From positions 1 through 64,000 of the forward strand of contig JAFGRD010000116.1 of assembly GCA_016935315.1 (NCBI GenBank): 64,000 bases of DNA, in the 5' to 3' direction. Source of the stretch: Pirellulales bacterium (GTDB lineage Bacteria > Planctomycetota > Planctomycetia > Pirellulales > Thermoguttaceae). Below are positions 1 through 64,000 of the stretch, in pieces. Positions within the stretch are counted from its first letter, which is position 1. Every line of letters begins with the position of its first letter. The translations under genes were made by a program, and so were the position numbers. The notes beneath the pieces were generated by a model. It searched no databases and was not told the origin of the DNA. It was given only the letters and a program-made list of their open reading frames with translations.

Positions 1-216
1 GATCAGCGTATTGGCCCAGGAGAACTGGATCCGGTTGATCCCCTGCTTGACGGTCAGCAGCCGGTGCTCGCGGACCATCGTGATGTCGTCGGAATTGTAG
101 ATCGTAAGCTGGGTGCCTTCGCGGCGGGGGATGGTCACCAGGTCGACCGCGGCCACGGCCTGTCCTGCAACGGCCAGCAGCGTCGCAGCCGCCACGAGGT
201 ATTTGGATTTCTGCAT
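1..216 (-). CDS. Secreted DUF4139-like protein, N-terminal part (runs off window)
   Basis: The reading frame opens with ATG at 216, preceded by AGGAG eight bases upstream, and stays open to the window edge, so only the first 72 residues are visible. Residues 1-22 form a signal peptide (MQKSK, a hydrophobic stretch, then AVAA), so the protein is probably exported. The mature start (VDLVTIPRREG, then ITMVREHRLLTVKQG) resembles the N-terminus of DUF4139 / mucoidy-inhibitor-like secreted proteins common in planctomycetes. A second, complete relative lies at 39855-41654. Function is unknown. The family assignment rests on a short segment and is tentative; the coding call itself is solid. Confidence 0.72.
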   Translation of the reverse strand, partial: MQKSKYLVAAATLLAVAGQAVAAVDLVTIPRREGTQLTIYNSDDITMVREHRLLTVKQGINRIQFSWANTLI

Positions 217-809
217 TTGCCAGACTCCTGGGTCAGCGGTAATCACTGAGAATCAGACGACGCGAGGGCCCAAGAAGTTTCTTCATTGCCGCAGAATGAC
301 TCTTGAAGGTGGTGCAGCACGACTCTCTGCTGGCAGTATATGTCATTATGGCAGACTGCCGTGGCGGCGGATTCAGGCCGTGTCAAAATGGCAGTCGCAT
401 GGTCGGCCCCCCGGGGCCGGACGAAAAAACTCGCCTCGGGAGAATCCGTAAACTATTTTTGGGTAAGCGTTTAAGAAAACGAGCGGGCGGGGGTCCTCCG
501 GCGGCATGCCCTTTGCTTACAAACTCGGTTGGTCTGGGCTGGCCGGCTGTTCTGAGCAGGTCTTCACCGAAGCGGCAGACACCGGGGGCCCTTGGGAACC
601 TCAAATCCAAAACACAGAGAATCCAAAACACAGACAGCGACTGGGCCTATTGATGTCTGCACTGCGAATGATCCAGGCCAACCCACGGGAAGCCGGCAGA
701 ATCGGGCTCCCGTTGGTCGCCCTCGTGCATCGACCGTGCAAGCGTCAATAAACGCCGGCGCGACATTTCTACGCGAAATTCCCGAGAGATCCGCGGAAAG
801 GAGCATCCT
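217..809. promoter_or_regulatory. Divergent intergenic region upstream of dnaK with two TGTCA-N2-ATGGCAG sites
   Basis: This 593-base gap separates the leftward gene starting at 216 from dnaK at 810. I see no gene in it. Two 14-base sites, TGTCATTATGGCAG (341-354) and TGTCAAAATGGCAG (381-394), share 12 of 14 bases, are near-palindromic and start exactly 40 bases apart, as expected of a pair of operator sites. A G+C-rich inverted repeat (GGCCCC...GGGGCC) lies around 403-417. Positions 651-748 carry a copy of the 100-bp hairpin repeat. No CIRCE element (TTAGCACTC-N9-GAGTGCTAA) was found. Which flanking gene the sites serve cannot be told from the sequence. Confidence 0.4.
651..748 (-). repeat. 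100-bp hairpin repeat element, copy A
   Basis: Read on the minus strand the element starts TTGACGCTTGCACGGTCGATG and ends near GCAGACATCA. It is clearly related to copies at 17132-17231 and 63041-63142. In the middle, two arms around GACCAACGGGAG and CTTCCCGTGGGTT pair imperfectly around the spacer. Its TTGACG end is about 62 bases from the dnaK start codon, the same distance and orientation as copy B has to the HzsA-like gene. It contains no convincing gene and looks like a REP/MITE-type or structured regulatory element. Confidence 0.7.
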
Positions 810-2741
<1,932 letters not shown>

Positions 2742-2876
2742 GCGAACCGGCGGCTCCGACTTCCACCAAACCACGCCGGGCCAATCGGTCATCGGCCGTT
2801 GCCCCCGCGTGGTGCGCGCCCGCCCACCCGACGTTCGACGGCGGCGCAATGCGAGATCCGAAGGAGGATTCCAACC

Positions 2877-5519
2877 ATGGCACTGCGAATGGACAAGCTG
2901 ACGATCAAGGCCCAGGAGGCCGTCGCCGCGGCCCAGGCGCTGGCCGCCGACTCCGGCCACCCGCAGATCGACCCGCTGCACCTGCTGGCCGCGCTGCTGG
3001 CCGAGAGCGGCGGCGTCGTGCGCCCGATCCTCGACCGCATCGGCGTCAATCGCGGGCAGCTCGACCGCATCGTCCAGTCGGAGTTGGGCCACTTCTCGAA
3101 AATCTCGGGGGGCTCGCCGCCGGGGGTCGGGCGCGAGTTGCAGGACGTGCTGGAAGCCGCCCGGCAGCAAGCCGACGCGATGAAGGACGAGTTCATCTCG
3201 ACCGAACACCTTCTGTTGGCCTTGGCCAAGGTCGAATCGAAGGCCAAGAGCGTGCTGAAGCTCAACGCCGTCACTGAAAAGGAAGTGCTGGCCGCCTTGC
3301 AAGAGGTCCGCGGCAGCGCCCGGGTGACCGACCAGAACCCCGAGGCCAAGTTCCAGGCGCTGCAGCGCTACGGCATCGACCTCGTCGAGCGGGCGCGCCG
3401 GGGCAAGCTCGATCCGGTCATCGGCCGCGACCAGGAAATTCGCCGCGTGATCCAGGTCCTCTCCCGCCGCACGAAGAACAATCCGGTTCTGATCGGCGAG
3501 CCGGGCGTGGGCAAAACGGCCATCGCCGAGGGCCTCGCGCTGCGGATCGTCGACGGCGACGTGCCCGAAAGCCTCAAGGACAAACGCGTCGTCGCTCTGG
3601 ACATGGGCGCGCTGGTGGCCGGCACCAAATTCCGCGGCGAGTTCGAGGAGCGGCTCAAGGCCGTGCTGCGCGAGATGGAAGACGCCGGCGGTCGGGTGAT
3701 CATGTTCATCGACGAGCTGCACACGGTGATCGGCGCCGGGCGGTCGGAAGGCGGCGCCGACGCGGCCAATCTGCTCAAGCCGGCACTGGCCCGCGGCGAG
3801 CTGCGGTGCATCGGGGCCACCACGCTCGATGAGTATCGCCAATACATCGAGAAGGACGCGGCCTTGGAGCGGCGGTTCCAGCCGGTACAGATCGGCGAGC
3901 CTACGGTCGAAGACACCATCGCCATCCTGCGCGGCTTGAAGTCTCGCTACGAAACGCACCACGGCGTGAAGATCAAGGATTCGGCGTTGGTGGCGGCGGC
4001 CAACCTGTCGCATCGCTACATCGCCGACCGTTTCCTGCCCGACAAGGCCATCGACCTGGTCGACGAAGCCACCAGCCGCGTGGCCATGGAGCTGCAGAGC
4101 GTGCCCGACGAAATCGACCAGGTGCAACGGCGGCTGACGCAACTGGAGCTGGCCGCCCGGCAGTTGGCCGACGAGACCGAAGAAGGCGCCAAAGAGCGGC
4201 TGGCCGAAATCGAGGCCGACATGGAGGAGCTCAAACGCAAGCTGGCCAGTCTCCGCGAGCAGTGGGAGGCCGAGAAGCTCGGCATCGGCGACGTGCAGAA
4301 GCTCCGCCAGGAGCTGGCCGAGGTGAAGCTGCGGTTCGAGCAGCTCGACTCGGCCATCAAGCAGAAGCTGGCCGCCGGCATGCCGATTCCCGAGGAGGAA
4401 TACCAGCGACTCTACGAGCTGGACGTCCGCCGCAAGCAGCTCGACCAGCGGATCGACGTCGAGTCGGCCGAGCCGGGCGACAACGGGGCCGTTGAAAAGA
4501 CCGGCCGCCGGCTGCTGCGCCAGGAGGTCACCGAAGAGGAGATCGCCGAGGTGGTCAGCGCCTGGACCGGCATTCCCGTCTCGCGAATGGTCGAGACCGA
4601 ACGGGCGAAGCTGCTGGTCTTGGAGGAGCGAATCCACCAGCGGCTGGTCGGCCAGGACGAGGCGGTCGAGGCGGTGGCCGACGCGGTCCGCCGCAACCGC
4701 AGCGGGCTGCAAGACCCCCACCGTCCCATCGGCTCGTTCATCTTCCTCGGCCCCACCGGCGTGGGCAAGACCGAGCTGTGCAAGGCCCTGGCCGAAGTGA
4801 TGTTCGACGACGAGGACGCCATGGTCCGGCTCGACATGAGCGAGTTCATGGAGCGGCACACGGTCAGCCGCCTGATCGGCGCCCCGCCGGGCTACATCGG
4901 CTACGAAGAGGGCGGCCGGCTGACCGAGGCCGTCCGCCGCCGGCCCTACGCCGTGATCCTGCTCGACGAAATCGAGAAGGCCCACCGCGACGTCTTCAAC
5001 GTCCTGCTGCAAGTGCTCGACGACGGCCGCCTCAGCGACAACCACGGCCACACGGTCGATTTTACCAACACGATCATCGTGATGACCAGCAACGTCGGCA
5101 GTCAGCTCATCCAGAAGGTCTCCGACGACGGCGGCACCGAAGACGAGATCCGCGAGGCGGTCCAGGAGTCGCTGCACACTCGCTTCCTGCCCGAGTTCCT
5201 CAACCGCATCGACGAGATCATGATCTTCCATCCGCTCTCGCGGGAGCAGATCCGCCAGATCGTCGAGCTGCAAATCGAGCGGCTGAGGGGCCAGTTGGCC
5301 GAGAAGGGCATCGAACTGGAGGTCACGTCTGCGGCCATCGACGCGATCGCCCAGGAGGGCTATGACCCCACGTTCGGCGCCCGGCCGCTGAAACGCGTGA
5401 TCCAGCAGAAGATCCAGAACCCGCTGGCCGTCGAGATCCTCAAGCGCGAGTTCGCCGAGGGCAGCCGCGTGAAGATCGATCAGGTCGACGGGCGGTTCAC
5501 GTTCGCTCGGGCCGGCTGA
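2877..5519 (+). CDS. clpB: ATP-dependent disaggregase ClpB (Hsp100)
   Basis: Hexameric AAA+ disaggregase that threads aggregated proteins in cooperation with DnaK. The start is ATG 2877, with AAGGAGG nine bases upstream, giving 880 residues, normal for ClpB. An in-frame ATG at 2799 is rejected because it adds an arginine-rich stretch and lacks a ribosome-binding site. Domain order: Clp N-terminal domain (about 1-145), AAA1 with Walker A GEPGVGKT at about 207, coiled-coil middle domain rich in E, K, R and L (about 400-520), AAA2 with GPTGVGKT at about 625 and MSEFMERH, then the C-terminal domain. The middle domain separates ClpB from ClpA and ClpC. It follows dnaK with a 135-base gap. Confidence 0.98.
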
Positions 5520-5625
5520 GCGGAGCTCCGGGGCGGCCGCGCCAAAGCGGAATTGGGAGCAGTCTGCAGAGCACGGCGAGACGCCTATCGGGACTGGGGG
5601 CGCATAACGGCGCGACCTGAACTTG

Positions 5626-5698
5626 GTGGGCTAGAGTAGCGTAGCAGCAAGAGACGAAAGCGATCGCTCGTAGGGCACGCAGGTGCTACAGCCCCCAC
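5626..5698. other. Long inverted repeat between clpB and the three-gene island
   Basis: The arms GTGGGCT-aga-GTAGC (5626-5640) and GCTAC-AGCCCCCAC (5685-5698) are complementary apart from an internal AGA loop and a CC bulge, enclosing 44 bases that contain the palindrome GCGATCGC. There is no T-run after it, so it is not a classical terminator. It could be a structured RNA, a DNA palindrome at an island border, or chance. The rest of the 5520-5808 gap shows nothing recognisable. Confidence 0.4.
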
Positions 5699-5808
5699 TC
5701 CCCCAGATTGGTGGCTCTTGTCCCCGTTGACCACGGCCGGGTAGCTTGAACCCACAGCCAAGACGGCCGATAATAGAGTTTTCCAATTATTCTGTAGGGA
5801 GTATATGG

Positions 5809-6423
5809 ATGCCTATTGCTCTCCAATCATTTGACGTCGTGGTCGTCGGTCGGTTCAATCCCTACATCGTCACACCGCAATGGCTCCACAAAGAGGGGAT
5901 GTGCCAATCGGAGAGTGCTGAGGTTGCCATTGGCTGGAGCCCCAGCGGGCCTAGCGTCTTTAGCTTTTCATTGGATGACTTCCGGTGGCAAGTGAGCGAT
6001 AGCCGCCTTATGGTCTCTGCGAACACTGCGGGACTAGATCCGGCAGAGCGGGTGGCTCGAGTGGTTGAGAAATTGCCTCACACGCCAGTCTCAGCACTGG
6101 GCCACAACTTTCATTACAGGTCCGAGATCGGAAAGTGGGAAGGAGGCCTGCCGAAGATTGGAGAGCTGGATGGTCAAGGCATCGAGCAATTTGGGAAGCT
6201 TCGGCAACTCAGTTGGTCATGTGCCTTGGAGTTGCATGACTTGGTTTTCAACATGACGTTGGAGAGACGCGAAGGTTCGATCGAAATCAACACCAATCTT
6301 CACCGAGAAGTATCCGAGATTGAACAAGTAATGGAGATGGCAGAGGGCTTTGGTGGTGACTTGGCCTTGTCGCATCGACTCATCCAGTCCATTACGAAGG
6401 AAAGGGTTGCCACCAATGACTAG
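5809..6423 (+). CDS. Hypothetical protein, first gene of a three-gene accessory cluster
   Basis: A 204-residue protein that I do not recognise. The start is ATG 5809, with GGGAG seven bases upstream; a TTG at 5746 would extend the frame but has no ribosome-binding site. The N-terminus (SFDVVVVGRFNPYIVTPQWL) is hydrophobic and patterned like a core beta-strand plus loop, not like a signal peptide. The remainder is soluble and mixed in character, with no membrane segment and no metal or nucleotide motif. Its last eight bases overlap the next gene, which implies translational coupling. The cluster is visibly less G+C-rich than its surroundings, with more A/T at third codon positions, suggesting recent acquisition. 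Possible roles include defence or toxin-immunity, but nothing in the sequence proves either. Confidence 0.75.
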   Translation: MPIALQSFDVVVVGRFNPYIVTPQWLHKEGMCQSESAEVAIGWSPSGPSVFSFSLDDFRWQVSDSRLMVSANTAGLDPAERVARVVEKLPHTPVSALGHNFHYRSEIGKWEGGLPKIGELDGQGIEQFGKLRQLSWSCALELHDLVFNMTLERREGSIEINTNLHREVSEIEQVMEMAEGFGGDLALSHRLIQSITKERVATND

Positions 6424-7084
6424 TACCATTCCCTCGGTTGCGGAGAATCGCGGGTCGGCTTCCTTTGCCATGGATGCTGTGAAGAATCTTGCGCCGCTCA
6501 CCGAACCGGATCTATCGTCTGATAGTGGGGAGGAATCCGCTTTCGAGAACTTGGTGACGAGTCTGTCAAACGCAGGCGGTCTCGGCAAACAGAGAATTGC
6601 CGATGAGATTCTCCACCGCCTTCGCTCGTGTGAGGATGTAGCGACTCGTGCAGCTTGGGTCGCCTATCTGATACTCACGAGCAAGAGACCGGGAAGAGTG
6701 GACGATTGCGTTGGTCTGTTCTCGCGGCTCGGGCCCAACATCGTCGAAGAGATGATCATGGTTGCCGCACGGGCCCATCCAATATCGCGCGGTAGCGGAT
6801 CGAGTTGGGTCGACGACTATTGGTTTGCTCTCGTGCGGTCCCTCGGATTCCTGTCACGGCAGAACGACCGTAAGGACTCAAGCCACTACTGCTCGCTTGC
6901 CGTTTGCTACTCAACGCACCGGATCCCTGCACTCCGTGAAGCCGCCGTCGCGGTCCTGGCTGATATTGGCGACGAGAAGGCCATGGCTCGCTTGAAATGC
7001 ATGTCGCAGAACGATGGATCTCCGCTAGTTCGGCGGCTGGCACAGGAGATGATCGAGGAGGCTGAAGAATCGATCCCCAAGTAG
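6416..7084 (+). CDS. Hypothetical HEAT-repeat-like protein, second gene of the accessory cluster
   Basis: A 222-residue soluble protein starting at ATG 6416, inside the last codons of the upstream gene (overlap 6416-6423), with GGAAAGGG upstream. The N-terminal 45 residues are rich in S, E and D. Residues about 50-215 look like paired amphipathic helices; the end (ALREAAVAVLADIGDEKAMARL, then SPLVRRLAQEM) fits HEAT-type repeats. Such repeats usually mediate protein contacts, so a partner role for the gene products on either side is plausible. The family is not recognised. Frames further upstream are rejected because they would read through the previous gene without a ribosome-binding site. 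Confidence 0.72.
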   Translation: MTSTIPSVAENRGSASFAMDAVKNLAPLTEPDLSSDSGEESAFENLVTSLSNAGGLGKQRIADEILHRLRSCEDVATRAAWVAYLILTSKRPGRVDDCVGLFSRLGPNIVEEMIMVAARAHPISRGSGSSWVDDYWFALVRSLGFLSRQNDRKDSSHYCSLAVCYSTHRIPALREAAVAVLADIGDEKAMARLKCMSQNDGSPLVRRLAQEMIEEAEESIPK

Positions 7085-7097
7085 ATGCTTCTCCGCC

Positions 7098-7640
7098 ATG
7101 TCTGATGGATTCAGCCTCAGCGATGCCTTCGGCGTAGATCCCCCGTTTTTTGTCCGCAAAGTGGACCGACGGGGACACTGGGAGGACGCCAGGCAAATCC
7201 TCGCCAACGTGTTCCCGGTAGACGAGCATGGTAGAATCAGCGTGTATCGGGTCGAGGCCGTCCGCGATCTTATGCGGCTTGCCGTGGCACTCAACGCGAA
7301 CCGAGTGGCAACGAATCCACAAGGTGCTAGTCTCACGGAACCGCTCTTGCTCGTCGCCATCAGGGAAGGTGAATTCTTGGGTATTCAACTGCGGCAGATC
7401 AATGGCTTGACTGCGTGCCTGCATGCAAATCGCCGCCATTACGATGCGATCATTCCAAGTGATGCCAAGGATGCGCACGCACGTCTGGTCGATTCTCTGC
7501 TAGCCAGTGGCCGAGAACCCTACAAGCTGTCCAAGCGGAAACTCAAGCAGGCCGTTACTGAGGCGAAAGAGAATGGATGTTATGCTGTGGTAGAGGACTC
7601 TGCGCGATGCACGTGCGAAGAAAACGGGCTACGTTCGTAG
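7098..7640 (+). CDS. Hypothetical protein, third gene of the accessory cluster
   Basis: A 180-residue soluble protein starting 13 bases after the HEAT-like gene, in the same low-G+C style, so the three genes are probably one transcript. I recognise no domain. Visible features are a long alpha/beta region (VYRVEAVRDLMRLAVALNANRV; PLLLVAIREGEFLGIQLRQINGL), a basic helix near the end (YKLSKRKLKQAVTEAKENG) and two cysteines close together at the C-terminus (ARCTCEENG). There is no signal peptide or membrane segment. The ribosome-binding site is weak, consistent with coupling to the upstream gene. Confidence 0.7.
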   Translation: MSDGFSLSDAFGVDPPFFVRKVDRRGHWEDARQILANVFPVDEHGRISVYRVEAVRDLMRLAVALNANRVATNPQGASLTEPLLLVAIREGEFLGIQLRQINGLTACLHANRRHYDAIIPSDAKDAHARLVDSLLASGREPYKLSKRKLKQAVTEAKENGCYAVVEDSARCTCEENGLRS

Positions 7641-7767
7641 GTACCTGACAACACGGGTGGCGTTCCCACTATTCGCTTCCCGTGGCCGCCGGATCTGGTA
7701 TAGTCGAAGGGGGCCAACGCGACGGGTGCGGCGCCTTGACGCCGCCGGAGCATCCGGAGACACGATC

Positions 7768-8727
7768 GTGAGCCCACCGCAACGGCTATTCGGACGTCCC
7801 GGTCAGGCGTTGTGCGCGCTGCTGCCCATCTACGCGTTGATCGATATCCTGGGTCCGGCGGTCCTGCTGCACCTGCCAGGTGCGGATTGGGCCGTGGGTG
7901 CCCTATGGTACGGGACCCTCTTCGGCCAGGTTGCCTTCCTGGCGATCTGGGCCGCGCTGGGGCCGTTTCGCGTGTGGGTCCGCTGGCCGCTGGTTCTGGC
8001 CGTGAGTTTCGGGCTGTACTTCTGCATCTGCTTCGGGGCAGCGGTCTTTTCACCCTACTATGAGTATGAGTACACTATGGTTGTCGGTATGGTCCGCACA
8101 TCGCTGCTGATCCCGGTGCTGTTTCTCACGGTGCAGTTTCCCTTGTGGATCCGCCGAACGCTGGGCGGCTGGCAGATCGTTCCGGCCGATCAGCTTCAGC
8201 TGCATTCGGCGACCGAGGCCCGGCAGTTTGGGCTGAGGCACATCCTGGGCCTGACCGCGATCTTTGCCGTGTCGCTGTCGCTGGTGCGGCTCTCCATAGC
8301 CGATTGGGGGCTCTCCGACCGACCCGTGGGCCAGACGACGGACCCGCAGATCTGGCTTGCCCTGGCGATGTACTCTGCTGTGGCCTGTCTCTACAGCGCC
8401 GCCTGGACGCTGCCGGCCGCCTGGGCCTGTTTTCTGGCGTCCGATCGCGCCAAGGGATCGCTTGTGATGATGGGAATCTGGCTGGGGGTCTCGTTGTTGC
8501 TGATCATGGTCGTCGCGGTTATCTCGGCGGTGGCGGGCAACGCGGGCGTCCCAGGGGAGCTCGCCGGGATGATTGTCCTCCAGTCCGGCGCCCTGGTGGC
8601 GGTCTTGATGGGCAGCCTGCACCTGCTGCGCGCCAGCGGTTGCGTGATGACCCGCACCGCCCGGCCAAAGAAGGCCGATGTCCGGCCGCCGGCGGTGGCC
8701 GACGACGTTCCGCCATCGGCGCCGTGA
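7768..8727 (+). CDS. Hypothetical polytopic membrane protein
   Basis: Start chosen at GTG 7768 because GGAG lies eight bases upstream; an in-frame ATG at 7657 would add an arginine-rich tail over a promoter-like stretch (CTGGTATAGTC around 7694-7704). The resulting 319-residue protein has about eight strongly hydrophobic helices spread over its whole length, with short polar loops and a charged, proline-rich C-terminal tail after about residue 295. No catalytic motif or known family was recognised. It stands alone, converging on the cluster that ends at 8762, only 34 bases away. Confidence 0.75.
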   Translation: MSPPQRLFGRPGQALCALLPIYALIDILGPAVLLHLPGADWAVGALWYGTLFGQVAFLAIWAALGPFRVWVRWPLVLAVSFGLYFCICFGAAVFSPYYEYEYTMVVGMVRTSLLIPVLFLTVQFPLWIRRTLGGWQIVPADQLQLHSATEARQFGLRHILGLTAIFAVSLSLVRLSIADWGLSDRPVGQTTDPQIWLALAMYSAVACLYSAAWTLPAAWACFLASDRAKGSLVMMGIWLGVSLLLIMVVAVISAVAGNAGVPGELAGMIVLQSGALVAVLMGSLHLLRASGCVMTRTARPKKADVRPPAVADDVPPSAP

Positions 8728-8761
8728 GCCGGCCGACCCCGGAATCGTAGCGCCTTGCGGG

Positions 8762-10837
8762 TTATTGCCCCGTGGGCGCGCGGTAGGGTCTGTCCAGAAG
8801 ATACGATTCGATGCGGTCCCGGATCTGCACGGCCAGCTCGACGCGTCCCTGGTGCAACGCCGCGGTCTCGGCCTGCAGGGCCGTGTCGACGGCCTTCTGG
8901 TATCCGCCCGATTCGGCGTAGGCGGCCGCCAGCGTGTCCAGGGCGACGGGCAACTCCGCTTGGGCACCTCGCCGCATGGCCTCGTCGCGTCCACGCTCGG
9001 CCAGCGCCAGCACGTTCTTGTAGGCCCTGACGGCCAGCACCACCGCCTCCTGGCCGTTGCGGATGCGGTCGGAAGGGTTCGTCGCGTAGATCCGGGCCAG
9101 CCGGCCGGCAACCTGGATGTTCGCCGGGTAGAGCTTCGGCAGCAGTTCGACCGACCGGCGGTAGTGCTCGACGGCCTCGTCGATGCGGCCTCGCTGCTCC
9201 GCGGCCAGACCGCGCTGATAGCAGCGGCCGGCCTCCGCCGGATCGGCCGGCTGGGCGGCCGCCGGCTGGGGCGCCGGCGGTTCGGCGGGCAGCGCCGGCG
9301 CCGCGTTGCGCCCGGGGTCCATTCCGGCGGAAACGGCCCGTTGCGGCCGGGGCGATCGTATCGCCTGCAGCCAGTCCTCCTCCGCCACGCGGATCGGCCC
9401 GGTAATCAGCTCCGGCGCGTTGAAGTTGTCGAGGAAGCGGTCGTAGAACGTGGGGTCCTCTTGCGGCAGGAGGACGGGCTTGTGGACCTTGCCGTCCGGG
9501 GCCACATAGCTGAAGTAGACGCGGCCGAACAGGCCGTCGCGGCGCTTGCTCGCAAAGGCGATCCAGCGGCTGTTGGCCGACCAGCAATGCCAGGAATCGC
9601 TCCGCGGGCTGTTGATTTCCAGCTGCCAGTGCCGGCCCGAGGCCAGCTCAAGCATGTGCAGATCGCTGCTGCGCTGAAACACGGGAAAGCAGCCGTACTC
9701 CGACGCGCAGAACAGCAGAAACCGCCCGTCGGGCGAGACCCGCGGCTCGTTGAGGCTGGCGTCCAGGTCGTCGGCCAGCAGCACCGGCTCCAGCGTGCCC
9801 CAGGTCCCGGTGGCCACGTCGTAGCCGATTCGCATCAGGTCGTAGCGGGCCTTGCGGAAGCTCAGCGGCAACACGTTCCTGTCCTTCAGCCCCTCCGGCC
9901 AGACCCGTTTCGCGCTGGAGAAATACAGGTACTTGCCGTCGGGAGACCAGGCAGGAAACGTCTCCAGGTGATCCGGATCGGCGATCTGCGGCGCGCTGGT
10001 GACGCGGCGCGTGTCGACTCGGTAAAGCGCCAGGTCCGAAGCGTGGACGAACACGTCGCGCGACTCGCCCACGGCATGGTGGAATTGCACGATCTCGATG
10101 GACGAGAAGACGGCCAGCCGCCCGCTCGGGTGCCAGGCCGTGTAGGCCGCCGGCGCGCGGTTGAGCTGGGTGCGGGTGTCGATCTTGGCGGTAGTCCCGC
10201 CCCGGGCCAGGATCATCGCCGCCCCGTCCTTGCCGCGGATGTGCAGGCACATCGTTTCGGGGTCGTTGTTCACGAAGGTATGGCAGTTGACGCAGCGCAG
10301 CGACGCGGGACCGCTGCGCAGGACGGGAGTCTCGCGAAACGTGCCCACGTGCCGCTGATAGGTGCCCATGTTCGTGTAGACGTTGTGCACCGGCTTCAGC
10401 CGGCGATACACCAGATAGGAGTCGATCGCCTCCGGCGCGATCCTGTTGGTGATCCGGTCGAAGCCGCACCACCGGCCGTCCTGCCCCCGGACGTAAACGT
10501 CCAAGTGCAGCGCGTTGCCCCGGTTGCGTTCGAGCAGACCCTGCCAGCGCTCCGGCGGCAGGACCACGGCAGGCGTACGGCCGGCAACGACGAACCCGAC
10601 CTCCTGCCCGGCGGAAACGCTTACGCGATACTCCGCGCCGGGCTCCTCGACCACGAAATTCAACGGCGCGATGTTCGGCGGAATCGTGCAACCGCGGTAG
10701 TCGGGGTCGATGCGGGGAGCCCGGCCGGCCTCTGCGTAGTCGCGCGGGACCGACGCGCCGCGGCAAAGCAGCCAACCGGCCACGACCGCGGCCACGGCGA
10801 GCAGGCAAACAGCGACGGCCAGGGATCGGCGGCTCAC
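8762..10837 (-). CDS. Exported PD40 beta-propeller protein with one CxxCH haem motif and TPR tail
   Basis: The start is GTG 10837, which overlaps the stop of the upstream gene as GTGA and has GGGAGG six bases before it, giving 691 residues. Residues about 5-25 are one hydrophobic helix, so the protein is anchored in or exported across the membrane. A single CVNCH motif near residue 180 predicts covalent c-type haem. Residues about 240-470 carry TolB/PD40-like repeats (PDGKYLYFSSAKR; SPDGRFLLFCASEYG; SANSRWIAFASKR). After a linker rich in A and P, the C-terminal region (YQRGLAAEQRGRIDEAVEHYRRS) is TPR-like. It is the last gene of a leftward cluster whose first gene has the same PD40-plus-CxxCH design. 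Confidence 0.8.
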   Translation of the reverse strand: MSRRSLAVAVCLLAVAAVVAGWLLCRGASVPRDYAEAGRAPRIDPDYRGCTIPPNIAPLNFVVEEPGAEYRVSVSAGQEVGFVVAGRTPAVVLPPERWQGLLERNRGNALHLDVYVRGQDGRWCGFDRITNRIAPEAIDSYLVYRRLKPVHNVYTNMGTYQRHVGTFRETPVLRSGPASLRCVNCHTFVNNDPETMCLHIRGKDGAAMILARGGTTAKIDTRTQLNRAPAAYTAWHPSGRLAVFSSIEIVQFHHAVGESRDVFVHASDLALYRVDTRRVTSAPQIADPDHLETFPAWSPDGKYLYFSSAKRVWPEGLKDRNVLPLSFRKARYDLMRIGYDVATGTWGTLEPVLLADDLDASLNEPRVSPDGRFLLFCASEYGCFPVFQRSSDLHMLELASGRHWQLEINSPRSDSWHCWSANSRWIAFASKRRDGLFGRVYFSYVAPDGKVHKPVLLPQEDPTFYDRFLDNFNAPELITGPIRVAEEDWLQAIRSPRPQRAVSAGMDPGRNAAPALPAEPPAPQPAAAQPADPAEAGRCYQRGLAAEQRGRIDEAVEHYRRSVELLPKLYPANIQVAGRLARIYATNPSDRIRNGQEAVVLAVRAYKNVLALAERGRDEAMRRGAQAELPVALDTLAAAYAESGGYQKAVDTALQAETAALHQGRVELAVQIRDRIESYLLDRPYRAPTGQ

Positions 10838-12849
10838 GGCGACCCTCCCGACTTGCCCGTAAGCAGGTAGCAGCAGGCGCTGCAAGGAAACCTGGCCAGG
10901 ATCACGTCGTCCCGGGCCTTCTCGTCGCCTGGATGCTCGCCGGCGATCCGGATCACCTCGCGGGCTCTCCGCAGCGCTGCCTCGGGGATCGTCCAGCCGG
11001 GAAGCTGGGGCGGCGCCTCCTGCGGTCGGCCGACGTTCTGAAAGTACAACAGCATCGCCTCGGCGTAGTGCTCGGGAATGACCCGGGAGGCGAAGGCGTC
11101 CGAGCCGAAGTCGTTCAGCCGGCCGAGATGGCAGACGACCTTGTCCGGCTGCCGCGTCAGGAGATAATACGCCATCAGGTATTCGAAGGCCATGCGGTTG
11201 TTCCGGTTGGTGGCCAGCAGGGCCAGCAGCACCAGCTCACTCGATTCGCTCACCATGTCGGCCTGGGGCATGCAGGACCGCAAATCGCGGCTCTCCCTCT
11301 CGGGCGGCGCAGGCGGCTCGTCCCGCAAGCGCCGTAACCGCCCGACGGCCCACGATCCGTGCACGAGATCCCGGCTGAGGACGCCGAGGAAGACGCGGGC
11401 CGTGTCCGGCTCGCGCTTGACCGTGTAGATTTCCGCCAGCAGGCGGAGGATTTCGGGGCGCGGGCCGTTCATCTCCAGGGCCTCCAGCGCGGCGTGCTCC
11501 GCCTCGTTGACGCGTCCCAACCGAAACAGCACCTCGCACCCGCCTCGCAGTGCCGCGGCCTCCTTGCCAAACCGGAACAACCCGTGCGGGCTTTGCGGAT
11601 AGGAGAACATCCGGCTTCCCATTTGCCCCGTTTCAAACAGGGCCCGGTTGATGTCGCCCATCAGCGACGCCGAGCACTCCCGCGGCGGATGGCGATCGAT
11701 CTCTTCCAGGAACTCCGGCCATCTCTCCACGCGCGCCAAGTAATTCGCCCGCAACACGGCACGCGCCTCCTCATCAAGAGCGTACCGGGCGACCAGAGCG
11801 CAGAGGATCAGCAATGCGGCAACGGCATAGACGGGCGTCCGCCGCTCGCCGAGACACCAGGCGACCAGCCGCCCGCCGCCCGCGCAAGCGGCGGACCGCC
11901 ACCGGCCCAGGAGGCGCTGAAACGACGGTCCCAGTGGAAGCAGGACGCACAGCACGTACAAGGCCAGCAGGGCCGTCACCAAGGTCCTATCCGCCGCCGG
12001 TAGCGCCGCCGACCAGGCCGATTCGTAGGCAGCCTCGGCAGGCGGAACCGCGGCTGCGGAACTGTCCGCCGGAGTCGGCCTCCCGGGATCGGCCGCGGGG
12101 ACGAACCCCGCGACCGCCCGAATTCCCGCGGGGCGCGAGTAGGCGTCGGCAAACGTCACGCCGGCCAGCCAGACCCCCAACAGCGGAGCGCCGGCGGCAG
12201 CCAGCACGTACAGCCCGCCCAAAACGTATCGGCGGCCGACGGTCAACTCCGCCATGGCGCAAACGAGGGCGAACACGATGTACAAGGCACCGGTCGCATA
12301 GTAGACCGCCGCCGAAAGCCCGCCGAACAGAGCCAGTCGCACCGGCAGCCGAGGCATTCGCCTGCTGCCGGCAAGGTACGAAACGGCCGCGCCCAGGGCG
12401 ACGATCGTGGCGACGTAGCTCTCCAACGGAAACGTATACCGGCCGTACGCCGTCACCACCAGCAAGGCCGCCAGAAACGGCAGGTATCTGCCCGCGGCTC
12501 CGTCGCTGAGTCGGACCAGCCCCTCGGCGGCCAGAAACACCAGCCCGACAACCACCGTGAGAACGAGTGCTCCGAGATTCGGATAGAAGTAGTACTGGGC
12601 GAAGCGGGCGCCGAGATACTCGGACAGCCCGCCGGGACGGTGGAGAAACTCCCGGAGGAACTCCGCTCCCTGCAGATAGACGGGAAAGAACACCGACTGG
12701 CCGGAAGGCAGCGCCACCTCGTGGCCATGATACAGCAGCCGCGGGTCGAGACACACACGCACGTAGACGAAGCAGCAGGCGAGAAACGTGCCGGCCAGAA
12801 GAAGGTACGGGAGCCTGCCGCGGACCACGGGCCCCACGGCGGCGAGCAT
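10834..12849 (-). CDS. Multi-span membrane protein with TPR-like tail (DUF6057-like)
   Basis: Most likely start ATG 12849 (671 residues). The frame stays open upstream to 13227, but that part is arginine- and proline-rich and does not look coding. An attractive Shine-Dalgarno plus ATG at 13058 opens a different frame that does not enter this protein. The N-terminal 400 residues hold about ten membrane helices, starting LPYLLLAGTFLACCFVYV. The C-terminal 250 residues are soluble and helical, including EAEHAALEALEMNGPRPEILRL, as in TPR proteins. The layout resembles DUF6057 membrane proteins; this is from memory and unverified. Function unknown. It overlaps the next gene by four bases. Confidence 0.75.
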   Translation of the reverse strand: MLAAVGPVVRGRLPYLLLAGTFLACCFVYVRVCLDPRLLYHGHEVALPSGQSVFFPVYLQGAEFLREFLHRPGGLSEYLGARFAQYYFYPNLGALVLTVVVGLVFLAAEGLVRLSDGAAGRYLPFLAALLVVTAYGRYTFPLESYVATIVALGAAVSYLAGSRRMPRLPVRLALFGGLSAAVYYATGALYIVFALVCAMAELTVGRRYVLGGLYVLAAAGAPLLGVWLAGVTFADAYSRPAGIRAVAGFVPAADPGRPTPADSSAAAVPPAEAAYESAWSAALPAADRTLVTALLALYVLCVLLPLGPSFQRLLGRWRSAACAGGGRLVAWCLGERRTPVYAVAALLILCALVARYALDEEARAVLRANYLARVERWPEFLEEIDRHPPRECSASLMGDINRALFETGQMGSRMFSYPQSPHGLFRFGKEAAALRGGCEVLFRLGRVNEAEHAALEALEMNGPRPEILRLLAEIYTVKREPDTARVFLGVLSRDLVHGSWAVGRLRRLRDEPPAPPERESRDLRSCMPQADMVSESSELVLLALLATNRNNRMAFEYLMAYYLLTRQPDKVVCHLGRLNDFGSDAFASRVIPEHYAEAMLLYFQNVGRPQEAPPQLPGWTIPEAALRRAREVIRIAGEHPGDEKARDDVILARFPCSACCYLLTGKSGGSP

Positions 12850-13227
12850 CCGAAGCAGACTGGGGTCTTCAGGCCCGGAACGGCGCACACGGCGAACCGC
12901 GCGGGCGGTTTGCCGCGAGTGACGGCCAGGGGGGGCCTTTTTCTGGCGGCGAGACAAGTTGGCGACTCTCGCGTTCGGCCGGCTACCGCTGCCCCGCCTG
13001 CTGCCGGCTGCACGGAACCAATAGGAGCAACAACACAGACCTGCTTCTCTGTCGCCATCCAACCTCCGAGTATAGATGGGCCGACGTCGGGCCGTCAAGC
13101 GGCTCGTTCCCCAAGGGCGGAGAGTTCCCCGAGCATCCGACTCGCCGGGCGGAGAACCCTCAGGCGGTGAGTTGCCCAGACAGGAAGTTGCGCGAGGCGG
13201 ATCGTGCCGCGGAGGGCGCGCAGGCAC
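12850..13227. other. 378-base gap between the rhomboid-like and DUF6057-like genes
   Basis: No convincing gene. On the minus strand TATACT followed by GGAGG and ATG at 13058 looks like a promoter and start signal, but the frame it opens is shadowed by the downstream gene's frame and has no recognisable content. The region could be a long leader of the gene starting at 12849, or that gene's true start may lie here with a frameshift in the assembly. Confidence 0.3.
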
Positions 13228-14037
13228 CTACCGATCGGCCGACGACGGTGGCTCCTCGACGACGTGCTCGTGGTCGTACAGATGGTCCCAGCAGTAGCAG
13301 CGGCTCCCGCCGCACTTCGTGCAATAGCGGAAACGCATCGTCGGGTGCGTCTTGTTGTCGATCCCGCAGATGCAGCAGACGTGGCGGGGCGCTGCCTGCT
13401 GCCGGATGCGGCCGGCCTGGGTGACCATCCGCCGATGTCCGCCCCCTATCCGCCCGACGACGTCGCGCCCGAAGAACAGCAGGAAGTTGCAGACCGACGC
13501 GCCGACCGTCAGGCGAACCGGCCACGGGCTGAAGACGATCGCCAGGAAGTACCCGATCCAGGTCAGCAGCGCCAGCCACTTGATCTTCACCGGCAGTAAA
13601 AAGAACAGCAACAACTGGAAATCGGGATACAGCCAGGCGAACGCCAGGAAGACCGACCCCTGCAAAAAGCCGACCGAGGCGGGCGCGTCGAGTTGCAGGA
13701 ACGACGCGGCCACGGTCGCCAGGTAGCCGATCAGCAGATAGAGGTCGTAACGGAAGGTTCCCCAGGTGTGCTCCAGGGCCGTGCCCATCAGGTAGAACAG
13801 ATACCAGAAAAAGAACGCGAAGAGCGGGTGGGTCATCGGCGGCTCGAACAGGAACGAGACCAGCCGCCAGAGGTCGCCTTCGAGGACGCGCCGCGGCACC
13901 AGCTCAATGCTCGGGGCCAGCTCCGGCTGCGTGAGCTGAACCAGATAGATCAGCACCTGGCAGAAAATCAGCGACACGGTCACATGGGGCACGGCGAAGC
14001 GGCCGAATCGTCGTTCCAGGCGGTCGAGGAGCTTCAT
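13228..14037 (-). CDS. Rhomboid-like membrane protein lacking the catalytic serine, with C-terminal zinc ribbon
   Basis: 269 residues. The first 200 contain six hydrophobic helices with the overall plan of the rhomboid fold (HPLFAFFFWYLFYLMGTALEHTWG, a typical second helix with loop). Where active rhomboids have GxSG, this protein reads GFLQGSVFLAF, and no GHxxG-type histidine follows in the last helix, so it is probably proteolytically inactive. The C-terminal 50 residues (CCICGI, CTKCGG, CYC, H) form a likely zinc-binding ribbon facing the cytosol. It starts six bases after the stop of the HzsA-like gene and is surely co-transcribed with it. Confidence 0.82.
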   Translation of the reverse strand: MKLLDRLERRFGRFAVPHVTVSLIFCQVLIYLVQLTQPELAPSIELVPRRVLEGDLWRLVSFLFEPPMTHPLFAFFFWYLFYLMGTALEHTWGTFRYDLYLLIGYLATVAASFLQLDAPASVGFLQGSVFLAFAWLYPDFQLLLFFLLPVKIKWLALLTWIGYFLAIVFSPWPVRLTVGASVCNFLLFFGRDVVGRIGGGHRRMVTQAGRIRQQAAPRHVCCICGIDNKTHPTMRFRYCTKCGGSRCYCWDHLYDHEHVVEEPPSSADR

Positions 14038-14043
14038 GAACGA

Positions 14044-17000
14044 TTACTTCCATGCCATCGCCCGGTACCAGAGCGACTCCCAGTAGCGGCGATCCAGCGC
14101 GTAGACGTCGACCTCGGCGTCCAGCGGGTGTTCCGGCGGCACGATGCCGTAGAGCCTCATTTCGCGCAGATACTGCGGCCGGGGTCGGAAGCCGGGCATG
14201 TCGAAACGCTTGATCCGGGACAGGTCTTCCTTGCCCGCCGTGGCCATCGCCAACAGCGTCCGGTAGTCCGGGTCCTCGGTGTCGGCGAAGACGGCCGCCG
14301 CGTTGCCTTGAGCGTCGCGGCAGAGCCCGAACCCGCCCGCGCCGGCGGCCAGCGGGGCCAGCAGCAGCAGCGATTTTTCCGGCCGGCTGAGATTGAAGAC
14401 GATGTGGCGGGAGAGCTTCAGCCGCGGATCGTTGACGTCGAACCGCCAGAACGAAATCCCCCGCTCGTCGCAAAGCGAGTTGGGCAGCACGTCGTTGCCC
14501 TGGTGACACGAGGCACAGCGCCGCCCGATCACCTCGGCGCCGGCCTTGGTCGTCGGCCAGCCGGAGTCGGTGTTAATCGGCGCGTTCTGCTGATAGCCGC
14601 CGATCGAGCCGCAGCCCAAGGCGGCGTACGTGCCCGGATACGGCGCGCCGACCTCGATCCACAACCGCAACATCCGCTTCTGGTGCTCGCCGGCCTGCAC
14701 GTCGTAGTGCGAGCCGTCGAGCATGGTCAGCAGCCGGCTGGCACCCGAGCCCAACAGCCGCGGGGCATAGTTGCTCACCGGCTGGTCGCGGCCGTCGACG
14801 AACAGTTGCCGCACGGTCAGCGTGAAGTAGGCGTGCGAGAACATCGGGCCGTGGTCGCCGGTCAGCGCGACCTCTCCGGCATAGGGTCCGCCGCGGGGCG
14901 TCTCTTCGTAGCCGTGGCAATCGACGCAGAGCGCGTCGAGAATCGGCTGCACGTCGCGGGGGAAGTCGAACACGTCGGGGCAGTCGGCGTACGGCTCGAT
15001 CTTGCTGGGCGGCCGCTTCAGGGCCTTCGAATCGCGCCCCGGCACGAGCGTTTGCGTCCGCTGTTCGTGGCACCCCAGGCAACTGGTCACTTCGCCCGGC
15101 TGAACCGTCAAGAAGCTCTGCATCCGTTTGACGGCCAGGTCGTTCTCGTCCAAGGCGACCAGGAACAGGCTCCGCAAGGCGGGCAGCTCCATGCAGGCGG
15201 AGCCGTCGGGTTCGACGGGCACGGTGCCCAGCACGCGCTCCAGCGTGAATGAGCCGCCGTAGGTCAGCGGATCCATCCCGCCGGTGAAGTTGATCGGCTT
15301 CGGCAACGACTCCAGCACCAGCAGCTTCTTGATCTCGCCGCGGCGGATGCCCTCGAGGTTGCGGCCCTCGTAAACGTCCATCAGCACCAGCGTGCCCGTC
15401 TCGCGGCGGCGGTCGATCCTCGAGGGAATCACCCGTTCGCGCGGGCGGCGGATGAGCGGGCGGGGCTCGTGCAGCTCGAGCCCGACCCCGGTTTCCTCGG
15501 CCGTTGCCTGGTGGATCACCTGGGTGCGGCCGACGGCGTCCATCAGCACGATTTGCGGCCCGCTGGCCGCCATGAAGGCCTCGTCGGAGAAGGCCCAGGG
15601 GTCGCGGTAGCTGCCCCCGCGGCTGACGGTCCGGGCGAAACTTCGATCGTCGGGGCCCCTCTTCGGGCTGACCACGGTCATCACCCCGTCGTGCTCGTTT
15701 TGGCCATGGCCGGGCGAGAAGATCGCCAGCACGTCGCCGGTGCCGGGAATCGGCTTCGCGTCGATCATCACCGTGCCCGGGTGCATGTTGCCGTAGTAGA
15801 CCATCTGGCCCGTGCCGTCCGGGTTGGCGGTCCAGAGATGGTGGTAATCGACCTGGGAGCGGTCGACGTATTCCCAGCGCTGATAGAGGATGCGACCGTC
15901 GGGCAGCGGCCAGGGCGTGTTGTCGTGCTCGACGTTGGCCGAGATCGGCCGGAGGTCCCGGCCGTCGCGGTCGCAGCGGTGCAACACGGCCACCTTGGTC
16001 ATCCAGCACTGCACGTACCGCTTGCAGCGGCTGGAGACGAAAACCAAGTCGCCGTCGGGCAGGAAGGCCGGCTCGATGTCGTCGAACGGCCCCTCGGTCA
16101 ATTGCCGCAGCCCCGAGCCGTCGACGCCGATCTCGTAGAGGTGATAGTTCTCTTCTCCGCCCGGCCGATAGGAAAAGACAATGCTCCGGGCGTCGTAGTC
16201 GACGACCGGGTCGCGCACGCCGCCCTGCGGGTCGTCCAGCAGCGTCGTCACCTCGCCGGTCGTCAGGTTCTTGCGGCAGAGCTTCCCGCCGTTGCCGTAG
16301 AGCATCCGGTTTTCGTCGTGGGAGTAGTAGCTGAAATTGGCGTACCAGTGGCCGTCCTTGCCGCGCTGCCGGACGGCGAAAATGATCTCCTCGACGTCGG
16401 CCATGGGGCCCTTGCGAAATTCGGCCAGCAGGTCCGGTTGGGGTGGAACCACGGTGTCCAGCGGCCGGTTCTCGGCATGCAGCGCCACGTAGTCGTAGAG
16501 CAGCCAGCTCTGCCGGTCCAGCCGGATGGAAATCGTGTTGTCGCCCCGGCGGATCGAACCCGGCGGAACGGGGAAGATCATCGCCTCGGTCTTGCCGGGC
16601 AGCATCGGGTTGGAGATCACGTGCATCGCGCCGACGGCCGGGGCCGTCTTGGCGGGCAAGGGCCGTTCGCCGACGGTGACCGTCACGTCCGACGGCTCCA
16701 CCTGGTGGGCGCCCACCAGGCCCAGCACCAGGTACAGCGGCCGCTGCTGGTCTTCGGCGCTGGGGAAGCGGATCGTGAACGTATGGGCCTTGCCGCCGGC
16801 CCAAGTGTCGCGATCGGCCGGGTGGACGAACGGCCAGTCGCGGGCCGTGCTCTTGCCGACCGTATAGATCACGGGATCGGAAAACACTTGCGAAAACGCC
16901 TCGAAGCCTTCCCGAACCAACCCGAACTCGGCCGCGAAGCCGTCGGACGCACCGATACAGAACAGTGGGTCGTTGGTCGCGGTCGCCGCGGTGGCCGTCG

Positions 17001-17070
17001 AAGCGACGATCGCGGCGGCGAGCCAGGTTGCCAGCAGGCTGGGAGCGGCTGGGCGTCGTACCGACATCAT
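14044..17070 (-). CDS. HzsA-related multihaem PD40 protein
   Basis: Start chosen at the first of two adjacent ATGs (17070, 17067), behind GAGGAG; 1008 residues. Residues 1-32 form a signal peptide ending in an A/T-rich stretch, so the protein is exported. It contains a jelly-roll-like region, then a beta-propeller with PD40-type repeats (YDARSIVFSYRPGGEENYHLYEI; LPDGDLVFVSSR), and three CxxCH motifs: CLGCH at about 664, CVDCH at about 715 and CASCH at about 852. This is the layout of proteins annotated as hydrazine-synthase alpha-subunit-like, widespread in planctomycetes that do not perform anammox. Substrate unknown; probably a periplasmic c-type cytochrome. It leads the cluster with the rhomboid-like, DUF6057-like and PD40/TPR genes. 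A hairpin repeat lies 62 bases upstream. Confidence 0.87.
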   Translation of the reverse strand: MMSVRRPAAPSLLATWLAAAIVASTATAATATNDPLFCIGASDGFAAEFGLVREGFEAFSQVFSDPVIYTVGKSTARDWPFVHPADRDTWAGGKAHTFTIRFPSAEDQQRPLYLVLGLVGAHQVEPSDVTVTVGERPLPAKTAPAVGAMHVISNPMLPGKTEAMIFPVPPGSIRRGDNTISIRLDRQSWLLYDYVALHAENRPLDTVVPPQPDLLAEFRKGPMADVEEIIFAVRQRGKDGHWYANFSYYSHDENRMLYGNGGKLCRKNLTTGEVTTLLDDPQGGVRDPVVDYDARSIVFSYRPGGEENYHLYEIGVDGSGLRQLTEGPFDDIEPAFLPDGDLVFVSSRCKRYVQCWMTKVAVLHRCDRDGRDLRPISANVEHDNTPWPLPDGRILYQRWEYVDRSQVDYHHLWTANPDGTGQMVYYGNMHPGTVMIDAKPIPGTGDVLAIFSPGHGQNEHDGVMTVVSPKRGPDDRSFARTVSRGGSYRDPWAFSDEAFMAASGPQIVLMDAVGRTQVIHQATAEETGVGLELHEPRPLIRRPRERVIPSRIDRRRETGTLVLMDVYEGRNLEGIRRGEIKKLLVLESLPKPINFTGGMDPLTYGGSFTLERVLGTVPVEPDGSACMELPALRSLFLVALDENDLAVKRMQSFLTVQPGEVTSCLGCHEQRTQTLVPGRDSKALKRPPSKIEPYADCPDVFDFPRDVQPILDALCVDCHGYEETPRGGPYAGEVALTGDHGPMFSHAYFTLTVRQLFVDGRDQPVSNYAPRLLGSGASRLLTMLDGSHYDVQAGEHQKRMLRLWIEVGAPYPGTYAALGCGSIGGYQQNAPINTDSGWPTTKAGAEVIGRRCASCHQGNDVLPNSLCDERGISFWRFDVNDPRLKLSRHIVFNLSRPEKSLLLLAPLAAGAGGFGLCRDAQGNAAAVFADTEDPDYRTLLAMATAGKEDLSRIKRFDMPGFRPRPQYLREMRLYGIVPPEHPLDAEVDVYALDRRYWESLWYRAMAWK

Positions 17071-17131
17071 CTCGGCTCCTCTGTCGAGCGCAGGGCTGCT
17101 CAGCCCTTCCAGTGCGGCGGCCGTGCCTCTG

Positions 17132-17231
17132 TTGACGTTTGCACAGTCCACGCGCCAGGGCGACCAGCGGGAGCCCGGTTCTTCCGGCCTCCCGCTGGTC
17201 GGCCTGGATCATTCACAATGCAAACATCCAT
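17132..17231 (+). repeat. 100-bp hairpin repeat element, copy B
   Basis: Starts TTGACGTTTGCACAGTCC and ends CAATGCAAACATCCAT. The 12-base arms GACCAGCGGGAG (17162-17173) and CTCCCGCTGGTC (17189-17200) are perfectly complementary around a 15-base loop. Relative to copy C (arms GAACAACGGGAG / CTCCCGTTGTTC) both arms changed together, which preserves pairing. It sits in the divergent gap, 62 bases from the HzsA-like start codon, in the same relative orientation as copy A to dnaK. Confidence 0.75.
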
Positions 17232-17504
17232 AATCATTCGCAAGGCACACATAGTCTATCAATTCCTGCAAGGCAGTACAAAGTCAGCGCCGGACCGCCC
17301 GTTCTGCCTGGCGGACGGTCCCCCATGCTGCGGGAAGACGCGGAAACCCCGTTATGCTAGCGTGGTGTTGTTTCTTGAGGTAATTCGCACCGGTACAATG
17401 GGTCGCGGGCTGCACCTCTTTTACTCCGTCGCATTGGCCGGCCTGGGTACGTCCCCTCCGACGTATTCGATTGCCCCGGGGCCGAAAGCGGAAGGGACGC
17501 CGAG
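17232..17504. promoter_or_regulatory. Divergent gap; possible promoter for the membrane protein/kinase pair
   Basis: Beyond the hairpin repeat this region has no gene. TACAAT at about 17394-17399 could be a -10 element for the rightward gene at 17505, but no good -35 stands 17 bases upstream (TTTCTT is the nearest). The rightward start itself has AGGGACG upstream. Confidence 0.25.
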
Positions 17505-17780
17505 ATGATCAACGAAAACGAACTCGTCACCCTGCTGCTTGCCGTCGGCGCCCTGGTGTTCATTCTCAGCAACGGGGCCGGTCTGAGGCGTCTTCCGATG
17601 GCCCCGCTTTTCGTCAGCGCGTATGGCGTGCTGGTGCTGGGTTGGTGTTTCACGGTGCTGGAGGGTTTCTTCTGGGACACGGCACTGAACTACCTGGAAC
17701 ACGCCTGCTACGCGGCCAGTTCGTGCCTTCTGGCGTTGTGGTGTTGGCTCGTCTTCAGTAACAGGCCGCAATGCTCATGA
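17505..17780 (+). CDS. Small membrane protein upstream of a sensor kinase
   Basis: 91 residues starting at ATG 17505 behind AGGGACGCCGAG. Three hydrophobic helices (residues about 7-24, 33-50 and 63-84) cover nearly the whole chain. The gene overlaps the start of the histidine kinase by up to ten bases, so the two are translationally coupled. Together with the kinase's two N-terminal membrane helices it may form a split membrane sensor. No family recognised. Confidence 0.75.
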   Translation: MINENELVTLLLAVGALVFILSNGAGLRRLPMAPLFVSAYGVLVLGWCFTVLEGFFWDTALNYLEHACYAASSCLLALWCWLVFSNRPQCS

Positions 17781-19174
17781 ACCTTGTGGCCGTATTTCCC
17801 TGTGTTTCGCTGGGGGCCATGTTGCTGGCCTTGGCCGTGCTGGCGGTGCGATGGAAGCATGCGCTGCGCCGCAGTGCCAGGCTGTTCCTGCTGGGCGTGC
17901 TCGTCCTGACGCTGTTTCACGCCGCCAGCAACGTGCTGGAATGGGCCAACATCGCCACCGTGCTCGACCTGTTCGAGGACTACGTCGAGCTGTTGCTGCC
18001 GGTTCTCTGGGGTTGTTTCGTCTACGTCTTCCTGCAGGGGCTCAGCCAGCACGAGCTCCGCGCCAGCGAAGCCCGCTACCGATCGCTGACCGACGACGTG
18101 TTGGACACCTCGGCCGTGGCCATCCAGATTCTCGACGCGCAGTTCCGCATCGTCTGGATCAATCAGGCCTCGCAGTCCTACTTCGGTCTGAATCGCGACG
18201 AGTGCATCGGCAGGGACAAGCGGCTCCTGCTGCACGAGAAGATCAAGCACGCCGTCGAGAACCCGGAGGCGTTCGCCCGGCAGGTCACCGACGCCTTTGA
18301 CCGCCACGAGCCGGCGACCTTCGAGTGCCACGTGCTTCCCGGCCCCACCCGCGAAGAACGCTGGCTCGAATACCGGGGTCTCCCGATTCCCGGCGGCCTC
18401 TACGCCGGGGGGCGGATCGAACACTACTACGACGTGACCGCACGGAAAAGGGCCGAGCAGCACCGCGAGGAGTTGCTGCTCAAGCTGGAAACGCAGAACG
18501 CGGAACTCGAGCGATTCATCTATACCGTCTCCCACGACCTGAAGACGCCCCTGATCACGATCAAGGGGTTCTTGGGCATTCTCCGGGAAGAACTGGGCGA
18601 GGGCATTGCGGATGTGGTGGAAGACGCCTTGGGCCGCATCGACGCCGCCAGCGACAAAATGATGCAGTTGCTCAACGAACTGCTGGAGATGTCGCGCGTG
18701 GGACGGGTGGACGTTCCCTGGGAAGACGTGCCGCTGGCCGACGTGGTCGAAGAAGCCGTCGCGCTGGCCCGCGGATCCATCGACGCCTGTGGCGCCGAGG
18801 TCCACATCGACTCTGGCTTCCCGATCGTCTGCGGTGAACGCCCGCGGCTGATCGAGGTCTTCCTGAATCTGATCGACAACGCCGCCAAGTACATGGGCGA
18901 CCAGCCACGCCCGCGGATCGAAATCGGAGCGGAAACCTCCGACACCAACGTGGTCTGCTACGTGGGCGACAACGGGATCGGGATTGAGCCCCGCTTTCAG
19001 GGCAAGGTCTTCGAGCTGTTCGAGCAGCTCGATCCGCATCAGCCGGGGTCCGGAGTCGGGCTGGCGCTGGTGAAACGGATCGTCGAGGTGCACGAAGGGC
19101 GCGTCTGGGTGGAATCCGAGGGGCCGGGATGCGGGACGACCGTCCGTTTCTCTCTACCCGCCCGGCCTGCGTAA
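17771..19174 (+). CDS. Membrane PAS-domain sensor histidine kinase
   Basis: 467 residues. The start is ATG 17771 or ATG 17777; the latter overlaps the upstream stop as ATGA. Two membrane helices lie at about residues 5-25 and 38-95. A PAS domain follows (about 105-230: VAIQILDAQFRIVWINQASQSYFGL). The HisKA domain carries the phosphorylated histidine in TVSHDLKTPL, and the HATPase domain has N-box NLIDNAAKY, G1 DNGIGIEP and G2 GSGVGLAL. All catalytic motifs are intact. No response regulator is adjacent, so it is an orphan kinase apart from its coupled small membrane partner. The signal is unknown. Confidence 0.93.
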   Translation: MLMNLVAVFPCVSLGAMLLALAVLAVRWKHALRRSARLFLLGVLVLTLFHAASNVLEWANIATVLDLFEDYVELLLPVLWGCFVYVFLQGLSQHELRASEARYRSLTDDVLDTSAVAIQILDAQFRIVWINQASQSYFGLNRDECIGRDKRLLLHEKIKHAVENPEAFARQVTDAFDRHEPATFECHVLPGPTREERWLEYRGLPIPGGLYAGGRIEHYYDVTARKRAEQHREELLLKLETQNAELERFIYTVSHDLKTPLITIKGFLGILREELGEGIADVVEDALGRIDAASDKMMQLLNELLEMSRVGRVDVPWEDVPLADVVEEAVALARGSIDACGAEVHIDSGFPIVCGERPRLIEVFLNLIDNAAKYMGDQPRPRIEIGAETSDTNVVCYVGDNGIGIEPRFQGKVFELFEQLDPHQPGSGVGLALVKRIVEVHEGRVWVESEGPGCGTTVRFSLPARPA

Positions 19175-19259
19175 ACCACGCCGCGGCCGCCAGCGCCGCT
19201 GCCTGCAAGCGCCCGTTCCGCGATCAGCAGCGCAGGGCGCCTCCGGCCGGCCCGACGCC

Positions 19260-20147
19260 TTACAGCAAGGCCGTGCTGAAGTAGCGTTCCGCCCGGTCGG
19301 GCAGCACCGTGGCGATGGGACCCGAAAAGCGTTGGGCGAGCTGCCGGGCGGCCCACACGTTGGCCCCCGACGAAATGCCGACCAGCAGACCGAAGTCGCG
19401 GCCGAGCTGGCGGGTGGTGTCGATGGCGTCGTCGTCGGTCACTTCCAGGACCTCGTCGACCAGCGACGTATCGAGCACGGCCGGAATGAAGCCGTCGCCG
19501 ATGCCCTGGATCTGGTGCAGCCCCGGCTCGTGTCCCAGCAAGGCGGAGACGTTCTTCGGCTCCACCGCCACGATACGGGTTGTCGGCGAATGCTCCTTGA
19601 GGAATTTGCCCACGCCCTGCAACGTCCCCCCGCTGCCCACGCCGGCCACGAACACCTCGATCTCGCCGGTCATCTGCCGCCAAAGCTCGGGGGCCGTCTC
19701 TTCATAGTGGCAGCGGGGATTGTCGGGGTTCTCGAACTGCTGGGGCACGAAGACGCACGGGTCCGAGGCCGCAATCTCTTCCACCTTGCGGACGGCGCCG
19801 CCGATGCTCTCCTCGTCGGGCGTCAGGATCAGCTCCGCGCCGAGGGCCCTGATGATTTTCTTCCGTTCCTCGCTCATTCCCTCGGGCATGACGATCCTGA
19901 CGGCATAGCCTTTCAGGCGGCCCACCAGGGCCACGCCGATACCCGTATTGCCGCTGGTCGGCTCGACGATGATCGAGTCGGGCTTCAGTCGCCCGTCGCG
20001 TTCGGCCCCTTCAAGCATCGCCCGGGCGACGCGATCCTTGATACTTCCACCGGGGTTGAGGAACTCGGCCTTGGCGTAGATGTTCTCGCCCTCGAGGCGA
20101 ATCAGCGGCGTGTTGCCGATCAGGTCCAGGATATTGTCGGTCAGCAT
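19260..20147 (-). CDS. cysK: Cysteine synthase A (O-acetylserine sulfhydrylase)
   Basis: PLP enzyme that makes L-cysteine from O-acetyl-L-serine and sulfide. Start ATG 20147 gives 295 residues and begins at the conserved MLTDNILDLIGNTPLIRL; frames further upstream are non-coding. The PLP lysine is in GGSIKDRVA, the substrate loop is EPTSGNTGIGVAL, and the phosphate-binding loop is GVGSGGTLQGVG. The AGGG ahead of the start is close to it. The chain is slightly short of the usual 305-320. A 52-base repeat shared with 57495-57547 begins 36 bases upstream of the start codon and may hold a regulatory site. Confidence 0.96.
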   Translation of the reverse strand: MLTDNILDLIGNTPLIRLEGENIYAKAEFLNPGGSIKDRVARAMLEGAERDGRLKPDSIIVEPTSGNTGIGVALVGRLKGYAVRIVMPEGMSEERKKIIRALGAELILTPDEESIGGAVRKVEEIAASDPCVFVPQQFENPDNPRCHYEETAPELWRQMTGEIEVFVAGVGSGGTLQGVGKFLKEHSPTTRIVAVEPKNVSALLGHEPGLHQIQGIGDGFIPAVLDTSLVDEVLEVTDDDAIDTTRQLGRDFGLLVGISSGANVWAARQLAQRFSGPIATVLPDRAERYFSTALL

Positions 20148-20182
20148 GTCCCTTCCACCCGTCGAAAAAAATACCGGGAGAG

Positions 20183-20234
20183 TTTTCCCTCTTTCATGTA
20201 GGCCCGAGTGCCGTTTCTTCAGAAAGTGCAGACC
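20183..20234 (+). repeat. 52-bp interspersed repeat, copy 1 (upstream of cysK)
   Basis: TTTTCCCTC, five variable bases, then TGTAGGCCCGAGTGCC and a segment ending AGAAAGTGCAGACC. A matching copy with one extra T and a handful of substitutions lies on the minus strand at 57495-57547. The core TTTCTTCAGAAAG is an imperfect inverted repeat. Both copies have the same orientation relative to the nearest downstream start codon (cysK here, the 57677 gene there), so a shared operator or mobile-repeat origin is possible. Confidence 0.6.
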
Positions 20235-20331
20235 AAGTGTAACCGCCCCGGAAAACGGCGGCAAGGGCAAGCTTTCTGGCGGCTCCCGTGCGCCCGGAGC
20301 ACGCGGACACACCGGGCACCTTCCTCACGGT

Positions 20332-20685
20332 TCAGGCGCTTTCCCCGGCGGCGCCGAGGTAGGCGACGCCGTGTACGGCCAGCCAGAGGACCACCGAGGC
20401 GCCGCCGATCAGCAAGGCGTAGCGCCGCCAATCGGCCATCGATGCGGGGCTGCCGTCGGCCTTGCGGCCCCGGAAACGGCGGATGTCCACGTATCGGGCA
20501 GCCAGAAGGCACCCGACAATTGCCCAGAAGAAGGCATCCGCCACGCCCAGCCAACCCGACGGGTTCTGGGCGATCGCTATGGCGCAGAACAACAGGATGA
20601 AGTTTCCGACGATCATCCAGAAAAGTCGCAAGAAACAGCCCGACGGAAGCTCGTACTTGACGTCTTGTTGCCTGGGATTCTCCAT
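20332..20685 (-). CDS. Small three-helix membrane protein
   Basis: 117 residues; ATG 20685 is preceded by AGGAGGTCACC, a strong ribosome-binding site. There are three hydrophobic helices (about 21-40, 47-64 and 92-110), with a basic loop (RYVDIRRFRGRKADG) between the second and third. No family recognised. It follows the VTC-type gene by 58 bases in the same direction and may belong to that transcript. Confidence 0.75.
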   Translation of the reverse strand: MENPRQQDVKYELPSGCFLRLFWMIVGNFILLFCAIAIAQNPSGWLGVADAFFWAIVGCLLAARYVDIRRFRGRKADGSPASMADWRRYALLIGGASVVLWLAVHGVAYLGAAGESA

Positions 20686-20743
20686 GGTGACCTCCTCAGT
20701 CGGGCAAGGCCCGCGGCCAACCGGACACGGTGGGCGTGCGAGG

Positions 20744-21541
20744 CTATCCTGGTGCGGGGGTGCTCCCGTCTGCGGCCACCAGGTGTCCCGGCCGGATGCC
20801 CATGGCCTCGATGCAATGGACGTACTTGGGGACCGAAACGCGATACAGATTGAACGTTTGCACCAGATCGCCCATCCACTGCGGGAAGCGGTCGGTGAAC
20901 TTCAGCTCGAGAATCACGCGATCGGCGTTACCGACCTCCGGACTGACTCCCCGCGTGGGCAGCGACAGCGGGGACCCCGGCTCGTAGGGGCTGCCCAACA
21001 GAAGCCGGTCGAAGGTCACGCGGACGGTATTGCTGGTGGGCGACACGTAGGCCTCGCGTCGATAGGAAACATAGACCGATCCGGTGGCGCCGATGCTGCT
21101 GCCGAGGTTGCAGAAGTTCAGCAGTGCCTTGACGGCATGCGCGCCGCCGTTGGTGCCCCAAAGCCAAGACTGGTCGGGGCCGTCACCCCGCAACAGATCG
21201 AGCACTCCTTGACGCGTGACCGTCGCGCGTTCCTTGAGAATCACATCCGAAACCCGGCGCTTGATTTCCAAAAACGCGGGACCGTCCGGGTCGTTGTCGT
21301 AGAAGCGGATGCGCAGCTTGAACCGGTTCTTCTCGCCGACGAGCGTCTGGTGGTAAAGAAACAGGTCCGCGTTGTCCAGGTAGAGACTGGAAATCCGGTA
21401 GGAGTTGCCATACTCGGGGTCGGCATACTCGTCGGGCAAAAGATACCCCTCGACGAACTGGCGGATACCCGCGGCGCACGGCTCGTCGACGATGTACTTG
21501 AACTCGAATCGACTGGACTGAAGACTATGTCGAAACGGCAT
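20744..21541 (-). CDS. VTC-domain polyphosphate polymerase-like protein
   Basis: 265 residues from ATG 21541, with AGGAGG nine bases upstream. The sequence shows the VTC tunnel fold: SSRFEFKYIVD near the N-terminus, YRISSLYLDNAD, RFKLRIRFYDND, AFLEIKRRVSD, VTFDR and ILELKF. The repeated basic residues plus the paired glutamates and lysine line the active site in VTC4, which makes polyphosphate from ATP. No membrane segment, so the enzyme is probably cytosolic. Its first 17 bases overlap the end of the HPF-like gene, coupling polyphosphate synthesis and ribosome hibernation genetically. Confidence 0.85.
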   Translation of the reverse strand: MPFRHSLQSSRFEFKYIVDEPCAAGIRQFVEGYLLPDEYADPEYGNSYRISSLYLDNADLFLYHQTLVGEKNRFKLRIRFYDNDPDGPAFLEIKRRVSDVILKERATVTRQGVLDLLRGDGPDQSWLWGTNGGAHAVKALLNFCNLGSSIGATGSVYVSYRREAYVSPTSNTVRVTFDRLLLGSPYEPGSPLSLPTRGVSPEVGNADRVILELKFTDRFPQWMGDLVQTFNLYRVSVPKYVHCIEAMGIRPGHLVAADGSTPAPG

Positions 21542-21947
21542 GGTCTTTCGCCTCCTGGTCCCGAGTCTCTTCCGGAGCAGGACGTTGCTGCTGCGAGTCG
21601 GCTCCCGCGATGCTGCGGCGCCGCTGATAGGTCCACCTGTGACGGGCGCGTTCCAGGGCCCGGGCGACCGTCCTTCCGGCGCGGTTGCTTGCCCGGGCAA
21701 CGGCCGCGCGCAGGTTCTGATCGTATTCGTCGATCACGATCGGACTGCTGCCGGCAGCCCGCAGATTGACCACGATCTGGCAGTGCTTGTCCACCCCCCC
21801 TCGCGGCCCATTTATGTCCCCCACCCGCACGCTCACGTGGTCGACGGCTCGCCCATAGCGCGCCAACGCGAAATAGAAGCGACGGTCGATGTACTCCCGC
21901 AGCTCCGTCGTGACCTTGACTCGCTGGCCGGAAACCGAGAATCGCAT
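21525..21947 (-). CDS. HPF/RaiA-family ribosome-associated protein
   Basis: 140 residues. The N-terminal 95 residues match the short HPF/YfiA fold: QRVKVTTELREYIDRRFYFALARYGRAVDHVSVRV, then CQIVVNLRAAGSSPIVIDEYDQNLRAAVARASNRAGRTVAR. Such proteins bind the 30S decoding centre and inactivate ribosomes in stress or stationary phase. The C-terminal tail (about 105-140) is polar and rich in Q, R and E, without the dimerisation domain of long HPF. It lies upstream of and overlaps the polyphosphate polymerase gene, and is divergent from an NhaR-like regulator. Confidence 0.85.
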   Translation of the reverse strand: MRFSVSGQRVKVTTELREYIDRRFYFALARYGRAVDHVSVRVGDINGPRGGVDKHCQIVVNLRAAGSSPIVIDEYDQNLRAAVARASNRAGRTVARALERARHRWTYQRRRSIAGADSQQQRPAPEETRDQEAKDHAVST

Positions 21948-22075
21948 GGCGTTCCCCTTGGCCTGTGGCGCCGGGTGGCTGAAACGTCTCTTGTGATTAT
22001 TTACGGCGGATACTACATTGACAAATAGAATCTCTGTCGCTTTTCCATAGATAATACCTATATGCGCTCGATCCC

Positions 22076-22978
22076 GTGGATTGGCTCAACTACCACCATC
22101 TCCTGTACTTCTGGACCGTCGCCCGCGAAGGCAGCATTGCCCGCGCGTGCGAGCGGCTCCACGTGGCCCAGCCGACCATCAGCAATCAATTGCGGAAGCT
22201 GGAGAAATCGATCGGCGAGAAGCTCTTCCAGCGGGCCGGCCGCCACCTCGTGTTGACCGAAACCGGACAACTCGTGATGCGGTATGCGGACGAAATCTTC
22301 TCCCTGGGCCAGGAGCTGACGGACGTGCTCCAGGACCGACCGACGGGCACTCCCTTGCGGTTTCTGGTCGGTGTGGCCGACGTCTTGCCCAAGCTGATTG
22401 CCTATCGGTTGCTCGAACCGGCGCTGCGCCTTCCGGAACCGGTGCAATTGACGTGTGACGAGGGCAAGCTCGACGACTTGCTGATGGAGCTTGCCGCGCA
22501 CCGTCTGGATATCGTCCTTTCCGACGTGCCCATGAGGCCCACGCTCAACGTGCGGGCGTACAGCCACCGGCTCGGCGAGTGCAGCGTGTCGGTCTTCGGC
22601 ACCGCCCGCCTGGCCCGCAAGCTCCAACCGGGCTTCCCCGGGTCGCTCGACGGCGCGCCCTTTCTCATGCCGCTGGGCAACACGGCCCTGCGACGAGCGT
22701 TGGAGCACTGGTTCGACTCGCAGCATATCCGGCCGCAAGTGGTGGCCGAATTCGAGGACAGCGCGTTGCTGAACGTTTTTGGCCAGGCGGGAGTCGGTGT
22801 CTTCACCGCCCCGTCGGCCATCGACAAGGAGACCTGCCGGCAGTACGGCGTTCGCCCGATCGGCGAGTTGCCGGGCGTGCGAGAGCGATACTACGCCATC
22901 TCGATCGAGAGGAAGCTGAAGCATCCGGCCGTGCTGGCGATCTCCCAAACGGCTCGCGAGGCGTTGTTCACCTATTGA
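22076..22978 (+). CDS. nhaR: LysR-family regulator, NhaR-like
   Basis: 300 residues from GTG 22076. The N-terminal winged helix-turn-helix (WLNYHHLLYFWTVAREGSIARACERLHVAQPTISNQLRKLEK) and the effector domain (FLVGVADVLPKLIAYRLLEPAL; LDIVLSDVPMRP; HWFDSQHIRPQVVAEFEDSALLNVFGQAGVGVF) track E. coli NhaR, the activator of nhaA, closely over the whole length. No antiporter gene is adjacent. Its divergent neighbour is the HPF-like gene, so this 128-base gap, which contains TTGACA at 22018-22023, may be its target. The symbol is by similarity only. Confidence 0.85.
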   Translation: MDWLNYHHLLYFWTVAREGSIARACERLHVAQPTISNQLRKLEKSIGEKLFQRAGRHLVLTETGQLVMRYADEIFSLGQELTDVLQDRPTGTPLRFLVGVADVLPKLIAYRLLEPALRLPEPVQLTCDEGKLDDLLMELAAHRLDIVLSDVPMRPTLNVRAYSHRLGECSVSVFGTARLARKLQPGFPGSLDGAPFLMPLGNTALRRALEHWFDSQHIRPQVVAEFEDSALLNVFGQAGVGVFTAPSAIDKETCRQYGVRPIGELPGVRERYYAISIERKLKHPAVLAISQTAREALFTY

Positions 22979-22992
22979 CGCCTGTACACTCA

Positions 22993-23178
22993 ATGATGCC
23001 GGCGGCCTTGGCGGCGTCGCTCGGTGTGGCCGCTGCGGCGGCGTACTGGATCGAGCAGCCGGCGCTGAGGAGACTCCGCGGGCTGTATCAGAGGGTTCGG
23101 CGGTCGGCGCCCGGCCGGTCGCAGCCGGCGCCGAGGTGCTTGTCGCTTCGGCCCGGGGTGGGCGAACCGGCCGCGTGA
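22993..23178 (+). pseudogene. Relic of an acyltransferase-3 C-terminus
   Basis: A 61-codon open stretch, MMPAALAASLGVAAAAAYWIEQPALRRLRG. The segment from the hydrophobic helix to YWIEQPALRRLR strongly resembles the last helix and conserved tail of membrane acyltransferase family 3 (OafA-like) proteins, which end in a helix followed by an IExP-xLR motif. Nothing of the preceding nine helices is present, so this is a truncated remnant. It could still be expressed as a tiny membrane peptide. The rest of the 22979-23433 gap holds nothing recognisable. Confidence 0.45.
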
Positions 23179-23433
23179 CCGGGATCCTGTCGAGGCGGCG
23201 AAACGGGGGCGAGACCGCAAGTCGTTTCTGCAGGACGACTTACGGCGATCATCCCCACCGCGAACCCGCCTTGATCCGCCTGGCACTCCTCCCTATAATC
23301 TGGCACGCTTGAAATCGAAGGCTTCTCACGTAAGGGCTGTTCTCCCTTCGTCTTACGATTCGCAACCGCGTCGTCGAAGCGTGGCGACTCGGGGAGCAAG
23401 GATGCCAGTCTGCTGAACGGTTACCAGCCGAAC

Positions 23434-26400
23434 ATGCCGGCCCGCTTCCGGTACGCAGCGACGCGGCTGCGCGCGACCGGTCGCGGTGCGCGCCGCGGCT
23501 GGACGCCGCCGGCACGACTCCGGCTGGCCGTGCCCGGGGCAATCGCTTTGGTCGTGTTGGCGGCGGCCGTCGGCGGGGCGCCCGCGCCGGCCGCGGGCCA
23601 GGTAGAGCTGCCCGAGCCGGAACGCGACCAGCCGATTCAGATTTCCGCCGAGGCGGCCAACCGATTCACGCAGGGAGCGTACGAAGTCTGGCTGTTGCGG
23701 GGCAACTGCCGGATCGGCCAGGGCTCGGCGCGGGTCCAAAGCCGGGAGGCCGTCCTTTGGATCGACCATGCCGGCGGCGGCGAGCGTTCGCCCGGCAAGG
23801 TCATCGCCTATCTGGAGGGCGACGTGTCGCGCGCGTTTGCGCGCGAGGGCAACGCGACCCGGCTGGAAGACGCCACGTGGTTGGGACGCTTTGAAACCAC
23901 CGCCGAGATCCGCGTCCACGCCGCCCGCGTGGCCGGTGAGCCCGACGTGCAGCCGGCCATCTATCTGCGGGGCCTGAAGCGTCGCCACCCGACGCCCGCC
24001 GAGGCCATCCGCCGGACGCAGTTCACCGCCAGCGACGCCCCGGTGGTCCAGGCCGGCACGCGAAGGATTCGCGTCTTCCCCCGCAGCAACGCCCCGGTGC
24101 AGGTCCAGTGGTTCCCCGATCCGCACAGCGATCAGTGGGTCGCGGTGATCGACTCGGGCGTAAACATGATCGTCGACGGCATCGACACGTTCGTCGAGGG
24201 GTTGGGCCAGCTCGATTCGATCGACGTCTCGGCCGACCGCATGGTGATTTGGACCCGCGACGCCCAGGAGCCCGACCTCAGCGGCCAGCGGCTCCAGGGC
24301 CAGCAGGCCCCGCTGGAAATCTACATGGAGGGCAACATCGCCTTCCGCCAGTTCATTTCCGGGCTGGGGGAGCAGGTGATCTACGCACAGCGGATGTATT
24401 ACGACGTGGCCAACCAGCGCGGCACGGTGATCGAGGCCGAACTGCTCACGCCCGTGCCCCAGTACCAAGGGCTGCTGCGGCTGAAGGCCCAGGTGCTGCA
24501 ACAATTGGGCCGCGACCGCTACTTCGCCCAAAACGGCTTCCTGACGTCCAGCCGCATGGGCCGGCCCGGCTATCGCATCCAGTCGGGCAACATCCAGTTC
24601 GAGGGCATCCAGCGGCCGCTGTTCGATCCGCTCAGCGGCCAGCCGATGATCGACGGACAGACCGGTCAGGCGATGATCGGCCACCAACGGCAAGTTACCT
24701 CGCAAGACAATGTGCTCTACCTCGGCGACGTGCCCGTCTTCTTCTGGCCGACGCTCTCGACCGATCTGGAGGACCCCACGTTCTACATCCGCGGCGCCCA
24801 GATCAAGAACGATCAGGTCTACGGGACGCAGATCCTGACCGACTGGAGCGCCTACGAGCTGCTGGGAATCCGCCACGCGCCGGCGGGAACCGATTGGGAC
24901 TTCAGCCTCGATTACCTCGGCGACCGGGGCTTCGGCCATGGGACCACGTTTCTCTACAGCCGCGACCATTTCTTCCACCTGCCGGGGCCGGCCGAAGGCC
25001 TGATCGACTACTGGGGGATCCAGGACCACGGCAGCGACGACCTGGGTGTGGACCGCCGCGGCCTGCTGCCCGAGAAAGACTACCGTTTCCGGCTCTTCGG
25101 CAAGCATCGCCAGCAATTGCCCGACGGGTTCCAGTGGACCGGCGAAGTCGGCTGGATCAGCGACCGCAACTTCCTGGAGGAGTACTACAAGCGGGAATGG
25201 GACGAGTTGAAGGACCAGACGACCGGGCTGGAGCTGAAACGCATCCGGGAGAACACCTCCTGGAGCATTGCGGCCGACGTGCGCCCCAACGAGTTCTTCA
25301 CGCAGACCGAGTGGCTTCCCCGCGGCGATCATTTTTGGCTGGGGCAATCGGTCTTCCGCGATGCGTTCACCTGGTTCGAGCATTCGCAGGCCGGCTACGG
25401 GCGGTTCCGCGTGCTGGAGCCCTCGACGGTCAATCCCGACCCGGCCTTCCGCTTCCTGCCTTGGGAGCAGAGGTCGGCCGAGGGCGCACGCCTGATCACC
25501 CGGCAGGAGATCGATTGGCCCCTGCAGCTTGGGCCGGTCAAGGTCGTGCCCTATGCCTTGGGCGAGCTGGGACATTGGGGACAAGACATCAATCACGACG
25601 ACGTGCAACGGGCCTATTGGCAGACGGGTCTGCGGGCCAGCATGCCCATGTGGCGGGCCGATCCGCTGGTCGAGAACCCGTTGTTCAACGTCCACGGGCT
25701 GGCCCATAAGGTCGTTTTCGACGTCGAGCTCGCCTTCGCCGAGTCGAACCGCGACATGGACCGCTTCCCGCTGTACGATCCGTTGGACGACGACTCGATC
25801 GAGGCCTTCCGACGGCGGCTGGCCCAAAACACGTTCGGCCTGCCGACCGTGCCCGAGCCGTTCGACCCCCGAAGCTACGCCCTGCGAACCGGGCTGGGCG
25901 GCTGGGTCACCTCGCCGGCGGCCGAGATCGCCGACGATTTGACGACGCTGCGGATGGGCGTGCGCCAACGCTGGCAGACGAAGCGGGGGATGCCGGGCAA
26001 TCGGCGGATCCTCGATTGGGTCGTGCTGGATACGGGCATGACCTGGTTTCCCGACGAGATGCGCGACGATTTCGGCAAGTCGGTGGGACTTCTGGACTAC
26101 GACTTCCGCTGGCACGTCGGCGACCGGCTCACGCTGCTTTCCGAGGGCGTCTTCGATTTCTTCCCCGACGGACAGCACGTGATGACCATCGGCGGGTTCC
26201 TCAGCCGGCCGCCGCGCGGGCGGCTCTATCTGGGGCTGCGACTGCTGGAGGGGCCCATCAGCAGCCACATCCTCTCGCTCTCCTACGACTATCAGATGAG
26301 CCCGAAGTGGATCTCGACCTTCGGCACCTCGATCGACTTCAAGGACGAGGGCAACCTGGGCCAGCGGTTCGCCATCACCCGCATCGGCGAGTCGCTGCTG

Positions 26401-26544
26401 ATCAGCGCCGGCTTCACCGTCGATCCGGCCCGCGACAACGTCGGCGTGAGCCTGGCCATCGAGCCCCGCTTCCTGCCGAAGAGCCGGCTGGGGCAGATGG
26501 GCGGCGCGCAGATTCCGGTGGCGGGAGTGTACGGGTTGGAGTGA
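23434..26544 (+). CDS. lptD: LptD/OstA-like outer-membrane LPS assembly protein
   Basis: 1036 residues from ATG 23434; no clear ribosome-binding site, so the exact start is uncertain. A basic N-terminus is followed by a hydrophobic export segment (about 30-55, ending APAAGQ). Residues about 65-140 and 275-420 carry OstA/LptA-type beta-jellyroll signatures (QISAEAANRFTQGAYEVWLLRGN; LEIYMEGNIAFRQ). The remainder alternates aromatic beta-strands as expected for the outer-membrane barrel, ending with strand-like segments. Its presence indicates an outer membrane with LPS-like lipid. dgkA follows nine bases later. Confidence 0.85.
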   Translation: MPARFRYAATRLRATGRGARRGWTPPARLRLAVPGAIALVVLAAAVGGAPAPAAGQVELPEPERDQPIQISAEAANRFTQGAYEVWLLRGNCRIGQGSARVQSREAVLWIDHAGGGERSPGKVIAYLEGDVSRAFAREGNATRLEDATWLGRFETTAEIRVHAARVAGEPDVQPAIYLRGLKRRHPTPAEAIRRTQFTASDAPVVQAGTRRIRVFPRSNAPVQVQWFPDPHSDQWVAVIDSGVNMIVDGIDTFVEGLGQLDSIDVSADRMVIWTRDAQEPDLSGQRLQGQQAPLEIYMEGNIAFRQFISGLGEQVIYAQRMYYDVANQRGTVIEAELLTPVPQYQGLLRLKAQVLQQLGRDRYFAQNGFLTSSRMGRPGYRIQSGNIQFEGIQRPLFDPLSGQPMIDGQTGQAMIGHQRQVTSQDNVLYLGDVPVFFWPTLSTDLEDPTFYIRGAQIKNDQVYGTQILTDWSAYELLGIRHAPAGTDWDFSLDYLGDRGFGHGTTFLYSRDHFFHLPGPAEGLIDYWGIQDHGSDDLGVDRRGLLPEKDYRFRLFGKHRQQLPDGFQWTGEVGWISDRNFLEEYYKREWDELKDQTTGLELKRIRENTSWSIAADVRPNEFFTQTEWLPRGDHFWLGQSVFRDAFTWFEHSQAGYGRFRVLEPSTVNPDPAFRFLPWEQRSAEGARLITRQEIDWPLQLGPVKVVPYALGELGHWGQDINHDDVQRAYWQTGLRASMPMWRADPLVENPLFNVHGLAHKVVFDVELAFAESNRDMDRFPLYDPLDDDSIEAFRRRLAQNTFGLPTVPEPFDPRSYALRTGLGGWVTSPAAEIADDLTTLRMGVRQRWQTKRGMPGNRRILDWVVLDTGMTWFPDEMRDDFGKSVGLLDYDFRWHVGDRLTLLSEGVFDFFPDGQHVMTIGGFLSRPPRGRLYLGLRLLEGPISSHILSLSYDYQMSPKWISTFGTSIDFKDEGNLGQRFAITRIGESLLISAGFTVDPARDNVGVSLAIEPRFLPKSRLGQMGGAQIPVAGVYGLE

Positions 26545-26553
26545 TCGCAAATC

Positions 26554-26946
26554 ATGAATGACGACGGGCGGCTACGAGAGCGCTCTTGGGGGGAGAAGTT
26601 CCGCGATGCGTTTCGCGGGATGAAGCAGGGGGTGCGCGGCCAGAGCAGCTTCTTCGTCCACTTCTTTGCCGCCGCGGCCGTGATCGCCGCCGCCCTGGTG
26701 CTGAAGATCGACGCCTTGGCCGAGTGGTGCCTGCTGCTGGTCTGCATCGCCATGGTGCTGACCGCCGAGATGTTCAACAGCGCGTTGGAGTCGTTGGCCA
26801 AGGCGATTACCGACCAGGACGACCCGAGTATCGAAAGTGCCCTGAACGTCAGCAGCGCCGCCGTGCTGCTGGCCTCGATCGGCGCCACCGTCGTCGGCGC
26901 GGTGGTCTTCATCAACCGGCTGGGCATGCTGGTGGGTTGGTGGTGA
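26554..26946 (+). CDS. dgkA: Diacylglycerol/undecaprenol kinase DgkA family
   Basis: 130 residues, three membrane helices (about 31-50, 55-75 and 98-125) and the family signature in AEMFNSALESLAKAITD, with the catalytic glutamate before the N-S-A-L-E stretch. It phosphorylates diacylglycerol or undecaprenol at the inner membrane, feeding lipid and envelope precursor recycling. It starts nine bases after lptD, so both are probably one transcript and share an envelope role. Confidence 0.93.
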   Translation: MNDDGRLRERSWGEKFRDAFRGMKQGVRGQSSFFVHFFAAAAVIAAALVLKIDALAEWCLLLVCIAMVLTAEMFNSALESLAKAITDQDDPSIESALNVSSAAVLLASIGATVVGAVVFINRLGMLVGWW

Positions 26947-26989
26947 CGCCGGACTCCCGCCCCGTGGCGCGGGGATCGCAAGCGCCACG

Positions 26990-28159
26990 CTACCGGCGCC
27001 GCGCCGCGTGCAGCACCAAGAGGGCCATCTCCGGCGGGCAGTTCAGCCGCACCGGCAACTCGCCGGAGACACCGCGGGTGACGTGCAGGATCGTGGGCGG
27101 GGCATAGAAAAGGCCCGAGGCGTACTTCACGCCGAGCGAGCTGGGCGAGAAGATCGGCCCGATCAGCGGAACACGGATCTGGCCGCCGTGCGTGTGGCCC
27201 GCCAACAGCAGATCGGCGTCGTGGCCCTGGGCCCAGCCGAGCTGGTCGGGGCTGTGGGAGAGGACGATCCGCAAGGGGCCGCCGTCGGCGCCGCGCGGCG
27301 GACACCGCGACATGTCGGCCGCCGGGGCCAGCCAGGGCAGCTCGTTGCCGGCCAAAACGACCGGCTCGCCCTGGATCTCGATCCGGACCCAGCGGCCGCC
27401 GAGGTCGACCAACCCGCCGTCGGCCAGCACCTGCCGCAGCCGCTTCATGTCCACCCGGACGTCATGGTTGCCCAGAATGTAGTAGACGCCGAACCGGGCG
27501 CGCAGCCGGCCGAGCGTGTCGGGAATCCAGTCGATGTAGTCGGAGTGGTCGACCAGGTCACCGGTGATGGCCACCAGGTCGGGCTCGGCTTCGTTGCTCC
27601 GTCGAATGACCTCCTCGAAATAGCCCTTGCCCACGCGGCCGGTGAAATGGAGATCGGAGACGTGGACGATCGTCAGGCCGTCCAGCGCCGGCCGGAGCCG
27701 CGGCACGTCGATCGCCCGCTCGGTGACGTCCAGCCGCAGGATCTCGTTGCCCGGCAGGTGGACCAGAAAGTGGTGGGCGTGTTCCCGCGAGGCCGGGTAG
27801 CCGGGCACGTTCCTCAGCACGTGGGAGCGGGTCTGGTGAAAGCGGAGCACGGCCGGCGGCCGGCGCAACACGACGCGAGCGGTCCACCAGGCGACGGCGG
27901 CCACCGCGGCCAGCCAGCATACGGCCAGGTACAGCATCACGGCCGGCGGGAGCCCGGCCCAGTCGACGCCGTGTCGCACGCCGGCCGGAAAGAACCGCCA
28001 TGCGATCAGCCCCGGCACCAGCACGAGGCCGGCCAGGAAGGTGGCCGTGACCATGTGGCCCATGCGGCAGGGAATCGCCAGCGAGTGGGTGCGGTTGACC
28101 AGCGCGACCCAAAGGAACGCGTGTCCCAACAGCGCCAACAAGATCAACAACAAGTCCAT
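26990..28159 (-). CDS. Membrane-anchored calcineurin-type metallophosphoesterase
   Basis: 389 residues from ATG 28159. An alternative start at ATG 28207 overlaps the upstream stop codon as ATGA and would add 16 residues. The N-terminal 125 residues contain three to four membrane helices. The phosphoesterase domain holds the complete metal-site set: HVSDLHFTG, AITGDLVDH, YYILGNHDVR, VLSHSP and LLLAGHTHGGQIR. This is the YkuE/YaeI-like layout, whose members act on lipid headgroup phosphates such as UDP-diacylglucosamine or bis-phosphate lipids; the substrate here is unknown. Confidence 0.9.
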   Translation of the reverse strand: MDLLLILLALLGHAFLWVALVNRTHSLAIPCRMGHMVTATFLAGLVLVPGLIAWRFFPAGVRHGVDWAGLPPAVMLYLAVCWLAAVAAVAWWTARVVLRRPPAVLRFHQTRSHVLRNVPGYPASREHAHHFLVHLPGNEILRLDVTERAIDVPRLRPALDGLTIVHVSDLHFTGRVGKGYFEEVIRRSNEAEPDLVAITGDLVDHSDYIDWIPDTLGRLRARFGVYYILGNHDVRVDMKRLRQVLADGGLVDLGGRWVRIEIQGEPVVLAGNELPWLAPAADMSRCPPRGADGGPLRIVLSHSPDQLGWAQGHDADLLLAGHTHGGQIRVPLIGPIFSPSSLGVKYASGLFYAPPTILHVTRGVSGELPVRLNCPPEMALLVLHAARRR

Positions 28160-28203
28160 GGCCGACCCGAAGTACCCATGACGAAGCGCGAACGCGCGCC
28201 GCG

Positions 28204-29928
28204 TCATTTCCTTCCAGCGTTCGCCCCTACCGTGCGCGGCGAGCCGATGACGTGCTCGATCGCGCTGATCAATTGATCCAGGCGGAAGGGCTTGTAGAGC
28301 ACGGCCTGGAGGCCGGCCTGGCGGGCCTTGACGATCGAGTGGCCCGGATCGTAGCCGAAGCCGGTCATCAGCACCAGCGGAACGCGATCCATCACTTCCT
28401 GAAGCTTGAGCATGAACTCGTATCCGGTCATGTCGGGCAGGCGGATGTCGGAGATGATCACGTCGTAGCCGCCGTCGGTAACGCCGCGGACCATGTAGAA
28501 CGCCTCGGCGCCGTCGTGGGCCGTTTCCACCACGCAATGGTAGCGTTCGAGCAAGGCGTGGGCCGCGCTGCGGACGTTCTCGTCGGCGTCGACCACCAAC
28601 AGCCGCCGGCTCTGTAAGTTGGCCTGCTCCTCGAGCTGTTGCGCCTGCGGATGGGCCTGGGCCGGGGCCATCTTCTGGCCCACCGCCTGGATCACCTCCT
28701 TGATGTCCCGGGCGTTGCGCAAGATCCGCTTCAGACGGTCGAAGACCTCCGACTCGTGCCCGATGAAACGCTCCATCACGTGGACCGCGTCGTTGAGGAT
28801 CTCGTCGACCGGCAACGCCACGGCGCTGTGGATGGCCACGCAGCTCTCGACCGCCGTGCTGGCCTTTTCGGCCACCAGCAGCTCGAGCGTGTTCAGCGCC
28901 ACGGCTACGTCGCGGCTGAAGATCTCAAGGAATTGCAGGTCGCTCTCGCCGAACGCCCGGGCCTCGGGGCTTTCGACGTTGAACGTACCGATGACCTCGT
29001 CGTGCAGCACCAGCGGCACCGTCAGAGAACTCTTGGCGTTTTGGGCGCCTTTGAGATAGAGCGGATCCTCGGTAGTGTCTTCACACAGGTAGCTCTTGCC
29101 CGTGGCCGCCACAAACCCGGTCACGCCGTTGTTCTGGGGCAGGGCGTGGAGCGCGCGGACCGCCGCTTCCGGTTCCATGCCCAGCGACAGCAGCGGCTCC
29201 AGGCGGCCGGTCTTCTGATCGAGCAGACGGATCTCGACCACCTCGAAGTGCAGCAGGTCCTTCGTGTAGTGGACGATGTTCGATTTGAGCAGCTCGATCC
29301 GCTCGCTCACCGACATCTCGAACAGCTCGTCCGGCGTCAGGTCGGCCAGCTCCATGCCGGCCTGGTGAATGGCCGCCAGCTTCTGCTGCTGGTGCATCTC
29401 GTGCGTGACGTCGCGAACCGTGACGATCAGGTGCCGCGGCATGCTGCCCGGCTCGCGAACCGGCGCCGCATGCACGTGATAGTAGCGGTTGTCCTCGCTG
29501 CGCAGCGTGGAGTTGGTGCCCTGGCCGGTGGCCAGCGCCGTATGGAACGGGCAGAAGTCGGGGCCGAGGATCTCGGGGCTGCCCAGCACCGAGTAGAAAT
29601 TCGTGCCCGCCACCGTCTCGCAGCCGCTCCATTCACACAAGCGGCCGTTGCTCCAGAGGATGGTGTTGTCGTTGTCCAGCAGCACCACGCCGTCGGGCAT
29701 CCCTTCGAGGATCTGCTCGTTCTGCAGGAGCTGGCCGATCTCCAGGGCTTCTTTGAGGTAGTCCGAGGCGACGAAGACCCCGGCGAACCTTTCCCGGGTC
29801 AACAAGGCCAGGGCTCGCAGCGGGTTCTGAACCACGACGATCTCGTGCGAGCCGGCCGCCTCGGTCAACAGTTGTTCCGCGTTCTCACGGGAATCGCAAA
29901 CCAGAAGGATCTTGGGCTTTTCCGTCAA
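28204..29928 (-). CDS. PAS-GAF-receiver signalling protein with degenerate N-terminal receiver
   Basis: 574 residues. Residues 1-70 look like a receiver (PKILLVCDSRENAEQLL) but the phosphoacceptor region reads VFVASDYL, so it is probably non-functional. A PAS domain (about 75-180: MPDGVVLLDNDNTILWSNGR) is followed by a GAF domain (about 215-360). A bona fide receiver occupies about 450-565, with the acidic pair in VVDADE, phosphoacceptor in ISDIRLPDM, T in LMTGFG and K in YKPF. There is no kinase or DNA-binding domain, so output must be by protein contact. It probably feeds or senses a phosphorelay. The stop overlaps a possible start of the phosphoesterase gene. Confidence 0.88.
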   Translation of the reverse strand: MTEKPKILLVCDSRENAEQLLTEAAGSHEIVVVQNPLRALALLTRERFAGVFVASDYLKEALEIGQLLQNEQILEGMPDGVVLLDNDNTILWSNGRLCEWSGCETVAGTNFYSVLGSPEILGPDFCPFHTALATGQGTNSTLRSEDNRYYHVHAAPVREPGSMPRHLIVTVRDVTHEMHQQQKLAAIHQAGMELADLTPDELFEMSVSERIELLKSNIVHYTKDLLHFEVVEIRLLDQKTGRLEPLLSLGMEPEAAVRALHALPQNNGVTGFVAATGKSYLCEDTTEDPLYLKGAQNAKSSLTVPLVLHDEVIGTFNVESPEARAFGESDLQFLEIFSRDVAVALNTLELLVAEKASTAVESCVAIHSAVALPVDEILNDAVHVMERFIGHESEVFDRLKRILRNARDIKEVIQAVGQKMAPAQAHPQAQQLEEQANLQSRRLLVVDADENVRSAAHALLERYHCVVETAHDGAEAFYMVRGVTDGGYDVIISDIRLPDMTGYEFMLKLQEVMDRVPLVLMTGFGYDPGHSIVKARQAGLQAVLYKPFRLDQLISAIEHVIGSPRTVGANAGRK

Positions 29929-30012
29929 TGTACTCTCCGCCTTCCGCGAACCCGGGCCATCGCATCCCCGCCCCGCCGCCGGCGCATACTATCCACGCCT
30001 ATCCTTGTGCCA

Positions 30013-30041
30013 ATTATAGGACCCCCGTGCGACGCGAACAA
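30013..30041 (-). promoter_or_regulatory. Sigma-70-type promoter for the PAS-GAF-receiver gene
   Basis: On the minus strand TTGTTC (30036-30041) and TATAAT (30013-30018) are separated by 17 bases, and the ATG at 29928 lies about 85 bases downstream. The A/T-rich -10 stands out in a G+C-rich gap. The remainder of the 29929-30456 region shows no gene, only G+C-rich sequence with a GGGGCCCC palindrome near 30143. Confidence 0.5.
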
Positions 30042-30404
30042 CTACCGCGCGGCCGGTCTGTCCCCGTATCTTGCATCGGTCCCGCACGATTTGAACATTG
30101 ACCACGGCTTCCGCCGAAAACCCCGTTTCCCTTGGTTGCCGGGGCCCCGAATGCCACATGGCCGCTACGTCTGTTACAGGCGGAATCGGATTCAGGCAAT
30201 TCGCGATGTGAAATCTAGGGTATGCGATGCGCCGCCCGAATTCCAGCCACTTCGGCCGCGCTGGCCGTGGTTGCATCCAATCCGGCCCGAGTAGGGGGGC
30301 ATGGCCTTTACAGCCCGGTCGCCAATCGGTATCAATGGCGGTATCCCAGGCGCCCACGGCCGGCGCCCACGGACCGGGCGACCGCTACGACAGAACCACC
30401 TTCT

Positions 30405-30461
30405 GCGGAGATCGACGGCCCTCGCGGAGATCAATGGCCTTTGCGGAGATCAATGGATGAC
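30405..30461 (+). repeat. Three tandem 19-bp copies of the start region of the YceH-like gene
   Basis: Units GCGGAGATCGACGGCCCTC (30405-30423), GCGGAGATCAATGGCCTTT (30424-30442) and GCGGAGATCAATGGATGAC (30443-30461). Each carries a GGAG Shine-Dalgarno-like core; the second and third also have an ATG, and the third runs into the real start codon at 30457. Nineteen is not a multiple of three, so the reading frame differs between units. A similar arrangement precedes the kinase gene at 36298. Confidence 0.75.
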
Positions 30462-31248
30462 TGACGAATCGCCCCGCTGGCAGCCGATCGGCGCAATCGA
30501 TCGCCGCGTGATCGGCGTCCTGGCCGAGAAGGCCAAGACGACCCCCGACGCCTATCCGATGTCGCTGAACGCCATTTCCAGCGCCTGCAATCAGAAGAGC
30601 AACCGCGACCCGCTCATGCAGCTCGAACCGGAGGACGTCGAAGAGTCGCTCGAACGGCTTCGCCCGCTGGGGGCGGTCGGCATGATCGAAGGATACGGGC
30701 GGGTCACCAAGTATCGGCATTATCTGTACGAGTGGCTGGCCGTGGACAAGGTCGAGTTGGCCGTGATGGCCGAACTACTTCTGCGGGGGGCCCAGACTGA
30801 GGGCTTGCTGCGCGGCCGGGCCGCACGCATGGAGCCCATCGCCGACCTGACCGCCTTGCGGCCGATCCTTTCGTCGCTAAAAGCGAAGGGGCTGGTGATT
30901 CCCCTGACGCCCGAGGGGCGCGGGCACGTCGTTTCCCACGCCTTGTACCAGCCTCGCGAGCTGGAGCGGATCAAGGCCCAGTACGGGGGTGCCCCCACGG
31001 CGGCCGACGCGGCGGCCGAGCCAACGCCTCGCGCGGCGGCCCCCGCCGGCGAACCCCGCCGTCCCCAGCCCCCGGCCGTCGCCGCATCGTGCGGCATCGA
31101 GGAACAGCGGCTCGCCGCGCTGCGCCACGAGCTCGAGGATCTCCGCTCGCAGGTGGCCGAGTTGCGCAGTGATCAGCAGGAACTCGCCGAGCAAGTCCGC
31201 CAGAACGAAGCGGAGCTGCAGCGGCTTCGGGACGCCTTGGGCGGCTGA
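30457..31248 (+). CDS. YceH/DUF480 family protein
   Basis: 263 residues from ATG 30457, with GGAG nine bases upstream. Residues about 8-185 match the DUF480 (YceH) tandem winged-helix family: DRRVIGVLAEKAKTTPDAYPMSLNAISSACNQKSNRDP, then ELAVMAELLLRGAQTEGLLRGRAARM. After a linker rich in A and P, the C-terminus (about 215-263) is a coiled coil (LAALRHELEDLRSQVAELRSDQQELAEQV). Molecular function is not established; the winged helices suggest nucleic-acid binding. ackA follows 36 bases downstream in the same direction. Confidence 0.9.
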   Translation: MTDESPRWQPIGAIDRRVIGVLAEKAKTTPDAYPMSLNAISSACNQKSNRDPLMQLEPEDVEESLERLRPLGAVGMIEGYGRVTKYRHYLYEWLAVDKVELAVMAELLLRGAQTEGLLRGRAARMEPIADLTALRPILSSLKAKGLVIPLTPEGRGHVVSHALYQPRELERIKAQYGGAPTAADAAAEPTPRAAAPAGEPRRPQPPAVAASCGIEEQRLAALRHELEDLRSQVAELRSDQQELAEQVRQNEAELQRLRDALGG

Positions 31249-31284
31249 TCGCCGGGGGGGAGCAGCAGACGAAAGGAGAGCCGG

Positions 31285-32484
31285 GTGAGCATCCTGGTGA
31301 TCAACGCGGGCTCGAGCAGCGTGAAGTTCGGGCAGTTCGATTTCGAGTCGCTCGAACCGACCGCCCGCGGATTGCTCGATTGGGCCGGGCAGGCCCGCCG
31401 CGCGGTCGTCACACTCACACCGGCCGACGGCCCCGCCGTGCGCGCCGAGGTCGACGTGCCCGACTACCGCGCCGGCGTGATTGCGGCCCTGCGGATGCTC
31501 CGCGAGTCGAAGCTGGTCGGCGACGCGGCGGGCATCCGCGTGGTCGGTCACCGGCTGATCCACGGCGGCGAGGAGATTCGCCGCCCGGTACGGATCGACG
31601 CGGCGATGAAAGAGACGATCGCCCGCTACAAACACCTGGCGCCGTTGCACGTCCCGGCCGGTTTGGAGGCCATCGCGGCCACGGAATCGGCGTTGCCGGG
31701 CGTGCTTCAGGTGGGGCTGTTCGACACGGCCTTTTTCGCCGACATCCCGCCCAGCGCCTATCTCTATCCGGTTCCGTACGCGTGGTACGAGGATTGGGGG
31801 ATTCGCCGCTACGGGTTCCACGGGACCAGCCACGCCTACTGCACCGATCGGGCGACGGAGATGCTCGATCGCGCTCGGGCCGGGCTGCGGCTGGTGATCT
31901 GCCACCTCGGCCAGGGCGGTTCGGCCACTGCCGTCCGCGACGGTGTGGCGGTTACCAACACCATGGGCTTCACGCCTTTGGAAGGGTTCATGATGGGCAG
32001 CCGCTGCGGCACGGTCGATCCGGGTATTCTGCTGTACGTGATGCGCGAAAAGGGCCTTTCCTTCGGGGAGCTCGACGAGGTGCTGCACCACCGCTCGGGA
32101 CTGCTGGGACTGTCGGGCCTCTCGGCGGATTTCCGCCGCGTCGAGACGGCCGCCGCCGAAGGCCACCGCCGCGCGCAGCTCGCCTTGGACGTCTACGCCT
32201 ATCGCGTCAAGACGATGATCGGGGCCCTGGCCGTCACGCTCGCCGGAATCGACGCGCTGGTCTTCACCGGCGGCATCGGCGAAAACTCCGCCTGGCTCCG
32301 GGCGGAAGTGTGTCGGGGGCTGGAGTGCCTGGGGGTCCGGCTCGACGAGCAGCGCAACGCCGCGTGCCGACCCGACGCGGACGTGGCCGCCGCCGACTCG
32401 CCGGCCCGCGTGCTGGTCATCCATACTCGCGAAGACCTGATGATCGCCCGGGAAAGCCGCCGGCTGGCGCTGGAGAGTCCATAG
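31285..32484 (+). CDS. ackA: Acetate kinase
   Basis: Interconverts acetyl phosphate plus ADP with acetate plus ATP. 399 residues from GTG 31285, with AAAGGAG upstream. Family signatures are intact: VINAGSSSVKF at the N-terminus, the HRLIHGG substrate motif, FDTAFF, YGFHGTSHAY, ICHLGQGGSATAV and FTGGIGENS. No phosphotransacetylase gene is adjacent. Acetyl phosphate can also phosphorylate response regulators, which is of interest given the receiver genes 2 kb downstream, but a link is only inference. Confidence 0.95.
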   Translation: MSILVINAGSSSVKFGQFDFESLEPTARGLLDWAGQARRAVVTLTPADGPAVRAEVDVPDYRAGVIAALRMLRESKLVGDAAGIRVVGHRLIHGGEEIRRPVRIDAAMKETIARYKHLAPLHVPAGLEAIAATESALPGVLQVGLFDTAFFADIPPSAYLYPVPYAWYEDWGIRRYGFHGTSHAYCTDRATEMLDRARAGLRLVICHLGQGGSATAVRDGVAVTNTMGFTPLEGFMMGSRCGTVDPGILLYVMREKGLSFGELDEVLHHRSGLLGLSGLSADFRRVETAAAEGHRRAQLALDVYAYRVKTMIGALAVTLAGIDALVFTGGIGENSAWLRAEVCRGLECLGVRLDEQRNAACRPDADVAAADSPARVLVIHTREDLMIARESRRLALESP

Positions 32485-32639
32485 GCGCCCGGCCCCGCGG
32501 CCCCGTGCCCAAACGACGGCCGATCGGTTATCATATCCGGTTCGTCTCCGTGCCCGGAGGCCGGAGAATCGCCGCGCGGCGGACCACCACGGTGGTGACC
32601 GGCAAAGAGACAGTGGCGGCCAACAAGGAGCCAGATGCG

Positions 32640-33596
32640 ATGCGAATCGTCGTGCTCGACGGCTACACACTCAATCCCGGCGATCTGAGCTGGGATGACC
32701 TGCGGGCTTTGGGGGCCTGCGACATCTACCCGCGGACGCCGCCCCACGAGGTCGTGCCACGTGCGAAAGATGCCGAAATCGTGCTGACCAACAAGGCCGT
32801 CGTCTCGCGAGAGGTGATCGAGCAGTTGCCGAAGCTGAGATACGTCGGCGTGCTGGCCACCGGGTACAACGTCGTCGACACGGATGCGGCACGCGAGCGA
32901 GGTATCCTGGTCGTCAACGTGCCGACCTACGGCACCAGCTCGGTGGCCCAGATGGTCTTCGCCCACCTGCTGAACCTCGCGCAGCACGTCGGACACCATG
33001 CCCAAACGGTCGCCCAGGGCCGTTGGGCCGCCAGCGAAGAGTGGTGCTATTGGGACTATCCGCTGGTGGAGCTGGCCGGGCTGACGATGGGGCTGGTCGG
33101 CTTCGGGCGGATCGGCCAGGCAACCGCACGACTGGCGCTGGCGTTCGGCATGCGCGTCCTCGCCTGCGATGCGGTCGCGCCGTCGGCCGTTCCCGACGGC
33201 GTGGAGATCGTCGACCTCGATACGCTGCTGCGCCGAAGCGACGTGATCAGCCTGCACTGCCCGCTGACGCCGGAGACTCGGGCGTTGGTCAACGCAGCCC
33301 GGCTGGAGCTGGTCAAGCCGACGGCGGTTCTGATCAACACCAGCCGCGGGCCGTTGCTCCAAGAGCAGGCCCTGGCCGACGCCTTGAACTCGGGCCGTCT
33401 GGCGGCCGCCGCCTTGGACGTGCTGTCGACCGAGCCGCCCGCCGCCGACAACCCCCTGCTGACGGCCAAGAACTGCTTCATCACGCCCCATATCGCCTGG
33501 GCCACCAGGGAGGCCAGGCAGCGGCTGTTGGGTGCGGTGGTCGAGAACGTCAAGGCGTTTCTCGACGGTCGGCCGCAAAACGTGGTAAATCGGTAG
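32640..33596 (+). CDS. D-2-hydroxyacid dehydrogenase (hydroxypyruvate/glycerate type)
   Basis: 318 residues from ATG 32640, with AAGGAG nine bases upstream. The substrate half is followed by a Rossmann fold with GLVGFGRIGQATARLAL, the active-site arginine in NTSRGPLL, glutamate in STEPP, and histidine in ITPHIAW. These features define the NAD(P)-linked D-2-hydroxyacid dehydrogenases; glycerate dehydrogenase/hydroxypyruvate reductase is the closest likely role, but substrate cannot be fixed by sequence. It converges on the signalling cluster that ends at 33634. Confidence 0.92.
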   Translation: MRIVVLDGYTLNPGDLSWDDLRALGACDIYPRTPPHEVVPRAKDAEIVLTNKAVVSREVIEQLPKLRYVGVLATGYNVVDTDAARERGILVVNVPTYGTSSVAQMVFAHLLNLAQHVGHHAQTVAQGRWAASEEWCYWDYPLVELAGLTMGLVGFGRIGQATARLALAFGMRVLACDAVAPSAVPDGVEIVDLDTLLRRSDVISLHCPLTPETRALVNAARLELVKPTAVLINTSRGPLLQEQALADALNSGRLAAAALDVLSTEPPAADNPLLTAKNCFITPHIAWATREARQRLLGAVVENVKAFLDGRPQNVVNR

Positions 33597-33633
33597 CGGC
33601 GGCCGGCGGCGATCGTGGGACGTTCGGCGGCCC

Positions 33634-34122
33634 TTACTGGCTCGTGCGAACCGTATCCGGGGGCGGGCCCACGCATCGACCGGGCGGGGGACAATTCAGA
33701 TCCAGCCAATAGGTGACGATGCGTCGCATGACCTCGACCAGCTCGGCAAATTCCATCGGCTTCTGGATGAAGCTGTGGGCACCCAGGCGGTAGGCATCCG
33801 CCACCTCCGGTTGCTCGGCGGACGATGTCAGGATGACCACCGGCGGCAGACTGGGAGGCTCGCCGCTGCGGACGCGCCGCAAAACTTGCAGCAGTTGCAG
33901 CCCGTCCATGGCCGGCATCTTCAGGTCCAGCAGGATCAAGTGCGGCGCATCGGCCGGATCGCGCCCGGCGTGGGACCCCGTGGCAAACAAGTAGTCGATC
34001 ACCCCCCTGCCGTCGCGGACCACCTCGAGGTGGCACTTTGACGGGACCTGTTCCAGCGCGCGGCGGATCAGCACGGCGTGCGCGGGATCGTCTTCAGCCA
34101 GCAGAACCGTTTTTTGCCCCAT
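33634..34122 (-). CDS. Single-domain response regulator (Rcp1-like)
   Basis: 162 residues, starting behind AAGGAGGAG. A stand-alone receiver: acidic pair in LLAEDDPAHAVLIRRAL, phosphoacceptor in ILLDLKMPAMDG, hydroxyl residue in VILTSSAE, lysine in SFIQKPMEF. The extended beta3 loop and ending (VMRRIVTYWLDLN) are typical of the Rcp1 subfamily that partners phytochrome-like kinases. No output domain, so it acts by docking or as a phosphate sink. It is the last of three leftward signalling genes. The short leader contains several GGA triplets, including the Shine-Dalgarno. Confidence 0.93.
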   Translation of the reverse strand: MGQKTVLLAEDDPAHAVLIRRALEQVPSKCHLEVVRDGRGVIDYLFATGSHAGRDPADAPHLILLDLKMPAMDGLQLLQVLRRVRSGEPPSLPPVVILTSSAEQPEVADAYRLGAHSFIQKPMEFAELVEVMRRIVTYWLDLNCPPPGRCVGPPPDTVRTSQ

Positions 34123-34225
34123 TCGGCTCCTCCTTGGCCCTCATCATACGCGAAATCCGCCATGTTCCGCAACATGCCGAACGACGGCACGCGGTCCAAG
34201 CCGGGCCTTTGCGCGATATGGCGAG

Positions 34226-34861
34226 TCAGACCGTCGGTTCCACGATCGACGCGGGCACGCGGCAGTCGCTGCTCCAGAAAGTGGCAATCCGCGAAACCGA
34301 ATCGCGAAACTCCTGGAAGTGCGGCGATTTGCGCACAAATGCGTTGGCCCCCGCCCGCAGACAATCGGCCACCAGCGCCTCGTGTTTCACGCCGCTGAGG
34401 ACCACCACGGGCAGCATTCGCAGCCTGTAGCTGGCGCGAACGCGTCGCAGCACCTCCAAGCCTGGCATGTCCGGAAGATTCAAGTCCAGCAGAATCAGGC
34501 GAGGGGGTACCGAGGCGCGCCGATGCGAACCGTTGACCCCGAGCACGTCAATGGCCGCCGTACCTGTCGGGGCGATGGTCACCTCGGGCAACCGGCAATC
34601 CGACAGGATTCGGTGAATCAGATCGGCGTGGTCCGGGTCGTCTTCCACGACGAGGACCGGAAAGGCCCCGGCAGCCGGCGGAGAGTTGCCGAGCGAGGTC
34701 AGGTCCGTTTCCTCGCGCAAAACCTCCTCCCGCCAAACACGGATCTCCTTCGGGGCGTCGATACCAAGCTTCACCCGCTGCCTGCGAATGGAGAGGACCT
34801 TGACACGGATGTCCGGACCGATCCGGACGACCGTATCGCAGTCGCGCGATAGAACCAACAT
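34226..34861 (-). CDS. CsrA-receiver fusion: mRNA-binding regulator joined to a response-regulator receiver
   Basis: 211 residues from ATG 34861, behind AAGGAGG seven bases upstream. Residues 1-50 are a complete CsrA domain: MLVLSRDCDTVVRIGPDI, VKLGIDAPKEI and WREEV, with the RNA-contact residues L4, R6 and R44 present (position 43, usually H, is W). A 16-residue linker leads to a full receiver (about 67-185) with acidic pair D74/D75, phosphoacceptor D126, S156 and K178. CsrA proteins are usually 55-75 residues and act as dimers binding GGA hairpins to block translation; here dimerisation or RNA binding could be phosphorylation-dependent. It lies between a histidine kinase gene (upstream) and a lone receiver gene (downstream). 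I know of no characterised protein with this architecture, but could not search. Confidence 0.9.
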   Translation of the reverse strand: MLVLSRDCDTVVRIGPDIRVKVLSIRRQRVKLGIDAPKEIRVWREEVLREETDLTSLGNSPPAAGAFPVLVVEDDPDHADLIHRILSDCRLPEVTIAPTGTAAIDVLGVNGSHRRASVPPRLILLDLNLPDMPGLEVLRRVRASYRLRMLPVVVLSGVKHEALVADCLRAGANAFVRKSPHFQEFRDSVSRIATFWSSDCRVPASIVEPTV

Positions 34862-35170
34862 GCCTGCCCTCCTTGGTTCTAGGATCCCAGCCGCTCCGTT
34901 GGGCGTCCGGCTTAAGCAGACCACAGTCGGACCAACCGGGACGTGCGTCAGTCGATTTTCGGGAACATCCGGCGAGACCGTAGTTGCCGCAAGAAAGCCG
35001 GGATTACCACGGTTTACAGCCCCCGCCAATCGTAGTTGTAGCAAACGGGGCCCCGCAACTCAAGGGGAGACGGCATAAAGTGCTGCGTTTTTTGGACGCG
35101 ACGAATGCACCAATAGGGGGGCCACCGGCGTATGAGACCGTTGCCTGTCCGAGAATCGCCCGACAACGGG
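34862..35170 (-). promoter_or_regulatory. 309-base leader between kinase and CsrA-receiver genes
   Basis: No gene seen. Read toward the CsrA-receiver start it contains several GGA triplets (CCGGATG, CCGGACG, AACGGAG, GGGATCC and the Shine-Dalgarno AAGGAGG), the core of CsrA-binding sites, so autoregulation is possible. In G+C-rich DNA such triplets are frequent, so this is suggestive only. A run GCGTTTTTTGG sits at about 35085. Confidence 0.3.
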
Positions 35171-36298
35171 TCACGCGATTGGCGGATCGGCGAGCGGATC
35201 GGCGAGCGTGAAGAAAAATGTTGTGCCGCAGTCCGGTTTCGATTCCACCCAGATCGCCCCCCCGTGCCGCTCGACGATTTTCTTGCACACCGCCAGCCCG
35301 ATCCCGCTGCCCGGATACGCCTTGCCGTGCAGCCGTTCGAAGACCTTGAAGACCCGCTCGAAGTCCCCCGGATCGATGCCGATCCCGTTGTCCTGCAAGG
35401 CGAACTGCCAGCGGTCGTCCACTCGGGTGGCGGAAAGACGAAGCAGCGGCTCCGACGGGCCACGGAATTTGATCGCGTTGCCGATCAGATTCTGAAACAA
35501 CTGGACCAGCAGGGCATGGTTTCCGGCCACTTCGGGCAGGGACCCCACCTCGAATTGCGCCCGACTCTCCTGGATGGCCACTTCCAGGTTGGCCTTTGCC
35601 TGGACCAGGACCGATTCAAGGTCGACCGGCCGAAACGGCTCTTCGGACCGCCCGGCGCGGGCATAGTCCAGCAACCCCTCGATCAGGCCGTTGATCCGTT
35701 CCACACCGCCGACGATATGGTCGAGATACTCGCTCGACTCGCCAGGCAACTGCCCCGCGCACGCCTCCTGAAGAAGCTGGCAGTAGCCCGAAATGGTCAG
35801 CAACGGCGAACGCATATCGTGGGCGACGACCGACGCGAAATCATCGAGTTCCCGGTTGGATCGGGCCAAATCCTGCGCGCGTCGGGCCACGGCGTCTTCC
35901 ACGTCGTCGGCGTACAGATCGACGCGCTGCTGGTATGCCCGGTTGACGTGCTTTAGCAGCTCGCTTCGATCGCCCAGCCTCTCGATGCAGGCAAACGCGC
36001 CGAGACTGGTCGCCTCGTTCCGCGAGTCGTGGGAAGGGTCGCTGGTGTAGATGACCATGCGGAGATCGGCATCGAGGCTGCGCATCTTCTGCAGAAGCTG
36101 GTTTCCACGGGCGTTGGGCAGCCGCGAACCGACCACGGCGACCGAGAAGGTGCTCTGCCGCACCAGCCCGAGCGCCTCGCTCGCCGTGCCGCAGCCGGTC
36201 GCCTCGAACCCCTCCTCGTGGAGCCAGCCACAGACTAACTGCCGTTGCGCGTCATCGCCTTCGACGACCAACACTCGCGAGAACTGCTCGGCGACCAT
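35171..36298 (-). CDS. Soluble histidine kinase with degenerate N-terminal receiver
   Basis: 375 residues from ATG 36298, with AAGGGCAGGGG upstream. Residues 1-120 have the receiver fold (RVLVVEGDDAQRQLVCGWL) but the phosphoacceptor aspartate is replaced (VAVVGSRLP, where LLDLRLP is usual) and the late lysine is arginine (CIERLG), making a pseudo-receiver. A short coil leads to HisKA with the histidine in VVAHDMRSPL, then HATPase with NLIGNAIKF, DNGIGIDP and GSGIGLAV, all intact. No membrane segment. It heads the kinase / CsrA-receiver / receiver cluster and is the natural phosphodonor for both. The end of the gene contains a duplicated 12-mer giving LADPLADPP. Confidence 0.92.
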   Translation of the reverse strand: MVAEQFSRVLVVEGDDAQRQLVCGWLHEEGFEATGCGTASEALGLVRQSTFSVAVVGSRLPNARGNQLLQKMRSLDADLRMVIYTSDPSHDSRNEATSLGAFACIERLGDRSELLKHVNRAYQQRVDLYADDVEDAVARRAQDLARSNRELDDFASVVAHDMRSPLLTISGYCQLLQEACAGQLPGESSEYLDHIVGGVERINGLIEGLLDYARAGRSEEPFRPVDLESVLVQAKANLEVAIQESRAQFEVGSLPEVAGNHALLVQLFQNLIGNAIKFRGPSEPLLRLSATRVDDRWQFALQDNGIGIDPGDFERVFKVFERLHGKAYPGSGIGLAVCKKIVERHGGAIWVESKPDCGTTFFFTLADPLADPPIA

Positions 36299-36303
36299 GG
36301 CCC

Positions 36304-36379
36304 CTGCCCTTCGGAGTCTACTCTTGCCCTTGAGAGTCCATCTTGCCCTTCGGAAGCCATCTTGCCGGAGGGACGGTCA
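36304..36379 (-). repeat. Four imperfect tandem 19-bp repeats upstream of the kinase start
   Basis: On the plus strand units begin at about 36304, 36323, 36342 and 36361, with consensus CTTGCCCTTCGGAAGCCAT. Read toward the kinase gene each is ATG-N-(11)-AAGGGCAAG, so most carry a purine-rich Shine-Dalgarno-like core; the last runs into the true start at 36298. The 19-base period matches that of the unrelated repeat upstream of the YceH-like gene. The spacing is too short, and spacers are absent, for a CRISPR array. Confidence 0.7.
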
Positions 36380-36397
36380 TTGACGTTGGCACAGTCC
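36380..36397 (+). repeat. Terminus of the 100-bp hairpin repeat family
   Basis: TTGACGTTGGCACAGTCC matches the TTGACG end of the full copies (A, B, C) but the hairpin half is missing. An identical 18-mer lies on the minus strand at 56488-56505. Relative to the kinase gene at 36298 it has the same orientation as copies A and B have to their downstream genes, about 80 bases from the start codon. Confidence 0.55.
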
Positions 36398-36549
36398 GTG
36401 CAAATGTCAGCAATAGCCTCCCACGTTCCCTCCAGCTTGTCCAGACGGCTTGGCCGAGAGGCATAACTCCGGCTTCCAATGAGACTTGCGACGCCAATGT
36501 CATCTTTGGTAAGCTGATGCTGCCCGGAAAAACGAAGGCGCCTGCGGGA

Positions 36550-36572
36550 AAACCGCGCTGTAGCCGCGGTTT
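36550..36572. promoter_or_regulatory. Perfect 8-bp inverted repeat upstream of the HEAT/PQQ lipoprotein gene
   Basis: AAACCGCG (36550-36557), a seven-base loop and CGCGGTTT (36565-36572), about 85 bases before the ATG at 36657. It could be an operator or a leader hairpin. The 36299-36656 divergent gap otherwise contains the 19-bp tandem repeats and the repeat terminus described separately. Confidence 0.4.
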
Positions 36573-36656
36573 CCGTCTGTGCGCTCTCGCGGCGGAAGAA
36601 CCGGATTTGGGCGGGCCGAAATGCCGTCTGCTACTATCTGCGAGGAGCACTTGGAC

Positions 36657-38567
36657 ATGAAACGTCTGAGCTTGTTGGTGGGCATTCTCTCAGTCTGTCT
36701 TGGCTGTGCGCGCGAGCCCTCCATCTCGCAGACCGACGCTCCCAGCAGCCGGGATCAGGCCGGGCAGACGAGTCCGGCCGAGGCCGCGGCGGATCCTACC
36801 TTTCTCCAAAGGCCGCTCGGCTACTGGATCGATCAGGCGAAAGCGGCTGATCGCACGGAAGACGTCGACACCACGGTCGAGGCCTTGACGCTGGCCCTTC
36901 GCAGCGACGAGCTCGCGGTGATGGTGGCCGCGGCCGATGCGTTGGAGGTGATTGGGCCGGAGGCGGCGCCGGCGGCCTCCGTGCTGACCGGCAAGCTCGA
37001 TCACGTGCAGCCTTGGGTTCGCTGTGCGGCGATGGACGCGTTGACGTCGATTGGCGCGCCGGCCGTGCCGGCACTGGTCGAGACGTTCCAGAAGGGGCCC
37101 GGCAACGCGCCGATCCGCGCGGCCATCGTGCTCGGCTCGATCGGCCCGCCTGCCAAGGACGCCGTGGCCGTGCTCGAAGCGGCGATGCCGGAGGCCTCCG
37201 AGGGCCTGCGTGCCCGGCTGGAAGGCATTCTGGCCCAGATCGACCCCGGCAGGGCGGCGGCGGTTGGCAACCCGTCGCAAACGCCTCGCCGGCAGATCGC
37301 CCTGGCGGCCGCGGCCGACGCTGCCATCGCGCCGCTGGGCCAGCCGGGCGAGTGGCCCCAGTTCCACGGCCCCCGCCGCGATTCCATCTGCCGCGAGACG
37401 GGCCTGCTGGACCAATGGCCCGAGGGCGGGCCGACGCTGCTCTGGAAGCTCGAAGGACTGGGTAACGGCTACTCGACCATTTCCATCGCCGGCGGAAGGC
37501 TCTTCACCATGGGCGATCGGACACCGGACGGCCAAGACGCCTCGCAGTTCGTGATCGCTTTGGACCCGGCGACGCGGCAGGAGCTTTGGGCTACGCGCGT
37601 GGGAGGTCCGCACGACGACGGCCCGCGCTGCACGCCGACCGTCGACGGCGAGCTACTGTATGCCCTGGGCACGGAAGGCACGCTGGTGTGTCTCGAGGCG
37701 GCCACCGGCGACGTGCGGTGGCAGAAGAGTCTACCCGACGACTTCGGCGGGAAGATGATGTCCGGCTGGAAATACAGCGAATCGCCGTTGATCGACGCCC
37801 GGAGGCTCATCTGCACTCCCGGCGGCGACGCGGCGGCGATCGTCGCGCTGGACAAGAAGACCGGCGCGACGCTCTGGAAAACGGCCCTGCCGGCGCTGGG
37901 CGGCCAGACGAAAGAAGGCGCCGGATACTCCTCGGTCGTGGCGGCCGAGATCCAGGGCATCCGCCAGTACGTCCAACTGCTCGGCCGCGGCCTGGTGGGC
38001 GTCGACGCCGAGACGGGGCAGTTTCTCTGGGGCTACGGGCGAGTCGCCAACACCACCGCCAACATCACCATGCCGGTCGTCCGCGGCAACTACGTCTTCG
38101 CAACCACCAGCTACAACACGGGCTGTGCGTTGCTGGAAATCGTCCGCCGGGGACCAGCCTTTCAGGCCAAGGAGGTCTACTTTCTTCCCAGCCGCCAGTT
38201 CGACAACCACCATGGCGGCATCGTGCTGTTGGGCGACCATGTTTACGGCGGCAGCGGCCAGAACCGGGGCGCCCCGGTCTGCCTCGAGCTGGCCACCGGT
38301 AAGATCGTGTGGAAGCAGAAGCCGCTGGCCCGCGGCTCCGCCTCGGTCCTCTACGCCGACGGCCGCCTGCTGTTCCGCTACGATCGCGGCCTGCTGGCGC
38401 TGGTCGAGGCCACGCCCGAGGCCTTCCGCGTCCAAGGCACGTTCGAGCCGCCGGTCGGCACCGGCCCCGCCTGGGCCCATCCGGTGATCCACGGCGAAAA
38501 GCTCTACTTGCGCCACAACGACCTGTTGCTGTGCTACGAGCTGGCCGGCCGCCGCGAAGGGCCGTGA
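36657..38567 (+). CDS. Lipoprotein with HEAT repeats and PQQ-type beta-propeller
   Basis: 636 residues from ATG 36657. The lipobox is LGC at about 18-20 (MKRLSLLVGILSVCLGC), so the mature protein is lipid-anchored. Residues about 60-195 are HEAT-type repeats (LAVMVAAADALEVIGPEAAPAASVL; WVRCAAMDALTSIGAPAVPALVETF). Residues about 230-630 form a PQQ-like propeller (VIALDPATRQELWATRVG; LVCLEAATGDVRWQKSL; VALDKKTGATLWKTALP; CLELATGKIVWKQKPL). No cofactor or enzyme motif is visible; such propellers in planctomycetes are generally unassigned. Stands alone, divergent from the kinase cluster. Confidence 0.88.
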   Translation: MKRLSLLVGILSVCLGCAREPSISQTDAPSSRDQAGQTSPAEAAADPTFLQRPLGYWIDQAKAADRTEDVDTTVEALTLALRSDELAVMVAAADALEVIGPEAAPAASVLTGKLDHVQPWVRCAAMDALTSIGAPAVPALVETFQKGPGNAPIRAAIVLGSIGPPAKDAVAVLEAAMPEASEGLRARLEGILAQIDPGRAAAVGNPSQTPRRQIALAAAADAAIAPLGQPGEWPQFHGPRRDSICRETGLLDQWPEGGPTLLWKLEGLGNGYSTISIAGGRLFTMGDRTPDGQDASQFVIALDPATRQELWATRVGGPHDDGPRCTPTVDGELLYALGTEGTLVCLEAATGDVRWQKSLPDDFGGKMMSGWKYSESPLIDARRLICTPGGDAAAIVALDKKTGATLWKTALPALGGQTKEGAGYSSVVAAEIQGIRQYVQLLGRGLVGVDAETGQFLWGYGRVANTTANITMPVVRGNYVFATTSYNTGCALLEIVRRGPAFQAKEVYFLPSRQFDNHHGGIVLLGDHVYGGSGQNRGAPVCLELATGKIVWKQKPLARGSASVLYADGRLLFRYDRGLLALVEATPEAFRVQGTFEPPVGTGPAWAHPVIHGEKLYLRHNDLLLCYELAGRREGP

Positions 38568-38711
38568 CAGCCTGCCCGACTACCGAGGTTGGCGATGCGC
38601 AACAAACGGGGGTCGATAATTGAATGCGGGGAGGACGAACGTACTGCCGCCTGTTGTGGCAGTCGTGCGTTGACTGACGCTCGGTCGTAGGAACTCGAAG
38701 GAGCAAGAGCC

Positions 38712-39704
38712 ATGGCACCGTCGTGCAGATCCTGGTGGGTGAACTGTGCCGGGGAATCCGACGAGGAGATCGCCCGGATCGACGCCATGGAGGACCGGAT
38801 CACTCCCGTGCCCCCCGGTGTGTCGAGCGTCCGGCAGCTCATCTCGACACTCGAACTGTGCCACCATAAGTCGCAGCGGTGGGTGGCCAACATCCTCGAG
38901 GCAATCGCCGCCGGCCAGACGAACAAGGGGCTGGGCACCCGGTCCGCCGGTCGCGGCCACTCGGCGGAGCGGGTATGGCAGAACGCCTGCGCCGCGCTGT
39001 CGGCGTGGTGTGCGGGCCGGCCGGCCGGCTCGCTCGAGCCGCTCATCGATACGGTGCCGGCCTCCGAAATGCTCGCCCGCGTCGGCACGCGCTCGCCGCT
39101 TAAACAGTGGCAAGTGCAGCGGGTGGCCGACAAGATCCGCAGCCAGATCCACTGGCCGCAGCCGCTCGACGACCCCGCGGCGCAATACACCTGGCTGCTG
39201 TTGGGCGGCGGCGAGTACGAATTGCTCTACCGCGACCGCTGCCCCGAACAGTATGCCGAGCACGAGGACTTCTGGCTGGCGACCGTTCGCACGCTGATCC
39301 ACGACACCGACGACGGGCAGGCGGCGAAGCTGTCGCTGGCGCTGGCCATCGACATGCTCTGGCCGTGCCACTGGAGGTTCGTCGAGAACCTTCAGATCGT
39401 GCTGGACGCGATCGGCGGGTACCTCGAAGCCGCCGAGCCGTTTGCCGCCTGCGGCCGAAACATCGGACTGGTCCCCACTCGCGCGTGGCTGGAGACCGTC
39501 TGCCATACGCTGCGAGTCTTCTTTGGCGACCCGCCGTCCAGCCGGGACGTGGATCCGCAGATTCTGGCCGTGCTGGCAGAGCCGACGGAAGTCAAGCGGT
39601 GGCTCGCCGCCTCGCTCGAGAAGACCATCCGTCTGCAACTCAGCCCGCCGGCCGATCTCAGAGCGATCTCCTCCCTGGCCGGGCCGGCTTGGATCAAACC
39701 GTAG
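38712..39704 (+). CDS. Hypothetical soluble protein
   Basis: 330 residues from ATG 38712, with AAGGAGCAAGAGCC upstream. Not recognised. It is rich in W, L and A and mostly helical, with no signal peptide, membrane segment or cofactor motif. Scattered cysteines and histidines (ELCHHKSQRW, WPCHW) do not form a clear metal site. The codon use matches the neighbouring genes. It stands 144 bases after the HEAT/PQQ lipoprotein gene and 150 bases before the DUF4139-like gene, so membership in either transcript is uncertain. Confidence 0.7.
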   Translation: MAPSCRSWWVNCAGESDEEIARIDAMEDRITPVPPGVSSVRQLISTLELCHHKSQRWVANILEAIAAGQTNKGLGTRSAGRGHSAERVWQNACAALSAWCAGRPAGSLEPLIDTVPASEMLARVGTRSPLKQWQVQRVADKIRSQIHWPQPLDDPAAQYTWLLLGGGEYELLYRDRCPEQYAEHEDFWLATVRTLIHDTDDGQAAKLSLALAIDMLWPCHWRFVENLQIVLDAIGGYLEAAEPFAACGRNIGLVPTRAWLETVCHTLRVFFGDPPSSRDVDPQILAVLAEPTEVKRWLAASLEKTIRLQLSPPADLRAISSLAGPAWIKP

Positions 39705-39747
39705 GGTTTCGCGTCGCACGCGGGTCCACGAGTCCTCGGCGGGACCA

Positions 39748-39792
39748 TGTTACAGGCTTGTTACATGCGTGCGGGGCCAGCGGGGCTACAAT
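39748..39792 (+). promoter_or_regulatory. Direct TGTTACA repeats with a TACAAT -10 element
   Basis: TGTTACA occurs at 39748-39754 and 39759-39765, eleven bases apart (one helical turn), followed 21 bases later by TACAAT at 39787-39792, 63 bases before the ATG at 39855. Eleven-base direct repeats replacing the -35 box are the hallmark of OmpR/PhoB-family activator sites. No good -35 is otherwise present. The regulator is unknown. Confidence 0.4.
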
Positions 39793-39854
39793 GGACGTAG
39801 GCCGATCGCCCATGGGTCGGGCGGCCGACGAACCATTCTCACAGGAGCCCCGTC

Positions 39855-41654
39855 ATGTTCAACTGCCTGAACCCCACCGTGTCGAAGAAACACCGTGCAA
39901 AAGGTCTTCTCGCCGTAGCCATCGGGACGGCCCTGATCGTCGCGGCCGCTGTGCCTGTCGTCGGCCGGGCCGCGGAAGGGGACGGCCAACTCCTGGAGCT
40001 CAAGACCGAACGGGTGATCGTCTTCAAGGACGGATACTGCCTGATCGTCAAACGCGGCACCGCGGTGACCGACGCCCAGGGCGAAATCCACACCGAACAG
40101 GTTCCCGACGCGGCCGTGCTCGGATCGTTTTGGGCAGTCCCCAAGCAGGGACGGCTGTTGAGCATGCGTGCGGGCTGGAAGGAAAGCACCGAGACGACCG
40201 ACAAGCCCGTGCGATGCGTCCAGCACGTCGAGGTCCTCCAGGCCAATCTGGGAAAGGCCTGCAAGGTGGAGCTTTCCGAGAAGGGGACCTTCAGCGGCAC
40301 GATCCGGGAAGTGCTTTTCGAGGAGAGCGCGCAGGCAGTGCCCGTCGGTCTGCGTTCCTTGTTCGGGTTGCCCGAAGCGCCCCGCGACTCGGAGACGATT
40401 TCGCAGATTGCCGGATCGTATTTCGTGCTGCGGACCGACGACGGCGACGTGCTGTTGCCGATCGCCCAGATCCGTACGCTCTCGATCCACGACATGAAGA
40501 CGGCGGTCCAGCGTACGGTGACCGCCAAGAAACGGACCAAGCAGCTCACCTTCCGCTTCGAGAAGCCGGACCAGCGCCGTGAGCTGCTGGTGATGTACTT
40601 TCGCCCCGGCCTGCGCTGGATCCCCACCTATCGCGTTGAACTGGTGGAGGACGAGGAGAAGAAGGTGGCCGACATGGCGTTGCAGGCCGAGATCCTCAAC
40701 GAAGCGGAGGACCTGGAAGGCGTGCCGTTCGATATCGTGGTCGGCGTGCCGAACTTCCGTTTCCGCGCAGTACCCAGCCCGCTGGTCCTCGAAAGCACGC
40801 TGCGCAACACGCTTCAGCAGTCGGCCCCCAACCTGATGAACCAGTTCGACAACAATGCCTTCTCGAACGCGATCTTCACGCAGCGAGTCGCGCCGACCCA
40901 GCCGCAGGTTGCCCAGGGCGAGGCGACCATCCAGCTCCCCAGCGAGCTGACCGCCGCCGGGACACAGGACCTGTTCGTCTACCATCTGCCGAAACTCGAT
41001 TTCAAGAAGGGCGAGCGAACGGCCGTACAGATCTTCACGGCCGAAGTGCCCTATCGCGACGTCTACACGTGGGACGTCCACTGCACCCGCCGCGACATCG
41101 AAGCGGCGCCCAGCGGGGCCGGGCTGAACTCGCCGCTGGCGCTCTCCCGAAACGAGGTCTGGCACCAGGTCGAGCTGACCAACAAGACGCAAGTGCCCTG
41201 GACCACCGGGGCGGCCATCATCATGCAAGGCGGCCAGCCGCTCGGCCAGGAGCTGCTCACGTACACCTCCTCCGGCGCCGCGGTGCGCGTGCCCGTCACC
41301 GTGTCGGTCGATACCCGCGGCAGTTTCTCGGAAGAGGAAACCGCCCGCCAACTCCAAGCGCTTACCTGGGAGCGCCAGGTGTACGCGAAGATCAGCAAGA
41401 AGGCGACCCTGCGACTGCACAACCACAAGACGATTCCCGTCGAGGCGGAAATCACGTTCCGCGTCGGCGGCAAGTTCGAGGAGGTCTCCGACGACGGCAA
41501 GGGGACGCTCAACGCCTTTAACAGTGCCGACTGGCAGGACTACCGCGGCAGCCAGGCCGTCAACAACAGCTCCACGGTCCGCTGGAACACGACCATCCAG
41601 CCCGGCAAGACCTTCCAGCCCACCGTGACGTACCACTACTATTCGCGACATTGA
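39855..41654 (+). CDS. Secreted DUF4139-like protein (mucoidy inhibitor-type)
   Basis: 599 residues from ATG 39855, behind AGGAGCCCCGTC. A basic start and hydrophobic segment (about 17-40, ending GRAAEG) form a signal peptide. The central region contains LLVMYFRPGLRWIPTYRVEL, the W-x-P-x-Y core of DUF4139-type proteins, followed by long beta-rich segments to the C-terminus (TVRWNTTIQPGKTFQPTVTYHYY). Function is unknown; family members are exported or surface proteins. It is a fuller relative of the truncated gene at the left window edge. Probably monocistronic, with its own regulated-looking promoter. Confidence 0.8.
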   Translation: MFNCLNPTVSKKHRAKGLLAVAIGTALIVAAAVPVVGRAAEGDGQLLELKTERVIVFKDGYCLIVKRGTAVTDAQGEIHTEQVPDAAVLGSFWAVPKQGRLLSMRAGWKESTETTDKPVRCVQHVEVLQANLGKACKVELSEKGTFSGTIREVLFEESAQAVPVGLRSLFGLPEAPRDSETISQIAGSYFVLRTDDGDVLLPIAQIRTLSIHDMKTAVQRTVTAKKRTKQLTFRFEKPDQRRELLVMYFRPGLRWIPTYRVELVEDEEKKVADMALQAEILNEAEDLEGVPFDIVVGVPNFRFRAVPSPLVLESTLRNTLQQSAPNLMNQFDNNAFSNAIFTQRVAPTQPQVAQGEATIQLPSELTAAGTQDLFVYHLPKLDFKKGERTAVQIFTAEVPYRDVYTWDVHCTRRDIEAAPSGAGLNSPLALSRNEVWHQVELTNKTQVPWTTGAAIIMQGGQPLGQELLTYTSSGAAVRVPVTVSVDTRGSFSEEETARQLQALTWERQVYAKISKKATLRLHNHKTIPVEAEITFRVGGKFEEVSDDGKGTLNAFNSADWQDYRGSQAVNNSSTVRWNTTIQPGKTFQPTVTYHYYSRH

Positions 41655-43618
<1,964 letters not shown>

Positions 43619-44053
43619 ATGTCCGACCAGCCGAAGCCAGAAAAGAAGAAGATCCTTGTCGACGAAGACTGGAAGAACCAGGTCGAGGCGGAGCGCGAGG
43701 CGCCCCGGCAGCAACAACCACCGTCCAACCAGGCTGTCGAAGGCGAAGCGGCTGCCGAACGCGAAGCGGCTGCCGACGACGCTATGCCGCTGCCGCCGCC
43801 CGGCCTGACGTACCTGGTCAGCACCTTGTACCTGCAAGGGATGGTCTCCTTGGGCCTGTTGCCCGATCCGACCACCGACCAGCCCCGGGTGCGTTTCGAC
43901 CAGGCCAAGCACGCCATCGACACGCTGCAAATCCTCTTCGACAAGACCGAGGGCAAACGCACGCCCGAGGAAACCTTGGAGATGGACACGGTCCTACACG
44001 AGCTCCGCATGGCCTTCGTGGGTGTGCAGCAGAAGGGGCCCGCCGGGCAATGA
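43619..44053 (+). CDS. DUF1844 family protein
   Basis: 144 residues, with the ATG immediately after the pyrG stop (TAAATG), so coupled translation is likely. The N-terminal 60 residues are charged and low-complexity (KPEKKKILVDEDWKNQVEAERE, then alternating E and A). Residues about 62-135 match DUF1844: LTYLVSTLYLQGMVSLGLLPDP, then RFDQAKHAIDTLQILFDKTEGKRTPEE. Cytosolic; function not established. murA begins 24 bases later, so pyrG-DUF1844-murA look like one unit. Confidence 0.92.
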   Translation: MSDQPKPEKKKILVDEDWKNQVEAEREAPRQQQPPSNQAVEGEAAAEREAAADDAMPLPPPGLTYLVSTLYLQGMVSLGLLPDPTTDQPRVRFDQAKHAIDTLQILFDKTEGKRTPEETLEMDTVLHELRMAFVGVQQKGPAGQ

Positions 44054-44077
44054 TGCGGCGTCCGCGATGAGCGATCC

Positions 44078-45355
44078 ATGGCCCACTTCAAGATCACCGG
44101 CGGCACGCCCCTGCACGGCGTGGTTGCGGCAAGCGGATCGAAAAACGCCGCGCTGCCGATGATGGCCGCCGCGCTGCTGGCCGACGGGCCGGTGCGCTTG
44201 CAGGGTGTCCCCCGGCTGGACGACGTCGACACGCTTTCGCTGGTGCTGCGGGAGCTGGGCATGCACGTCGGCCGCCACGGCGACGACGAGCTGCTGCTTG
44301 AGACGATCGATCCGACGCCAACCCGCGCCCGCTACGAATTGGTCCGGCGGATGAGGGCGAGCTTCTGTGTCTTGGGGCCGCTGCTGGCGCGGCGCGGGCG
44401 GGCGGTGGTCTCGCTGCCCGGCGGCTGCAACATCGGCGACCGGCCGGTCGATTTGCACCTCAAGGGGCTGGCCGCGTTGGGGGCCGGGCTGCGGTTGCGG
44501 CGCGGCTACGTGGTGGCCGAGGCCCCACGGCTCCGCGGCGCCACGATCGACCTGGTCGGCCCGCGAGGTCCGACGGTTACCGGCACGGCCAACGTCCTCA
44601 CGGCCGCCGTGCTGGCCAAGGGGACCACGGTGATCGGCGGCGCGGCCGTCGAGCCGGAGATTGTCGACCTGGGCAATTTCCTCAACGCCCTGGGCGCGCG
44701 GATCGAAGGCCTGGGCACTTCCACGCTGCGGATCGACGGCGTCAAGCAGCTTGGCGGCACGACCCACCGAGTCATTCCCGACCGCATCGAAGCCGCCACG
44801 CTCTTGCTGGCGGCGGCCATCACGCGCGGCTCGGCGACCGTCCGCGACGCGGTGCCCGACCATTTGACGGCAGTGCTCGACGCGCTGCGGACGGCCGGTT
44901 TTCAGATCGAGCTGGGCGACGACCGCGTGACGATTTCCGCCCCCGGCCGGCCGCGACCGCTGGCAATCACGGCGCGGCCCTACCCGGGCGTCCCGACCGA
45001 CGTGCAGGCCCAGTGGACGGCCTTGCTCTGCCTGGCGCCCGGCCGCAGCACGGTCCAAGACACGGTCTTCGCCCATCGTTTCCTGCACGTCGCCGAACTG
45101 AATCGGTTGGGCGCCCGGATCGAGCACCGCAACGCGACGGCCGCGATCACCGGCGTCGACCATTTTACGGCCGCCCAGGTGACCGCCTCCGATCTGCGGG
45201 CCAGCGCCGCACTGGTGCTGGCCGGCCTGGCGGCCGAAGGGGAAACGACCGTTCGCCGCGTGCACCATCTCGACCGCGGGTACGAGAGGCTGGACGAAAA
45301 GCTGGGACGCCTGGGGGCGCGGATTGAACGAAGGGAAACGGCTATTACCGCGTAG
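44078..45355 (+). CDS. murA: UDP-N-acetylglucosamine 1-carboxyvinyltransferase
   Basis: First committed step of peptidoglycan synthesis, transferring enolpyruvate from PEP to UDP-GlcNAc. 425 residues, normal length. Key features: the N-terminal lysine and asparagine in ASGSKNAALPMMAAALL, the arginine-containing RRMRASF stretch, and the catalytic cysteine in LPGGCNIGDRP (about 117), the fosfomycin target, which is retained. Its presence supports a peptidoglycan wall, as now accepted for planctomycetes. A weak intrinsic terminator overlaps the stop codon. Confidence 0.97.
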   Translation: MAHFKITGGTPLHGVVAASGSKNAALPMMAAALLADGPVRLQGVPRLDDVDTLSLVLRELGMHVGRHGDDELLLETIDPTPTRARYELVRRMRASFCVLGPLLARRGRAVVSLPGGCNIGDRPVDLHLKGLAALGAGLRLRRGYVVAEAPRLRGATIDLVGPRGPTVTGTANVLTAAVLAKGTTVIGGAAVEPEIVDLGNFLNALGARIEGLGTSTLRIDGVKQLGGTTHRVIPDRIEAATLLLAAAITRGSATVRDAVPDHLTAVLDALRTAGFQIELGDDRVTISAPGRPRPLAITARPYPGVPTDVQAQWTALLCLAPGRSTVQDTVFAHRFLHVAELNRLGARIEHRNATAAITGVDHFTAAQVTASDLRASAALVLAGLAAEGETTVRRVHHLDRGYERLDEKLGRLGARIERRETAITA

Positions 45356-45366
45356 CGCGTTTTTTT
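45349..45366 (+). terminator. Short intrinsic terminator overlapping the murA stop
   Basis: CGCG-TAG-CGCG (45349-45359), with the murA stop codon TAG as the loop, followed by seven T residues. The stem is only four base pairs, so efficiency would be modest, but it is the only stem plus T-run seen in the window. Confidence 0.4.
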
Positions 45367-45369
45367 GGG

Positions 45370-45412
45370 GACTCGTAGAGGAACAAGTTGGACATACAGG
45401 AAAGAGCAAGGA
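45370..45412 (+). repeat. ACTCGTA repeat family, copy downstream of murA
   Basis: GACTCGTAGAGGAAC, AAGTTGGACAT and GAAAGAGCAAGG match the sequence around the start of the truncated hydrolase gene at 63184-63225 over about 42 bases with roughly 80 percent identity. Here no gene follows: the equivalent TTG frame stops after about 20 codons. Either a degraded gene start or an interspersed repeat. The remaining 45413-45516 holds nothing recognisable. Confidence 0.5.
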
Positions 45413-45516
45413 CGCGCAGCGGCTCTGCTCTTGCATCACGTGCGGACTGAGGATGCCTGTGAGTCTCCTGGTCTTTCCCCGATCAGAAGCCACCGGAATC
45501 GACGTTTCACGAGTCC

Positions 45517-46530
45517 TTACGGCGCCTCCAACCCCCGAAACACCTGCTGCATCAGCACGTTCTTCTTCGACGTCAGCGGGCCGGGATTGCCGTCCTCGCG
45601 GAGAATCGCCTGCATCATGTGAAACTTCGCGTCCAGGTCGTCGGCGTAGTGGACGATCAACGCCTCGGGCGTCATCGGCCGCTTCGGCGAGCCCCACTCG
45701 GGCAGACGCTGGTGGGCGATGATCAGATGCTCCAGACGCAACAGCGTCTCGCGGTCGAGTTGGCTCTCGGCCGCCGCCTCGCGGACCAGGTCGCGGCCCT
45801 GCAACAGGTGGCCGATCAGCGAGCCTTCGGGCGTGTAGACCGTGCCCTCGGGCTGTGCGGCCAACTCGCGGATCTTGCCGACGTCGTGCAAAACGGCCCC
45901 GGCCACCACCAGGCCGCGGTCCAGCGGCGGCTGCATGTCAGGATAGTACTCGGCGTATTTCTCGGCCAGAAAGACGCAGGTCCGCGTCACGCTCAGCGTG
46001 TGCTCCAACAGCCCCCCGGCGAAGGCGTGGTGGTTGTGCCGGGCCGCCGGCGTCGAGAGCACCTCCTCGCGGTGCGTTTGCAGGATCGACTCGACCAGCC
46101 CTCGCAGCCGAGGCTCGTCGATGCGTCGGGCGACGATCTCCAGCAGCTCGTCGAACATCGCCTGCGGCTCGAACCGCGACTGCTGGCGGCACATGGCCGG
46201 ATCGAAGCCGTCGGCCGCGTCGGCCTCGATCACCTCGCGGATCTTGCGGATCTCCAACTGCGGCCCGTAGGTCGTCTCGCGATACAAGGCCCGTAGCTTG
46301 TAGAAAACACCGGGCGTCCAGTGATCGCGGCAGTCGGCCGTCCAGGGTGAGTTGTCCCAAATCGGGAAGCTCACCTCGCGGTCGCGGTCGCGAAAGGCGA
46401 CCTTGAAATACGGCTTCCCGTTCTTGTCGGAAAGCGAGGCCTTCTGGGTCATCAGGGCGAACAGGTCGCCCACCTGGCCGTCGGTCATCTCCGAAAGGGC
46501 GGCAAGCGTGGGTCTTTCGGGCAAAGCCAT
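45517..46530 (-). CDS. YhaM-like 3'-5' exoribonuclease (OB + HD domains)
   Basis: 337 residues. Residues about 15-110 look like the OB-fold nucleic-acid-binding domain (DLFALMTQKASLSDKNGKPYFKVAFRDRDREVSFPIWDNS). Residues about 165-320 form an HD phosphohydrolase domain: H in HNHHAFAGGLLEHTLSV, VVAGAVLHDVGKIREL, IIAHQRLPEWGS and HYADDLDAK. The order and spacing match B. subtilis YhaM, an exonuclease for RNA and single-stranded DNA. A member of the KH-free HD group is an alternative. Monocistronic, convergent with murA. Confidence 0.88.
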   Translation of the reverse strand: MALPERPTLAALSEMTDGQVGDLFALMTQKASLSDKNGKPYFKVAFRDRDREVSFPIWDNSPWTADCRDHWTPGVFYKLRALYRETTYGPQLEIRKIREVIEADAADGFDPAMCRQQSRFEPQAMFDELLEIVARRIDEPRLRGLVESILQTHREEVLSTPAARHNHHAFAGGLLEHTLSVTRTCVFLAEKYAEYYPDMQPPLDRGLVVAGAVLHDVGKIRELAAQPEGTVYTPEGSLIGHLLQGRDLVREAAAESQLDRETLLRLEHLIIAHQRLPEWGSPKRPMTPEALIVHYADDLDAKFHMMQAILREDGNPGPLTSKKNVLMQQVFRGLEAP

Positions 46531-46704
46531 GGCGGTCCGTCCGTCGGTGCAAAGTCCGGTGGTCCGTCGGTCAAAACCGCGATTCTAGTGCAATCCTCCG
46601 CGGGATGCGAGCGACCCCCGGCCACCCGCGCGGAAACGCCTGAAGATTGCCCACGCTCCCACCCGAAGCCATTTCATTAGACGTGCACGCTGCCGAGAAT
46701 CTCC

Positions 46705-46782
46705 CGCGTGCCGTCGGTCCAACCGCCCGCGTGCCGTCGGTCCAACCGATTGTCAACCTGCCACAATTGTCAACCTGCCACA
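46705..46782 (+). repeat. Two tandem duplications in the gap before xerD
   Basis: GTGCCGTCGGTCCAACCG is present twice with a 23-base period (46705-46748), followed directly by a perfect duplication of ATTGTCAACCTGCCACA (46749-46765 and 46766-46782). The xerD start codon lies 20 bases beyond. The divergent gap 46531-46801 also contains GTCCGTCGGT-like repeats near 46537 and 46558. It may be slippage-prone promoter DNA. Confidence 0.7.
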
Positions 46783-46801
46783 CTGGCCCGACCGAAACAC
46801 C

Positions 46802-47743
46802 ATGCCCACTTCGAGAGCCAAGCCGCGTCGCCCCAGGCCCCCCAAGGCCCGCAGCCTATCGCAGACGTGGCTCGAGGCCTTTGTCGAATACTCGGCCGGG
46901 GAGTGCCATCTGGCCGAGAACACGGTGGCGGCCTATCGGCGGGACTTGACGCGGTTCTTCGAGTGGCTGGCCGGGCGCGGCATCCCGGGCCTTTCGATCC
47001 GCGATCTGGCCGACTATGCCGGCTGGCTGCACGCCAGGAAGCTGGCCCCCTCGAGCATCGCCCGGCACCTGGTCTCGCTGAAGGTCTTCTTCCGCTACCT
47101 GCAGCTCGAAGGCGTGCTGCAGGACAACCTGGCCGAGCTGCTGGGCAGCCAGAAGCTCTGGCAGCGCGTGCCCAGAGTGCTCAGCCCGCAGCAGGTCGGC
47201 GATCTGTTCGAGTGTCCGCAGGAGGGCGATCCCTGTTGGCGGCGGGATCGGGCCCTGTTGGAGCTGCTGTACGCGACCGGCTGCCGGGCGTCGGAACTGT
47301 CGAACCTGCGGATGCGGGACGTGCACCTGGACGAGGGTTTCTGCCTTTGCCGCGGCAAGGGGAACAAGGAGCGGGTGGTGCCGCTGGGCGTGCGGGCGGC
47401 CAAGGCCGTCGAGGCTTACTGGCAGCACGAACGACCGCGGCTGGCCGCGGGCGCCGCCTCGGCGCCCGCGTGGGTGTTGTTGTCGTATCGCGGACGGCGG
47501 CTGCGCCGCGAACGCATCTGGGAGCTGCTGAAGAAGTACGCCCGGCGGGTCGGCGCGCCGGCCGACGTCAGCCCCCATACGCTGCGACACAGCTTCGCCA
47601 CGCACATGCTGGCCGGCGGGGCCGATCTCCGCCAGGTTCAGGAGATGCTCGGCCACGCCAGCATCGCCACCACGCAGATCTACACGCACGTGGACCCGAC
47701 GCGGCTGAAGAAGGTGCACCGGCAGTTCCATCCCCGGGCGTAG
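46802..47743 (+). CDS. xerD: Tyrosine recombinase XerD-like
   Basis: Site-specific recombinase, usually for chromosome dimer resolution at dif with XerC. 313 residues; the N-terminal 20 are basic and proline-rich. A SAM-like core-binding domain (about 22-108) is followed by the catalytic domain, with the first Arg in YATGCRASELSNLRMRDV, Lys in GKGNKERVVP, H-x-x-R in PHTLRHSFATHML, His in LGHASIATTQIYTH and the nucleophile Tyr in that last motif. All residues of the R-K-H-R-H-Y set are present. It could equally be XerC; nothing nearby suggests an integron or mobile element. Confidence 0.93.
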   Translation: MPTSRAKPRRPRPPKARSLSQTWLEAFVEYSAGECHLAENTVAAYRRDLTRFFEWLAGRGIPGLSIRDLADYAGWLHARKLAPSSIARHLVSLKVFFRYLQLEGVLQDNLAELLGSQKLWQRVPRVLSPQQVGDLFECPQEGDPCWRRDRALLELLYATGCRASELSNLRMRDVHLDEGFCLCRGKGNKERVVPLGVRAAKAVEAYWQHERPRLAAGAASAPAWVLLSYRGRRLRRERIWELLKKYARRVGAPADVSPHTLRHSFATHMLAGGADLRQVQEMLGHASIATTQIYTHVDPTRLKKVHRQFHPRA

Positions 47744-47744
47744 C

Positions 47745-47758
47745 ACTCGTAGAAGAAC
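47745..47758 (+). repeat. ACTCGTAGAAGAAC motif just after xerD
   Basis: Exactly the same 14-mer as at 63185-63198, starting one base after the xerD stop codon. Part of the ACTCGTA repeat family (see 45370, 54112, 63184). Confidence 0.45.
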
Positions 47759-47778
47759 ACGGTCGGCCGTTGCCGGGG

Positions 47779-48279
47779 CTATCCGCCGGGGGCGCGGCGG
47801 GGCGGTTTGAACTTGATCTTCTCGATGACCTTGATGATCCGGTTGTCGCGAACGTAGCCGGAAACGGCGGTGATGGCCTGGATGACGTACTCGAACTTCA
47901 ATTGATAGTCGCAGTCGAACTCGACCTCCGTGCTCTCGGCGATCGATCCCGGTCCTCGATCGTCGCCGACGATTTCGCGGATGGCCAGGTGAAGCGCCCC
48001 GAAGGTCTTCAGCGTGCGGCCGCCCATGGTGATTCCCGCCAGCGTCCCGTCGGAGTTGGCGGCCAGCCGCACCTGGATCGGGGGCAACATCAGCGGGTCG
48101 CTGGGCCGGGCCTCGCTGGGCGCGTCCTTCGGCATGCGGATATTGAAGTCCCCCTCCGGCGAGACGATCTTGAACGTCATGATGAAGAACACGAGGAGCT
48201 GGAAGACGATGTCGATCATCGGCGTCATCTGCAGCTCGATGTTCTCCTCGCCGTGGCGCTGGACGTTGCGGACTCTCAT
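47779..48279 (-). CDS. exbD: ExbD/TolR-family biopolymer transport protein (distal copy)
   Basis: 166 residues. A short cytosolic tail, then one membrane helix with the functional aspartate in MTPMIDIVFQLLVFFIMTF, then a periplasmic domain of about 125 residues. It couples the proton motive force through the TolQ/ExbB channel to an envelope partner. It starts four bases after the stop of the second ExbD gene. The insertion between residues about 80 and 115 (GITMGGRTLKTFGALHLAI) makes it slightly longer than usual. Confidence 0.9.
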   Translation of the reverse strand: MRVRNVQRHGEENIELQMTPMIDIVFQLLVFFIMTFKIVSPEGDFNIRMPKDAPSEARPSDPLMLPPIQVRLAANSDGTLAGITMGGRTLKTFGALHLAIREIVGDDRGPGSIAESTEVEFDCDYQLKFEYVIQAITAVSGYVRDNRIIKVIEKIKFKPPRRAPGG

Positions 48280-48282
48280 CGG

Positions 48283-48747
48283 TCAGGTCCTTCCTCCCTG
48301 CAGCCCGGCTTCCTCCTGCTTGGCGCGCAGCGCGAACTTCTCGAAGCCCACGTCCTGGCAGACCCCGATCACCTCCTGCACCCTGCCGGTCTGGGCGTTG
48401 CGGTCGGCGCGGATGATCACGGTGGCCTCGGCCGTGCTGCGGCCCGGCGTGTTGTCGATGACGGTCCGCTCTCTGGCCAGCAGGGGCCTCAGACCCGCCA
48501 AGGTCGTCTCGTCGGGCCCGAAGATGATCGTCCCCTTGTCGGTCAATTGCAGGGTGATGGGCGACTGGACGGGGCCGTCGGGCGGCTTGGCCAGCTCGCT
48601 GCTGGGCAGCCGGATCCGCTGGTTCTGATCGGCCTCGGAGAAGTTGACCAGCACCATGAAGAAGGCGATCAACTGGAAGGTCATGTCGATCATGGGGGTC
48701 ATATCGCCTTCGGCGAATCCGGCCCCCCCTTTGCGTCCAAATCTCAT
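48283..48747 (-). CDS. exbD: ExbD/TolR-family biopolymer transport protein (proximal copy)
   Basis: 154 residues from ATG 48747, behind GGGAGCC; the frame is open upstream but lacks a better start. The helix with its aspartate reads GDMTPMIDMTFQLIAFFMVLV. The periplasmic domain contains the conserved VIIRADRNAQTGRVQEVIGVCQDVGFEKFALRA. Placed between TolQ/ExbB and the second ExbD, it implies a motor with two different ExbD subunits, a combination common in planctomycete gene clusters. Confidence 0.92.
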   Translation of the reverse strand: MRFGRKGGAGFAEGDMTPMIDMTFQLIAFFMVLVNFSEADQNQRIRLPSSELAKPPDGPVQSPITLQLTDKGTIIFGPDETTLAGLRPLLARERTVIDNTPGRSTAEATVIIRADRNAQTGRVQEVIGVCQDVGFEKFALRAKQEEAGLQGGRT

Positions 48748-48787
48748 CGCTTGGCTCCCGCGTGCCGTGATGCCCTCGATCGGCCGC

Positions 48788-49678
48788 CTACTGCTTCTTG
48801 GCCGGCGCGGCCCCGCCGCCACCGCTGCCGCTGCCGCTGCCGACGTTGGAGAACCGGCTCATCAGCCCTTCGCTGAGGATGCCGACCTCCAGCACGAGCC
48901 GGGCCACGCGGTTGCGGAGGATGTTGTAGGCCGCGATCGCCGGGATGGCGATGAACAGTCCGATCAGCGTGGTGAACAGCGCCTTGGAGATGCCCCCGGC
49001 CAGATCGGCGGCCTTGGGTGTCGCGGCACTGTTGGCGATCACGCTAAACGAATTGATCATGCCCTGGACCGTTCCCAGCAGCCCGACCATGGGGCTGATC
49101 GTGCCGATCAGGGCCATGTAGCTGAGCCGGTGTTCCAGCTTCATGTTTTCTTCTTCGCCGACCTCCTGCATGGCCTCGATCGCCTGATCGTAGCCGGCCG
49201 AGAGCTTGGCCAGGCCGGCCGAGAGGACCTGGCCGAGGAACGACTCGTCGCTCTTGGCCATCTCGTAGGCCTCCTGGTAGCGCTTGTCGTTTAAGTGGCT
49301 CTCGAAGCCCTCGACCAGGGCCACCGGCACGACGTTCTCGCGCCGGGCGGTCAGCAGATTCATCACGAACAGGGCCACCAGCGTGAACGAGAGGCTGAAG
49401 AAGACGATGCTGTAGAACGGGCCCAACGACTTCCACATCCACTGCAGCGTGCTCGTTTTCTGCCCGGTAGCGTCCGGCTGATCACCATTGTCGGCCGGCG
49501 CGGCGGCCGCCGCCTCCGCCGGGGCCTCTTCCGGCGGCGCGGGCTCATCGACTTCCTGGGCGACGGCCGGCGCGGCGTCGATCAGCGTCGTGCTCGAAAA
49601 GACGGCCAGCGCCGACCAGACCAACCAGCAGGAGCAGAGCCCCGCCGCCAACCATCCCAACGAAAACCGATACCGCAT
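48788..49678 (-). CDS. exbB: TolQ/ExbB/MotA-family proton channel protein
   Basis: 296 residues, with GGGAGG upstream. Residues 1-40 are a signal-like hydrophobic segment followed by a linker rich in A, E and P (about 41-72), an N-terminal extension seen in planctomycete and myxobacterial members. Three membrane helices follow (about 85-108, 185-215 and 225-250), with SYMALIGTISPMVGLLGTVQGMINSF and ALFTTLIGLFIAIPAIAAYNIL as conserved pore segments. The C-terminus is glycine/serine-rich. It pairs with the two downstream ExbD genes. Confidence 0.93.
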   Translation of the reverse strand: MRYRFSLGWLAAGLCSCWLVWSALAVFSSTTLIDAAPAVAQEVDEPAPPEEAPAEAAAAAPADNGDQPDATGQKTSTLQWMWKSLGPFYSIVFFSLSFTLVALFVMNLLTARRENVVPVALVEGFESHLNDKRYQEAYEMAKSDESFLGQVLSAGLAKLSAGYDQAIEAMQEVGEEENMKLEHRLSYMALIGTISPMVGLLGTVQGMINSFSVIANSAATPKAADLAGGISKALFTTLIGLFIAIPAIAAYNILRNRVARLVLEVGILSEGLMSRFSNVGSGSGSGGGGAAPAKKQ

Positions 49679-49899
49679 GGTGACCTCCCAACTCGTCTGG
49701 CAATTGGATCCTTGGATTCTCGAAGCCGAAGTCGCAAGACCTCAGATCTGAATTCCTGCGAATCAACGGGCTGTTTGCTTGCACATGGTGGGTCCGGGCA
49801 GACACCCCCAGACATTGTAGTGTACTCTGGCGGCCCGGGAAGCGTAAAGCGCCGGCCCCGAGAACGCCACGTTCGACCCGGGGCGGACGTGGTGAGCGG

Positions 49900-49958
49900 A
49901 AGGGCGTCCGCACGGCCTTTCCACCCTCAAAAAATGCCCAACGTATTCTCTTGCCGGT
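49900..49958 (-). repeat. GTTGGGCATTT interspersed repeat, copy 2
   Basis: Read on the minus strand: GGACCGGCAAGAGAATACG, TTGGGCATTTTTTGAGGG, TGGAAAGGCCGTGCGGACG. It matches the plus-strand copy at 54112-54166 at about three quarters of positions. It lies in the 282-base gap between the 349-residue TPR gene and exbB. The remainder of the gap (49679-49899) shows no gene. Confidence 0.55.
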
Positions 49959-49960
49959 CC

Positions 49961-51010
49961 TCAGCTTCCCCCTTGTTTGGCCCATGGGCTGTTTTTGTAC
50001 CTCTCCTGGAGCACTTGTCGTGCCTCGGCGGCCCGCTGCGGCTTGTGGACCGCCTCCCACAATACGGCCAGACTGGCCAGTGCCTCGGCGTGGGTTTCCG
50101 GCACGGCGAAATAGAGGATGTCGACGTGCAAGAAGGCCAGCAGGGCCTCTTGGTCGCGGCCGGCCTTGCGGTGGGCGCTGCCCAGGATGTTGTAGGCCCG
50201 GGCGCAGAGGTCGACGTCCTCCGGGTTGGCGTTGGCAATGATCCCTTCGACCGCCTGGATGGCCTCGTCGTGCTTTCCTTCGGCCACCTGGCACGCGGCT
50301 TCGCCGAGTTGGGCGGCCAGTCGCTGCGATTGGGCCGCGTCGCCGGTCGCCTCGATGGCCAGCACCTTGGCGAAGGACTGTCGCGCCTCGGCCGCTTTGC
50401 CCTGCGCGAGCCGGGCCCGGCCGATCGCCACGCCGCCACGCATCTGGTAGTCGGGCCAGGGCGAGGTCTCGAGTTGGGCGTAGTACTTTTCCGCGTTGGC
50501 GTAGTCTCCCATGGCCGCGTACAGGTTGCCCAACACCTCGCATCCCTCGTAGAAGTGGTAGCTGTTGATGTTGCCGTGGACGAAGGTGCGCATCTGGTCC
50601 CGGGCGTCGGCCAGCGCCGCGCCCCCGCCCAAGGCCAGCCGCGCCGAGGCCAGCGCCCTGTAGTAGGCCAGGTCCTGCGTCATTTCCGCCCGCGTCAGAT
50701 CGCCCGGCGGCACCTTATTCAGCGCCTCCAGCGCGTCGTTGTAGCGGCCGGCCTGGACGTGGCCCCGGGCGGTCCGCAAGAGGCTGGGCTCGTCGGAGTA
50801 GTGGATGTAGACGACTTCGTTGGCGGGCAGGTTCCGGACGACGCCGCTGCGCTCCACGTCGACTTGCTGCCGCGTCATCTTCACTACCTGGCCGGTGACC
50901 GTGGACGAGGTGGTCTTGACGGTATCCAGGGCCCAGCCCGCACTGCCCATGCCGAGACAGAGCCAGGCTGCCAGGATCCAGGCTGCCAGGATGACGTCGC
51001 GCCGTTTCAT
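49961..51010 (-). CDS. Exported TPR protein
   Basis: 349 residues from ATG 51010, with AAGGAGCACGCC upstream. Signal peptide over residues 1-28 (MKRRDVILAAWILAAWLCLGMG). A small beta domain (about 30-75, TGQVVKMTRQQVDVERSG) is followed by TPR repeats to the end (GHVQAGRYNDALEALNKV; EVLGNLYAAMGDYANAEKYYAQLE; YNILGSAHRKAGRDQEALLAFLHV). Probably periplasmic, and a scaffold for the adjacent TolQ/ExbD motor. It lies 34 bases after the larger TPR gene. Confidence 0.88.
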   Translation of the reverse strand: MKRRDVILAAWILAAWLCLGMGSAGWALDTVKTTSSTVTGQVVKMTRQQVDVERSGVVRNLPANEVVYIHYSDEPSLLRTARGHVQAGRYNDALEALNKVPPGDLTRAEMTQDLAYYRALASARLALGGGAALADARDQMRTFVHGNINSYHFYEGCEVLGNLYAAMGDYANAEKYYAQLETSPWPDYQMRGGVAIGRARLAQGKAAEARQSFAKVLAIEATGDAAQSQRLAAQLGEAACQVAEGKHDEAIQAVEGIIANANPEDVDLCARAYNILGSAHRKAGRDQEALLAFLHVDILYFAVPETHAEALASLAVLWEAVHKPQRAAEARQVLQERYKNSPWAKQGGS

Positions 51011-51044
51011 GGCGTGCTCCTTGATCTGCTTCGCGTTCGAGTTC

Positions 51045-54000
51045 TCATTTCGAGGCGGCCGTCGCCTTCAGGCCACCGGGGGTCTTGCCGCGGAGTTTTT
51101 GGATATTCTTCAACAGCTCGTCGTATTTGCCGTACCACGCGCTGCCACCCATTTTCGGGTAGAGTCGCTGGACGATCACGATATCGTTCTCGGCCCGCTG
51201 CAACAGCGACTGCTTTTCCGCGCCCGACTTGGCCACCGCCAGCTTGAAGCGGCACAGTGCCAGGTTGTAGCGGGCCTCGTGGAAGATGGCCTGATGCTTT
51301 TCGCTGCGGGCGACCCGCTGGGCGATCCTGCCCCATCCCCAGATCTCCGGGTGCTGCTTGCTGCCCTGCATGGCCAGCAGGTAGGCGGCCGGGTCCTGTT
51401 GGCCCCAGGTCTGATAGGTATAGGCCGCCTCCAGTTGGGCGTCGATCATCGTGGGACGCTCCTTGAGCATGGCGGCCAGCATATCGCGGGCCTGCCGGAC
51501 TTGCCCCAGCCGGCGGAGGCAGCCGGCCAGGCGGATCTTGATGCTGGTCGGGGCGCCGGGCCGGCAGTCGAGCTTCTTCTGCTTGCAGAGCTCGAGGATC
51601 TTCCGGTACGTCTCGGCCGACTTTTCGTAATAGCTTTTTGCCTTGGCCGGCAGGGTGCCGCCGCCGGGGTCGAACCCGGCGCCCAGGCCGAAGAAGGTCT
51701 CCGCCACCCAGTTCAAGGAATTGAAGGTATTGCCCTGCTGGCGCTGGGAAATGCGATCGAGGAACAGCTCGAATCCGCTGGCAACCTTGTCGAGCTGCTC
51801 CGTCTTGCCTTCCTTGCGTAGCCGTTCGAGCTGATTCTGCAACTCGCGGCCGAGGCTGATGTAGATGCGGGTCAGCGTCCCGCCCGCGTCGGCGTCGCCG
51901 CTGGTCTGGATGAGCGCCTCCAGGGCCTTCATCACGTCTTCGGCCTGCTCCAACTGCTGGGTGGCCACGAAGGCCCGCAGCGCCGCCTTGTAGGTTTCCA
52001 CGCGGAAGTTGCCGCGGTCGGTCGCCGGGTGATCGGCTCGGGTCAGCGTCAGGGCCCCGATCTTCGGATCGTTCAGCCACGCCAGCGCCTTCTCCGCGTC
52101 TCCGGCGTCGATGCTGATCTGGGCCAGGGAGAGCACGGAGGCCATCAGGGTGTAGCTGACGTCCCCGCCGTCGTCGACCACCTTGCGCATCCCGGCGACG
52201 CCGTTTTCGAGCGTCTCCCGGGCCTGGGCGACCATCTTGTCGAGTTCGGCTTGCGGCGGCCGCTGGCCCTCCTCTTGCGCCGCCGCCTGAAGGTAGTTGC
52301 CCCAAAGCTTCTGGCCGGTCATCAGCTCGGCCTCGCCGCGGGCGCCGGAATCCGGCGACAGCTTGGCGAGATACTCGCGGGCCCGCTCGAGGTCGCCTTC
52401 GCTGAGGGCCGTGCGAATCAGCATCATCCAGGCTTCATCGGCTTCCGGCTCGCCGGCCCAACGCTTGGTGATGTAGTCGGCGATGCCGACCATCCGCTGC
52501 GATTCCCACTGGCGATCGTCGGGCGGCGCCTCGTTGAAGAGCTTCACGTAGGCCGCCATGGCGATCTTGGCCGCCTGGCGCGCCCCGGGGCTCTCGCTGT
52601 ACCCGTGCGCCAGGAACTCCCCGACCACGGCCGCCTCGTACAGGTCGTCGGCCAGGAAGTACAGATACGAGAGGTAGTAGCGGACCACGTTCATCTCGTC
52701 GACCGTCACCTCGGGCGTCCGCAACGCGACGGCCATCCGGAAGTACTTGATCGCCTCGTCGCGCAGCCGGGCCACCTCGTCCGGCTTCAGCTCCGGGCCC
52801 TGCATCTGGTCCAACGTGTCCTTGCCCCGATCGCGGGCTTCGGCGAAGTTGGTCGGCTCGGGAACCTCGATCTCTTCGCCGGCCAACTCCTTGCGGCGGA
52901 GCATGGATCGGGCCTGCTGCTGATAGTCGCCCGGCCGGTCGGCCACGTATTGGAAGAGCTTGCGGGCTTCGGTGTACGTTTTCTGCTGGTCGGCCGGCTT
53001 CTGGGCCGCTCTGCCTTGCCGGAAGTAGACCTCGCCGGCGCGGTACTTGATCGTCAGGCCGTCCTCGCTTGCCTCCTCGGCCCCGCGCGAGGTCTCCGCC
53101 CACCGGCCGTACTTCTCGACGGCCGTCGGCAACAGCTTGTCCTCCTCGGCCGCCAGTGCCGTCTCCAGCAGCAGGATCAGCGTCTGGCTCTTCAAGGTGC
53201 GAAAGGCTTGCGGCTCGTCCGGCTGCGCCAACAGGTCCTCAAAGGCCTCCATGGCCTCGTCGGTCTTACCCAGCTCCTTGTAGCAGCGGGCTTCCCAAAG
53301 GTGCGCGTAGAGCCCGGCCAGCCGCGAGCCGTACTTGGTGTACAGATCCTTGTACCTTTCGGCCGCCGTGCGCAGATTGTCGGCGTTGCCCTTGCTGCCC
53401 GGCTCGTGGGTGTGGGCGATTTCGTAGACCACCGTCGCCCGGGCCAGCCTCGCCTGCAGCAGGTCGCGACGCACCTGGTCGCGGGCTTCGATCTGCCGGG
53501 TGTCCTTGGGATCGATGATCTTGGGGAATTGCCGGTGGGCCTCGAGGAACTGCTCTTCCAGGGTGCCCAGGACTTTTTCGGCTTCCTGGTAGAGCGTGCG
53601 GGCCTGCTCCAGCAGCCGCTTGCTTTCGGCCGGCGGCACGTTCGGCCGCTGTGCCTGGTCCGCCTCGATGCGCCCCCGTTCGACCAGTACGTCGGCCAGC
53701 CGGGTATTGGCGCCGGGGGCCATAGGATGGTCGGCGTGTTCCTGGAGAAACTTGGCAAGGCTTGTCTGCGCCTGATCCAGTTGCTCCTGCCGGACCGACG
53801 CCACGCGCCCCATCCGCGACGAGTCGATCAGCGTGACGCCCGCTTCGTAGTCGATCAGCGCCTTGAACTCCTGGCTTGCCAAGGGGCTGGTCCGCATCTG
53901 CTCGAGGTACTCCAGGGCCGTGTCGTACATCCGGCGCTCGCGCAAACCTTCGAGAAACCTCTGGCTCTCCTCGACCGCCTGCAAGCGCCCCGGCGTCGCG

Positions 54001-54062
54001 ACCAGGCAGGCGGTCAATACGCTTGCGGCCAGCAGCCAGCGGTACCACGTTGAGCGTCTCAT
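51045..54062 (-). CDS. Large exported TPR-repeat protein
   Basis: 1005 residues from ATG 54062, with AAGGA nine bases upstream; the frame is open upstream but non-coding in character. Signal peptide over residues 1-30 (MRRSTWYRWLLAASVLTACLVA). The rest is helical repeat throughout, e.g. MYDTALEYLEQMRTSPLASQEF, YKDLYTKYGSRLAGLYAHLWEARCYKELG and AAYTYQTWGQQDPAAYLLAMQGSKQ, consistent with TPR solenoids. It heads the leftward cluster of two TPR genes, exbB and two exbD genes, suggesting an energised envelope machine with periplasmic solenoids as partners. No enzymatic motif. Confidence 0.88.
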   Translation of the reverse strand: MRRSTWYRWLLAASVLTACLVATPGRLQAVEESQRFLEGLRERRMYDTALEYLEQMRTSPLASQEFKALIDYEAGVTLIDSSRMGRVASVRQEQLDQAQTSLAKFLQEHADHPMAPGANTRLADVLVERGRIEADQAQRPNVPPAESKRLLEQARTLYQEAEKVLGTLEEQFLEAHRQFPKIIDPKDTRQIEARDQVRRDLLQARLARATVVYEIAHTHEPGSKGNADNLRTAAERYKDLYTKYGSRLAGLYAHLWEARCYKELGKTDEAMEAFEDLLAQPDEPQAFRTLKSQTLILLLETALAAEEDKLLPTAVEKYGRWAETSRGAEEASEDGLTIKYRAGEVYFRQGRAAQKPADQQKTYTEARKLFQYVADRPGDYQQQARSMLRRKELAGEEIEVPEPTNFAEARDRGKDTLDQMQGPELKPDEVARLRDEAIKYFRMAVALRTPEVTVDEMNVVRYYLSYLYFLADDLYEAAVVGEFLAHGYSESPGARQAAKIAMAAYVKLFNEAPPDDRQWESQRMVGIADYITKRWAGEPEADEAWMMLIRTALSEGDLERAREYLAKLSPDSGARGEAELMTGQKLWGNYLQAAAQEEGQRPPQAELDKMVAQARETLENGVAGMRKVVDDGGDVSYTLMASVLSLAQISIDAGDAEKALAWLNDPKIGALTLTRADHPATDRGNFRVETYKAALRAFVATQQLEQAEDVMKALEALIQTSGDADAGGTLTRIYISLGRELQNQLERLRKEGKTEQLDKVASGFELFLDRISQRQQGNTFNSLNWVAETFFGLGAGFDPGGGTLPAKAKSYYEKSAETYRKILELCKQKKLDCRPGAPTSIKIRLAGCLRRLGQVRQARDMLAAMLKERPTMIDAQLEAAYTYQTWGQQDPAAYLLAMQGSKQHPEIWGWGRIAQRVARSEKHQAIFHEARYNLALCRFKLAVAKSGAEKQSLLQRAENDIVIVQRLYPKMGGSAWYGKYDELLKNIQKLRGKTPGGLKATAASK

Positions 54063-54111
54063 CGATGGATTCCTTGATCGATCCGGTCGGTCGGCACTTC
54101 GGCCAAGGACT

Positions 54112-54166
54112 CGTAAGAGCATCGGTTGGGCATTTCTTATGGGTGGAAAGGCGGCCCGAACGGGTT
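54112..54166 (+). repeat. GTTGGGCATTT interspersed repeat, copy 1, with ACTCGTA end
   Basis: GACTCGTAAGAGCATCG, GTTGGGCATTTCTTATGG and GTGGAAAGGCGGCCCGAACG. The right part matches 49900-49958 (minus strand) and the left part resembles the ACTCGTA family. It sits in the 271-base gap 54063-54333, between the start of the large TPR gene and the end of the VWA gene; nothing else is recognised there. Confidence 0.55.
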
Positions 54167-54333
54167 CCGGGGCCGTCCGGTGCGGCTGATCGCCTCGCAC
54201 GGATACCTTCTTTTTATCCCTTCTGCGGCTTTGCGGCAAGGCGATGGGATGGGCGAGGGCGACCTCCGCGGCAACCCCGCAGAACCAGCACGCCTGCTCG
54301 CCAAAGCACAATCGGCCCACGCCAAACCCCGCG

Positions 54334-56469
54334 TCAGTACGACTTCACCTTTTCCGCCTGCTTCACCATCGAGATGAACTCTACAAATGTAGGACGCTGG
54401 GCCAGTTGCGGGTCGAGCTCTTCGGCCAATTTCAACACGCGTGCCAGGGAGGCCGGCTTGGGCCACTCCGGCGTGAACGGCGATCGCCGCAGAACCTTGG
54501 CCGTTTCGACCACCACGGCCGCCGCCTGGAGCGACAGCGGCGCGTCGAGCAGCATGGGAGAAAACTGATTGGAGTGGATTTTCCGACTGGCGCGATCGTG
54601 GTGGTCGCCCTGGGCGTCGCGCCAGGTCACCTCGGCCGTGGCCACCTCGCCGGTGGCCCCCGGCTTGAGCTGAACTTCGTAAACCGCCGTGGCCGACTGC
54701 CCCGAGTAGAAATCGGCCTCCGGACGCGCGGTGGTCACGTTGGGCTCGTGTCCGATTAGGCGGTAGGCCAACACGACCTTCGGGTTGAACGAGACTTCGA
54801 GCCGGGCCTCGGCGGCCACGCGTTGCGACTTGCCGGTGATGATTTCCCTCAGCACCCAGCCGATCTGATCGGCGCTGGCCGCGCGGTGGACGCCGCCGCC
54901 GCCGGCCTGGGAAAAGCCGGCCAACTGGGGATCGGGCAGGCCGAACTCCTTCTCCGGTGCCAGATCGAGCACGTTCAACGTGACGCCCCCGTCGGCGGCC
55001 TCGGCCAGCCGCGCCTCGATCCGATCGGTCTCGCCGCGGCTCAGCTCCGCCAGACCGTCGGTCAGCAACACCACGTGGCGGGCCGTCTCCCGCCGCCCGA
55101 CCGGCCGCCCGGCGACCGCGTAGGCCAGGCTCAACCCGGCGCCTACGTTGGTGGAAGTCTTGGGGCGCAAGGCCGCAACGCCCGCCATCAGATAGTCCAG
55201 ATTCTCGGCCCCGGCCGTGTCGACGGTCAGTTCCGCGTCTTCGCTGAACTCGACCAGCGAGATGCGGTCCTCCGGACCCAGACGCCCGCCCAACTCCGTC
55301 AGGGCGCGGCGAATCATCGCCAGCCGCCCACCCCAACGCATACTGGCCGACGTATCGACCGCCAGGGTGAGGTGGATGGGTGGCCGCCGGTCGTCTCGGA
55401 TCTCGCGGGCTTGCACGCCGACCTGCATCAGCACCACGCCGGGAGTGAACGGGGCCGGTCCGCCGGCGATGTGCAGGCCCATCGCCTTGTCCTTCGGCCG
55501 CGGAAACTCATAATCGACCGCCGCCAGAAATTCCTCGGTGCGCAGCTTGTCGCGCGGCGGCAACTCGCCGTCTTCCAGGTAGCGACGGGTCAACTCGTAG
55601 CTCGAGGCGTCGATTCCCAGGGGAACCACGCTGATCCGCAACTCGGAATACGACTCGGGAGACACGAAGGGATGGACGCCGTACTTGCTCTCGAACGCCC
55701 GCGGATATCCCGGCACCATCGGCGCGCGGACACCCCGCGGTACGAACGCGGCCACCTTCTTCAATTCCGACTCGTCGTCGAAGGGGGCATGGGCGCCGAA
55801 CACGCCCCAGCGATAGAGCGTGGTATCCAGCCAGGGATCGGCGGCGGTGCCGATCCGCGAGGGATCGAACAGGCGGTTCACCGCCGCCAACGGCGCGGTG
55901 CGAGACCCGCCGAACTGCACCGGGTCGAGCTCGAGCAGCGGCACTCGCGTGCCGGTCGCCGTGCCGCCAATCAGGGCCTCGTCATCGGGCAGGATCGTGG
56001 TCGCCAACACCGCCGCCGAGGAATCGGACGGGCCCAAGAACTGTACCGTGGAAGACGCCAGATTTGGCCGGGCAACGTCGGCCGGCGGGTACGTTGTCCA
56101 CAGAAAAGCGATCATCGCGCCGAGGTACGATGCGCCGATCGCGATCAACAGCGAAGCGGCCGTGGCCCATTCTGTCAGCCGCGCCAACCGGATCCAGTTC
56201 TTGGGAACCCGTCGTAATCGGCCCGCGACCCCGACCGGCGTCGGAATTCCCCGGATCGCCGCGTCCAATGCCTCGTCGTCGACCAGCAGCGACCGCCGAA
56301 GACGATCGGTCAGCCCTGCGGGCAAACGCACGTGGCGGACCGCCTCGTCCAGACCCGCGTCGTCGGCCAGCGCAATCTGACGCAGCCGGCGCAACAGCCC
56401 CTCGGGCAGCGCAACGGCCCGCAGTTCCGCGTCTTGCCGGGCTTCGAATTCGGGGTCGGAACGACGCAT
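54334..56469 (-). CDS. Membrane-anchored von Willebrand factor A protein (YfbK-like)
   Basis: 711 residues from ATG 56469. The cytosolic N-terminus (about 1-98) repeats a motif around LPEGLLRRLRQIALADD / LPAGLTDRLRRSLLVDD. One membrane helix lies at about 102-122. A proline-rich extracytoplasmic stalk leads to the VWA domain (about 360-530) with MIDAS residues DTSASM (about 370), T in STNVGAGLSLA and D in VVLLTDGLAEL, then a C-terminal DUF3520-like domain. It lies 69 bases after the ECF sigma factor gene; by position its cytosolic part could act as an anti-sigma domain. Confidence 0.88.
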   Translation of the reverse strand: MRRSDPEFEARQDAELRAVALPEGLLRRLRQIALADDAGLDEAVRHVRLPAGLTDRLRRSLLVDDEALDAAIRGIPTPVGVAGRLRRVPKNWIRLARLTEWATAASLLIAIGASYLGAMIAFLWTTYPPADVARPNLASSTVQFLGPSDSSAAVLATTILPDDEALIGGTATGTRVPLLELDPVQFGGSRTAPLAAVNRLFDPSRIGTAADPWLDTTLYRWGVFGAHAPFDDESELKKVAAFVPRGVRAPMVPGYPRAFESKYGVHPFVSPESYSELRISVVPLGIDASSYELTRRYLEDGELPPRDKLRTEEFLAAVDYEFPRPKDKAMGLHIAGGPAPFTPGVVLMQVGVQAREIRDDRRPPIHLTLAVDTSASMRWGGRLAMIRRALTELGGRLGPEDRISLVEFSEDAELTVDTAGAENLDYLMAGVAALRPKTSTNVGAGLSLAYAVAGRPVGRRETARHVVLLTDGLAELSRGETDRIEARLAEAADGGVTLNVLDLAPEKEFGLPDPQLAGFSQAGGGGVHRAASADQIGWVLREIITGKSQRVAAEARLEVSFNPKVVLAYRLIGHEPNVTTARPEADFYSGQSATAVYEVQLKPGATGEVATAEVTWRDAQGDHHDRASRKIHSNQFSPMLLDAPLSLQAAAVVVETAKVLRRSPFTPEWPKPASLARVLKLAEELDPQLAQRPTFVEFISMVKQAEKVKSY

Positions 56470-56487
56470 GTCCAAGGTCACATCGGA

Positions 56488-56505
56488 GGACTGTGCCAAC
56501 GTCAA
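56488..56505 (-). repeat. Terminus of the 100-bp hairpin repeat family (second short copy)
   Basis: On the minus strand TTGACGTTGGCACAGTCC, identical to 36380-36397. It lies in the 69-base gap between the sigma factor and VWA genes, 19 bases before the VWA start codon. A TTG at its edge could extend the VWA frame by 12 residues but has no ribosome-binding site. Confidence 0.5.
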
Positions 56506-56538
56506 TAAGGGCCGAGACTATTCGGAACTTCGATCAAC

Positions 56539-57042
56539 TCACTTACTGCTTCCGGCCGCCAGCAGGTATTCCCGCAACCGTTTCCTCGCTCGGCTTACCC
56601 GTGACAGCACGGTGCCCAACGGTATTTCCAGCAGATCGGCCGTTTCCTGGTGGGTCAGCTCGCCGACCACCACCAGCAACAGGGTCTCTCGCAAATCCTG
56701 AGGCAAACGGCCGAGGGCGTGCTGCATCTCGTCGGTGAAATCGTCTCGCAACGGGTCTTCGCCCGGGTAGCTGACATCGAGGTTTCGCTCCCCGGCCAGC
56801 ACCATGGGAGGCCTTGGTCGGCGCCAATGGTCGGCCACCCGCCGCCGCATGATCGACGCCAGCCACGCCCGCTCGCCACCGCCGGGCCGAAAACGTTCCC
56901 GACTCGTCCAGGCCGAGCGGAAGGTCTCTTGGGTCAGGTCCTCCGCTTCGTGGCAGTTGCCCACCATCCGGTAGGCCATTCGGTACAAGGTCGGACCGTG
57001 GTCGGCAACCATGCGGTTGAATTCGGCCAGTGAAAGCGCCAA
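56539..57042 (-). CDS. ECF-family RNA polymerase sigma factor
   Basis: 167 residues from TTG 57042, chosen because GGAG lies eight bases upstream; there is no earlier plausible start. Region sigma2 is LYRMAYRMVGNCHEAEDLTQETFRSAW, ending ERAWLASIMRRRVADHWRR. Sigma4 is ALGRLPQDLRETLLLVVVGELTHQETADLLEIPLGTVLSRVSRARKRLREYL, a normal helix-turn-helix. It directs RNA polymerase to specific promoters. The downstream VWA membrane protein is the likely regulatory partner. Its own promoter may include TACAAT at about 57176 on the minus strand. Confidence 0.93.
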   Translation of the reverse strand: MALSLAEFNRMVADHGPTLYRMAYRMVGNCHEAEDLTQETFRSAWTSRERFRPGGGERAWLASIMRRRVADHWRRPRPPMVLAGERNLDVSYPGEDPLRDDFTDEMQHALGRLPQDLRETLLLVVVGELTHQETADLLEIPLGTVLSRVSRARKRLREYLLAAGSSK

Positions 57043-57401
57043 GCTCGCTACTCCCTCTCGCTCCTCGCGCCCCGACCGTCTCGACCACCGCACGCAACGG
57101 AGTATACCTGGCCACGGTGAGATTCGAGCCGGGGCAAGAGAAGTATTCCCAATCGGACGGGCTTCCCAACGCTCTATTGTACCCGGTTTCGACAGAATCG
57201 GCACATTACTACGGCCTGATAAGGTGCTTTTCGCGCCGACCGGAGCCGCCTTGTAGAGGGGTTATTCTCTCTCGGAACGCTCCCAATCGATGAGGCGGAC
57301 CCGCAATAGGTGCGCGTCCCGGCAACGATTCCATGACGCTCGCCATCGCCGCGCGGCCCAAGGGAGGCAACACATGCTCCGACGGCGTGGGAGATCCGAA
57401 C

Positions 57402-57430
57402 TTGTACGATCGCACAACCAGAGATAGAAT
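57402..57430 (+). promoter_or_regulatory. Possible promoter for the triplicated membrane protein gene
   Basis: TTGTAC (57402-57407) and TAGAAT (57425-57430) with a 17-base spacer, 247 bases before the start at 57677. The whole gap 57043-57676 (634 bases) contains no convincing gene; it also holds a 52-bp repeat (57495-57547) and is less G+C-rich than the genes around it. Confidence 0.35.
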
Positions 57431-57494
57431 TCCTTGGAAAGCTTAAACGCTTTTGCCCGCCAAGACTTACGTTCATCGATGCTGCATTGTGAAT

Positions 57495-57547
57495 GATCTG
57501 CACTTTCTGAAAAAAACGGCACTTAGGCCTACAAATCGGAGGGAAAA
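57495..57547 (-). repeat. 52-bp interspersed repeat, copy 2
   Basis: Minus-strand copy of the element at 20183-20234: TTTTCCCTC, five bases, TGTAGGCCTAAGTGCCG, T-run, CAGAAAGTGCAGATC, with one extra T. Relative to the gene at 57677 its orientation is the same as that of copy 1 to cysK. The end is 130 bases from the start codon. Confidence 0.6.
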
Positions 57548-57676
57548 GCGACGCAGCCGCGTTTCCCTCAATTTCGACTTCGTGTTTCTGCATGCCCTGC
57601 CATCGGACCCATGGTTTTTCGCCAACCCGCCGGCAGGGCCTGACTCACCCACTGGCCATTAGCAGGCCGCCCTTTC

Positions 57677-60989
<3,313 letters not shown>

Positions 60990-61202
60990 CGCTGCAACGG
61001 CGTCGGGTCTCGGGTGCCGCCGGGCGTCCCGACGCTTGACTGCGCTTGACACCGCCGCGACGCATCCGCTAAGTTCTTGGTATTCAGGCTGCCGGAACCG
61101 AAGAGATGGGGCAAGGGGCACGCGTTTTTCGGTGACTCCGTACGTTTGGACTTATCCCCCGTCATATCCAGGTCAATTCGACAACAAAGAGATCCACCCA
61201 TC

Positions 61203-61985
61203 ATGCACCGGACCGATCGATCGTTTGAGCCGTTGAAACCGATCCCCGCTCGTTCCAGTCTTCACGTCGAATCCGGTCTTTTCTCCTCGCCCTCGCACGA
61301 CACCGCGTGTGCGCTGTTCGTGCCGATGCACTATGAGTCGGGCTACGCCTATCCGCTGGTCGTCTGGCTGCACGAAGAAGGCGACGACGAGCGCCAGTTG
61401 ATGCGGATGATGCCGCTGGTGAGCATGAGGAACTACGTGGCCGTGGCGCCGCGCGGTGTCCGGCTTGCCTTGGCCGGAGGTTCCGGGCGCGACGTCTACG
61501 GATGGCGTCAAACGGAAGAGATCGTCCGGCAGGCCGAGCAGCGGATCTTCGACAGCATCGAACAGGCCCAGCGGAAAGTCCACGTTGCCGCGCGGCGGAT
61601 CTTCCTGGCCGGCTTCGGCCACGGCGGGACGATGGCGTTTCGCGTTGCCCTGAACCACCCCAGCCGGTTCGCCGGCGTGTTGTCGTTCGGCGGCGCGTTT
61701 CCTCACGGCCGTAATCCGCTGGGCAATCTGATCGAAGTCCGGCGGCTGCCGATCTTCCTGGCCGTCGGTCGCGACAGCCGGCGGTATCTGCCGGAGACGG
61801 TCTGCGAAGACCTCCGCCTGTTCCATGCGGCCGGTCTCTCGACGACGTTGCGGCAGTATCCCTGCGGCCAGGAACTCTCGCCCCAGATGCTGGCCGACAT
61901 GGACCGCTGGATTATCGAGCAGATCACGGCGCCCGGCGCGGCGGTGGAGAGGCCGAGCCGATACTGGTCCCCCGACCCGGACTGA
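61203..61985 (+). CDS. Carboxylesterase/phospholipase-fold protein with a lost catalytic triad
   Basis: 260 residues from ATG 61203. The alpha/beta hydrolase core is clear (YPLVVWLHEEGDDERQLM, YVAVAPRG, RIFLAGFGHGGTMAFRVALNHPSRFAGVLSFGGAFP). Relatives carry GFSQGG at the nucleophile elbow; here it is GFGHGG, so serine is replaced by glycine (residue 139, GGC where AGC would code Ser). The catalytic histidine, normally in a GH motif near the end, is glutamine (CGQEL, residue 223). Two of three triad residues are therefore missing, so it is probably non-hydrolytic. Cytosolic; no signal peptide. Confidence 0.85.
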   Translation: MHRTDRSFEPLKPIPARSSLHVESGLFSSPSHDTACALFVPMHYESGYAYPLVVWLHEEGDDERQLMRMMPLVSMRNYVAVAPRGVRLALAGGSGRDVYGWRQTEEIVRQAEQRIFDSIEQAQRKVHVAARRIFLAGFGHGGTMAFRVALNHPSRFAGVLSFGGAFPHGRNPLGNLIEVRRLPIFLAVGRDSRRYLPETVCEDLRLFHAAGLSTTLRQYPCGQELSPQMLADMDRWIIEQITAPGAAVERPSRYWSPDPD

Positions 61986-62024
61986 GCCGTCTCGGCCGGG
62001 CAACTCTGTATGCCGGTGGTCCAC

Positions 62025-63044
62025 ATGAACCCCAGCCGCCGCCAATTCATCCGTCAAGCGGCGCCGGCCCTGGTGAGCATGGGCGCCCTCGACTTGCTGG
62101 GAACCGCTTGCATCCAAGGGGCGGAGAGCGGGACGCCGGCAACATCACCGCTGCTGCCGGTGGTCGACACGCACCAGCACCTCTGGGATCTGGCAAAGTT
62201 CGACCTGCCCTGGTTGAAGTCGGACCGGCAATTGAACCGGAGCTTCGTGACCGAAGACTACCGGGAGGCCGTCCGGGGGCTCGGCGTGGTCCAGGCCGTG
62301 TACATGGAAGTCGCCGTCGCCGAAGGACAACAGCGCGCCGAGGCGGAGCACGTCGTCGAACTCTGCAAACGCCCGGACAACCCCACGGTCGCCGCGGTGA
62401 TTGGCGGGCGTCCCGGGGCCGACGGATTCCCCGAGTACATCCGGCGATTTCAAGACGGCCCTCACGTCAAGGGCGTGCGGCAGATCATCCAGCGGCCGGC
62501 CGAGACCGTCGACGGGCAGTTCCTCCGCGGAATCCGGTTGCTCGGGGAGTTGGGAATGAGTTTCGACCTGTGCGTGCCGCCGACCGAGTTGGCCGCCGCG
62601 GCGAAACTGGTCGACCAATGCCCCGACACCCGATTCATCCTCGACCATTGCGGCAACGCCGATCCCCAGGCGGTGCGAGCAGCCGTGGGGCGCGACGCGA
62701 GCGACCGCGCCGCGGCGTTGCGGCGCGCGGGCCAGCAGTGGCGGCGGGACATCGCCGCGCTGGCACGGCGGCGGCACGTGGTCTGCAAGATCTCGGGCAT
62801 CGTCGCCCGAGCGGACAAGGCAACGTGGACGCCCGAGGATCTGGCCCCGACGGTCGACCATTGTCTGGAGGTCTTCGGACCCGACCGCGTGATGTTCGGC
62901 GGCGACTGGCCCGTCTGCACCAAGGTGGCCAGTCTCCGGCAGTGGCTCGAAGCGCTGCTTCAGATCGTCGGCCAGCGCGACCAGACCCAACAGCGCCGAT
63001 TGCTGCACGACAACGCCGTGAGGTTTTACGGGTTGGCTTATTGA
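62025..63044 (+). CDS. Tat-exported amidohydrolase-2 family protein
   Basis: 339 residues from ATG 62025 (an ATG at 62010 is also possible). The N-terminus MNPSRRQFIRQAAPALVSMG is a twin-arginine signal, so a folded, metal-bearing enzyme is exported. TIM-barrel amidohydrolase motifs are VVDTHQHLWD (metal-binding HxH), ILDHCGN and MFGGDWPV. Relatives hydrolyse lactones or decarboxylate aromatic acids; the substrate is unknown, and L-fucono-lactonase-type activity is a reasonable guess. Its TGA stop codon lies inside the first bases of a hairpin repeat (TTGACG). Confidence 0.9.
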   Translation: MNPSRRQFIRQAAPALVSMGALDLLGTACIQGAESGTPATSPLLPVVDTHQHLWDLAKFDLPWLKSDRQLNRSFVTEDYREAVRGLGVVQAVYMEVAVAEGQQRAEAEHVVELCKRPDNPTVAAVIGGRPGADGFPEYIRRFQDGPHVKGVRQIIQRPAETVDGQFLRGIRLLGELGMSFDLCVPPTELAAAAKLVDQCPDTRFILDHCGNADPQAVRAAVGRDASDRAAALRRAGQQWRRDIAALARRRHVVCKISGIVARADKATWTPEDLAPTVDHCLEVFGPDRVMFGGDWPVCTKVASLRQWLEALLQIVGQRDQTQQRRLLHDNAVRFYGLAY

Positions 63045-63142
63045 CGCTTGCCCAGTCGATGCGCGAGCCCGAACAACGGGAGCTTGATTTTGCCGGCCTC
63101 CCGTTGTTCGGCCTGGATCACTCGCAATGCAGACATCCATAA
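63041..63142 (+). repeat. 100-bp hairpin repeat element, copy C
   Basis: Begins TTGACGCTTGCCCAGTCGATG and ends GCAATGCAGACATCCAT. Perfect 12-base arms GAACAACGGGAG (63071-63082) and CTCCCGTTGTTC (63098-63109) flank a 15-base loop. It follows the amidohydrolase gene so closely that its first bases supply the stop codon. Covariation of both arms against copy B supports a base-paired function. Confidence 0.75.
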
Positions 63143-63183
63143 ACCTCGACTCGCCATCTGGCAAAAGTCCGCTTGAACCCAAA

Positions 63184-63225
63184 GACTCGTAGAAGAACCA
63201 GTTGGACGTCCCTGAAAGTACAAGG
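63184..63225 (+). repeat. ACTCGTA repeat, copy overlapping the start of the truncated hydrolase gene
   Basis: GACTCGTAGAAGAACCAG, TTGGACGTCC and GAAAGTACAAGG. Shares the exact 14-mer ACTCGTAGAAGAAC with 47745-47758 and about 80 percent of 42 bases with 45370-45412. Here the TTG inside it appears to be the start codon of a gene. Confidence 0.5.
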
Positions 63226-64000
63226 ATCGGGCGGCGGGAATTCCTGGCCCAATCGGCCGCGGGCGCGGCACTGGTTGCCGGCGCGCAAACGGCCGCCGGC
63301 GCGCCGTTTCCCGCCGAGACCCTGTCGAAGGAGGCCCACACCGGAATGCGTTTTCGTGAGAAGCTGCTGCAATGCCTGGGTGGCCCCTGGCCCAATCCTT
63401 GCGAACTGAGGCCGAAGCCGCGCGAGACGATCGTCCGCGACGGCTACCGCATCGAGTCGCTGACCTACGAGGCGGAGCCGGGTGATTCGATTCCGGCGAT
63501 GCTGCTGATTCCCGACGGCGTCGACGCCAACAACCCGGCGCCGGCCGTGGCCGTTTGGCACCAGCACAACGGCGAGTACCACCTGGGCAAGAGCGAGCCG
63601 GCCGGGCTGGCCGGAAACCCGATGCACCACACGGGCGCGGCGCTGGCCAGACTGGGCTACGTCGTGCTCTGTCCCGACGCCTTGTGCTTCGAGCAGCGCC
63701 GCGGCGAGCACCTTCGCGGCGACCAGTTCGAGCGGTTCGAGTTCCTCCGCTACGTGGTCGCCGGCAAGTGCATGGCGTGGAAGAACATCCTCGACATGCG
63801 CCGGGCGGTCGACTATCTCTGCGCGCGGCCGGAGGTCCTTTCCGAGAGGATCGGCTGCTACGGCCATTCGATGGGCTCGACGCACACCTGGCTGGTCGGC
63901 CCCTGGGAGCCGCGATTGAAGTGCCTGGTGGGCAACTGCTGTCTGCCGACCTACGCCGCGATCCATCGCACCCAGATCCTGCACTGCTTCCCGAATTTCA
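63202..64000 (+). CDS. Tat-exported alpha/beta hydrolase, N-terminal part (runs off window)
   Basis: Start inferred as TTG 63202, because the first coding residues LDVPESTRIGRREFLAQSA include a twin-arginine signal (RREFL) that an ATG at 63352 would exclude. 266 residues are visible and the gene continues beyond the window. The fold is alpha/beta hydrolase: PAVAVWHQHNGEYHLGKSE (oxyanion-hole region) and the nucleophile elbow GCYGHSMGSTH, with serine present. This is the type of exported dienelactone-hydrolase or acetyl-xylan-esterase-like protein frequent in planctomycetes. The ribosome-binding site is weak. Confidence 0.8.
   Translation, partial: MDVPESTRIGRREFLAQSAAGAALVAGAQTAAGAPFPAETLSKEAHTGMRFREKLLQCLGGPWPNPCELRPKPRETIVRDGYRIESLTYEAEPGDSIPAMLLIPDGVDANNPAPAVAVWHQHNGEYHLGKSEPAGLAGNPMHHTGAALARLGYVVLCPDALCFEQRRGEHLRGDQFERFEFLRYVVAGKCMAWKNILDMRRAVDYLCARPEVLSERIGCYGHSMGSTHTWLVGPWEPRLKCLVGNCCLPTYAAIHRTQILHCFPNF

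Follow-up and report, generated by a model that had tools for sequence, protein, structure and literature searches.

One gene of the window, i.e., the whole stretch of 64,000 nt analysed from a Pirellulales bacterium, joins an N-terminal CsrA domain to a response regulator receiver in a single reading frame. Judging from sequence comparison, the product is probably a response regulator with a CsrA-type RNA-binding output, which would be phosphorylated by a histidine kinase and would switch its binding to mRNA leaders. The probability of this reading was put at roughly 60%. At least 14 full-length fusion genes were identified in at least 13 genomes, i.e., the gene of the window and 13 further genes in 12 other genomes, one of which (G014) carries two.

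CsrA is a major bacterial translation regulator, and its known controls are either sequestration, exerted by sRNAs, or the action of FliW, which is a separate protein. A CsrA switched by phosphorylation, if true, would make a very short path from sensor kinase to translation.

Domains and conserved residues of the fusion

The fusion gene and its parts were assigned as follows.

34226 to 34861, minus strand: CsrA-receiver fusion gene, 211 aa (single frame, Pfam domains, full-length relatives)
34712 to 34861, minus strand: CsrA domain, residues 1-50, R6 and R44 kept (PF02599, 63.8 bits against a curated cut-off of 27, E 1.4e-17; 14-gene column table)
34658 to 34711, minus strand: variable linker, residues 51-68 (alignment; pLDDT below 50 at residues 46-59)
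34298 to 34657, minus strand: Rcp1-type receiver domain, residues 69-188 (PF00072 Response_reg, 64.7 bits against a curated cut-off of 30.2, E 1e-17; best structural match 1i3c Rcp1)
34484 to 34486, minus strand: codon of D126 of the fusion receiver

The frame runs from ATG to stop without an internal stop, and the plus strand across 34226-34861 holds an unrelated frame, stop included. A sequence-only reading of this DNA had claimed a complete CsrA domain with L4, R6, and R44, followed by a receiver in one frame of 211 residues. Both parts of the claim were borne out by the Pfam scores above the curated cut-offs and by the presence of the three residues. The receiver residues D126, S156, and K178 were also present as named, but the acidic pair had been given as D74/D75. 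By the canonical receiver motif the pair is taken here to be E73/D74, and position 75 is variable among the 14 fusions. No ANTAR domain was matched by Pfam in the window protein. The AlphaFold single-chain model was confident for the receiver and the core strands of CsrA, and its confidence was low for residues 1-6 and 46-59 of CsrA. Therefore, the model is silent on the packing between receiver and CsrA.

The receiver is of the Rcp1 type by sequence and fold. The best structural match was 1i3c Rcp1 (E 2.7e-12, TMt 0.91), and bacteriophytochrome regulators and Rcp1 ranked near the top by sequence. Over both comparisons, the closest proteins were phytochrome response regulators (AtBRR, RtBRR, Rcp1, and RcpA). 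Rcp1 and RcpA share the receiver fold and the sequence type with the fusion (1i3c, 1k68), whereas their solved chains are receivers alone, of 140-149 residues, and the receiver of the fusion is joined to CsrA.

Across the 14 fusions, R6 and G33 were kept in all, R44 in 13, and L at position 4 in nine, the others having I or V. In the receiver, D74, an E or D at position 73, an S or T at position 156, and K178 were found in 14/14. D126 was found in 13/14, with Glu in G713, and the phosphorylation residue set was complete in 13/14. Both halves are under purifying selection, as observed in one close pair of genes, G737 and G768. In this pair, dN and dS were 0 and 0.24 for the CsrA half, 0.045 and 0.38 for the receiver, and 0.31 and 0.37 for the linker of 14 codons. 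Thus, both domains are constrained, and the linker is without sign of constraint.

The CsrA half might be a mere dimerisation or docking module with little RNA binding, which pairs receivers or free CsrA, the latter as a phospho-controlled partner or decoy. Position 43 is in its favour, being W, S, or F in 14/14 fusions, whereas 33 of 46 free CsrA copies (near-duplicates among them) have H there and one has W. Position 7, which is R in E. coli CsrA, is variable in the fusions, and the window protein missed the NCBIfam CsrA equivalog cut-offs (60 of 73 bits and 58.8 of 70.1 bits). The window genome has six CsrA copies above cut-off, the fusion included, which would supply partners for such a module. 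In G869, moreover, the RNA-binding strand beta5 was lost together with R44, and CsrA scored 17.2 bits against the Pfam cut-off of 27, yet the receiver and the kinase neighbour were retained; the CsrA half can therefore decay. However, R6 and R44 are fixed in 14/14 and 13/14 fusions while positions 5, 7-10, and 38 drift, and both arginines would be dispensable in a pure dimer module. The module is accordingly held to be unlikely.

Neighbouring genes and proposed control

The following genes adjoin the fusion in the window, and an ETR1_N domain (ethylene-receptor-like) was located at three other loci.

35171 to 36298, minus strand: histidine kinase, with an N-terminal receiver followed by HisKA and HATPase_c (Pfam)
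33634 to 34122, minus strand: lone receiver of 162 aa, downstream of the fusion (PF00072, 70.6 bits; counterpart in G022)
L054, 5077-7881; L160, 3487-5562; L161, 7423-9333: ETR1_N in, or directly before, the kinase upstream of the fusion

The position of the gene between a kinase and a lone receiver, as read earlier from the sequence, was confirmed. Both neighbours lie on the strand of the fusion, 309 nt (kinase) and 103 nt (lone receiver) away. The N-terminal receiver of the kinase has lost its Asp (VVGSRLP, compared with the canonical motif). In G022, a lone receiver also adjoins the fusion and is 54% identical to that of the window.

The nearest well-supported upstream gene on the same strand was a histidine kinase in 5/14 loci, i.e., in the window, G712, G737, G768, and G869, with gaps of 116-897 nt, or in 4/13 with G737 and G768 taken once. 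ETR1_N was associated with the upstream kinase in three of these five. In G712, one strand carries an ETR1_N protein, a MASE3-PAS-HisKA-HATPase kinase, the fusion after 116 nt, and a REC-LuxR gene. In G737 and G768, an ETR1_N-PAS-HisKA-HATPase kinase lies upstream on the same strand, 897 nt away in G737 and 810 nt in G768. The interval holds ORF calls that are short and weak, and the downstream receiver gene is on the opposite strand. The order in G869 is a small kinase, 430 nt, the fusion, and a REC-LuxR gene. HisKA matches numbered 48, 14, 27, and 18 per genome (E up to 0.01; genomes of 4.7-7.1 Mb). Assuming that 1-2% of genes are kinases, the chance of at least 4/13 kinase neighbours is about 7e-6 to 1e-4. 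Because of the gap of 309 nt in the window and of 897 and 810 nt with weak ORFs in G737 and G768, adjacency is stated here and no operon is claimed.

By Pfam search on the nearest longer gene, no upstream histidine kinase was found in the other nine loci, three of which are on contigs shorter than 11 kb. The seven other fusion genes of the window's family were without a kinase found next door, several of them on short contigs. At two loci, small membrane-type proteins of similar look adjoin the fusion in convergent orientation, i.e., a protein of 292 aa in G037 (L043, 7339-8214) and one of 300 aa in G014 (L044, 9348-10247). They matched no Pfam family over cut-off.

The nine loci without a kinase found next door would also suit a receiver that serves localisation or acts as a phosphate sink, with a CsrA activity that is constitutive and not phospho-switched. 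The linker points the same way, because it varies in length and sequence and has pLDDT below 50, so that tight coupling of CsrA and receiver is not evident. Such a role is nevertheless quite improbable given the phosphorylation residue set, complete in 13/14, and the recurrence of kinase neighbours in distant lineages.

In the preferred reading, that of a response regulator with a CsrA-type output, two fusion chains would form a strand-swapped CsrA dimer. The dimer would have two RNA-binding pockets, composed of beta1 of one chain and beta5 of the other, and would bear two Rcp1-type receivers attached directly after beta5. The histidine kinase would phosphorylate D126 and thereby alter how the receivers pack, be it with one another or onto the pocket that surrounds R44. 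Binding to target mRNA leaders would then be raised or lowered, whichever the direction of the switch. By such phospho-control of RNA binding, a sensor kinase could control translation via the fusion.

The FliW site of CsrA bears on where the receiver might act. In known CsrA, the RNA-binding regions are residues 2-7 and 40-47, R44 being the crucial position, and the FliW site in C. jejuni comprises V51 and N55, directly after beta5 and beside R44 (PMC7829508). Residues 51 and 55 of the window fusion are E and T, within the linker. Among free CsrA copies, an I51...N55-like stretch follows the domain in 14/46, by a pattern devised here. The linker and receiver of the fusion stand where free CsrA has its C-terminal part, which holds the FliW site; this suggests that the receiver is possibly a built-in antagonist gated by phosphorylation. 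Such a covalent 'built-in FliW', i.e., a receiver moved on or off the RNA pocket by phosphorylation so that the kinase controls translation in one step, is offered as a tentative idea with less than even odds. If true, control would need neither transcription nor sRNA nor a separate antagonist, and it would have an ethylene-receptor-like input in some lineages. The net charge was positive for the CsrA part in 14/14, and neutral or acidic for the receivers in 14/14 and for the linkers in 13/14. By analogy, these opposite charges might loosely fit the electrostatic masking that has been proposed for the action of FliW (PMC7829508).

FliW was found in 6/6 fusion genomes outside the window's family; therefore, the receiver does not simply substitute for FliW. 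Within the family, it was not found in 6/7 fusion genomes, G021 being the exception, which counts in favour of the preferred reading, although in genomes that are 79-99% complete, where stated, absence is not proof. CsrA was present in 101/101 genomes of the family, with 1 to 18 matches per genome. The other five CsrA copies of the window genome have just 14-34 residues after the domain and are therefore free-standing. Free CsrA copies may pair with the fusion and thereby also come under control of the kinase.

Distribution and descent

In the survey of the window's family, 7/61 genomes (own included) had a full-length fusion, i.e., G000, G006, G014 (two copies), G021, G022, G026, and G037, with eight genes in total. 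The scan of a collection of 84,980 species gave at least 80 loci and at least eight full-length fusions, three of which came from additional genomes (L052, L054, and L055). Searches around the additional genomes added G737 and G768 (matches in 4/150 genomes, and the same four in another search), and a further search added G869 (matches in 2/151 genomes). All scanned relatives except G869 passed the Pfam CsrA cut-off. The sequence-only reading had proposed looking for co-occurrence of the two Pfam domains across planctomycetes. The two domains co-occur in the 14 genes of 13 genomes, and the taxonomy of 7/13 fusion genomes was in all cases Planctomycetota (Pirellulales, Planctomycetaceae, Phycisphaerae, or phylum level). 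The fusion is rare in the order (6/296 genomes at E up to 1e-36) and rare phylum-wide (full-length matches in 2/392 genomes drawn across the phylum, with the first model). In the plasmid search, 467 records matched; the best 5 of 467 matched the receiver part only, and in one of the 467 records a single location spanned at least 80% of the query.

An artefact would be a frameshift or a misassembly, which the earlier reading had named as what would refute it, or two genes merged via an internal start. On its side is a TTG in the window gene (codon 48) that follows a GAGGAGG stretch, though at a spacing too short for a normal start. It is dismissed as having a negligible chance, because the same join recurs in 13 further full-length genes of 12 other genomes and the linkers have in common no start codon that is preceded by a ribosome site at a suitable distance.

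In a careful tree of 68 rows, the 14 fused receivers formed one clade against 54 others, with support of 100/99. For this tree, 11 outlying rows were dropped, a length filter was applied, and the remaining rows were thinned. A quick 89-row tree that kept such outlying rows needed two changes for the fusions and placed G737 and G768 beside three long-branched receivers. The tree of the CsrA halves (50 columns) grouped 11/14 fusions in a clade (99/93), and one group of all 14 CsrA halves was not rejected (p-AU 0.236). The trees are read as a probable single ancient fusion with later patchy loss or transfer.

A partial relative of the fused receiver was found in G015 (G015:C1051; L046, 5431-5760), matching residues 119-204 only. 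The CsrA profile found nothing on the 6.5-kb contig that carries it. It is perhaps a decayed fusion copy.

Known systems, leader, and other CsrA extensions

The composition of CsrA and receiver is not new and, as far as its listing goes, has been catalogued before. CsrA was listed among the outputs of response regulators in a paper of 2007 (PMC2222644), which refers to Galperin 2006, J Bacteriol 188:4169. The response regulators with CsrA output in the 2006 classification have both domains in one chain, as in the fusion, a likeness drawn by class name. In the accessible part of the open-access literature, no functional study of a CsrA-receiver protein was found. The additions here are the order with an N-terminal CsrA, the Rcp1-type receiver, the support for a single origin of the fused receivers, the selection on both halves, and the kinase neighbours in distant lineages.

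Free CsrA or RsmA, controlled by sRNAs or FliW, has the CsrA domain with R6 and R44 in common with the fusion. In contrast to it, the fusion has a linker and a receiver where the C-terminal, FliW-binding part would be, and it falls below the NCBI equivalog cut-off. E. coli CsrA is a protein of 61 residues without a receiver. The label 'orphan RR', under which it is tabulated in a 2025 review (PMC12471899), therefore misfits it. Signal-controlled RNA binding is described for the ANTAR response regulators, e.g., AmiR, EutV, and PdtaR (PMC12471899, PMC7602753). The fusion would act alike, whereas it is without an ANTAR domain and its RNA-binding domain is N-terminal and of the CsrA type. The fusion family consists of small proteins of about 200 residues, suited to direct tests, and if the switch works, it could be taken over as it is into synthetic circuits that control translation.

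Two features were assigned in the leader of the window gene.

34867 to 34874, minus strand: Shine-Dalgarno AAGGAGGG, 6-13 nt before the ATG (read from sequence)
34850 to 34881, minus strand: perfect stem of 9 bp enclosing the Shine-Dalgarno (GGA in the loop) and the ATG (6/500 shuffles as good)

The Shine-Dalgarno agrees with the strong ribosome-binding site claimed earlier. The stem is possibly a putative autoregulatory site, and the evidence for it is weak. In the same test, the start-codon stem was borderline in G026 (25/500 shuffles) and G014b (21/500) and not striking in the other 10 of 13 leaders tested; the stem of the window itself was not seen in relatives. Autoregulation via a GGA hairpin loop was tested for in the leaders and rejected, since 4/14 had a match where 3.2 were expected (the one leader that contains N was left out of the control). 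The folding of the whole window leader was not unusual (z -1.0). No promoter-like site was found in the promoter scan, and the terminator scan gave a single terminator-like site, located on the plus strand, where 2.5 were expected.

Other extensions of CsrA were also observed. L208 (G006:C306:4887-5042) is a second CsrA-receiver frame, of 209 aa, with 50.7 bits for CsrA and 34.9 bits for Response_reg (cut-off 30.2). In BLASTP against the window protein, in substance just the CsrA part aligned, and a separate start via Met-Met in the linker is possible. In three genomes of one genus, the CsrA frame continues for 194-198 residues beyond the domain and includes a conserved block (L164, L166, and L167 of G047, G505, and G509), which is another kind of CsrA extension. 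No further Pfam match was found in the one of the three that was scanned. In L198 (G713:C10), a single frame holds both CsrA and a sugar kinase of the PfkB type (86 bits), and this frame is possibly two genes, given that the kinase part has its own preceding Met.
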